Positions 1-32,205 of a stretch of DNA of 32,205 bases are shown piece after piece (position 1 is the stretch's first letter; each line of letters starts with the position of its first letter). Origin of the DNA: Acidimicrobiales bacterium (GTDB taxonomy: Bacteria; Actinomycetota; Acidimicrobiia; Acidimicrobiales; DASWMK01); contig DASWMK010000238.1 of assembly GCA_036399815.1 (NCBI GenBank), positions 1-32,205 of the forward strand. The letters are read 5' to 3'. The position numbers and the translations under genes were made by a program. Under the pieces are notes generated by a model. That model was given only the letters and a program-made list of their open reading frames with translations. It did not search any database and had not been told where the DNA came from.

Positions 1-327
1 GGCGGGGGTGCGGCGGCGGCAGCCGGGCCGGCGCCGGTCGGTCTCCCAGTACACGACGCCGCCGGGCGCCAGCGCGGCCGCCACCCGGGCGGCGGGCGGG
101 TCGGCGCCGGCCAGCACGGCCACGGCGTCGACGGTCCCGCCGGCGGGCAGGGCCGTCGCCACCGACCGGGCGAGCCCGGCGGCGGCGGCCGCGCCGGCCA
201 GGTCGTCGCCCGCCCCGAGCAGCACCAGCCGGTCGAACCGGCCCGACGGCGGCCGGGGCAGGAGGAACCGCCAGTCGAGCCGGCGCAGCAGGCCGACGGG
301 CACGGTCGTCGGGGCGGCCGCGGTCAC
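1..327 (-). CDS. 5' end of an unidentified cytoplasmic protein, cut by the window edge
   Basis: A GTG start at 327 overlaps the stop of the glycosyltransferase by four bases (GTGA), so the gene is translationally coupled and last in the visible part of the polysaccharide operon. The 109 visible residues begin MTAAAPTTV and are free of membrane segments. Residues about 30-100 alternate hydrophobic strands with Gly/Ala-rich turns (RLVLLGAGDD, then LAPGGVVYWE). That resembles the end of a Rossmann-like or methyltransferase-like core, but no catalytic motif is visible. Its position suggests a role in modifying or assembling the exported glycan. The function is not recognised, and a glycosyltransferase or kinase fusion is equally possible. 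Confidence 0.6.
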   Translation of the reverse strand, partial: MTAAAPTTVPVGLLRRLDWRFLLPRPPSGRFDRLVLLGAGDDLAGAAAAAGLARSVATALPAGGTVDAVAVLAGADPPAARVAAALAPGGVVYWETDRRRPGCRRRTPA

Positions 328-2447
328 CGGGCCGCCCCGAGGACCCGGTCGTGCAGCCGCTCGTACCCGTCGGCGCGGGACGACCACGTGAGGTTGGCCT
401 CGGCCCACGCCCTCGCCCGCGTCGCCACCTCGACCCGGCGGGCCGGGTCGAGGAGCAGGGCGGCGACGGCGTCGGCCAGCTCGGCGTCGGTCTCGGCCGC
501 CACCGCCCCGCCGGCCTCGGCCACGTCCAGGCCGGCCAGCGCCACCGGCGTGGCGACCACCGCCTTGCCGGCGGCCAGCGCGTCGAGCACCTTCACCCGC
601 ATGCCGCCGCCGAGGCGCATCGGCGCGACGACCACGGCCGCCCGGTCGAGCCACGGGCCGACGTCGTCGACCCGGCCGGTGAGCACCACGTGGTCGCCGG
701 CCGCCACCGACCCGTCGGGATGGGAGCCGACCACGTACAGCCGCACGTCGGGCACGGCCTCGACCAGGCGGGGGAGGACGCCGGTGGTGAGCCGGTGGAC
801 GGCGTCGACGTTGGGCGGGTGGTGGGCGCCGCCCACGAACACCACGCCGCACGGGTCGGTGCCGAGCGGGTCGAGCGGGCGCTCGGGGATGCGCACGGCG
901 AGCGGGATGGTGACGACCGGCGTCCGGCCGGCCATCCCGGCCAGCCGCTGCCGGTCGGCCTCGGTGAACACGACCAGCGCGTCGACCGAGCGCAGCGCCG
1001 ACCGCTCGGTCCACCACCAGGCGACGACGTCGGCCGCGTGGGCCAGCAGCCGGGCGCCGCGGTGCTGCCGGCAGGCGGCCACGGCGGCCGGCACCGGCGG
1101 GTCGTGGTCGGTCAGCACCGTGACGGTGGCGCTCCTCGGCACGGCCCGCAGGTAGGGGGCCATCACCACGAGGTCGACGTGGACGACGTCGGGCCGCCAC
1201 TCCTCGACCACCGTGGCGACCTCGTCGGCCATGGCCGGCACCCACCAGTCGTGGGCCCACATGGGCCGGCCCCGCAGCAGCCCGGCCAGCACGCCGAGGC
1301 GGCCGTCGCCCGGCTGGCGGGGCGCCGGCCGGGGCACCGAGCGGACGACGGCGAGCCGGTCGGCGAGGGCGGGGGCGAGGTCGGGCTCCTCGGGGCCCTG
1401 GAGGTGGACGAGGCCCACGTCGTGGCGGTCGGCGGTGGCGTCGAGCAGCCCGCCGAGCACCCGGCTGGCGCCGTGGGCCCCGTCCACGTCGGGCACGAAC
1501 GGCGCGACGTGGAGGACCCGGCGGCGGGGCCGGGGGGAGCGGCGGGGCGGGCCCGAGCGCGGCCACCCCTTCGCCGCGTCGGCCAGCACCCGCCGCCACA
1601 CGGCCGCGGCGTCGTCCCGCCGGCGGACCGTGTCGCGGGCCAGGCGGGCGACCATGACCGCGCCGACGGCGGCCCGCAGGCCGAGGCGGTCGGCCGGGGT
1701 GCCGTGCAGGTCGTGGAAGCGGGCCGCGCTCGTGAACAGGGTGGTGGTCGAGCGCCCCGGCTCCTGGGACGTGCTGACCCCGCCGTGGTGGGTGACGACG
1801 GCGGCCGGCTGGAAGTGCACCTCCCAGCCGGCCCGCCGCAGCCGGTGGCAGAGGTCGACCTCCTCGTAGTACAGGAAGTAGCCGGGGTCGAAGCCGTCGA
1901 CCTCGGCCACCGCCTTCACCCGTAGGGCGAGCGCGGCGCCGAGCACCCACGGCACGGCCCGAGCCTCGTCGTGCGCCCACCGGCGCAGCGACCGGCGCCG
2001 GGGCAGCACCTCGCCGAGGCGGCTCTCCTCGAGGAACAGCTCCCACGGGGACGGGTCGGGGTAGCAGGACGGCTGGAGGGCGCCGTCGGGGTGGACGAGC
2101 CGGGGGCCGACGACGGCCGCCCTCGGGTGGTCGTCGAGGTGGCGGGCCAGCGCCTCCAGCGCGCCGGGCTGCACCGCCGTGTCGGCGTTCAGCACCAGCG
2201 CGTACGGGGCCGTGCACTCGGCCAGGAGGCGGTTGGCCGCCTCGCCGTAGCCCGGGTTGTCGGGGAAGGCGCGGTAGGCGACCTCGGGGAACCGGGCCAG
2301 GACGGCGTCGCCGGCGCCGTCGTCGCCGTTGTCCGCCACCAGCACCTGGCCGGCGCCGGCCCGGCGCAGCGAGGCCAGGCACTCGTGGAGCGCCTCGCCG
2401 GCCCGGTAGGTGACGACGAGGGCGGCGACGTCGGTCGGCGCGGCCAC
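324..2447 (-). CDS. Bifunctional GT2-GT4 glycosyltransferase
   Basis: The protein has 707 residues from a GTG start two bases after the ATPase stop. The N-terminal half (about 1-290) is a GT-A fold GT2 enzyme of the rhamnosyltransferase WbbL type: it has VVTYRAGEAL near the start, the sugar-nucleotide motif VLNADT, and the acceptor-site segment GYFLYYEEVDLCHRLRRAGW followed by HHGG. The C-terminal half (about 330-707) is a GT-B fold GT4 enzyme with FVGGAHHPPNVDAV, GRVDDVGPWL and GGGMRVKVLDALAAGKAVVA. In that last motif Asp stands where GT4 enzymes normally have the second Glu of EX7E. Two successive transferases in one chain probably add two sugars to a lipid-linked glycan on the cytoplasmic face, before ABC export. 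Sugar specificity cannot be read. Confidence 0.88.
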   Translation of the reverse strand: MAAPTDVAALVVTYRAGEALHECLASLRRAGAGQVLVADNGDDGAGDAVLARFPEVAYRAFPDNPGYGEAANRLLAECTAPYALVLNADTAVQPGALEALARHLDDHPRAAVVGPRLVHPDGALQPSCYPDPSPWELFLEESRLGEVLPRRRSLRRWAHDEARAVPWVLGAALALRVKAVAEVDGFDPGYFLYYEEVDLCHRLRRAGWEVHFQPAAVVTHHGGVSTSQEPGRSTTTLFTSAARFHDLHGTPADRLGLRAAVGAVMVARLARDTVRRRDDAAAVWRRVLADAAKGWPRSGPPRRSPRPRRRVLHVAPFVPDVDGAHGASRVLGGLLDATADRHDVGLVHLQGPEEPDLAPALADRLAVVRSVPRPAPRQPGDGRLGVLAGLLRGRPMWAHDWWVPAMADEVATVVEEWRPDVVHVDLVVMAPYLRAVPRSATVTVLTDHDPPVPAAVAACRQHRGARLLAHAADVVAWWWTERSALRSVDALVVFTEADRQRLAGMAGRTPVVTIPLAVRIPERPLDPLGTDPCGVVFVGGAHHPPNVDAVHRLTTGVLPRLVEAVPDVRLYVVGSHPDGSVAAGDHVVLTGRVDDVGPWLDRAAVVVAPMRLGGGMRVKVLDALAAGKAVVATPVALAGLDVAEAGGAVAAETDAELADAVAALLLDPARRVEVATRARAWAEANLTWSSRADGYERLHDRVLGAAR

Positions 2448-2449
2448 CG

Positions 2450-3763
2450 TCAGCCCGCCGGCCTGGCCACGTCGCCGCCGCCGGCGCCCAGCGCGGTGAG
2501 CTCGAACTCGCAGGGGACGAGGCCCCTGCCGACCACCGGCCCCTCGCCCGGCGGGTCGCTCACGACGAGGTCGCAGGCGGCGTCGACCCGGTCGTACACC
2601 GACCAGGCCCGGTCGCCCCGGCCTCGCGCGACCCAGAGGCCGAGCCGGTAGGTGCCCGCGCTCAGGTGGACGTTGCGGATCACCAGGCGCCACTCGCTGC
2701 GGCCGGCCGGCAGCTCGAGGGGCAGGTCGTGGCCGACCACGGGGTCGGCGTTGACCAGCTTGGTGCCGCCCATCGTCGAGAGGAACACGGCCAGGCTGCC
2801 GACCCGCACGGGCTTCGTCGCCTCGATGACGAGGTCGACCTCGAGCGGCCCGCCCACCCGGGGGAGCAGGTCGCCGCCGGCGCCGATGCCCCGGTAGCGC
2901 AGCGCCGCGAACCGGGCCTCGCCGCTCCCGGCCCGGTTGGCGTCGTCGACCGTCACCCAGCTCCCGGCCGTGGTCTCCTCGGCCACCGCCGAGAGGTAGC
3001 GGGGGACGACCTCGTCGCTCGGGCCGTCGGCCACCAGGCGGCCGCCCTCCAGCCAGATCGTGCGGCTGCACAGCTGCTGGACGGCGTCCATGTTGTGGCT
3101 GACGAACAGGACGGTGCGGCCCTGGCCGCCGGCCAGCTCCCGCATGCGGCCGAGGCACTTGCGCTGGAACTCGGCGTCGCCCACGGCCAGCACCTCGTCG
3201 ACGACGAGGATCTCGGGCTCGAGGTGGGCGGCCACGGCAAACGCCAGCCGCATGTACATCCCGGTCGAGTACCGCTTCACCGGCGTGCTCAGGAACTCCG
3301 ACACGCCCGAGAACTCGACGATCTCGTCGAAGCGACGGTCGACCTCGGCCTTGCGCATGCCGAGGATGGCGCCGTTCAGGAGGATGTTCTCGGCCCCGGT
3401 GAGCTCGGGGTGGAAGCCGCTGCCGACCTCGAGCAGCGAGCCGACCCGGCCCCGCATGACGGCCCGGCCCTCGGTCGGGTACGTGATGCGGCTGAGCAGC
3501 TTCAGCAGCGTGCTCTTGCCGGCCCCGTTGTTGCCGATGACGCCGACGACCTCGCCGTGGTGGACGTCGAAGGTGAGGTGGCGCAGCGCCCAGGCGTGGG
3601 GCCGCTCGCGGGGGCCGGCCTCCCGGCCCCGGCGCAGCCGGCCGGCCAGGCGGCCCGGGGCGCGCGCCAGCACGTCCCGCAGCGCGAGGTACTGCTCGCG
3701 CTCGCCGAGCGCGTACCGCTTCCCGAGGTCCTCGACGCGCACCGCCGGCTCCGCCACGGTCAC
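2450..3763 (-). CDS. Polysaccharide ABC exporter ATPase, Wzt-like with glycan-binding domain
   Basis: The protein has 437 residues. The GTG at 3763 overlaps the permease stop as GTGA; a second GTG at 3757 would be the alternative start. Walker A is GNNGAGKS (residues 77-84), the signature is YSTGMYMRLAFA (around 165), and Walker B is EILVVDE (around 186-192). These belong to the TagH/RfbE/Wzt branch that energises polysaccharide or teichoic-acid export. An extra C-terminal part of about 180 residues is beta-rich (for example GPLEVDLVIEATKPVRVGSL and SAGTYRLGLWVARG). It matches a Wzt C-terminal carbohydrate-binding sandwich, which in known cases recognises the capped end of the finished chain. 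It should pair with the permease encoded directly upstream. Confidence 0.93.
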   Translation of the reverse strand: MTVAEPAVRVEDLGKRYALGEREQYLALRDVLARAPGRLAGRLRRGREAGPRERPHAWALRHLTFDVHHGEVVGVIGNNGAGKSTLLKLLSRITYPTEGRAVMRGRVGSLLEVGSGFHPELTGAENILLNGAILGMRKAEVDRRFDEIVEFSGVSEFLSTPVKRYSTGMYMRLAFAVAAHLEPEILVVDEVLAVGDAEFQRKCLGRMRELAGGQGRTVLFVSHNMDAVQQLCSRTIWLEGGRLVADGPSDEVVPRYLSAVAEETTAGSWVTVDDANRAGSGEARFAALRYRGIGAGGDLLPRVGGPLEVDLVIEATKPVRVGSLAVFLSTMGGTKLVNADPVVGHDLPLELPAGRSEWRLVIRNVHLSAGTYRLGLWVARGRGDRAWSVYDRVDAACDLVVSDPPGEGPVVGRGLVPCEFELTALGAGGGDVARPAG

Positions 3764-4608
3764 ACCTCGTCCGCGAACGTGATCTCCATCCGCCGGAAGG
3801 TGACGAGACCGACCAGGAGGATGACGGTGGAGGTGACGACCGACGAGGCGAGCGCGCCGAGGTCGAGGCCGTCGGTGCCGAGCAGCGCCCAGCGGAAGCC
3901 CTCGACGGCGCCGACCATCGGGTTCAGCCCGTAGACGAACTGCCAGCCGGGCGGGACGAGGTCGGCCGAGTAGACGACCGGCGTGACGAACAGCCACAGC
4001 TGCACGAGGAAGGGCAGGAAGTAGCGGACGTCGCGGTAGCGCACGTTGACGGCGGAGAGGAAGAAGCCGACGCCGCACGCCGTCACGGCGGCGAGGAGGA
4101 CGAACAGCGGGAGGGTCAGCGCGGCGACCCCCGGCGCCACCCCGTACCAGAGCATCAGCCCGACGAGCACGACGGCCGACAGGGCGAGGTCGACGAGGAC
4201 GGCGACCACGCTGGCCATCGGGAGGATCAGCCGGGGGAAGTAGATCTTGGTGATGATGCGCTCGTTCTGGACGAGGCTGTTGGCGCCCTGGGTGACGGCG
4301 TTGGAGAAGAACGTCCACGGCACCAGCGCGGCGTAGGCGAAGAGCGGGTAGGGCACGCCGTCGGAGTCGAGGCGGGCCAGCCGTCCGAAGATCAGCGTGA
4401 AGATGACCATGGCGAGGACGGGCTGGAGGATCGCCCACGCCGCGCCGAGCGCGGTCTGCTTGTAGCGGACCTTCACGTCCCGCCAGGTGAAGAAGTAGAG
4501 GAGCTCCCGGTACTGGTGGACCTCCCCGAGCCCGGGCGCGGGCCAGCCCGTCGGGGGCTCGTTCACGGTCAGGAGCGCGGGGGCGCCGACCTCCCAGCGG
4601 TTCGCCAC
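3760..4608 (-). CDS. Polysaccharide ABC exporter permease, Wzm/TagG-like (ABC-2)
   Basis: This 282-residue inner-membrane protein has the typical cytoplasmic amphipathic start YRELLYFFTWRDVKVRYKQT, followed by about six hydrophobic segments (AAWAILQPVLAMVIFTLIFG, then YAALVPWTFFSNAV). It also has the family features of a long exporter half-channel, with LVQNERIITKIYFPRLILP between segments. It is the first gene of the export operon: permease, ATPase and glycosyltransferase follow with 4-base overlap or 2-base spacing. The GTG at 4608 is chosen because the protein motif starts there. An ATG at 4616 is out of frame. ABC-dependent export of an O-antigen-like or teichoic-type polymer is the likely task. 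Confidence 0.93.
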   Translation of the reverse strand: MANRWEVGAPALLTVNEPPTGWPAPGLGEVHQYRELLYFFTWRDVKVRYKQTALGAAWAILQPVLAMVIFTLIFGRLARLDSDGVPYPLFAYAALVPWTFFSNAVTQGANSLVQNERIITKIYFPRLILPMASVVAVLVDLALSAVVLVGLMLWYGVAPGVAALTLPLFVLLAAVTACGVGFFLSAVNVRYRDVRYFLPFLVQLWLFVTPVVYSADLVPPGWQFVYGLNPMVGAVEGFRWALLGTDGLDLGALASSVVTSTVILLVGLVTFRRMEITFADEV

Positions 4609-4615
4609 CGCGGCA

Positions 4616-4645
4616 TCTCTACCCCTAAATTCCCCGAACTGTCAG
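4616..4645 (-). promoter_or_regulatory. Possible promoter of the polysaccharide export operon
   Basis: On the minus strand CTGACA (4645-4640) is five of six to TTGACA. It is followed after 18 bases by TAGAGA (4621-4616), a weak -10. The -10 ends 7 bases before the GTG start of the permease, the spacing expected of a leaderless transcript. The -35 overlaps the stop codon of the upstream beta-helix gene. The pocket is locally AT-richer than its surroundings. Read-through from the upstream gene is the alternative. Confidence 0.35.
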
Positions 4646-6015
4646 GGCAGTTGTTCGTAGCTCCCGGCGTCCCTCGCGCCACCCTGCGGGACGGGCACGT
4701 GAAGCAGGTCGGCGTCGCCGGCGGCGAACGGCAGGGGCGCGGCCTCGGGCACCCGGTCGACCGCCGGGCTGCCGGCGGCCAGCGAGAGGACGCCGGTCGC
4801 CCGGCTGGTGAACCGGGGGTCGGCGGCCACCGAGGTGGGGGAGAGGGGCGCCGGCATCTGCACGAACGGGGCCCCCGCCGTGTTCCAGAACACGTCGCCC
4901 GACTCGGAGAACGCCGCGTCCGCGTAGACCGACTTCTCCTCGGCCCACACGACGTTGCCCTGCATGGTCAGCACCGACGGGCTGCACCCGAGGATGCAGA
5001 CCACGCCCTGGCTCCTCGGCCCGGTCTGGTACGTGGTGTTGTGGACGACGGTCGTGGACGTCACCGGCCCGTACAGGGTGTCCTGCGCCCCCCGCGTGAC
5101 GACGAAGCGGGAGTCGGCCAGGGTCGAGACGAACTCGTTGTAGGCGAAGACCGTGTCGCCGGCCGGGTTGGCGGCCGTCCCGCCGAGCTCGGAGAACACC
5201 CGCTCGCCGGTGGAGCGGTTGTGGTGGACGACGTTGCCGACGCCGCCGTACACCTCGACCGTGTTGCTCATGAGCTTGTAGCCCTGGTTCGAGCAGACGG
5301 CCCGGTTGTCGCGGAACGTGTTCCAGGCGACCTCGCTGCGGTCGCCGTTGACCAGCACCCCCCAGGCGCCGAGGTCCTGGGCCGGGTTGGCGTGGAAGGC
5401 GTCGAGCACGTTGTTGCCGGTGATCGTGTTGGCGACCACGTGGTTGCCCCACGACCCCTCGGCCAGGTGGACGCCGGCCTGCGCGCCGCTGACGAGGTTG
5501 TCGTGCACGACCACGTCGTGGGAGCCGGCGACGAGGTTGACCCCGTAGTAGATGCCGATGGGCTGGCCGCAGGCCGTCGTCTGGCGGGGCGTGTGGGTGA
5601 GGATCAGGTACTCGACGACGACCCACGACCCGGACACGAGCACGTCCTGGTTGAGCCCGTTGCGGATGGTCGGCCGGGTGCCACTGCCGTAGGCGGTGAT
5701 CGTGATCGGCGCCGTGCTCGTGCCCGACGCCGTGACCAGCAGGCGCTGCCCGTCGAACACGCACGTGCGCTTCAGCCGGACGCGGTCGCCGGGGAGGAGC
5801 GCCTGGCGGTTGACCCGGTCGAGCGTGCGCCACGCCGTCGACGTCGACGTGCCGGCGGCCGTGTCCGACCCGGCCGCGCAGTCGACGTAGAACGTCCGGG
5901 CGGCGGTGGCCGTCGCCGTCGCGGTGGCGCTCGCGGCCCCGCTCGGCGAGGCGCCGGCGACGAGCGAGGCGACGAGTAGGCAGCAGGCGGCGGCGAAGGC
6001 GGCGGCACGGGTCAC
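4642..6015 (-). CDS. Secreted right-handed parallel beta-helix protein
   Basis: The protein has 457 residues, GTG start at 6015, with GAGGGCG a few bases upstream as ribosome binding site. Residues 1-28 are a Sec signal peptide ending in an AxA-type site (SPSGAASA), followed by an Ala/Thr-rich stretch. The mature part opens with FYVDCAAGSDTAAGTS, the usual N-cap of secreted pectate-lyase-like helices. It then shows repeated short strands (GSWVVVEYLILTH, SHDVVVHDNLVSGAQAGVHL, GNVVHHNRSTGE) typical of PbH1 coils. Such proteins bind, cleave or isomerise polysaccharides outside the cell. Its position directly upstream of a polysaccharide export operon fits a role with that glycan, but no catalytic residues are assigned. 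Confidence 0.85.
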   Translation of the reverse strand: MTRAAAFAAACCLLVASLVAGASPSGAASATATATATAARTFYVDCAAGSDTAAGTSTSTAWRTLDRVNRQALLPGDRVRLKRTCVFDGQRLLVTASGTSTAPITITAYGSGTRPTIRNGLNQDVLVSGSWVVVEYLILTHTPRQTTACGQPIGIYYGVNLVAGSHDVVVHDNLVSGAQAGVHLAEGSWGNHVVANTITGNNVLDAFHANPAQDLGAWGVLVNGDRSEVAWNTFRDNRAVCSNQGYKLMSNTVEVYGGVGNVVHHNRSTGERVFSELGGTAANPAGDTVFAYNEFVSTLADSRFVVTRGAQDTLYGPVTSTTVVHNTTYQTGPRSQGVVCILGCSPSVLTMQGNVVWAEEKSVYADAAFSESGDVFWNTAGAPFVQMPAPLSPTSVAADPRFTSRATGVLSLAAGSPAVDRVPEAAPLPFAAGDADLLHVPVPQGGARDAGSYEQLP

Positions 6016-6067
6016 CCGCCCTCAATCGGCGACCCCGCACGGAGAGTTGATTGCTAAACGGTGTCGG

Positions 6068-6574
6068 TCAGCGTTGCAGCAGGCCGCGGGCGTAGGCGGC
6101 CTGGCCGGCGTGTTGGAGGGCGTCGTCGGCCACGCTCACCAGGCGGACGCCGAGGGTCACCGGCGGGTCCCAGCGGCGGTCGACGACCCGGTCGAGGTCG
6201 TCCGCGGCCAGGCCGGCGAGCATGGCGGTCGTCCTCGCGTGGACGGCGTCGAGGTAGTCGAGGAGCACGCCGGCGCCCTCGGGCCGCACGGCCGCCACCT
6301 CGTCCTCCGAGTGCCCGTAGCCGGTGTTCGACGGGTCGGGGTCGAGGCCGCAGCGGGCGGCCCAGTCGCCGCCCACCCACACCTGGTCCTCGCCGAGCAG
6401 CTCGGCGAGGTGGTGGTCCTGGACCCTGGCGAGGTGCCACACGAGCCAGCCGACCGGGTTGGCGCCCGGCGCCGGCCGGGCCGTCAGCGCGTCGGTGTCG
6501 AGCCCGTCGACCGCCGCCTCGGCCAGCGGCGGCACCCGTCCGAACAGCTCCAGCAGCAGGGCGGCGACGTCCAC
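6068..6574 (-). CDS. DinB/maleylpyruvate-isomerase-like four-helix protein
   Basis: The protein has 168 residues from GTG 6574 (an ATG at 6582 is out of frame). It has the all-helical DinB-superfamily pattern: WLVWHLARVQDHHLAELLG around residues 43-61 supplies His ligands, and DALQHAGQAAYARGL near the C-terminus supplies the third His. Members bind a metal with three His. In actinobacteria many are linked to mycothiol-dependent reactions or act as thiol transferases. It is a single gene: 52 bases separate its end from the upstream-facing start of the beta-helix gene at 6015. The substrate is unknown. Confidence 0.8.
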   Translation of the reverse strand: MDVAALLLELFGRVPPLAEAAVDGLDTDALTARPAPGANPVGWLVWHLARVQDHHLAELLGEDQVWVGGDWAARCGLDPDPSNTGYGHSEDEVAAVRPEGAGVLLDYLDAVHARTTAMLAGLAADDLDRVVDRRWDPPVTLGVRLVSVADDALQHAGQAAYARGLLQR

Positions 6575-6652
6575 GCCCGCATTCCACCACGGCGGCGTCG
6601 CCCCAGGCCGGTGGCTTCTTCACGAATCGCGCCTTTTGCCCCGAGGGGGGTG

Positions 6653-6744
6653 TACGCTCGGCGGGGCGGACGGCGGTCCTGCGGGGGCCTGGCTGCCGCT
6701 GATGCGGACGTGCCGGTGCAGTCCCCCGAAGAGGGGGAGCCCCC
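6653..6744 (+). promoter_or_regulatory. Promoter -10 and 5' UTR of the secreted propeller gene
   Basis: TACGCT (6653-6658) fits the actinobacterial TANNNT -10. It is followed by a leader of roughly 80 bases ending in a GGGGGAGC ribosome binding site before ATG 6745. The 11 bases TACGCTCGGCG recur, in the opposite orientation, upstream of the M28 peptidase gene at 27748-27738. No convincing -35 is visible. Confidence 0.45.
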
Positions 6745-8067
6745 ATGTCCGATCGACGATCGACGATCCGGACGGCCGCGGCCGTCGTCGCCGGCCTGGC
6801 CCTGACGGGAGGCGGTCCCGCGGGAGCCGCCGGGACCGCGGCCACCCCGCTCGTCGTCCGGGTCACCGTCGACCACGACGGCGGCGAGGCCGACGGCGAC
6901 AGCTGGTCCCCGAGCGTCAGCCGCGACGGCCGCTTCGTCGCGTTCACCTCGGTGGCCTCCGACCTCGTGCCCGGCGACGTCGACGCCGTCGACGACGTGT
7001 TCGTGCGTGACCTCGGGGCCCGGACCACGACGCTCGTGAGCGTCGGCTGGCGGGGCGACCAGGCCGACGGGCCGACCACCGACCCGGCCATCAGCGCCGA
7101 CGGCCGCTTCGTGGCCTTCGTCTCGGTGGCCCGCAACCTCGTCCCCCGTGACCGCAACCACTGGCCGGACGTGTTCGTCCGCGACCTCCGCACCGGTACG
7201 ACGGAGCGGGTGACCGTCGACGACCTGGGCGGCGACGCCAACGGCGGGAGCGATGAGCCGAGCATCAGCGCCGACGGCCGCTACGTCGCCTTCTCGTCCA
7301 CCGCCTCCGACCTCACGCCCGGCCCGGCCGACACCATGTCGGACATCTTCGTTCGCGACCGGGCCCTCGGCACGACGACGAGGGTGACCGTGGACCTGGC
7401 CGGCGGGGCGCCGAACGGTCCCAGCTACTCGTCGTCGGTGTCCGACGGCGGCCGGTACGTCGCGTTCAGCTCGTGGGCTGACGACCTGGTCCGCCACAAC
7501 GCCGAGGGCGCCTCGGACGTGTACGTGCGCGACGTGTCGGCGGGCACGACGAGGCTGGTCAGCGCCGACCTCAGCGGTCACGGCGAGACCTGGGCCCACG
7601 CACCGTCGATCAGCGCCGACGGGCGCTACGTGGCGTTCTACGCGCTCGCCGACACGCTCGTCGTCGGGGACACGAACGGCACCTGGGACGTGTTCGTGCG
7701 GGACGTCGTCGGCGGCACGACGGCCCTCGCCACCGTCGACACCCGCGGCGGGCCGGCCAACCGCGACACCCAGCGCGCGCCGTCCCTGTCGGCCGACGGC
7801 CGCTACGTGACCTTCGCGACCGATGCCGCGGACCTGGTGCCCCACGACGGCAACCACCGCTCCGACGTCTTCGTGCGCGACCTCCAGGCGGGCACGACCC
7901 GCAGGGTCAGCGTCGCCCCTGGCGGCGGGGACGCCAGCGGGTCGAGCGGCGGCTCGCCGACCATCGACGGGACCGGGACCGTGGTGGCGTTCCAGTCCAC
8001 CGACAGCGACCTGACCTCCGGGGACGCCAACAGCGCCTACGACCTCTTCGTCGGCATCGGGAGCTGA
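6745..8067 (+). CDS. Secreted TolB-like (PD40) beta-propeller protein
   Basis: The protein has 440 residues. A signal peptide (residues 1-29, ending PAGAAG) precedes about seven repeats of 55-58 residues, each carrying variants of SADGRYVAFSS, then SDLVPGD, then DVFVRDLxxGTTxRVSV. This is the PD40/TolB propeller pattern, one blade per repeat, and the repeats fill the whole mature chain with no added enzymatic domain. Proteins of this kind are exported scaffolds or ligand-binding propellers. The start ATG has a strong GGGGGAGC site. A stem-loop follows the stop. It is monocistronic, and the partner or ligand is unknown. Confidence 0.88.
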   Translation: MSDRRSTIRTAAAVVAGLALTGGGPAGAAGTAATPLVVRVTVDHDGGEADGDSWSPSVSRDGRFVAFTSVASDLVPGDVDAVDDVFVRDLGARTTTLVSVGWRGDQADGPTTDPAISADGRFVAFVSVARNLVPRDRNHWPDVFVRDLRTGTTERVTVDDLGGDANGGSDEPSISADGRYVAFSSTASDLTPGPADTMSDIFVRDRALGTTTRVTVDLAGGAPNGPSYSSSVSDGGRYVAFSSWADDLVRHNAEGASDVYVRDVSAGTTRLVSADLSGHGETWAHAPSISADGRYVAFYALADTLVVGDTNGTWDVFVRDVVGGTTALATVDTRGGPANRDTQRAPSLSADGRYVTFATDAADLVPHDGNHRSDVFVRDLQAGTTRRVSVAPGGGDASGSSGGSPTIDGTGTVVAFQSTDSDLTSGDANSAYDLFVGIGS

Positions 8068-8316
8068 CACCGGGGCCGGCGGTGGCGGTGACGAACCCGG
8101 AGGGCAGGGCGCCGGCCGCGGCCGCCGGCCCTCCCACTGCGGCGGCGATCGGCACGAGGACGACCGTCACCGCATCGGCAACGCGCGGCGCCATCCCTTC
8201 GCCTCGGCCGGCATCGCCCTGTCCCTCCTGGTTCGCCCGGGCCGCAGTGTGCCGCGACCGCGGGCAGCGGTCAAGGAGGAACCGGTCGCACGCGGCGTGG
8301 TCGACGCCGGGTCAGG
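8068..8316. other. Intergenic stretch with a stem-loop, no convincing gene
   Basis: About 250 bases lie between two convergent genes. A GC-rich imperfect stem-loop at 8099-8134 (GGAGGGC paired with GCCCTCC, with nested GCCGGCC pairing) is the likely terminator of the propeller gene. The remainder shows nothing assignable. A minus-strand frame beginning at 8194 opens with a signal-peptide-like run but continues antisense to the propeller gene, so I do not call it. Confidence 0.4.
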
Positions 8317-9030
8317 TCAGCAGGACAGCTGCGAGGGAACGGCCTCGCCGGCCCCGCCGACCCGCCCGGCCGCGCCGTCCTGCCAGTAGCGGGTGTCGGC
8401 GCCGTCGCGGCTGTTCTCCGGGTGCCACCACGTCGTGCGCTGGTAGGCGCCGTCCCAGCTGAGCGAGAAGTGCACGTGCTGGAAGTGGCAGTCGTCGTAG
8501 CTGGCGTGCGGGTCGCAGTCCCTGGGCTTGAGCCCGGCGTCGGCGTCCCACGCCTGCCAGGTCTTGCCGTCGTGGATCAGGTACATGATCCCGAGCCGGC
8601 GGGCCATGGCGTCCTTGTTGCCGTACTCGTCGCGCTTCAGCAGCCAGGTGACGAAGTTCCTCGCCGCCCGCTTGCCGGCCTCGTCGGGGACACCCCAGTC
8701 GAAGGCCCGCCCCTCCTTGTGCTCGCTCACGCCGCCGGAGGAGCAGTCCCGGGAGATGCCCCAGTCGACCGTGCCCGGGTAGGTGGCGAGCAGCAGGTTC
8801 TTCAGCGCGACGGTGCCCGGCTTGGGGGTCGGGTCGCAGGTGTCCTGGCCGTCGTACGCCGCGTACGGGTCGATCCTCGGCCCGAACCGAGGCGGCCGGG
8901 GCGCCGCGCCGGCGAGGCCGCCGGAGGCCCCGAGGAACGTCGCGCCGAGCGCCGTCCCCGCGCCGAGCTGGAGGAACCGCCGGCGGTGCAGGCGGCCGCC
9001 ACCGCAGCCGCAGTCGTCTCGAATCGTCAC
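8317..9030 (-). CDS. Tat-exported D,D-peptidase/ARB-07466-like cell-wall protein
   Basis: The protein has 237 residues from GTG 9030, with GAGGGG five bases upstream. The N-terminus has a twin-arginine signal (HRRRFLQLGAGTALGATFLG), so it is folded before export. The mature part carries SEHKEGRAFDWGV around residue 102 and, near the C-terminus, HVHFSLSWDGAYQRTTWW. These blocks characterise the ARB-07466-like C-terminal domain related to M15-type peptidoglycan peptidases. The His and Asp of HKEGRAFDW and the His of HVH are the likely metal ligands. Several Cys suggest disulfides, in keeping with an exported protein. A peptidoglycan-cleaving or binding role is inferred from the family; no cofactor partner is adjacent. 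Confidence 0.78.
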   Translation of the reverse strand: MTIRDDCGCGGGRLHRRRFLQLGAGTALGATFLGASGGLAGAAPRPPRFGPRIDPYAAYDGQDTCDPTPKPGTVALKNLLLATYPGTVDWGISRDCSSGGVSEHKEGRAFDWGVPDEAGKRAARNFVTWLLKRDEYGNKDAMARRLGIMYLIHDGKTWQAWDADAGLKPRDCDPHASYDDCHFQHVHFSLSWDGAYQRTTWWHPENSRDGADTRYWQDGAAGRVGGAGEAVPSQLSC

Positions 9031-9118
9031 GTCACCCCTCCCTGGGCCCGCGCCACAGCGACCCTATCGGCTGCTCCCCGGGCCGACGTGAACCCTCCGG
9101 CGTGGTAGGCCGGTCGCG

Positions 9119-9523
9119 GTGGACGTCAGCGCGGCCCTGCTCTGCGACTTCGCGCAGGTGCGCGACCGGGTGCTGTTCGTCGTCGCCGGCGGGGTGACCC
9201 GCCTGTGGCGCCAGGAGCTGCCAGCGCCGATGAACGTGTTCGTGGCACTGCTCATCGAGCAGGAGCCGGTCGACCTCAGCCACGTCCACCGCCTGCGCGT
9301 CGTGGTCCTCGACCAGGACGGGACCGAGCTCGCCTCCGTCGACGGCGACTTCCAGGTCGACGCGGCCAGCCTGGAGCCCGGCGACACGGTGACGGTGCCG
9401 GCCGCCGTCGACCTCAGGGCCGTCGGGCTGCCGGGCTACGGCCCCTACGACGTGCGGATCTTCGTGGACGGCGAGCACCACCGCACCGTGCGCTTCCGGG
9501 TGGTGTCGACCGGCCCGACGTGA
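9119..9523 (+). CDS. Small conserved actinobacterial protein, DUF6941-like
   Basis: The protein has 134 residues with no signal peptide or membrane segment. It begins MDVSAALLCDFAQVRDRVLFVVAGGVTR, and the ...ALLCDxAxVxxxxLxVxGGGxxR pattern is what I associate with DUF6941. The rest is beta-rich with alternating polar and hydrophobic residues, ending in PGYGPYDVRIFVDGE, so a small beta-sandwich is likely. The GTG start at 9119 has no clear Shine-Dalgarno site. TAGGCC lies seven bases upstream, a poor match to the leaderless promoters elsewhere in the window. Its stop lies 3 bases from the stop of the convergent neighbour. Function unknown. Confidence 0.7.
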   Translation: MDVSAALLCDFAQVRDRVLFVVAGGVTRLWRQELPAPMNVFVALLIEQEPVDLSHVHRLRVVVLDQDGTELASVDGDFQVDAASLEPGDTVTVPAAVDLRAVGLPGYGPYDVRIFVDGEHHRTVRFRVVSTGPT

Positions 9524-9526
9524 CGA

Positions 9527-10090
9527 TCAGGCCTCGTCGAGCCAGGCCGGCGCCCGCTCGAGGAGGTACTGGCTGACGGCGAGGCAGCGGTCGAGCGTGT
9601 CGCACAGCTGCTCCTGGCCGAGGTACACCTTCGACAGCGACACGGCGATGCGCCCGACGATCGTGAGGCTGCGCTCGGGCGCGTCGGTGACGCTGGCGAA
9701 CGAGTCGATGGCCGACACCTCGAGGGGCAGCTCCGGCCCGCCCACGCCGGCCAGGTCGGTCGCCAGCACGAGGAGGTCGGGCCCCTTCGGCAGGGGCGGC
9801 AGCACCCAGGTGAAGATCAGCGGGAAGTGGTGCTCGTCCGGGGGCTCCTCGGGCTCCTCGAGGGCCATCACCACGTCCTCGAAGCTGAGCAGGGCGCGGG
9901 GGTCGACGTCGAGCGCGAGGTGGAGGTCGAGCGGGCCGCCGCACGCCTCCTCGGGGTGCAGGTCGACCTCCCAGGACTGGCGCAGCGAGTAGGTCTCGAC
10001 GAAGTGGCGCTCGTCGTGGACGTGGAAGCCGTGGTCGACGGCGTGGTCCTTCAGGTCGGCGACGAAGCCGGCGACGTCCAGGACGGCCAT
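9527..10090 (-). CDS. Conserved protein of unknown function, 187 residues
   Basis: From ATG 10090, with a GGGGG run close upstream, this is an acidic soluble protein. It has a helical start (VLDVAGFVADLKDHAVDHGF), then strand-like stretches (SWEVDLHPEEACGGPLDLHL, FPLIFTWVLPPLPKGPDLLV) and a helical end (LCDTLDRCLAVSQYLLERAP). There is no signal peptide, membrane segment or familiar catalytic motif. It converges on the DUF6941-like gene with only 3 bases between the stops. Codon use matches its neighbours, so it looks like a resident gene. I do not recognise the family. Confidence 0.7.
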   Translation of the reverse strand: MAVLDVAGFVADLKDHAVDHGFHVHDERHFVETYSLRQSWEVDLHPEEACGGPLDLHLALDVDPRALLSFEDVVMALEEPEEPPDEHHFPLIFTWVLPPLPKGPDLLVLATDLAGVGGPELPLEVSAIDSFASVTDAPERSLTIVGRIAVSLSKVYLGQEQLCDTLDRCLAVSQYLLERAPAWLDEA

Positions 10091-10171
10091 GGGCCCCCAG
10101 CCTGCCAGGTCCGGGCGGCGGCCAGCGAGGAGTGGCCTCACCCCCCAGCGGGCCGGGCGCGGGGCGGCCGG

Positions 10172-10186
10172 TAGGGTGCCGGCGTG
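10172..10186 (+). promoter_or_regulatory. Leaderless promoter element of the IMPase-like gene
   Basis: TAGGGT (10172-10177) is a TANNNT -10, and the GTG start follows after exactly 6 bases. There is no room for a Shine-Dalgarno sequence after the expected +1, so the transcript should begin at or next to the start codon. Confidence 0.5.
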
Positions 10187-10930
10187 GACGACCCGGCCCT
10201 GCTCGACGTGCTGCGGGAGGCGGCGCGGGCCGTGCGCCGGGCGCTCGACGACCTGTCCGACTGGGGCCCGTCGGGCGCCCGGCCCGACCAGTACGCGTCC
10301 GACGTCGTGGCCGACGCCGCCGTCCTGTCCGTGCTCGACGCGGCCGGCCTCGCCGTGCTCAGCGAGGAGACCGGCCTGCACGGCGACGGGCGGGACGTCG
10401 TCGTCGTCGTCGACCCCGTCGACGGGTCCACCAACGCGGCCGCCGGCGTGCCGTGGTTCGCCACCAGCCTGTGCGCGGTCGACGCCGACGGGCCGCGGGT
10501 GGCCGTCGTCCAGGACCACGCGTCCGGGGTGCGGTTCGAGGCCGTGCGGGGCGGCGGGGCGTGGCGGGACGGCGCGCCCGTCCAGCCGTCCGACCGGCGG
10601 CGGCTGGAGGGCGCCTTCCTCGCCGTGACCGGGTGGCCGCCCCAGCACCTCGGCTGGTCGCAGTTCCGCTCGCTCGGCGCGCTGGCGCTCGACCTGTGCG
10701 CGGTCGCGTCCGGGGTGTTCGACGCCTACGTCGACTTCAGCCACGACGGCCACGGACCCTGGGACTGGCTGGCCGGGCTGCTGGTGTGCTCCGAGGCCGG
10801 GGCCGGCGTGGCCGATGCGTTCGGGCGGGAGCTGGTCGTCGTCGACCACGCCGCCCGGCGCACGCTCGTGGCGGGGGCGACGCGGGACGTGCTGGAGGAG
10901 GCGCTCGCCGCCCGCCGCTCGGTGGCGTGA
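10184..10930 (+). CDS. Inositol-monophosphatase-family phosphatase
   Basis: The protein has 248 residues. The Mg-binding signatures are present: LSEETG (around residues 63-68), DPVDGSTN (around 79-86, matching DPIDGTxN) and the C-terminal GPWDWLAGLLVCSEAGAG (around 192-209, matching the WDxAAGxxIxxEAG block). These supply the ligands for the lithium-sensitive phosphatase mechanism. Substrates in the family include inositol-1-phosphate, 3'-phosphoadenosine 5'-phosphate and fructose-1,6-bisphosphate, and the sequence does not decide among them. In an actinobacterium, mycothiol and inositol-lipid synthesis are plausible users. The Nudix gene starts inside its stop codon (GTGA), so the two are coupled. 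Confidence 0.88.
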   Translation: MDDPALLDVLREAARAVRRALDDLSDWGPSGARPDQYASDVVADAAVLSVLDAAGLAVLSEETGLHGDGRDVVVVVDPVDGSTNAAAGVPWFATSLCAVDADGPRVAVVQDHASGVRFEAVRGGGAWRDGAPVQPSDRRRLEGAFLAVTGWPPQHLGWSQFRSLGALALDLCAVASGVFDAYVDFSHDGHGPWDWLAGLLVCSEAGAGVADAFGRELVVVDHAARRTLVAGATRDVLEEALAARRSVA

Positions 10931-11427
10931 CCGCCCGCGACCGCGCCCACGGCGCCCTCCTCGGCGTGTACCGCCGCCTCCCCGTGCAGGGGCGGCGGCT
11001 GGTCGTCCGCCGGCTCGCCCCCACCTACACGGTCGGGGCCGTGTGCGCCATCGAGCGGGGCGACGGCCGCATCCTGCTCGTGCGCCTCGCCTACCGGCAC
11101 CGGTGGGGGATGCCGGGCGGCCTGCTGAAGCGGGGCGAGACCCCGGCCGACGCCGCCCGCCGCGAGGTGCACGAGGAGGTCGGCTTCGACGTCGACCTCG
11201 TCGGCGAGCCGGCCGTCGTGGTCGACCCCCTGCCCCGCCGGGTCGACGTGGTGTTCATGGCCCGGCCCGTCGACGGCACCGACCTCGACGGCGTCGCCCC
11301 CCGCTCCCCGGAGATCCTCGACGCCCGCTGGTTCCGCCTCGACCACCTGCCCGAGCTCCAGCACGAGACGGCCCAGGCGCTCGTCGCCGTCGGCCGCCGG
11401 GTGGCACCACCCTTGGCCGGCGCTTAG
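10927..11427 (+). CDS. Nudix hydrolase
   Basis: The protein has 166 residues from GTG 10927, which overlaps the preceding TGA by four bases. The complete Nudix box is visible around residues 64-86: GLLKRGETPADAARREVHEEVGF, fitting GX5EX7REUXEEXGU. The first part (VGAVCAIERGDGRILLVRLAYRHRWGMPGG) is the standard Nudix strand-loop leading to the box. Substrates are nucleoside diphosphates linked to another group. The partner phosphatase upstream suggests joint clearing of a phosphorylated metabolite, but this is inference from coupling only. Length and fold are normal for a single-domain member. Confidence 0.92.
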   Translation: MTARDRAHGALLGVYRRLPVQGRRLVVRRLAPTYTVGAVCAIERGDGRILLVRLAYRHRWGMPGGLLKRGETPADAARREVHEEVGFDVDLVGEPAVVVDPLPRRVDVVFMARPVDGTDLDGVAPRSPEILDARWFRLDHLPELQHETAQALVAVGRRVAPPLAGA

Positions 11428-11450
11428 TCCGCGCTTGTGGTCCCCGGTCG

Positions 11451-11501
11451 TACGGTGCCGAACAACGGATCGGCCCAGGGTGGGTCGCCGAGGGAGGAAC
11501 C
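11451..11501 (+). promoter_or_regulatory. Promoter -10 and leader of the 11502 secreted-protein gene
   Basis: TACGGT (11451-11456) is a TANNNT -10. A leader of about 40 bases follows and ends in a strong AGGGAGGA ribosome binding site five bases before the ATG. No recognisable -35 is seen. Confidence 0.4.
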
Positions 11502-12368
11502 ATGCGATCGTCCGCTACCGCCAGGGCAGTGGCCGGCATGCTGGCCGTGCTGCTGCTGGCCACCGGCGTGCTCGCCGGCGCGACGCCGTCGGGGGCGGCG
11601 ACCGCGTCGTCCGACGGCAACACCCCGCCGTTCGACTTCACCGACCGCTTCTACAAGGCCAACGGCGTCAACCCCAGCCGGATCCTCGGCCGGGTCACCG
11701 GCAGCGACGGCATCTCGGTCGTCGACCAGGCCCCCGACCGCAACCACCGCAACGTCCGGGTCACCCTGACGATCCCGACCTACGACCACTCCGGCAACCT
11801 CTACTTCTGGGTGCCGACCGGGTCGCTCAACGGCAACGGCTTCACCCGCGACGCCGCCGGCCAGGAGGCCCGCGCCCTCGCCGAGTCGTCGGCCATCTAC
11901 CTGTTCCCGAAGACCGGCGGCGACCCGCTCAGCCTGGACAAGCGCCAGGAGGACGTCGTCGACCTCCGCAACGGCTACTTCTCGAACAACCCGCTCGGCC
12001 TCTGGGTGAACGTGTTCGTCAACTGGACGCCCAAGGCGTTCGACACGGCCGAGGGCCGTGCGACCCTGGCCGACCTCGCCGACCGCAACGGCCTCGCCGC
12101 CGACGGCACGCCGGTCATCCGCACCGCCTCCGAGATCGACTCGCTGACGGCCGCCGGCCTGGTCACCCAGCGCCGTCGTCCGGCCAACGGCTCGGCCGGC
12201 CCCCGCTACACGATCTGCCCGGTGATCGAGGACCCGCGGGACGGCGCCATCGCCCCCGACGCCTTCCTCGTCCCCGTGCGGCTCGCCGACGGCTCGGTCC
12301 TGCCGGCCTCGCAGGAGTTCGTCCGGAACTTCGAGTCGCTCCAGGCGACCGGCGACTGGGCCGACTGA
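11502..12368 (+). CDS. Secreted protein of unknown function
   Basis: The protein has 288 residues. A Sec signal peptide (MRSSATARAVAGMLAVLLLATGVLAG, cleavage near GAATA around residue 34) leads to a soluble mature chain. Its blocks are FDFTDRFYKANGVNPSRILGR, NVRVTLTIPTYDHSGNLYFW and GLWVNVFVNWTPKAFDTAEG. Two Tyr/Trp-rich beta regions are followed by a helical segment with a regular Asp/Ala/Leu pattern. There is only one Cys in the mature part and no protease, glycosidase or lipoprotein motif. It has its own leader with a strong AGGGAGGA site and is followed by two stem-loops, so it is a monocistronic gene. Family not recognised. Confidence 0.82.
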   Translation: MRSSATARAVAGMLAVLLLATGVLAGATPSGAATASSDGNTPPFDFTDRFYKANGVNPSRILGRVTGSDGISVVDQAPDRNHRNVRVTLTIPTYDHSGNLYFWVPTGSLNGNGFTRDAAGQEARALAESSAIYLFPKTGGDPLSLDKRQEDVVDLRNGYFSNNPLGLWVNVFVNWTPKAFDTAEGRATLADLADRNGLAADGTPVIRTASEIDSLTAAGLVTQRRRPANGSAGPRYTICPVIEDPRDGAIAPDAFLVPVRLADGSVLPASQEFVRNFESLQATGDWAD

Positions 12369-12381
12369 CCGGCACCCCGAG

Positions 12382-12419
12382 TTCTCCCGGCCGGAAGCGC
12401 CCTCCCGGCCGGGGGAGAA
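12382..12419 (+). terminator. First stem-loop after the secreted-protein gene
   Basis: The arms 12382-12394 (TTCTCCCGGCCGG) and 12405-12419 (CCGGCCGGGGGAGAA) pair with a two-base bulge around a 10-base loop. There is no T tract after it, so it probably works together with the following hairpin. Confidence 0.5.
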
Positions 12420-12464
12420 GGCCCGGCGGCCCGCCTCGTGCGGCCGCCGGGCCGCTCTGCTTTT
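12420..12464 (+). terminator. Rho-independent terminator
   Basis: A perfect 12-base inverted repeat, GGCCCGGCGGCC (12420-12431) and GGCCGCCGGGCC (12442-12453), flanks a 10-base loop. It is followed by GCTCTGCTTTT. It closes the 11502 transcription unit and isolates the tRNA gene 29 bases downstream. Confidence 0.8.
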
Positions 12465-12492
12465 CGGGGGACTACCCTCGTCCTCCCTCCGG

Positions 12493-12566
12493 GGGCGCTT
12501 AGCTCAGGTGGTCAGAGCTCGTCGCTTACAACGACGCGGTCGGGGGTTCGAGTCCCTCAGCGCCCA
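12493..12566 (+). tRNA. tRNA-Val (anticodon TAC)
   Basis: The 74 bases fold as a full cloverleaf. The acceptor stem is GGGCGCT with AGCGCCC, the D stem GCTC/GAGC, and the anticodon stem CGTCG/CGACG around loop CTTACAA, which gives anticodon TAC and so valine. The T arm is GGGGG TTCGAGT CCCTC. The discriminator is A at 12566, followed by CCG, so the terminal CCA is not fully encoded. The gene is preceded by a terminator. The DNA directly after it changes composition, as at a tRNA used for integration. Confidence 0.95.
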
Positions 12567-12830
12567 CCGCCCACCGCCGTTGTTCTGCTGCGTAGTCCGG
12601 CTCCGATGCAAGAGGAACCTGACACGCCGTCCTCCCTTACGGGCGAGAGCAGGATTGTCCGTGACCGCCGGGAGCAACCACGGTCCGCTCTCATCGCACC
12701 GGCGGTGGTCGAAGCCTGCGCTGGCGGAAGGGCGGAGTTCTCGTCGCGACGAGACGCCGGACTGGCGGCACGAACGAACAGAGCGGCCGGCGCCTCGACG
12801 GTCATCCACGTGTGCGACGCGTATGTCCTC

Positions 12831-12845
12831 GATAATTGTTCGATG
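12831..12845 (+). promoter_or_regulatory. Possible leaderless promoter of the island gene
   Basis: GATAAT (12831-12836), five of six to TATAAT, lies 6 bases before ATG 12843. The same spacing is seen at other leaderless starts in this window. No clear -35 is seen. Confidence 0.4.
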
Positions 12846-13829
12846 GTCGCTCGTCTCTGGCGTCTGTGTCGCTCTTCCTCGGCAGGGCCGCTGCGCGACC
12901 TGAGGGACGCCGGCGAGCGTATAACTGACTTGCGCGACCACCTTGATCTAACTTATCGGCTACTGGATGATACACGTACGTGGCGCGAGCGCGTTGTCCA
13001 TAAGTTCGCGCTTGGCGATGTTGATCACGTTCAGGCCTCAACGACCTACCAGCTTCGCCTGCCCGCCGACGTAGTAGAAGGCTTTGCTCCGGAAGCGGGG
13101 CGAGGTGCAGTTCGGCTCCTCCTACCCTTGACCGTCCGTCCAAAGCAACTCTTGTTAGGGCTCGACTTCTCAGGACCCATACGAGGCGAGTGTTCCCTTC
13201 TACTGCGCGAGCAGATCGCGTCCATCCAGGCGGGGTACGTCAGCCGCCAACTAGAGAAGGGGTCGGGTGGAGCCCCGGAGCTTGAAGCCGCATGGTACGG
13301 CATCTCCGCTTTTACTGTCGACGCCTGGCGCCACCATCTTGCTTTGCAACAGCGAATGCTTCGCGCCTGTGTCACACAGAAAGAGCGGGCGCTTGTAAAC
13401 TACCTGAACTCTGATCTTGATCTAGGGATCGCGCGAACCGATGTCCAACGGTGGATTGACAAGCTGCGAGGTCCGGAGCAGCTCCTTGTTGCCGCCCTTG
13501 AGGAAGGTGAAGATCCAGATTCACCCGCTGAGTTACTCTTGTTGGCGATTCCATTTATGCCATACCGACCAGCGAGCACCGCGGCGATTGACCGATTGGT
13601 CGACGACTTCGTTCGGTGCGTCGGTCGGATGACGCAAGAAGAACGCGCCTTAGTCGCCGAGTATGGCCGCCGATGGGAGGTATTGGTGGATGTGGTGACC
13701 GGTCGAGGAACCAGTCTCGATTACTATGCGGGATCAGCGACCATGGACTGGGTCGCCCTCACCTGTTTGGCAGGAAACGATCGCCTTCGGCGACGCGAGA
13801 ACAACTCACATCGAGATACGAGTCATTGA
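12843..13829 (+). CDS. Island protein, N-terminal part of a probably frameshifted membrane protein
   Basis: The frame has 328 codons from ATG 12843, chosen for its position 6 bases after GATAAT and because the protein-like pattern starts soon after it (in-frame ATG 12605 is possible). Residues about 35-120 hold LRDAGERITDLRDHLDLTYRL, then strand-rich STTYQLRLPADVV and VRLLLPLTVRPKQLLLGLDFSGP, followed by helical segments. This resembles large actinobacterial membrane-anchored proteins in which such a region is followed by a beta domain and C-terminal membrane segments. Those later parts are present here, but in the +1 frame of the next entry. The last 15 or so residues (RRRENNSHRDTSH) look like out-of-frame sequence. 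Function unknown. Confidence 0.6.
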   Translation: MVARLWRLCRSSSAGPLRDLRDAGERITDLRDHLDLTYRLLDDTRTWRERVVHKFALGDVDHVQASTTYQLRLPADVVEGFAPEAGRGAVRLLLPLTVRPKQLLLGLDFSGPIRGECSLLLREQIASIQAGYVSRQLEKGSGGAPELEAAWYGISAFTVDAWRHHLALQQRMLRACVTQKERALVNYLNSDLDLGIARTDVQRWIDKLRGPEQLLVAALEEGEDPDSPAELLLLAIPFMPYRPASTAAIDRLVDDFVRCVGRMTQEERALVAEYGRRWEVLVDVVTGRGTSLDYYAGSATMDWVALTCLAGNDRLRRRENNSHRDTSH

Positions 13830-14331
13830 CCGGGCCGTCGTTTTGGACCCACCGCAGTTATTCAGTGTTTCCGGCGGCCGCGTCGACGTGAGCGCAGACG
13901 CCATACGCGCAGCAGAAGACTTTGTCACGGTATATGCCTCGGACGCAGATCGGCCGTACCTGGTCGAAATCCGAACGACGGCTCGTGTTCGCCTCTCACA
14001 ACTTCTGCTAGTGTGGTGGTTGCTTGGACTGATTGCTGTTGCGGGTGGGGTCGCACTCGCGCTGCCCGAGGATCAGAACCTGATCGATGCGCTCGCCTTG
14101 CTCACTTTTCCGCTCACGCTTGCAGGCGCCGTCGTCCTAGCGCGCGAAACTAGCGGGCTAGCGGAGCGGTTGCTGTGGCGATGGCGCGTCTGCCTTATCG
14201 TAGCGATCGCCGTGTTGTGGGTGATTACGGTCGGAAAGGTTACTCTGAACGCCAACGTGCCATGGGCGGAAGACGCTTGGAAGCACGTAAGGGCGCTCGC
14301 CGATGACGGCCTGACCGCCCTAGGATTCTAG
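13726..14331 (+). CDS. Island membrane protein, C-terminal part in the +1 frame
   Basis: The frame has 201 codons and overlaps the preceding one by 104 bases. From about residue 26 it becomes protein-like: THIEIRVIDRAVVLDPPQLF and RPYLVEIRTTARVRL are beta strands. Three membrane segments follow (LSQLLLVWWLLGLIAVAGG, DALALLTFPLTLAGAVVLA, CLIVAIAVLWVITVGKV). ATG 13726 has no good ribosome binding site, and its first residues (MRDQRPWTGSPSPVW) look unnatural. The simplest reading is one ancestral gene 12843-14331 in which an extra base between about 13770 and 13805 split the frame. A separate coupled protein is possible. Function unknown. Confidence 0.55.
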   Translation: MRDQRPWTGSPSPVWQETIAFGDARTTHIEIRVIDRAVVLDPPQLFSVSGGRVDVSADAIRAAEDFVTVYASDADRPYLVEIRTTARVRLSQLLLVWWLLGLIAVAGGVALALPEDQNLIDALALLTFPLTLAGAVVLARETSGLAERLLWRWRVCLIVAIAVLWVITVGKVTLNANVPWAEDAWKHVRALADDGLTALGF

Positions 14332-14343
14332 CGAGGAGGCATA

Positions 14344-14514
14344 GTGGCGAAGAACGGAGCGAAGGGCGGAGGACGGACCGGCGCGGTCACGCAACGGTCG
14401 CAGGTGAAGAATCCACGGACCGGACTGTGGACGAAGCGGGACAGCTCTACTGGCCGTTTCACGCAAACGAAAAAGAGCGGTGGCGCCTTCAAGGGTGTGC
14501 GCCGCGAGAAGTAA
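14344..14514 (+). CDS. Small basic protein, 56 residues
   Basis: A strong GAGGAGG six bases before GTG 14344 and only 12 bases after the preceding stop mark this as a real gene, despite its length. The product begins MAKNGAKGGGRTGAVTQRSQ, continues with VKNPRTGLWTKRDSSTGRF and ends GGAFKGVRREK. It is very basic, Gly-rich and has no hydrophobic segment. The SQVKNPxTGLWTKRDxxTGRF...KSGGxFKGVRREK pattern is one I have seen in short orphan proteins across bacteria, which supports coding, though I know of no function. Nucleic-acid binding is a guess from charge. It shares the island's codon use and is probably co-transcribed with the membrane gene. Confidence 0.82.
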   Translation: MAKNGAKGGGRTGAVTQRSQVKNPRTGLWTKRDSSTGRFTQTKKSGGAFKGVRREK

Positions 14515-14535
14515 GCGGAGGATCCGCCCGGGCGC

Positions 14536-15183
14536 TCAATCCCGGCCCTGCCAGGTGGCCACGCACACCTCGTTGCCCTCGGGGTCGGCGAGGAGCCACG
14601 AAGCGGGGGCGTGGGCGTCGCTGACCATCCGGCCGCCGGCCGCGAGCGCGGCGGCGATGCGGGCCTGGGCCTGGTCGTGGGGCACGAACACGTCGAAGTG
14701 GATGCGGTTGCGCTGCGGGCGGGGCGCGTCCATCTGCTGGAACCAGATCGGCGGGCCCTGCCGGTGGGGGTCGACCACGTCCTCGTCGCCCCACTCCTCG
14801 TAGGCCAGCACGGCCGCCCAGAACCGCCGCACCGACGGGATGTCCATGGCGTCGATGGCCGTCTGCACGTCCTGCACGGCGGCCGGGTCGGCGGTGGCGC
14901 CGGCCTCGCCGGCCGCGGCGGAGATGCGCCGGGCGAGGTCGACGTAGCGGGCGTCCAGGCCGTGCTCGGTGCCGGGCAGGCGGACGGTGACGCCGTCGGC
15001 CCGCAGGTCCACGGCCGGGTCGCAGCCCGCCTCCCGCGCCGCCTCGGCGACGGCCCGCACGAGGTCGGCACCGGCGGTGAGCGAGCCGGCCGTGAAGTGG
15101 GCGCCGACGCCGGCCCCGAGCACCCGCCAGTCGTCGATGCCGTCGGACGCGTGGAACTGGGATGGCGAGATCCATTCGGGCAT
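14536..15183 (-). CDS. PCD-like/VOC fusion protein
   Basis: The protein has 215 residues from ATG 15183. Residues about 1-95 (MPEWISPSQFHASDGIDDWR ... GLDARYVDLARRISAAAGEA) follow the pterin-4a-carbinolamine dehydratase-like helix-sheet pattern. They lack a clear HH(P) catalytic pair (GCDPAVDLRADGVTVRLPG sits in its place). Residues about 110-215 are a VOC/glyoxalase module (MDIPSVRRFWAAVLAYEEWG, then NRIHFDVFVPHDQAQARIAA and a terminal WLLADPEGNEVCVATW), the arrangement of small-molecule-binding VOC proteins. The substrate is unknown. It is expressed from a divergent, probably leaderless promoter shared with the DUF523 gene. TACCGT ends 6 bases before the ATG. Confidence 0.82.
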   Translation of the reverse strand: MPEWISPSQFHASDGIDDWRVLGAGVGAHFTAGSLTAGADLVRAVAEAAREAGCDPAVDLRADGVTVRLPGTEHGLDARYVDLARRISAAAGEAGATADPAAVQDVQTAIDAMDIPSVRRFWAAVLAYEEWGDEDVVDPHRQGPPIWFQQMDAPRPQRNRIHFDVFVPHDQAQARIAAALAAGGRMVSDAHAPASWLLADPEGNEVCVATWQGRD

Positions 15184-15224
15184 GGCGGCACGGTAGGCGC
15201 GGCGCCGCCGCTACCGTCCGGTCC
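15184..15224. promoter_or_regulatory. Compact divergent promoter with face-to-face -10 elements
   Basis: Only 41 bases separate the two start codons. On the minus strand TACCGT (15195-15190) precedes ATG 15183 by 6 bases. On the plus strand TACCGT (15212-15217) precedes GTG 15225 by 7 bases. The two -10 elements point outwards, 16 bases apart, and form the ends of a dyad (ACGGTAG ... CTACCGT) with GCGGCGCCGC in the middle. Each -35 position therefore falls on or beyond the other -10, so simultaneous firing should be hindered. Confidence 0.55.
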
Positions 15225-15698
15225 GTGCGCCCCGCCCGCCCTGCGCTCGTGGTGTCGGCCTGCCTGCTCGGGGTGCGGTGCAACCATGAGGGCGGCGCGT
15301 CGCCGTCCGACGCCGTGCTCGCCCTGCGCGGCGGCTACCGGCTGGTGCCGATCTGCCCGGAGACGGCCGGCGGCCTGCCCACGCCCCGGCCGGCGGCCGA
15401 GCGATCGGTCGCCGACGGGCGGGTGCGGACGGCCGACGGCACCGACGTCACCCCCGCCTACGAGCGGGGCGCGGCGGCCACCGTCCGCCTCGCCGCCGCC
15501 ACCGGCGCGGCGGCCGCCGTCCTCAAGGCCAGGTCGCCGTCGTGCGGTTGCCACCAGGTCTACGACGGCAGCTTCACCCGGCGCCGGGTCGACGGCGAGG
15601 GGCTGACGGCGGAGGCGCTCCGGGCCGCCGGCGTCACCGTGTGGGACGAGGAGGACGTCGAGGCCGCCGGCGGCCTGCCCGGAGCGCCGGCGCCGTAG
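15225..15698 (+). CDS. DUF523 family protein (YbbK-like)
   Basis: The protein has 157 residues from GTG 15225, seven bases after a TACCGT -10. The family blocks are in order: VSACLLGVRCNHEGG near the start, LVPICPETAGGLPTPRPAAE around residues 42-61, and LKARSPSCGCHQVYDGSF around 101-118. The conserved Cys of ACLLGVxC, CPE and SPSCG are the hallmark and may bind a metal or a cluster. DUF523 proteins are small cytoplasmic proteins without an agreed biochemical role; some carry a DUF1722 domain, which is absent here. The stop lies one base from the stop of the convergent SnoaL-like gene. Confidence 0.92.
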   Translation: MRPARPALVVSACLLGVRCNHEGGASPSDAVLALRGGYRLVPICPETAGGLPTPRPAAERSVADGRVRTADGTDVTPAYERGAAATVRLAAATGAAAAVLKARSPSCGCHQVYDGSFTRRRVDGEGLTAEALRAAGVTVWDEEDVEAAGGLPGAPAP

Positions 15699-15699
15699 G

Positions 15700-16116
15700 T
15701 CAGCCGGGGGTGGGGACCACCCCCAGCTGCTGGAGGAAGCCGAGCGTGTCCCAGACCTCCCACGTCTCGGCCACCTTGCCGTCCTCGACGCGGTGGATCG
15801 AGATGGCGTCGACCCGGATGGACCGGCCGGTCGGCGGGATCCCGTTCATGTCGCCGACGTGGGTGCCGCTGCCCGTCCACCGGACCACCACGCGGTCGCC
15901 GGCGGAGAAGATCTCCTCGACCGTCCAGTGCCCGTCCACCCCGTCCTGGTAGGCGCGCACGGCGTCGGCGATGCCCTGGGGCCCGTCGGCCGCGGGCACC
16001 TGCGGGTCGTGCAGGCGGTGGTCGGTGGTGAACAGGTCGGCGGCGAGCGCCAGCTCCCGCCCGTTGCACACCTGCTCGTAGTAGCGGCGGACGACGGCCT
16101 CGTTCTCGGCGGACAT
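15700..16116 (-). CDS. SnoaL-like/ester-cyclase family protein
   Basis: The protein has 138 residues from ATG 16116, with GGGAGGGAG just upstream. It has the NTF2-like cone fold signature of SnoaL proteins: NEAVVRRYYEQVCNGRELAL, the HRLHDPQVP strand, then DRVVVRWTGSGTHVGDMNGIPPTGRSIRV and a C-terminal GKVAETWEVWDTLGFLQQLG. The block TGTHxGxxxGIPPTGRxIxxxxI is typical of the predicted ester cyclase branch, where the His and Asp residues act on polyketide-like substrates. The actual ligand is unknown, and many members have other activities. It stands alone on the minus strand, 147 bases downstream of the DUF971 gene's end. I see nothing in that gap except the ribosome binding site. Confidence 0.88.
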   Translation of the reverse strand: MSAENEAVVRRYYEQVCNGRELALAADLFTTDHRLHDPQVPAADGPQGIADAVRAYQDGVDGHWTVEEIFSAGDRVVVRWTGSGTHVGDMNGIPPTGRSIRVDAISIHRVEDGKVAETWEVWDTLGFLQQLGVVPTPG

Positions 16117-16263
16117 GGCTCCCTCCCGGTGCGGCTGGTCCCGTTCCGCGCCGTGGTTCGCCGCCGCGCCCCGCCGTGGATCACCCGGTTCGGCGCTCCC
16201 GCCCGCGGTGGTGGTCCGCGGCGTCGGACGCCGACGGCGGACGGCCGCCCAGCGGCCGGTCGC

Positions 16264-16596
16264 TCAGCCCGGGTGCGCCCGCCCGTCGTGCCACCGTCGG
16301 AGCGCGTCGAAGGGGTAGATCCCGGTCGAGTGCCCGTCGTTCCAGGTGATGGCGAGGCCCCAGGCGCCGTGGAGGCGGGCGTCGTCGATGCGCAGCGGGG
16401 TCGGGCTGCCCGGGCGGGGCCACACGTCCTCGCCCCGGTCCCGCAGCGCCCGGCACGTCGCGCACGGGCACCCGAGCCGCAGCGACGCCAGGTCGAACCG
16501 GGCGACGACGCCGTCGGCGAACGTGATCGTCACCCCGGCCGCGCGGTCGACGTCGACCGAGGCGGGCTCGTAGGGATCCGGCACCGCTCTCAGCAT
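16264..16596 (-). CDS. DUF971 protein (gamma-butyrobetaine hydroxylase-like N-terminal domain)
   Basis: The protein has 110 residues from ATG 16596 (GTG 16584 is an alternative). It is a single DUF971 domain: VTITFADGVVARFDLASLRL, then CPCATC around residues 44-49, and the C-terminal block GAWGLAITWNDGHSTGIYPF, which matches GNYALxIxWxDGHxxGIY. The Cys pair and the DGH His fit the zinc-binding site known from butyrobetaine-hydroxylase N-terminal domains. In bacteria, stand-alone or Mrp/ApbC-linked copies suggest a link to Fe-S handling. It faces away from the XRE regulator across a palindromic AT-rich region that carries -10-like elements on this strand too (TACAAT 16619-16614 and TATAAT 16633-16628). 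Confidence 0.88.
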   Translation of the reverse strand: MLRAVPDPYEPASVDVDRAAGVTITFADGVVARFDLASLRLGCPCATCRALRDRGEDVWPRPGSPTPLRIDDARLHGAWGLAITWNDGHSTGIYPFDALRRWHDGRAHPG

Positions 16597-16605
16597 GCCA
16601 AGCGG

Positions 16606-16642
16606 TCGACAGGATTGTAATACAAGGATTATAATCCTGAAC
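16606..16642 (+). promoter_or_regulatory. AT-rich promoter/operator of the XRE gene, palindromic
   Basis: TCGACA (16606-16611, five of six to TTGACA), an 18-base spacer and a perfect TATAAT (16630-16635) form the best consensus promoter in the window. ATG follows after 7 bases, so the transcript should be leaderless. The spacer and -10 hold two palindromes: TTGTAATACAA (16615-16625) and AGGATTATAATCCT (16625-16638). They are also readable as two tandem 14-base boxes starting AGGATT at 16611 and 16625. An operator here would block the regulator's own transcription and possibly the divergent DUF971 gene. Confidence 0.75.
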
Positions 16643-16906
16643 ATGGCACGCCAGAGCCGATCGGACGACCAGCGCGCCCTGGGCGCATCGCTCGTGGGCG
16701 TCCTCGTGTCGGCACGCCTCGGGCCACCGGAACGGACGCAAGCGGCGATAGCCAGCGAGGCGAACGTGCCCCTCGACACGCTACGGAAGCTCGAGCACCG
16801 TCCGCCTGCCGATCCGGGGTTCTTCCTCGTGGCCCGACTTGCTCGCGTACTCGGCCTCAGCCTCGACCGTCTCGCCAACGAGATGGTGCGCCATGCTGAC
16901 CGCTGA
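16643..16906 (+). CDS. XRE-type helix-turn-helix regulator, 87 residues
   Basis: The start ATG 16643 sits 7 bases after TATAAT, so the mRNA is probably leaderless. The protein is little more than a DNA-binding domain. RTQAAIASEANVPLDTLRKLEHR (around residues 30-52) is the helix-turn-helix, followed by GFFLVARLARVLGLSLDRLANE, the last helix pair of Cro/CI-like domains. No ligand domain is present, as in antitoxins and small autorepressors. Its gene overlaps the next by 14 bases, so the two are coupled. The palindromes over its promoter are the likely binding sites. A role as antitoxin or repressor of a small accessory operon is inferred from layout. Confidence 0.82.
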   Translation: MARQSRSDDQRALGASLVGVLVSARLGPPERTQAAIASEANVPLDTLRKLEHRPPADPGFFLVARLARVLGLSLDRLANEMVRHADR

Positions 16907-17492
16907 GGACGCCGTGCTCGCCGCAGGGCTGTCCGGCGACGTCCTCGTCCCCATCCGGGGCGCAGGCGGGCAGGTCCTCGTGCTCGCCGATGTGGAGACT
17001 GAAGAGGCGGAGCGCCGCCGCCGGCTCGGCATCGGTGCCGTCTCGGACCGGGCCATCCTCGGCTTCCTCAACACGCTGCCGTTCGGCCTCGACGTGCCGC
17101 TCGACGCCCTCGACCCCGTTGCCGTCGCGATGGCGGTGGACGAGGTGGACAGCGTCGTCGCGGTTCACGGCGGCATGGCACGACGGACCTATCGCCCGCC
17201 CGTTCGCCTCGTCGCGGTTCTGGGGCTGGCTGCGGCGGGCGACGTCGCGCTCCGCCGAGTCGGCCCGTTCGCGTCGGATGCACGGCGGATCGTGGGTGCT
17301 GATCGCGTGTCATCGCGGGTCTTGGAACGAGCCGGTCGCCTCGGCGTCGGCGTCATCGCGTGCGACACGCTGCGGTTACCCCCCCAGCGCGTCGTCGCCG
17401 TTGGCGACGCGCCGCACTGGCGGCTGTGCGAGGAGGTCTTCGCTGCGTCTAGTCGATCCGGGGCGAACCAGGCGTCGACGCCCAGTCGGTGA
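16893..17492 (+). CDS. Unknown protein coupled to the XRE regulator
   Basis: The protein has 199 residues from ATG 16893, within the last 14 bases of the regulator. It is soluble and of alpha/beta type, with no membrane segment. Blocks include SGDVLVPIRGAGGQVLVLAD, a charged linker EEAERRRRLGIG, then a central helical part with FLNTLPFGLDVPLDAL. The C-terminal region is RLVAVLGLAAAGDVALRRVG, then RVLERAGRLGVGVIACD and APHWRLCEEVFA. I see no catalytic signature I can defend. The last 14 codons are read through the 3' end of the convergent gene. Coupling to a small XRE protein makes an effector or toxin-like role possible, but nothing in the sequence proves it. Confidence 0.7.
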   Translation: MLTAEDAVLAAGLSGDVLVPIRGAGGQVLVLADVETEEAERRRRLGIGAVSDRAILGFLNTLPFGLDVPLDALDPVAVAMAVDEVDSVVAVHGGMARRTYRPPVRLVAVLGLAAAGDVALRRVGPFASDARRIVGADRVSSRVLERAGRLGVGVIACDTLRLPPQRVVAVGDAPHWRLCEEVFAASSRSGANQASTPSR

Positions 17493-18546
17493 GCGCCCGA
17501 GGTGCCTCCCACGGCACTCTCGTCCGGGTCTCGAGGTCGTCCAGACGCTGCACGGCACGTTCGGCGAACAACCGCCACGCCTCGGGGCGCAGCGCCGGGT
17601 CGTGCGAGAGGATGCCGTCGGCGAGCTCCTGGATGACGGCGAACGCGTGGAGCATCGCCTCCGGTCGTGAGGCGGGATCAGCGAAGCGGCGGAGGTGACG
17701 GCCCTTGCACGGCGGTAGCGGGCATGAGAGCAGCCCGCCGTCCGAACGGCACCGCTCGATCTGTGACCCCTTCTTGTACACGCCGGCGCCTCTGACGAGG
17801 ACGGACGGCGTGTCGTCATCGGGTGCTCCACCGCCCGTCGTGCCGACCGGGACGGAGTGACGGGCACCGGTGCCCGTTCCGATGGCGCTGAAGGGGCTGC
17901 CGTGCGCCATCGCTCCGAGCCCCGCGAGATCGGTCCTGATCACGGCGACGTCGGGGACGGAACGAACGACGGCCACGAGGCCGGCCACCCCACCGACGAC
18001 GCCGAGCGGGTCGTTCCGGGAGCACAGGACGAGGGCGATCGGGCGCTCGACGCGCCGGAGCTCGGTGATCAGCCGCTCCCGGCCGCGGGTCAACCACCAG
18101 CTGCCGATCGGCACGACGACGAAGCTCGGGGCAGAGTGACCCGACCGGTCTGCCCGGTCGCAGAAGCGCCGGCCTTCGTCGACGACGCGCCGGAGCGCCT
18201 CTCCATCCCGGTCGGGCACCCAGCCGGAGGCGGACAGGAACGCAGCGACGCCGAGGTCCGCTTGGAAGCCGACGTTCTCGTCCTCGTCGAAGAGGGTGGG
18301 CGTCCGGCAGGTCGCGCCCACCTGTGCGACGTACAGGGCGGGGTCCCAGAGCACGGGGGCGCCCGTCGTCGCGGCGATCGACCGCGCCATCTTCCGGCCA
18401 CGCTTGCCGGCGAGGGTGAAGCCGGCGACGTAGGGCGCGAGCGATTCGCAGTGCGCCCGGCTGACGTTGCCCCCGATGTAGGAGAAAACCCGACCGCGGA
18501 GCGACCCGAGCGCATCGGGTGCGAGAAGTCGCCGCGGATCGGACAC
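17449..18546 (-). CDS. Unknown alpha/beta (possibly TIM-barrel) protein with Cys/His cluster
   Basis: The protein has 365 residues from GTG 18546, the first start before conserved-looking sequence. A longer N-terminus is open but Pro/Arg-rich and unlikely. Repeated strand-helix units are visible: RGRVFSYIGGNVSRAHCESL, PYVAGFTLAGKRGRKMARSI, PSFVVVPIGSWWL, RPIALVLCSRNDPLG and VAVIRTDLAGLGAMAHGSPF, followed by IGTGTGARHSVP. This is the layout of a barrel enzyme. A cluster CRSDGGLLSCPLPPCKGRH (around residues 262-280) has three Cys and one His at zinc-finger spacing, then a helical tail. Distant similarity to tRNA-guanine-transglycosylase-like barrels is a guess. Its 3' end overlaps the convergent unknown gene by 44 bases, suggesting one accessory locus. 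Confidence 0.7.
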   Translation of the reverse strand: MSDPRRLLAPDALGSLRGRVFSYIGGNVSRAHCESLAPYVAGFTLAGKRGRKMARSIAATTGAPVLWDPALYVAQVGATCRTPTLFDEDENVGFQADLGVAAFLSASGWVPDRDGEALRRVVDEGRRFCDRADRSGHSAPSFVVVPIGSWWLTRGRERLITELRRVERPIALVLCSRNDPLGVVGGVAGLVAVVRSVPDVAVIRTDLAGLGAMAHGSPFSAIGTGTGARHSVPVGTTGGGAPDDDTPSVLVRGAGVYKKGSQIERCRSDGGLLSCPLPPCKGRHLRRFADPASRPEAMLHAFAVIQELADGILSHDPALRPEAWRLFAERAVQRLDDLETRTRVPWEAPRALTDWASTPGSPRID

Positions 18547-18709
18547 CTTCCCATGTTGGTGGCGATCGACCGCTGGCGGGTGGATGCCATCGCCGCCTCG
18601 CTGCCCGGCGGCTGGACGCGGGGTGGCCGGTGGCGCGAGCCTTCCGGTACGGCGGGGTTGTGCCGGCTCCGCGCGGGTATCGGCCGGACACGGGAAAGGG
18701 GGGACCGCC

Positions 18710-19069
18710 GTGATCGACCACCCCGAGCACGTGGAGCTCACGCCGGGCGAGCGCGTCCTCCTCGACGACATCGAGCGGTCGCTGGCCGCCGTCGACCCCC
18801 GCCTGGCCGCCCGCCTGTCGACCCACCGCTGGAGCGGCCGGCGCTGGCGCCGGGCCCGGCTCCCGGCCGGCGCGCTCGGCGCCGTCCTCGGCCTGGCCGG
18901 CATGGTCGTGTCCGCCGTCTCCGGCGAGCTGTGGGCCGGCACGGCCGCGGTCGCCCTGGCCGCCGGCGGCGTCGTCGCCGCGTCGGACGAGGTCCGGGAC
19001 CGGGCCGAGGAGGCCGTCGGCGAGCCCCGGCGCCGCCGCCTGCCCCTCCGCCGCCCCCGCCGCGCCTGA
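18710..19069 (+). CDS. DUF3040-like membrane protein
   Basis: The protein has 119 residues from GTG 18710, with GGGAAAGGGGGG upstream. The N-terminal ELTPGERVLLDDIERSLAAVDPRLAARLS is the DUF3040 helix (LSxxExxLLxxIERxLxxxDPxxA). It is followed by two membrane segments (LPAGALGAVLGLAGMVVSAV and LWAGTAAVALAAGGVVAAS) and a basic tail RRRRLPLRRPRRA. DUF3040 proteins are small actinobacterial membrane proteins without a known activity, probably cytoplasmic-helix regulators or scaffolds. The 163 bases before it, up to the divergent gene at 18546, show no element I can name apart from this ribosome binding site. Confidence 0.85.
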   Translation: MIDHPEHVELTPGERVLLDDIERSLAAVDPRLAARLSTHRWSGRRWRRARLPAGALGAVLGLAGMVVSAVSGELWAGTAAVALAAGGVVAASDEVRDRAEEAVGEPRRRRLPLRRPRRA

Positions 19070-19099
19070 CCGCCGGGGGAGCCGCCGCCCTCCGCCCGT

Positions 19100-19113
19100 C
19101 CGCGGGTAACGTC
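19100..19113 (+). promoter_or_regulatory. Promoter motif CCGCGGGTAACGTC upstream of the E1 gene
   Basis: TAACGT (19107-19112) is a TANNNT -10, about 59 bases before ATG 19172. The whole 14-base block is repeated exactly at 21914-21927, in front of the class A PBP gene. No good -35 is seen at either site. Confidence 0.45.
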
Positions 19114-19171
19114 ACCCGTCGGACCGGCAGCGCGGCCGGGGCGGATCCTGCATTGGAAGGGGTGGTGGTCG

Positions 19172-21406
19172 ATGGCGAAGGCGCACCGAGCCGACCCGGC
19201 TGAGCTCGTCCGGGACGAGGACCACCGCCACCAGCGCAACGGCCACAAGGACCACAAGGACCACAAGGACAAGGACCGGGAGCGGGACAAGGACAAGCGC
19301 CGCGGCCGGGACGACGACGGCCAGCCCACCTACCGGGGCTACCGCTGCTCCGAGCTCGTCGACGACTTCCGGATGGCCTGCGTCTCCCGGGCCCTCGACG
19401 ACCGGGAGATCAGCCTCCAGAAGCAGAGCCGGGTGTTCTTCCAGATCTCGGGCGCCGGCCACGAGGCCCTGCTGCTCGGCCTCGCCCGCCACCTCCGGCC
19501 CGGCTACGACTGGTTCTTCCCGTACTACCGCGACCGCTCGCTGATGCTCGGCCTCGGCGTGACGCCCACCGAGATCCTCCTCCAGGCCGTCGGGTCGTCG
19601 GAGGACCCGGCGTCGGGCGGCCGGCAGATGCCCTGCCACTGGGGGCACCGGCGGCTGAACGTCGTGTCCCAGTCGAGCCCGACGGGCAGCCAGTGCATCC
19701 CCGCCGTCGGGTGCGCCGAGGCGTCCCGCTACATCGCCGGCCGCAGCCTCCCCGGCTGCGACGCCCACGGCGACGAGCTCACCTACGTGTCCCTCGGCGA
19801 GGGGGCCACCTCCGAGGGCGAGTTCTGGGAGAGCCTGAACACGGCCTGCCGCCTGCACCTCCCGGTCCTGTACGTGGTGGCCGACAACGGCTACGCCATC
19901 TCGGTACGGGCCGAGGACCAGTCGCCGGCCCCGATCTCGGAGATGGTGCGCGGCTTCCGGGGCCTCGCCATCACCAAGTTCGACGGGCGGGACTACTTCA
20001 CCGCCCGGAAGAAGGGCGCCAAGGCCATCGCCCGGGTGCGGGCCGGCGAGGGGCCCGGCCTGATCCACGCCACCGTCACCCGCCCGTACTCGCACTCCGC
20101 GGCGGACACGCAGAGCAAGTACCGCCCCGTGGAGGAGCTCCAGGCGGAGGCCGAGCACGACCCGATCGACACGTTCGAGCGCGAGCTCGTCGAGGCCGGG
20201 GTGCTGAGCGAGGAGGAGGCGGCCGCCGTCCGCGAGGAGGCCAAGGCGATCGTCCAGGCGGCCGCCCGCGAGGCGCTCGCCGCCGCCCGTCCGGACCCCG
20301 CGACCGTCCTCGAGCACGTCTACGTCGTCCCGGACATCCCGGGCGACGGCCGGCTGACCGAGGCCGCCGTCGACCCCGAGGCCGAGACCGTGACGTTCGG
20401 GGAGGCCATCCGCCGCACGCTCCACGAGCTGATGGCGGCCGACGAGCGCATCCGGGTGTTCGGCGAGGACGTGGCCGACGCGCCGGCCGAGGTCGTCGAC
20501 CAGGTCGAGGGCAAGGGTGGCGTGTTCGGCACCACCCACGGGCTCCAGAAGCAGTTCGGCATCGCCCGCTGCTTCAACACCCCGCTGGCCGAGGCGAACA
20601 TCGTCGGCCGGGCCGTCGGGCAGGCGGTGCGGGGGCTGCGGCCGTTCCCCGAGGTCCAGTTCTTCGACTACATCTGGCCCGCCATGACCCAGATCAAGAG
20701 CGAGGCGGCGACGATGCGCTGGCGCTCGAACGGGGAGTTCCACTGCCCCCTGGTCCTCCGGGTCCCCATCGGCGGCTACCTCACCGGCGGGTCCATCTGG
20801 CACTCGCAGTGCGGCGAGTCGATCTTCACCCACGTCCCCGGCCTGATCGTCATGTTCCCGTCCCGGGCGAGGGACGCGGTCGGCCTCCTCCGGGCCGCCC
20901 ACCGCTGCGAGGACCCGGTGCTGTTCCTCGAGCACAAGCACCTGCTCCGCCAGCCCTACGCCCGGGACCCGATGCCGCCGGACGACTTCGTCATCCCGCT
21001 CGGCCGGGGCGACGTCGTCCGCGAGGGCACCGACCTCACGATCGTCACCTACGGCGCCACCGTGGAGCGCAGCCGGCGGGCCGCCCAGATGATCGAGGAG
21101 GAGGACGGCTGGTCGGTCGAGATCGTCGACCTCCGGTGCCTGGTGCCCTGGGACAAGGACCTCGTCGCCGAGCGGGTGGCCCGCACCGGCCGGGTGCTCG
21201 TCGTCCACGAGGACATCGTCACCTCCGGGTTCGGCGCGGAGGTGGCGGCCTGGATCGCCGAGGCCTGCTTCACCGACCTCGACGCGCCGGTGGCGCGGGT
21301 GGGCGCGAAGGACTGCCACGTCGCCTACGAGCCGACCCTCGAGCACGAGATCCTGCCTCAGCCCGAGGACATCGCCGAGGCGGCCAGGAGGGTCCTCGGG
21401 TTCTGA
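19172..21406 (+). CDS. Fused E1 alpha-beta subunit of a 2-oxoacid dehydrogenase
   Basis: The protein has 744 residues with a GGAAGGGG site upstream. Residues 1-50 are an extremely charged, His/Lys/Asp-rich tail encoded partly by tandem AAGGACCAC repeats (19249 onward). E1 alpha follows (about 58-390) with the thiamine-diphosphate/Mg motif GEGATSEGEFWESLN...ADN (about 209-241). E1 beta runs from VTFGEAIRRTLHELMAADER (about 406) to the C-terminus, with FGEDVAD, PLAEANIVG, VLRVPIGGY and RVLVVHEDIVTSGFGAEVA. E1 normally is an alpha2beta2 complex that decarboxylates pyruvate or branched-chain 2-oxoacids and hands the acyl group to E2 lipoate. Here both subunits are one chain. No E2 or E3 gene is adjacent, so substrate and partner remain open. 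Confidence 0.92.
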   Translation: MAKAHRADPAELVRDEDHRHQRNGHKDHKDHKDKDRERDKDKRRGRDDDGQPTYRGYRCSELVDDFRMACVSRALDDREISLQKQSRVFFQISGAGHEALLLGLARHLRPGYDWFFPYYRDRSLMLGLGVTPTEILLQAVGSSEDPASGGRQMPCHWGHRRLNVVSQSSPTGSQCIPAVGCAEASRYIAGRSLPGCDAHGDELTYVSLGEGATSEGEFWESLNTACRLHLPVLYVVADNGYAISVRAEDQSPAPISEMVRGFRGLAITKFDGRDYFTARKKGAKAIARVRAGEGPGLIHATVTRPYSHSAADTQSKYRPVEELQAEAEHDPIDTFERELVEAGVLSEEEAAAVREEAKAIVQAAAREALAAARPDPATVLEHVYVVPDIPGDGRLTEAAVDPEAETVTFGEAIRRTLHELMAADERIRVFGEDVADAPAEVVDQVEGKGGVFGTTHGLQKQFGIARCFNTPLAEANIVGRAVGQAVRGLRPFPEVQFFDYIWPAMTQIKSEAATMRWRSNGEFHCPLVLRVPIGGYLTGGSIWHSQCGESIFTHVPGLIVMFPSRARDAVGLLRAAHRCEDPVLFLEHKHLLRQPYARDPMPPDDFVIPLGRGDVVREGTDLTIVTYGATVERSRRAAQMIEEEDGWSVEIVDLRCLVPWDKDLVAERVARTGRVLVVHEDIVTSGFGAEVAAWIAEACFTDLDAPVARVGAKDCHVAYEPTLEHEILPQPEDIAEAARRVLGF

Positions 21407-21473
21407 CCGTCCGTTTGGGGGACGCGGCCGGGTGGGTACCGGGTCGCAGGTCCACCGACGAGGAGGTATGGGG

Positions 21474-21851
21474 ATGCCGCGTGTGCGAGGGCTGGCCGTT
21501 GCCGCCGTGGGCCTGGGGCTCGCGGGGCTCGGCCTGTCGCCGGCGACCGCCGGTGCGGGGGCGGGGATCAACGCCCTGCAGGTGCAGGCCGTGGTCGCCG
21601 ACCAGCAGTGCGTCAACGGGGACACGGTCCAGGTGACCCTGTCCGCGGTCACCGAGTCGTCCAGCACCGTGCGGTACCGCTGGGACTTCAACCGTGACGG
21701 CGTGTTCGACACGGGCGCCGTCAGCGACCCGACCGTCATCCACAACTACCCGGACGAGATCAACGTGAACGCCAAGGTCGTCGCCCGCAACGCCGAGGGC
21801 GACAAGGACAAGGACTCCGTCTCGTTCAGCACCCTCCGCTGCACGAACTGA
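21474..21851 (+). CDS. Secreted single PKD-domain protein
   Basis: The protein has 125 residues. AGGAGG at 21461-21466 is 7 bases from ATG 21474 but only 1 base from ATG 21468, which decides the start. Residues 1-25 form a Sec signal peptide (LAVAAVGLGLAGLGLSPATAG). The mature chain is one PKD-type immunoglobulin-like domain: VTESSSTVRYRWDFNRDGVFDTGA with the WDFxxDG signature, then YPDEINVNAKVVARNAEGDK. The DxNxDG-like loop may bind calcium. Two Cys, one near the mature start and one three residues from the end, could form a disulfide. A surface or adhesive role is typical, but the partner is unknown. It lies between the E1 and PBP genes without coupling. Confidence 0.85.
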   Translation: MPRVRGLAVAAVGLGLAGLGLSPATAGAGAGINALQVQAVVADQQCVNGDTVQVTLSAVTESSSTVRYRWDFNRDGVFDTGAVSDPTVIHNYPDEINVNAKVVARNAEGDKDKDSVSFSTLRCTN

Positions 21852-21864
21852 CGCCGTGACGCTG

Positions 21865-21927
21865 CCCGCGGGGTGGCGGCAGGGCGCCGGCCTGCCGGCC
21901 TTCCTGTCACACCCCGCGGGTAACGTC
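21865..21927 (+). promoter_or_regulatory. Inverted repeat and -10 of the PBP operon
   Basis: CCCGCGGGGTG (21865-21875) and its exact reverse complement CACCCCGCGGG (21910-21920) flank an inner stem GGCAGG (21878-21883)/CCTGCC (21891-21896). The right arm runs into the shared block CCGCGGGTAACGTC (21914-21927), whose TAACGT ends 9 bases before GTG 21936. The hairpin may end the PKD transcript, or the repeat may be an operator at the PBP promoter. The transcript of the operon would be almost leaderless. Confidence 0.45.
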
Positions 21928-21935
21928 GGGTCTAA

Positions 21936-24113
21936 GTGAAGCACCTCGCTCGGCTCCTGCGGCTCGTCGCCGTCCTGGTCTGCGCGCCGGCCCTGCTCGC
22001 CGGCACGGTGCTCGTCGTCGCGCCCCAGGCCGTCGCCCTCCTCACCTCGGGCAGCAGCCGCCTCCCGGAGCTGAACCTCTCCGCCCTCGGCGAGCGCTCG
22101 CTCATGTTCGCGAGGGACGGCACGCTCATCGCCTCGCTGCACGACTACGAGTCGAACCGGGCGCCCGTCCGCCTGGACCAGGTGCCCGAGGCCCTCGTGC
22201 AGACGGTCCTCGCCGTCGAGGACGAGCACTTCTACGAGCACGGCGGCGTGAACCTGCGGGCCACCGCCAGGGCGCTCATGGAGAACGTCGAGGCCGGCGG
22301 GATCGCCCAGGGCGGGTCGACGATCACCCAGCAGGTGGTGAAGAACGCCCTGCTCAGCCCGGAGCAGGACCTCGGGCGGAAGGTGAAGGAGGCGGTCTAC
22401 GCCGTCCGCCTCGAGGACGAGATGTCGAAGGACGAGATCCTCGAGCGCTACCTCAACACCGTCTACTTCGGCAACGGCGCCTACGGCGTGCAGGCCGCGG
22501 CGGAGACGTACTTCGGGCTGAACGTCGGCGACCTCAACTGGGGGCAGGCGGCCCTGTTGGCCGGCCTCATCCGCAACCCCGGCGGCTACGACCCGTTCCT
22601 GCACCCGGAGGCGGCCGAGTCCCGGCGGCGCTTCGTGCTCGACCGGCTGGTCGGCCTCGGGCGCATCACGCAGTACGAGAACGAGCTGTACCAGCTCGTC
22701 CCGCTGCCCACGGCGAACCTCAGCAGCCTGCCGCCGCCGAAGGACTACTTCATCGAGGAGGTCAAGCAGCAGCTCCTCGACGACCCCCGCCTCGGCGAGA
22801 CGGCCACCGACCGGTTCAACGCCGTGTTCCGGGGCGGCCTGCGCATCTACACGACGATCGACCCGATCTACCAGTACGTCGCCGCCCAGGCCCGCAACGA
22901 CGTGCAGGGCACGATCACCACGCCGTGCCCGCGGCCCGACGGCACGCTCGGCCCCTGCTTCCTCCCCGAGGCGGGCGGCCTGTTCACCAGCGCGGTCATC
23001 TCCGTCGAGCCGGGCACCGGCGCGGTGCGGGCGATGATCGGCGGGCCCGGGTTCGAGGCCTACAAGTACAACCTCACCACCCAGGGCATCGGCCGCCAGG
23101 CCGGCTCGTCGTTCAAGACGTTCGTGCTCGTGTCGGCCCTCGAGCACGGCTACATCCCGAACGACGTCATCGACGGGTCGGGGCCCTGCAAGTTCCCGAA
23201 CCCGGGCGGCACGCCCGACCCCTACGAGGTCGACAACTTCGACGACAACCGGGGCAGCGTCGGCACCATCACCCGCCAGACGGTCGGCTCGGTGAACTGC
23301 GCCTACGTGCGCCTCGAGCAGCTCGTCGGCCTGCCCAACGTGATCGACACGGCCCGCCGCATGGGGATCACCACCCCGCTCGGCGAGCCGACCGGCGACC
23401 TGTCGCTCACGCTCGGCACCCGCGAGGTGCACCCGATCGAGATGGCGGCCGCCTACGCCACCCTGGCGGCCGACGGCGTCTACCGCCAGCCCTACCTGAT
23501 CGACCGGGTGGAGGACAGCCGGGGCCGGGTCATCTTCGAGCACGAGGACGACCCGCAGCAGGCGCTCGACCCTGAGGTCGCCCGCCTGGCCACCGAGGTG
23601 CTCGAGGCCAACGTGCAGTACGGCACCGGCACCGCCGCCCAGCTGGGCGAGCAGGCGGCGGCCGGGAAGACGGGCACGGCGCAGGACTCGGCCGACGCCT
23701 GGTTCGTCGGCTACACCCCCCAGCTCGCCACCGCCGTGTGGATGGGCGCCCCCGAGGGCCGCATCCCGATGCGCAACGTCGGCGGGCGCACGGTGACCGG
23801 CGGCTCCTACCCGGCGAGGATCTGGGGCCTCTACATGAGCGAGGTGCACTCGGGCCTGCCGATCACCGAGTTCACGCCGCCCGAGCCGCCCGATCGGGCC
23901 GGCCGCTTCCTGCGCCTCGACCCCGAGATCGACCTCGGGGCGTCGGGCTACGACGAGTTCGCGGCGCAGTTCGCGCCCCGGCCGCCGGCGACCTACACGT
24001 TCACCCCGCCGCCCGTCCGGCCACCGGTCACGTTCGCCCCACCGCCCCCGCCCACGGCCCCACCGGAGACCCGGCCACCGCGGCCGCCACGCCCGCCACG
24101 ACCGAGGCCGTGA
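21936..24113 (+). CDS. Class A penicillin-binding protein (GT51 plus transpeptidase)
   Basis: The protein has 725 residues from GTG 21936. A membrane anchor (residues about 9-35, LVAVLVCAPALLAGTVLVVA) precedes the GT51 glycosyltransferase domain. That domain shows VLAVEDEHFYEHGGV (catalytic Glu around 94-96), GGSTITQQVVKN and RYLNTVYFGNGAYGV, and polymerises lipid II. The transpeptidase domain carries all three motifs: SSFK (S391, K394), SVN (S452) and KTGTA (578-582). The C-terminal 60 or so residues are Pro/Thr-rich, as in actinobacterial PonA proteins, and may span or bind the wall. It is the first gene of a coupled operon: the zinc-ribbon gene starts in its stop codon. All key residues are present, so it should be a working bifunctional enzyme. 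Confidence 0.96.
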   Translation: MKHLARLLRLVAVLVCAPALLAGTVLVVAPQAVALLTSGSSRLPELNLSALGERSLMFARDGTLIASLHDYESNRAPVRLDQVPEALVQTVLAVEDEHFYEHGGVNLRATARALMENVEAGGIAQGGSTITQQVVKNALLSPEQDLGRKVKEAVYAVRLEDEMSKDEILERYLNTVYFGNGAYGVQAAAETYFGLNVGDLNWGQAALLAGLIRNPGGYDPFLHPEAAESRRRFVLDRLVGLGRITQYENELYQLVPLPTANLSSLPPPKDYFIEEVKQQLLDDPRLGETATDRFNAVFRGGLRIYTTIDPIYQYVAAQARNDVQGTITTPCPRPDGTLGPCFLPEAGGLFTSAVISVEPGTGAVRAMIGGPGFEAYKYNLTTQGIGRQAGSSFKTFVLVSALEHGYIPNDVIDGSGPCKFPNPGGTPDPYEVDNFDDNRGSVGTITRQTVGSVNCAYVRLEQLVGLPNVIDTARRMGITTPLGEPTGDLSLTLGTREVHPIEMAAAYATLAADGVYRQPYLIDRVEDSRGRVIFEHEDDPQQALDPEVARLATEVLEANVQYGTGTAAQLGEQAAAGKTGTAQDSADAWFVGYTPQLATAVWMGAPEGRIPMRNVGGRTVTGGSYPARIWGLYMSEVHSGLPITEFTPPEPPDRAGRFLRLDPEIDLGASGYDEFAAQFAPRPPATYTFTPPPVRPPVTFAPPPPPTAPPETRPPRPPRPPRPRP

Positions 24114-24823
24114 GCGACCTCCCCCTCCTCCTGACCCTCCAGGACCACGACACCACGATCGACCAGCTCCGGCACCGGCGCGACACCCTCCCCGAGCGGG
24201 CGGCGCTGGCGGCGCTCGCCCGCGAGATCGAGCAGCTCGACGCCAGGACGGCGGTGACGGCCGAGCAGCGCGACGAGATCGCCCAGCTCCAGCAGCGGCT
24301 GGAGGACGAGATCGACGCGCTCGAGGCGAAGTCGGCGAGCGTCGACCGCACCCTGTACTCGGGCTCGGTCAACAACCCGCGCGAGCTCACCGCCCTCCAG
24401 GAGGAGCTGGCCGCGCTCGGCCGGCGGCGCAGCCAGCTGGAGGACCGGGTGCTCGAGCTGATGGAGGAGCGGGAGCCGCTCGACGCCGCCGTCGACGAGG
24501 CGGCGACCCAGCGCATCGACCTCGTCACCCGGCACGAGCAGGTGGGGACGGCGCTGGTGGAGGCCGAGGCGGCCGTCGAGGCCGCGCTGGCCGAGGCGAC
24601 GGCCATGCGGGACGCGGCGGCCGCGCAGGTGTCGGCGCCGCTGCTGGCCGAGTACGAGCGGCTGCGGACGCGGATGGGCGGGGTGGCGGTCGCCCCGCTC
24701 CAGGGCCGGAGCTGCGGCGGGTGCCACCTGACCCTGTCGGCGGTCGAGCTCGACCGGCTGCGCCACCTGCCGCCCGCCACGGTCGTCCACTGCGAGGAGT
24801 GCGGCCGCATCCTGGTGCCGTGA
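24110..24823 (+). CDS. C4-type zinc-ribbon coiled-coil protein (formerly DUF164)
   Basis: The protein has 237 residues. GTG 24110 overlaps the PBP stop as GTGA. The first 175 residues are a long antiparallel coiled coil, rich in Glu/Ala/Leu (LEQL/RLEDEIDALEAK and similar heptads). It contains the family block RTLYSGSVNNPRELTALQEEL around residues 79-99. The C-terminus is a zinc ribbon with Cys pairs SCGGC and CEECGR, about 30 residues apart. Proteins of this type are soluble, widespread in actinobacteria and usually uncharacterised; nucleic-acid or flagellar-type chaperone roles have been proposed for relatives. Here it is coupled to a cell-wall synthase and to two small genes behind it. Confidence 0.9.
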   Translation: MSDLPLLLTLQDHDTTIDQLRHRRDTLPERAALAALAREIEQLDARTAVTAEQRDEIAQLQQRLEDEIDALEAKSASVDRTLYSGSVNNPRELTALQEELAALGRRRSQLEDRVLELMEEREPLDAAVDEAATQRIDLVTRHEQVGTALVEAEAAVEAALAEATAMRDAAAAQVSAPLLAEYERLRTRMGGVAVAPLQGRSCGGCHLTLSAVELDRLRHLPPATVVHCEECGRILVP

Positions 24824-25302
24824 TCGTCTGGTTCGCGGCCGCCGCGGTCGTGTTCGTGTGGGCGGTGTTCCAGAGCCCGGCCGTCGACTACCGGCTGGTG
24901 GCGCTCGGGGCCGTGCTGCCGAGCGTCGAGGGGGTGCTGTTCGGCGCCCGGGTGCTCCACACCCTGGCGTTCTCGGCCGTGCTGCTGGTCGTCGTCCTCG
25001 TCGCCACCCGGGGCCGGCGGCTGGCCGGCCGGCGGTGGGTCGCGCTGCCCATCGGCACCGCCCTCCATCTCGTCCTCGACGGCGCCTGGACGAGGACCGA
25101 GCTGTTCTGGTGGCCGGCCATGGGCTGGTCGTTCGACGGCGAGCGGGCGCCCGAGGTGTCCCGGGGGGTCTGGTCGGTCGTCCTCGAGGCCGTCGGGGTG
25201 GCCGTCGCCGTGTGGGCCTGGCGCACGTTCGGCCTCGCCGACCCCGACCGGCGGCGGCGGTTCGTGCGCACCGGCCGGCTCGACCGGTCGGTCGTGCCCT
25301 GA
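24820..25302 (+). CDS. Small multi-pass membrane protein, YdjM-like
   Basis: The protein has 160 residues. GTG 24820 overlaps the zinc-ribbon stop (GTGA). There are about four hydrophobic segments: IVWFAAAAVVFVWAVF, then HTLAFSAVLLVVVLVATRG, LPIGTALHLVLDGAW and SVVLEAVGVAVAVWAW. Spaced His and Asp residues in or next to the membrane (ARVLHTLAF and LHLVLDGAW) recall the metal-dependent hydrolase-like YdjM/LexA-regulated membrane family, in which the HxxxD-type pairs are conserved. The match is partial and no activity is established for most members. Its place in a PBP operon suggests an envelope function. Confidence 0.75.
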   Translation: MIVWFAAAAVVFVWAVFQSPAVDYRLVALGAVLPSVEGVLFGARVLHTLAFSAVLLVVVLVATRGRRLAGRRWVALPIGTALHLVLDGAWTRTELFWWPAMGWSFDGERAPEVSRGVWSVVLEAVGVAVAVWAWRTFGLADPDRRRRFVRTGRLDRSVVP

Positions 25303-25313
25303 GCGGGGCCCGC

Positions 25314-25931
25314 GTGCTGATCCTGGTGCGGCACGGGCGGACGGCGGTCAACGCCGCCGGGCTCCTGCTCGGACGGTCCGACCCGGGCCTCGACGACGAG
25401 GGCGCCCGCCAGGCCGGGGCGCTCCCGGCCGCGGTGGCGGATGGCCCGCCGCCGGCCACGGTCACGAGGGTGGTGGCCAGCCCGCTCGGCCGGGCCGTCG
25501 CGACGGCCCGGTGCTTCGGCCTGCCCGTCGAGGTCGACGAGCGCTGGGTCGAGGTCGACTACGGCGACTGGGAGGGCCGGCCCGTCCGGTCGGTCAGCGC
25601 CGCGGAGTGGGCGGCCTGGCGGGCCGACCCCGAGTTCGCGCCGCCCGGCGGGGAGTCGCTCGCCGCCCTCGACCGGCGGGTCCGCTCGGCCTGCGACGAG
25701 CTGCTCGCCGCGGCGGTGGCGGCGGGGCCAGGGGAGGGGGGCGACGTGGTCGTCGTCAGCCACGTGTCGCCCATCAAGGCGGCGGTCGCCTGGGCGCTCG
25801 GCGTGGGCGTCGAGCTGGCCTGGCGGACCCACCTCGACCCGGCGTCGATCACGCGGGTCGAGCTCCGTGCGGGGGGCCCGGTGCTGCGCTCGTTCAACGA
25901 GCGGGGAGCGCACCGCGTGCCCCCGCGATGA
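25314..25931 (+). CDS. Histidine phosphatase superfamily protein (phosphoglycerate-mutase-like)
   Basis: The protein has 205 residues from GTG 25314. An in-frame CTG at 25299 overlapping the previous stop is a possible alternative. The active-site motif VRHGRT with phosphorylatable His stands at residues 5-10, followed by DEGARQAGAL and SPLGRAVATA. The acid block VEVDYGDWEGRP and the second catalytic His in VVSHVSPIKAAVAWALG complete the branch-1 histidine phosphatase pattern. Cofactor-independent phosphatases of alpha-ribazole phosphate, phosphoglycerate or phosphosugar type share this size, and the sequence does not decide. It is the last gene of the PBP operon, and a bidirectional stem-loop lies downstream. 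Confidence 0.9.
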   Translation: MLILVRHGRTAVNAAGLLLGRSDPGLDDEGARQAGALPAAVADGPPPATVTRVVASPLGRAVATARCFGLPVEVDERWVEVDYGDWEGRPVRSVSAAEWAAWRADPEFAPPGGESLAALDRRVRSACDELLAAAVAAGPGEGGDVVVVSHVSPIKAAVAWALGVGVELAWRTHLDPASITRVELRAGGPVLRSFNERGAHRVPPR

Positions 25932-26110
25932 CCGCGGGCCCGGGGACATGGCAATGGGATGGGCTGCGATCGTCGCTGGGGTCACGCGGTGGCGCCGGGT
26001 GCTCCTGCGCCTATCGAGGCACCCCCTCCAGCATGCTCATGCCGCCTGATCGGCGGCTCCGCCCGGCCGCTTGAGGGCAATGAGCCGAACGGCCCAGCTC
26101 CCGCGGTGCG

Positions 26111-26149
26111 GTCGGGCACGGGGGGCGCGGCCCCGCCCCCGTGCCCGAC
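26111..26149. terminator. Bidirectional stem-loop between convergent genes
   Basis: GTCGGGCACGGGGGGC (26111-26126) pairs with GCCCCCGTGCCCGAC (26135-26149), with one bulged G and an 8-base loop. It gives a very stable 15-pair stem. There is no T tract on either side. It ends before the stop of the M28 gene and can serve both convergent units. The rest of the 25932-26157 gap shows no gene. Confidence 0.65.
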
Positions 26150-26157
26150 TCGGCGAC

Positions 26158-27711
26158 CTACGCCGTCGGCCGGTGGCCGTCGAGCGTCGTGGGCGTCGGG
26201 TCGCCGCCGCCCGGCAGGTCGGCCTTCTGGGCCCAGTAGAGGGCGGCGAAGGCGACGAGGTCGCTGTTCTGGCGCAGCACCTCGAGGTCGACGTTGTCGT
26301 AGTCGTCGCAGGCCTGGTGGTAGCAGGGGTCGTAGGGGATCCCGGCCTCGCCGCCGTAGATCGCCTCCTGCTCCTCCGTCTTCGGCACCTCGGCCCCGGT
26401 GAACAGGCCGCCCGCCGGGATGCCGGCGGCGATGAACGGCCCGTAGTCGGAGCGGCCGCTGAACTCGGTGTCCTCCGAGGCCAGGCCCTGCCGGTCGTAC
26501 CAGCGGTGGTAGACGTCCTCGATCTCGTCGGAGCCGTCGGGGCCGGGCGTGCCGAACGAGTCGCCGTCGCCGTCGTACACGAACCGGACGTAGTTCGGCG
26601 AGCCGATCATGTCGTAGTTCATGTAGAGGGCGATGCGGGCGAGCTCCTCGGCGGGGAGGTGCTCGACGTAGTAGGTGGACCCGACGAGGCCGAGCTCCTC
26701 GGCGCCCCACCAGGCGAAGCGCACGGTGTGGGTCGGGGTGACGTTGGCCATCATGATCGCCGTCTCGAGGATGGCGGCGCTGCCCGAGCCGTTGTCGTTG
26801 ATGCCAGGGCCCTCGGGGACCGAGTCGAGGTGGCCGCCGACCATGACGACCTGGTCGTCGGTGCCCTGGAGCTCGGCCAGCACGTTCCACGCCGTCTTCG
26901 TCTCGAACAGCAGGTCGACGGCGATGCGCACGACGGCGCCCTCCGTGCCGGCCAGCCGCTCGCCGATGGCGAAGGTGGTGAAGATGACGGGGATCGTCAG
27001 CCGCTCGGCCGTCCCGCTCGGGGCGAGGACGTCGGTGCGGCCGACCTGGCCCTCGTTGAACAGCACGACGCCGGCGGCGCCGGCCCGCTGGGCGTTCTTG
27101 GCCTTGAGGGCGAACGTGCACGTGCCCCGCTGGATCAGGGCGATGTTGCCGGCCTCGAAGCCCTCGAAGTCCGACATCTCGCACCCGCTCGTGGAGCTGG
27201 GCTCCGGGGTGGGCGGCAGCACGAGGTCGACGGCCTGGAGCTCGCCCTGGGCCGTCGTCTCGGGGGAGAACTCGGCGGCGAGGAAGTCCTCGTACGGGTC
27301 GAAGTCCTCCTGCTGGGGCTGGGTGAGCTGGAAGTCCGACAGGTCGGTCACCTGCTCGAACGGGAAGGCCTGCACCTCGGGCGTGTAGCCGGCCTCCTCG
27401 AGCTGGTCGAGCACGTAGTCGACCGAGGCCCGGAAGCCCTTCGTGCCCACGGCCCTCGTGCCGCCGTACTGGTCGGCGATGGCCTGGAGCTCGGCCTGGT
27501 GCTCGCGCACCCCGGCCAGGGTGACGCAGGCCAGGAGGGCCTGCACCGTGTCGTTGACCCGCCGTTCGCAGACGCTCGGCGGAGGATCGGCCACCTCGGC
27601 GCGTGCCGGGGTCGCGATGATGGACGTGACGGCCACCGTGGCCGCAGCCAGCAGGCCGACGACGCGGGCGCGCCCCCCGCGTCGGCGCTCTGCGGCAGAA
27701 GTCGTCGGCAT
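26158..27711 (-). CDS. Secreted PA-domain M28 zinc aminopeptidase
   Basis: The protein has 517 residues from ATG 27711, chosen over ATG 27732 because a GGGGGG run lies 6-7 bases upstream. A signal peptide (VVGLLAAATVAVTSIIATPARA) leads to the mature enzyme. A PA domain is inserted (about 130-250, with NIALIQRGTCTFALKAKNAQ and AGAAGVVLFNEG). The M28 catalytic core follows with GGHLDSVPEGPGINDNGSGS (zinc ligands H294 and D306), WGAEELG (E338 general base, E339 ligand), YMNYDMIG (D367) and the last ligand in DPCYHQACDDYDN. This is the Streptomyces griseus aminopeptidase type. It probably recovers amino acids from extracellular peptides. All metal ligands are present. Confidence 0.95.
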   Translation of the reverse strand: MPTTSAAERRRGGRARVVGLLAAATVAVTSIIATPARAEVADPPPSVCERRVNDTVQALLACVTLAGVREHQAELQAIADQYGGTRAVGTKGFRASVDYVLDQLEEAGYTPEVQAFPFEQVTDLSDFQLTQPQQEDFDPYEDFLAAEFSPETTAQGELQAVDLVLPPTPEPSSTSGCEMSDFEGFEAGNIALIQRGTCTFALKAKNAQRAGAAGVVLFNEGQVGRTDVLAPSGTAERLTIPVIFTTFAIGERLAGTEGAVVRIAVDLLFETKTAWNVLAELQGTDDQVVMVGGHLDSVPEGPGINDNGSGSAAILETAIMMANVTPTHTVRFAWWGAEELGLVGSTYYVEHLPAEELARIALYMNYDMIGSPNYVRFVYDGDGDSFGTPGPDGSDEIEDVYHRWYDRQGLASEDTEFSGRSDYGPFIAAGIPAGGLFTGAEVPKTEEQEAIYGGEAGIPYDPCYHQACDDYDNVDLEVLRQNSDLVAFAALYWAQKADLPGGGDPTPTTLDGHRPTA

Positions 27712-27737
27712 GCGACGCCCCCCTTTTGTCATGGAGG

Positions 27738-27786
27738 CGCCGAGCGTAGTCCTCCCGCCGCGGGCGGCGGGCCGTACGATCCGGCC
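27738..27786. promoter_or_regulatory. Divergent promoters of the M28 and SLOG-like genes
   Basis: On the plus strand TACGAT (27775-27780) ends 6 bases before GTG 27787, the leaderless arrangement. On the minus strand TACGCT (27748-27743), inside TACGCTCGGCG, lies about 31 bases upstream of ATG 27711, leaving a short leader with a G-rich ribosome binding site. Between them is a GC-rich inverted stretch (CCCGCCGCGGGCGGCGGG, 27752-27769) that could be an operator or only composition. Confidence 0.5.
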
Positions 27787-28323
27787 GTGCCGAAGGGCGG
27801 CGAGCGGTTCCGGGTGGCCGTGTCCGGCCACCGCCGGCTGCCGGCGGACGGGCGCGTCCCGGCCGGCGTCGACGCCGCCCTCGACGCCGTCGCCGCCGCC
27901 GCGGGCGCGGCAGCGGCCGTCGTGTCGAGCCTCGCCGAGGGCGCCGACCGTCTGGTCGCCGAGCGGGGCCTCGCCCGCCCGGGCTGGTCGCTCGAGGTCG
28001 TCCTGCCCCTCGACGCCGCCGACTACGAGCGGGACTTCGAGGCCGGCGGGTCGGTGGCCGCCTTCCGCTCGCTGCTGGCGCGGGCCGACGCCGTCGACCG
28101 CGTCCCGCCCCAGCCGACGAGGGAGGACGCCTACTGGGCGGCCGGCCTCGAGGTGCTCGGCCGCTCGGACGTGCTCGTCGCCGTGTGGGACGGCCGGCCA
28201 CCGCGGGGGCGGGGCGGGACGGGCGAGGTGGTGGCGCGCGCCAGGGCCGTCGGCCGACCCCTCGCCTGGGTGCGCGTCCCCGACGGCGACGTCGTGCGGG
28301 AGGGGTGGCCGTGGGCGGGCTGA
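27787..28323 (+). CDS. SLOG-superfamily nucleotide-sensor-like protein
   Basis: The protein has 178 residues from a leaderless GTG. It is a single Rossmann-like SLOG domain: RVAVSGHRRLPADGRV at the start, VVSSLAEGADRLVAERGL around residues 42-59, LEVVLPLDAADYERDFEAGG, and the terminal block EVLGRSDVLVAVWDGRPPRG followed by GGTGEVVARARAVGRPLAWV. Relatives bind nucleotides or nucleotide-derived signals and act as sensors or processing enzymes (LOG, DprA, TRPM-type LSDAT). The gene overlaps the TrkA/RyR membrane gene by 13 bases, so the sensor and membrane component are made together. The likely meaning is ligand sensing coupled to a membrane response; the ligand is unknown. Confidence 0.82.
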   Translation: MPKGGERFRVAVSGHRRLPADGRVPAGVDAALDAVAAAAGAAAAVVSSLAEGADRLVAERGLARPGWSLEVVLPLDAADYERDFEAGGSVAAFRSLLARADAVDRVPPQPTREDAYWAAGLEVLGRSDVLVAVWDGRPPRGRGGTGEVVARARAVGRPLAWVRVPDGDVVREGWPWAG

Positions 28324-30026
28324 GGCGGCTGTGGCAGCCGCGGTCGCGGTGGATGCTGTTGAGCGGGCTGTGGCTGGCCGTCGCCGCCCTCGGCCTGTGG
28401 GGGATGGCCGGGAAGTCGCCGCCCGGCGTCGCCTACTCGACCTGGGACCGGGTCTACGCCGTGCCCGACCTGTTCGCCCTGTCCTTCGCCAACGACTACG
28501 CCGCCGTCGACTGGCGCATCCAGGCCGCCCGCTTCCTCGGCCCGATGGTGACGGGGGCGACGTTCATCCAGGCCTCCGCCCTGCTGTTCCGCGAGCAGGT
28601 CGACCGGCTCCGGCCCCGGCTCTGGCGCGACCACGTCGTGGTCTGCGGCCTCGGGGAGAAGGGGCTGCGCGTCGCCACCTCCTTCCGGGACGCCGGCCGG
28701 CGGGTGGTGGCCGTCGAGGTCGACTCGGCCTCGCCGGGCGTGCCGACGGCGAGGGCCCACGGCGTGGCCGTGCTGGTCGGCGACGCCACCGACCCGGCCG
28801 TGCTCCGCCACGCCGGGGTGGGTCGGGCCGGCGAGGCGGTGGCCGCCGCCGACGACGGCGCCAACGCGGGGATCGCCGCCGTCGTGCGGGAGGTCGACCG
28901 GCCGGCCGGGGCCCGGCCGCTGCACTGCGCCGTCCACCTCCTCGACCCGCAGCTGTGCCACCTCCTCCGCTCGGAGGTGCTGGAGGACGAGGCCGAGGGC
29001 GTGCGGCTCGAGTTCTTCAACGTGCACCAGCAGGCGGCCAGGGCCTGGCTGGCGACCGAGCCGGTGCTCGACGAGGTCGGCCGGCCGCCGCACCTCGTGG
29101 TCGTCGGCGTCGGCCAGCTGGGCCAGAGCCTCGTCGTCGCCGCGGGGCAGCGTTGGGCCGAGCGGGACGGGCGGCACCGGCTGGCGGTGACCCTGGTCGA
29201 CCGGGAGGCCGGCGGCCGCCTCCAGGCGCTCCGCCTCCGCCACCCGAGCCTCGAGCGGTGGTGCGACCTGGCCCCGATCGACCTCGACCTCGACCGGCCC
29301 GTCCCCGACGCCGTCGACGCCTTCACCGACCTGCTCTGTTCCGGGCGGGTGACGGCCGTGTTCGTCGCCCTCGACAGCGACGCGGCCGCCCTGTCGGCGG
29401 CGCTCACCGTCCGCCAGGTGCTCGGCGCCCGGCCGGCGCGGGTGCTCGTCCGCACCCGCTCGGAGGCCGGGCTCGGCGTGCTGCTCGGGGTCGGCCGGTC
29501 GGCGGTCCCGGTCGTCGCCTTCAGCCCGCTCGACCGGACGTGCACGGCCGAGGTGGTCGCCGGCGGCACCCACGAGCAGGTGGCGCGGGCGCTGCACGAG
29601 GACTACCTGGCGAGGACGAGGCGGGACGGCGGCGGCGGGGCGGCGGCCGTGCCCTGGGACGAGCTGCCCGAGGCCCTGCGGGAGTCCAACCGGCGGGCGG
29701 CCGCGGCCCTGGCCGCTGGGCTGCACGAGGTCGACCTCGACCTGATCCCGCTGTACCGGTGGGACGACGGCGGGCGGCCGCTCACCGACCACGAGGTGGA
29801 GGTGCTGGCCCGGCGGGAGCACGACCGCTGGGCCGAGGAGCGGCGCCGGGCCGGCTGGCGCCACGGCGAGCGCCGGGACGACCAGGCGATGACCAACCCG
29901 CTGCTCGTCCCCTGGGACGACATGGCCGAGGCCGACCGCGAGCGCGACCGTCAGGCCGTCCGCGAGCTCCCGGCCATGCTGGCGAGGGCCGGCCTCGACA
30001 TCGTCCGCACCACGCCCGGCACCTGA
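28311..30026 (+). CDS. Membrane TrkA-N/RCK-like protein with C-terminal RyR domain
   Basis: The protein has 571 residues. GTG 28311 is about 7 bases after GGGAGG (GTG 28305 is possible). Two hydrophobic segments (MLLSGLWLAVAALGLWGMAG, about 12-31, and FLGPMVTGATFIQASALLF, about 70-88) flank an extracytoplasmic loop without a K+ filter motif. The first nucleotide-binding Rossmann follows (VVVCGLGEKGLRVATSF, ending VVAVEVD), then a second (LVVVGVGQLGQSLVVAAG). The C-terminal 85 residues are a RyR domain: TDHEVEVLARREHDRWAEER, GWRHGERRDDQAMTNPLLVPWD and ERDRQAVRELPAML. RyR repeats are best known from ryanodine receptors and in bacteria occur in predicted nucleotide-signalling systems. A gated channel or transport regulator controlled by a ligand is the best guess. 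Confidence 0.88.
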   Translation: MGGLRRLWQPRSRWMLLSGLWLAVAALGLWGMAGKSPPGVAYSTWDRVYAVPDLFALSFANDYAAVDWRIQAARFLGPMVTGATFIQASALLFREQVDRLRPRLWRDHVVVCGLGEKGLRVATSFRDAGRRVVAVEVDSASPGVPTARAHGVAVLVGDATDPAVLRHAGVGRAGEAVAAADDGANAGIAAVVREVDRPAGARPLHCAVHLLDPQLCHLLRSEVLEDEAEGVRLEFFNVHQQAARAWLATEPVLDEVGRPPHLVVVGVGQLGQSLVVAAGQRWAERDGRHRLAVTLVDREAGGRLQALRLRHPSLERWCDLAPIDLDLDRPVPDAVDAFTDLLCSGRVTAVFVALDSDAAALSAALTVRQVLGARPARVLVRTRSEAGLGVLLGVGRSAVPVVAFSPLDRTCTAEVVAGGTHEQVARALHEDYLARTRRDGGGGAAAVPWDELPEALRESNRRAAAALAAGLHEVDLDLIPLYRWDDGGRPLTDHEVEVLARREHDRWAEERRRAGWRHGERRDDQAMTNPLLVPWDDMAEADRERDRQAVRELPAMLARAGLDIVRTTPGT

Positions 30027-30385
30027 CGCCGGGGAGCGCCGGCCAGGCCGCCAGGCGCCGAAGGGCCGGCGGGAGGCCCGAGCGGCGCCGGGACGGCGCG
30101 GCATCGCGGCACGACCCGGCGACGGTCAGCGCGGGCGGGCGGGCGCCGGCGAGACGGCGGGCGATCGCGGCAGGACCCGGACGGCGGGCGGGAACGGTGG
30201 GTCGGGACGGCGGGCGGGGGCGGCGGGCGATCGCGGTGGGACGGGGACGGCGGGCGCGGCCGGCGGGGGCGGCGGGCGATCGCGGTGGGACCGGGACGGC
30301 GGGCGCGGCCGGCGGGGGCTGCGGCGTTGCGGCAGGACGGGGCCACCGGACGCGCGAGCGGCAAGCGGCGGCTCGGCGGCGCCCC
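30027..30385. other. Intergenic region with stem-loop and GC-rich tandem repeats
   Basis: The 359 bases between the RyR gene and the convergent TPR gene hold no credible gene. CGCCGGCC (30037-30044) and GGCCGGCG (30064-30071) form a possible terminator stem. From about 30098 on, the sequence consists of degenerate copies of a GCGATCGCGG-containing unit, the best of which are listed as a repeat. Frames through it give only Pro/Arg-rich sequence. Confidence 0.6.
30216..30319. repeat. Tandem repeat, 49-base period
   Basis: Bases 30216-30270 and 30265-30319 are identical over 55 positions except one (G at 30243, C at 30292), giving 2.1 copies with a 49-base period. Each contains GGCGGGCGATCGCGG and ends CGGCCGGCGGGGGC. 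A more diverged copy starts at 30153 and a remnant at about 30098. Confidence 0.8.
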
Positions 30386-32205
30386 TCAGCGCAGGCGGGC
30401 GCGGGCGGCGGCGGCGAGCTGGCGGATCTGGGCGGCCATCGGGGCGGCGCCGTACTGCTCGGCCATCGCCGCGGCCTGGTCGAGCAGGGCGATGCCCTCC
30501 CGCTCCCGGCCGGGGACGCCGCCGAGGACCTCGCCCCGGTTGGCCATGGCGATCACCACGCCGCCGGCGTTGCCGGCCTGACGGGCGAGGCGCTCCTGCT
30601 CCTCGAGCAGGGCGACGGCCGTCGCCGCGTCGCCCCTCGCCTGGGCGACGAGGGCCCGGTTGCCGACCGCCGACTGGAGCCCGTCGAGCAGGTTCCAGCG
30701 CCGGCACAGGTCCTCGGCGGCGGCCAGCACGACGTCGGCCTCGTCGAGGCGGCCGAGGCCGTAGAGGGCGAGGCCCCGGTTGCCCATCGCCATCTGCTGG
30801 CCGGCGACGTTCCCGGCGGCCGCGAACGCGGCCTCGGCCTCGGCCAGCAGGGGCAGGGCGTCGGCCGGGCGCCCGGCGCCGGACAGGAGCGTCGCCCGGT
30901 TGGTCAGCGCCGTCGCCGCCGTCGCCGGGTCGCCGAGGCCGGTCGCCGCGGCCTCGACCGCGGCCCAGGCGTCGACGAGGCCGGCCCCGTCGCCCACCGA
31001 CGTCAGCACCTGCACGAGCAGGCCGGCCGCCTTCTGGAGGTCGGGCCACATCCCGAGCGACCGGCAGATGGCGACCTGCTCGCGGAGCAGGCGGGCCGCC
31101 GTCGCCGCGTCGCCCCGCTGGACGGCGATGGCGGCCTGGTTGCCGAGGCTGGTCTGGAGGCCGTTGCCGTCGCCGGCCTGGCGGCACAGCCGCTCCTGCT
31201 CGCCGTAGCAGCGCAGCGCGCCGTCCAGGTCGCCCCGGTGCAGCCGCACGACGCCCTGGTTGCCGACGCAGGAGGCGAGCCCGGTGAGGTGGCCCGTCCG
31301 CCGGCACAGCGCCTCCTGCTCGTCGAGCAGCCGGGAGGCGCCGTCGAGGTCGCCCCGCTGGAGGGCCAGGGCGGCCCGGTTGCCGAGCGCGCCCTGCAGG
31401 CCGTTGGCGTCGCCCAGCTCCCGGCAGATGCGCTCCTGCTCGGCGAACAGGCCCGCCGCGGCGACGCCGTCGCCGGCCGCCATGCGGGCCAGCGCCTGGT
31501 TGCCGAGGCTGGCCGCCACCCCGGGCCGGTCGCCGGCCTGGCGGTACAGGTGCTCCTCGTCGACGTGGAGGGACAGCGCGCCGGCGACGTCGCCGCGCGC
31601 CCGCGCCACCGTCGCCCTGATGCCGAGGTTGGCGGCGATGGCCGACGGCTGGCCGAGCGCCCTGGCCAGCGGCTCGTGGCGGTCGAGGAGGGCGACGGTG
31701 GCGTCGAGGTCGCCCTGCTGCTGGCGGACCATGGCCTGGGCCAGCAGGCTGCGGGCCAGGCCGGCCCGCCGGCCCGTCCTCGTGCAGATCGCCTCCTCCT
31801 CGGCGAGGAGGCGGAGGCTGGCGTCGAGGTCGCCCAGCTGGAGGAGGGTGACGGCCTGGTTGCCGAGGGAGACGTGGAGCCCGGCGAGGTCGCCGAGGTC
31901 CCGGCACACCCGCTCGTGGTCGCGCTGGAGGGCGAGGGCGCCGGCCAGGTCGCCCCGGTCGGCGAGGACGGCGGCCCTGGCGGCGAGGGCCTGGCGCAAG
32001 AGGAGCGGGTCGCCGATGCGCCGGCATACCTCCTCCTGCTCGGTGAACCGGGCCAGGGCGCCGTCGCCGTCGCCCCGGTCCCGGAGGGTCGCGCCGAGGT
32101 TGCCGAGCGCGGCCTGGAGCCCCCTCGCGTCGCCCCGCTCCCGGCACCGCCGCTCCTCCTCGGCGAACAGGGCGAGGGCGCCGTCGAGGTCCCGCCGGGC
32201 CCGCC
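30386..32205 (-). CDS. Large TPR-repeat protein, 5' end beyond the window
   Basis: The frame stays open to the right edge, so at least 605 residues are visible and the N-terminus is missing. It is built from about 15 helical repeats of exactly 40 residues: a consensus like GDLDGALRLLxEQERLCRxL, followed by GDxxGLQxSLGNQAVxxxQR. This is the longer, 40-42-residue TPR class (kinesin-light-chain/LGN type). The recurring Glu-Gln-Glu and Cys-Arg in helix A and GNQA in helix B are unusually uniform. The array ends in AAARARLR. TPR arrays of this kind often follow an enzymatic or NTPase domain, which may lie outside the window. It converges on the SLOG/RyR pair and could be its partner, but it is not in the same operon. 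Confidence 0.9.
   Translation of the reverse strand, partial: RARRDLDGALALFAEEERRCRERGDARGLQAALGNLGATLRDRGDGDGALARFTEQEEVCRRIGDPLLLRQALAARAAVLADRGDLAGALALQRDHERVCRDLGDLAGLHVSLGNQAVTLLQLGDLDASLRLLAEEEAICTRTGRRAGLARSLLAQAMVRQQQGDLDATVALLDRHEPLARALGQPSAIAANLGIRATVARARGDVAGALSLHVDEEHLYRQAGDRPGVAASLGNQALARMAAGDGVAAAGLFAEQERICRELGDANGLQGALGNRAALALQRGDLDGASRLLDEQEALCRRTGHLTGLASCVGNQGVVRLHRGDLDGALRCYGEQERLCRQAGDGNGLQTSLGNQAAIAVQRGDAATAARLLREQVAICRSLGMWPDLQKAAGLLVQVLTSVGDGAGLVDAWAAVEAAATGLGDPATAATALTNRATLLSGAGRPADALPLLAEAEAAFAAAGNVAGQQMAMGNRGLALYGLGRLDEADVVLAAAEDLCRRWNLLDGLQSAVGNRALVAQARGDAATAVALLEEQERLARQAGNAGGVVIAMANRGEVLGGVPGREREGIALLDQAAAMAEQYGAAPMAAQIRQLAAAARARLR
30500..32205 (-). repeat. 120-base coding tandem repeat in the TPR gene
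   Basis: The 40-residue protein repeat is mirrored in DNA by a 120-base period. On the plus strand blocks such as GGTTGCCGA and CTCCTGCT recur every 120 bases (for example CTCCTGCT ends near 30600, 31200, 31320, 31440 and 32040). Copies near the middle (31080-31460) are the most alike, and they diverge towards the C-terminal end. Confidence 0.8.

What the first reader, a model, noticed from the sequence alone, without database searches (positions are those of the whole stretch)
27787..32205. SLOG + TrkA/RCK-RyR membrane module beside a giant TPR protein: candidate undescribed signalling or defence system
A SLOG-like nucleotide-sensor gene overlaps by 13 bases a gene for a protein with two membrane segments, two Rossmann (TrkA-N/RCK-like) domains and a C-terminal RyR domain. 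A large TPR array converges on the pair. SLOG and RyR domains are both known from comparative genomics of nucleotide-based conflict systems. The overlap implies stoichiometric co-expression, and the layout suggests a ligand-gated membrane effector with a sensor, like channel-forming abortive-infection systems. What is seen: domains and overlap. What is inferred: channel activity, signal and the link to the TPR gene.
Basis: partly seen in the sequence, partly recalled or inferred. Interest (0 to 1): 0.8.

Follow-up and report, generated by a model that had tools for sequence, protein, structure and literature searches.

The report
NAD-signal-gated ion-channel defence module
Three neighbouring bacterial genes encode an enzyme likely to break down the coenzyme NAD when it senses trouble, a nucleotide-binding helper, and an ion channel carrying the ligand-binding domain of animal muscle calcium channels; together they look like an undescribed virus-defence switch that would open a membrane channel in response to an NAD-derived signal.

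Summary
A SLOG gene (27787-28323) overlaps by 13 bases a gene for a 2TM-pore, double-RCK protein ending in two tandem RyR repeats (28311-30026). AlphaFold models match YpsA/DprA/LOG (SLOG) and GsuK/TrkA/CASTOR (channel). The 'TPR gene' is the C-terminal half of a DUF4062-NACHT-TPR protein; its other half begins contig C142 of the same genome. The same layout recurs in four relatives of another family. Across phyla the channel lies within 10 kb of a TIR or DUF4062 gene in 14 of 25 genomes (0.5 expected), and one homologue is fused to a TIR domain. Two 2026 preprints show that DUF4062 makes ADP-ribose from NAD and that phage RyR domains bind or cut cyclic ADP-ribose. Best reading: infection activates the DUF4062 NADase, an ADP-ribose-type signal binds RyR, and the RCK ring opens the pore (abortive infection). 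Module and folds are computed; signal, gating, ion and defence role are inferred; SLOG's role is open. It works like Thoeris but is not one. No searched library or readable paper describes it; two key papers were unavailable.

The parts
27787..28323 (+). SLOG-fold protein, 178 aa (GTG start); invariant GH near the N-terminus, AEGAD-type and WDG...GGT motifs
   Evidence: ORF; alignment A3; AlphaFold pLDDT 91.7; VIA-align YpsA Z 17.5, DprA Z 13.9, LOG Z 11.2, TRPM2 Z 8.8, ThsA Z 7.9
28311..28323 (+). 13-base overlap of SLOG stop and channel start; the same 13 bases in G627, shorter overlaps in G645, G568, G679
28311..30026 (+). 2TM-pore / double RCK / tandem RyR channel-like protein, 571 aa
28338..28412 (+). 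first membrane helix (residues 10-34)
   Evidence: AlphaFold secondary structure; conserved block
28440..28511 (+). pore-type helix and loop (residues 44-67); no TVGYG filter; family consensus LQLF-LESGS-GP
28512..28622 (+). second membrane helix running into the RCK linker (residues 68-104)
28629..29060 (+). RCK/TrkA_N domain 1 (residues 107-250) with GLGxxG motif
   Evidence: Pfam TrkA_N 1.5e-17; GsuK, KtrA, TrkA
29088..29540 (+). second Rossmann/RCK-like domain (residues 260-410)
29544..29765 (+). RyR repeat 1 (residues 412-485), invariant H429, W449, R461
   Evidence: hhalign repeat 1 against repeat 2: prob 98.5, E 2e-15; invariant columns
29787..30011 (+). RyR repeat 2 (residues 493-567): H504, W507 and D546 match RyDEP H75, W78 and D117; the RyDEP H100 position is Asn here
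   Evidence: Pfam RyR 4.5e-15; alignment to RyDEP
30386..32205 (-). C-terminal TPR half of a DUF4062-NACHT-TPR protein; the N-terminal half lies on contig C142 bases 1 to about 2230 (-) of the same genome
   Evidence: TPR Pfam; 50% identity over 602 aa to the G627 protein; C142 match at 62% identity; 20-base contig-end overlap in frame; DUF4062 Pfam hit on C142

Best explanation
A three-gene, Thoeris-like signalling module. The DUF4062-NACHT-TPR protein is a STAND-type sensor: its TPR array (or a partner) recognises an invader or stress, the NACHT ATPase oligomerises, and the DUF4062 TIR-like domain consumes NAD and releases an ADP-ribose-type nucleotide. That nucleotide binds the tandem RyR domain at the C-terminus of the membrane protein, in the pocket used by phage RyDEP. 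Binding pulls on the tandem RCK gating ring and opens the 2TM pore, so ions flow, the membrane depolarises and growth stops (abortive infection). The co-translated SLOG protein most likely binds or processes the same class of nucleotide and tunes the signal. Shown by computation: gene layout and its conservation, domain folds, RyR pocket residues, association with TIR/DUF4062 genes. Inferred: the identity of the signal, gating, ion selectivity, the anti-phage role and the SLOG step.
For: Same layout (SLOG overlapping the channel; DUF4062-NACHT-TPR opposite, downstream) in G645, G627, G568 and G679; the window and these four form a supported clade, 98/99. Each of those four genomes has one DUF4062 gene, in the module. 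DUF4062 of G627 matches human TEP1, an experimentally active NADase, at E 2.6e-27, and the SVTExE motif that should hold the catalytic Glu is kept in the window's genome (PMC13174449). Channel fold matches GsuK (aligned over TM and RCK, Z 21), KtrA, TrkA and CASTOR. RyR tail matches RyDEP (hhalign prob 96) and a Pectobacterium phage RyR protein (prob 98); the His equivalent to RyDEP H75 is invariant in all 25 homologues and the +3 position is always aromatic (PMC13232231). TIR or DUF4062 gene within 10 kb of the channel in 14 of 25 genomes, expected 0.49, P about 5e-19; one per genus g325: 11 of 22, P about 6e-14. In G424, G427 and G152 the only TIR_2 gene of the genome abuts or overlaps the channel gene. 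G618 has TIR fused to the channel. SLOG family: TIR_2 gene within 10 kb in 4 of 7 genomes, expected 0.06, and two TIR-caspase-SLOG loci. An Anaerolineae protein beside a channel fuses SLOG (LSDAT) to RyR.
Against: No experiment on any member. The placement null assumes uniform gene positions; TIR genes cluster in defence islands, so part of the excess may be island co-residence. 11 of 25 channel homologues show no TIR or DUF4062 within the sequence seen (several contigs are short). The RyDEP H100 position is Asn in the window and variable in the family, so the ligand may not be cADPR. DUF4062 as published makes linear ADPR and acts by depleting NAD, not by signalling. The pore loop lacks a known selectivity filter, so conduction is not established. 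The window is not in an obvious defence island (housekeeping neighbours).
Confidence: 0.58

Rival explanations
1. NAD-depletion killer with an unrelated neighbour: DUF4062-NACHT-TPR acts alone, like Swarozyc, by exhausting NAD. The channel and SLOG form a separate homeostasis or recovery pair that responds to NAD(H)/ADPR levels.
For: Published DUF4062 defence acts by NAD depletion alone (PMC13174449). GsuK, the closest channel fold, was crystallised with NAD and ADP bound to its RCK ring (titles). The DUF4062 gene is on the opposite strand, not in the SLOG-channel operon.
Against: The opposite-strand layout is kept across two families and the channel associates independently with TIR genes, including a fusion and same-strand overlaps.
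Confidence: 0.17
2. RyR as attenuator: the tandem RyR domain hydrolyses or sequesters the ADPR-type signal, as phage RyDEP and sponge homologues do, and the membrane protein is a brake that keeps the NADase signal in check.
For: RyDEP is a glycosidase and six of eight tested homologues bind 2'/3'cADPR (PMC13232231); the equivalents of the catalytic dyad (H75, D117) are present in the window's repeat 2 as H504, D546.
Against: A membrane pore and double RCK ring are unnecessary for a sponge; the D117 equivalent is lost in several members.
Confidence: 0.1
3. Ordinary ion-homeostasis channel: a NAD- or nucleotide-regulated cation channel of the GsuK/CASTOR kind with no role in conflict.
For: Fold matches to GsuK, TrkA and KtrA; some homologues have no TIR or DUF4062 neighbour and sit among housekeeping genes.
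Against: Patchy distribution: 9 of 347 genomes of the order; 14 of 25 near TIR/DUF4062; TIR fusion; no K+ filter.
Confidence: 0.1

Closest known systems
Thoeris (TIR enzyme plus nucleotide-gated effector ThsA)
   Same: A TIR-superfamily NAD-consuming protein beside an effector with a nucleotide-binding domain; SLOG is the cADPR sensor of type I ThsA; type II effectors are membrane-associated
   Different: Here DUF4062-NACHT-TPR replaces ThsB, the effector is a 2TM-RCK channel with an RyR sensor, and SLOG is a separate protein. Homologues in other phyla do pair with true TIR genes.
Swarozyc (DUF4062 TIR-like NADase, PMC13174449)
   Same: DUF4062 domain; conserved SVTExE motif; published product ADP-ribose
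   Different: KpSwz is a one-gene system with a portal-sensing wHTH domain that kills by NAD depletion; here DUF4062 is fused to NACHT-TPR and paired with SLOG and channel genes. The paper mentions neither RyR, SLOG nor a channel.
Phage RyDEP and RyR-domain sponges (PMC13232231)
   Same: RyR (R12) domain; ligand-contacting His, Trp and Asp
   Different: Phage proteins are small, soluble and inhibit Thoeris; here the domain is a tandem repeat on a membrane protein of the host
GsuK / MthK / CASTOR-DMI1 RCK-gated channels
   Same: 2TM-pore with tandem RCK ring (Z about 20-22 for the RCK part)
   Different: No TVGYG filter; C-terminal tandem RyR repeats in addition
Prokaryotic LSDAT/SLOG-SLATT and TRPM channels
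   Same: ADPR-sensing SLOG folds coupled to membrane proteins
   Different: SLOG is a separate small protein here, and the channel part is RCK-type, not TRP or SLATT

Membership tests
SLOG superfamily | Rossmannoid SLOG fold with GGxGTxxE-type signature | tested here: met
   YpsA Z 17.5 over 155 residues, DprA Z 13.9, LOG Z 11.2; invariant GGT at residues 143-145 with an acidic residue two positions on in 9 of 10. No Pfam match.
RyR domain (PF02026) | Profile match above curated cut-off; tandem repeat as in R12 | tested here: met
   56.1 bits against cut-off 27.4; second repeat by hhalign E 2e-15
RyR cADPR-binding subgroup (RyDEP-like) | Ligand residues H75, W78, H100, D117 | tested here: inconclusive
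   H, W and D kept in the window, H100 replaced by Asn; binding not testable here
RCK-gated 2TM channel | TM-pore helix-TM followed by tandem RCK domains | tested here: met
   AlphaFold model and GsuK/MthK matches; tetramer and conduction not tested
K+ channel | TVGYG-type selectivity filter | tested here: not met
   Pore-loop alignment of 25 homologues shows no GYG-type motif; not filed as a K+ channel
DUF4062 TIR-like NADase | DUF4062 fold with catalytic Glu | tested here: met
   Pfam hit on C142 E 8.8e-15; G627 DUF4062 matches TEP1 structure E 2.6e-27; SVTELE kept in the own copy. Which Glu is TEP1 E1008 was inferred from chain length; NADase activity not testable here.
Thoeris | Canonical TIR (ThsB) gene with a ThsA effector in one locus | tested here: not met
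   Only TIR_2 match of the genome is on contig C141, next to no module gene; the two genes sampled (SLOG, channel) and the TPR part match no ThsA/ThsB model in PADLOC
Known anti-phage systems in PADLOC 2.0.0 | Protein models of a listed system | tested here: not met
   No hit for SLOG or channel; TPR only a generic TPR model; relatives give only weak domain-level hits
Anti-phage defence system | Measured protection from phage | not testable with these tools
   no assay available

The most novel reading that the evidence does not exclude
A previously undescribed class of prokaryotic immune system in which TIR-superfamily NADases (TIR or DUF4062-NACHT) signal through an ADP-ribose-type nucleotide to an RyR-gated RCK ion channel. 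It would be a bacterial counterpart to the disputed cADPR control of animal ryanodine receptors.
Probability: 0.45. Interest if true: 0.9.

Novelty: new variant of a known kind. Interest (0 to 1): 0.78.

Why it matters
If right, it adds a true channel scaffold (2TM plus RCK ring) to the membrane effectors of nucleotide-based immunity. It gives DUF4062-NACHT proteins (the TEP1, NPHP3 and NWD relatives) a signalling partner rather than NAD depletion alone. It also offers a simple bacterial protein in which RyR domains, an ADP-ribose-type ligand and channel gating can be tested together. Whether cADPR acts directly on ryanodine receptors is a long-standing question that has lacked such a minimal system.

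Tried and rejected
Direct search for SLOG beside the first 16 channel loci found none; only order-level sampling revealed the conserved pairs, so the early impression of non-adjacency was a sampling effect. Plasmid search: 8 SLOG hits, mainly DUF4231/DUF1273 and hypothetical proteins, and 2 partial channel hits. Phage search: none for SLOG or for the window's RyR tail, though a stand-alone RyR protein found 191 phage records; no channel relative in viral contigs, so a phage-borne origin is unsupported. Housekeeping TrkA regulator: rejected, since TrkA has no membrane pore or RyR. K+ selectivity: not supported by the pore loop. First guess that the 709-aa gene in G073 carries RyR: not supported. 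The finding that the window's TPR gene might itself be TIR-fused was replaced by DUF4062. Literature: no paper on a TrkA/RCK-RyR channel found. Burroughs et al. 2015 (NAR) and Yirmiya et al. 2025 (bioRxiv 10.64898/2025.12.03.692087) are not held and could describe parts of this. One two-base region was fetched by mistake (L129).

Full report
Observation. The window is one whole contig, C238, of a 4.16-Mb, 287-contig genome. A 178-aa ORF (27787-28323) ends inside the start of a 571-aa ORF (28311-30026); the overlap is 13 bases. Pfam finds TrkA_N and RyR in the longer protein, only TPR families in the gene on the opposite strand, and nothing in the short one. Neither SLOG nor channel matches PADLOC, and no NCBIfam model reaches its cut-off.

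Folds. With ten homologues, AlphaFold models the short protein at pLDDT 91.7. Its best structural neighbour is YpsA (Z 17.5, 155 residues, 2.6 A), followed by DprA, the defence protein ShosA, LOG phosphoribohydrolases, the ADP-ribose-bound TRPM2 chanzyme and ThsA: it is a SLOG protein. With thirteen homologues the long protein is modelled at pLDDT 82.6 as TM helix, short pore-type helix, TM helix, two Rossmann domains and a helical tail. KtrA, TrkA, GsuK and CASTOR/DMI1 gating rings match at Z 20-22; GsuK aligns over membrane and RCK parts, though at 11 A overall because domain angles differ. The pore loop has a conserved pattern but no TVGYG filter in any of 25 homologues, so K+ selectivity should not be assumed.

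RyR tail. The tail holds two tandem RyR repeats (repeat 1 against repeat 2: hhalign E 2e-15), as in the R12 region of animal ryanodine receptors. It aligns with the mycobacteriophage enzyme RyDEP and a Pectobacterium phage RyR protein. [quoted passage not shown]). In the window's second repeat these are H504, W507, Asn and D546. The H504 position is invariant and the +3 position always aromatic in 25 homologues. Ligand identity cannot be read from this.

The TPR gene. Four relatives in one genus of the same order (G645, G627, G568, G679; loci L120, L121, L122, L124) carry SLOG overlapping the channel, with a 1,270-1,407-aa gene (the length in G679 was not determined) on the opposite strand downstream. 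In three scanned cases that gene is DUF4062 plus TPR, with AAA/NACHT hits in two and a weak AAA hit in the third. In G679 DUF4062 is found at the expected place and one unrelated ORF intervenes. The window's TPR fragment is 50% identical over 602 aa to the C-terminus of the G627 protein. The missing N-terminal half lies at the very start of contig C142 of the window's own genome: 62% identity over 746 positions, DUF4062 hit, a 20-base overlap of the contig ends and a continuous frame. The true gene is therefore DUF4062-NACHT-TPR of roughly 1,340 aa.

DUF4062. A second 2026 preprint shows that DUF4062 is a TIR-like NADase that yields ADP-ribose and nicotinamide, defends bacteria from phage (Swarozyc) and is active in human TEP1 (PMC13174449). 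The G627 domain matches the TEP1 crystal structure at E 2.6e-27, and the SVTExE motif is kept in the window's genome. That paper does not mention RyR, SLOG or a channel.

Independent association with TIR. Channel homologues were found by channel sequence alone, in Chloroflexota, Acidobacteriota, Planctomycetota, Pseudomonadota, Fischerbacteria and Actinomycetota. Genome-wide counts of TIR_2 and DUF4062 genes give an expected 0.49 genomes with one within 10 kb of the channel; 14 of 25 are seen (P about 5e-19; 11 of 22 after reducing the repeated genus to one, P about 6e-14). In G427 the genome's only TIR gene overlaps the channel's 3' end on the same strand; in G152 the only one abuts it on the same strand; in G424 the only one is the neighbouring gene. 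In G618 a TIR domain is fused to the channel. In L031 TIR genes lie on both sides; in L044 a patatin and two TIR genes follow. The null treats positions as uniform, so defence-island clustering may account for part of the excess; fusion and same-strand overlap do not have that weakness.

SLOG associations. P0001 homologues in other actinobacteria lie near TIR genes in 4 of 7 genomes (expected 0.06). In two (L060, L061) the order is ThsB-like TIR, caspase-like protease, SLOG. In G073 the best Actinomycetota SLOG homologue of the phylum search (50%) and a channel sit 14 kb apart with two TIR genes between. An Anaerolineae protein beside a channel fuses RelA/SpoT, TPR, LSDAT-type SLOG and RyR. 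So SLOG and RyR are linked beyond this window, but 20 of 25 channels have no SLOG next to them; SLOG is an accessory of one clade (window plus four, support 98/99).

Mechanism. Best supported: activation of DUF4062-NACHT-TPR, production of an ADP-ribose-type nucleotide, binding to RyR, RCK-ring opening of the pore, and growth arrest. The folds, layout and gene associations are computed results; NADase product and RyR ligand come from the two preprints on homologues; gating, ion, SLOG role and defence are inference. Rivals: NAD depletion with an unrelated channel, RyR as attenuator, plain ion homeostasis.

Comparison. It works like Thoeris and shares its enzyme with Swarozyc, but the locus has no canonical TIR gene and no ThsA, so it is not filed as Thoeris. 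It is filed as a new variant of nucleotide-signalled, membrane-effector immunity. Two sources that could hold prior description (Burroughs 2015; Yirmiya 2025) were not available, so priority is not claimed.

Limits. Gene calls in relatives used a simple ORF and codon-position scheme; some contigs are short; the tree has several long branches; no experiment was possible.

Noticed in passing
L029:13268-15757: Single protein with RelA/SpoT, TPR, LSDAT-type SLOG and RyR domains, near a channel and TIR genes in an Anaerolineae genome; a direct SLOG-RyR fusion.
   Followed up: partly
L060:2217-4158 and L061:5875-7765: ThsB-like TIR, caspase-like protease and a SLOG gene of the P0001 family in a row: resembles a TIR-caspase Thoeris with an additional SLOG gene.
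   Followed up: partly
L123:8349-10667: TIR domain fused to the N-terminus of the 2TM-RCK-RyR channel, preceded by a TIR gene and a separate RyR protein.
   Followed up: partly
L034:5773-6057: Stand-alone 94-aa RyR protein (Pfam E 4e-35) on the opposite strand, just downstream of a channel gene; its relatives occur in 191 phage records.
   Followed up: partly
L044:7952-9076: Patatin-like phospholipase gene between the channel gene and TIR genes; also seen near an RyR gene in L102.
   Followed up: no
L106:4090-10214 and L109:4915-10960: DUF4062-type giant genes directly upstream of genes with a different N-terminus and a C-terminal RyR region: RyR sensor on another effector.
   Followed up: no
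G000 contig C182:5884-6129: A second DUF4062 gene in the window's genome, outside the module.
   Followed up: no
window 32186-32205: Last 20 bases equal the first 20 of contig C142: the assembly breaks inside the DUF4062-NACHT-TPR gene, in its repetitive TPR part.
   Followed up: yes
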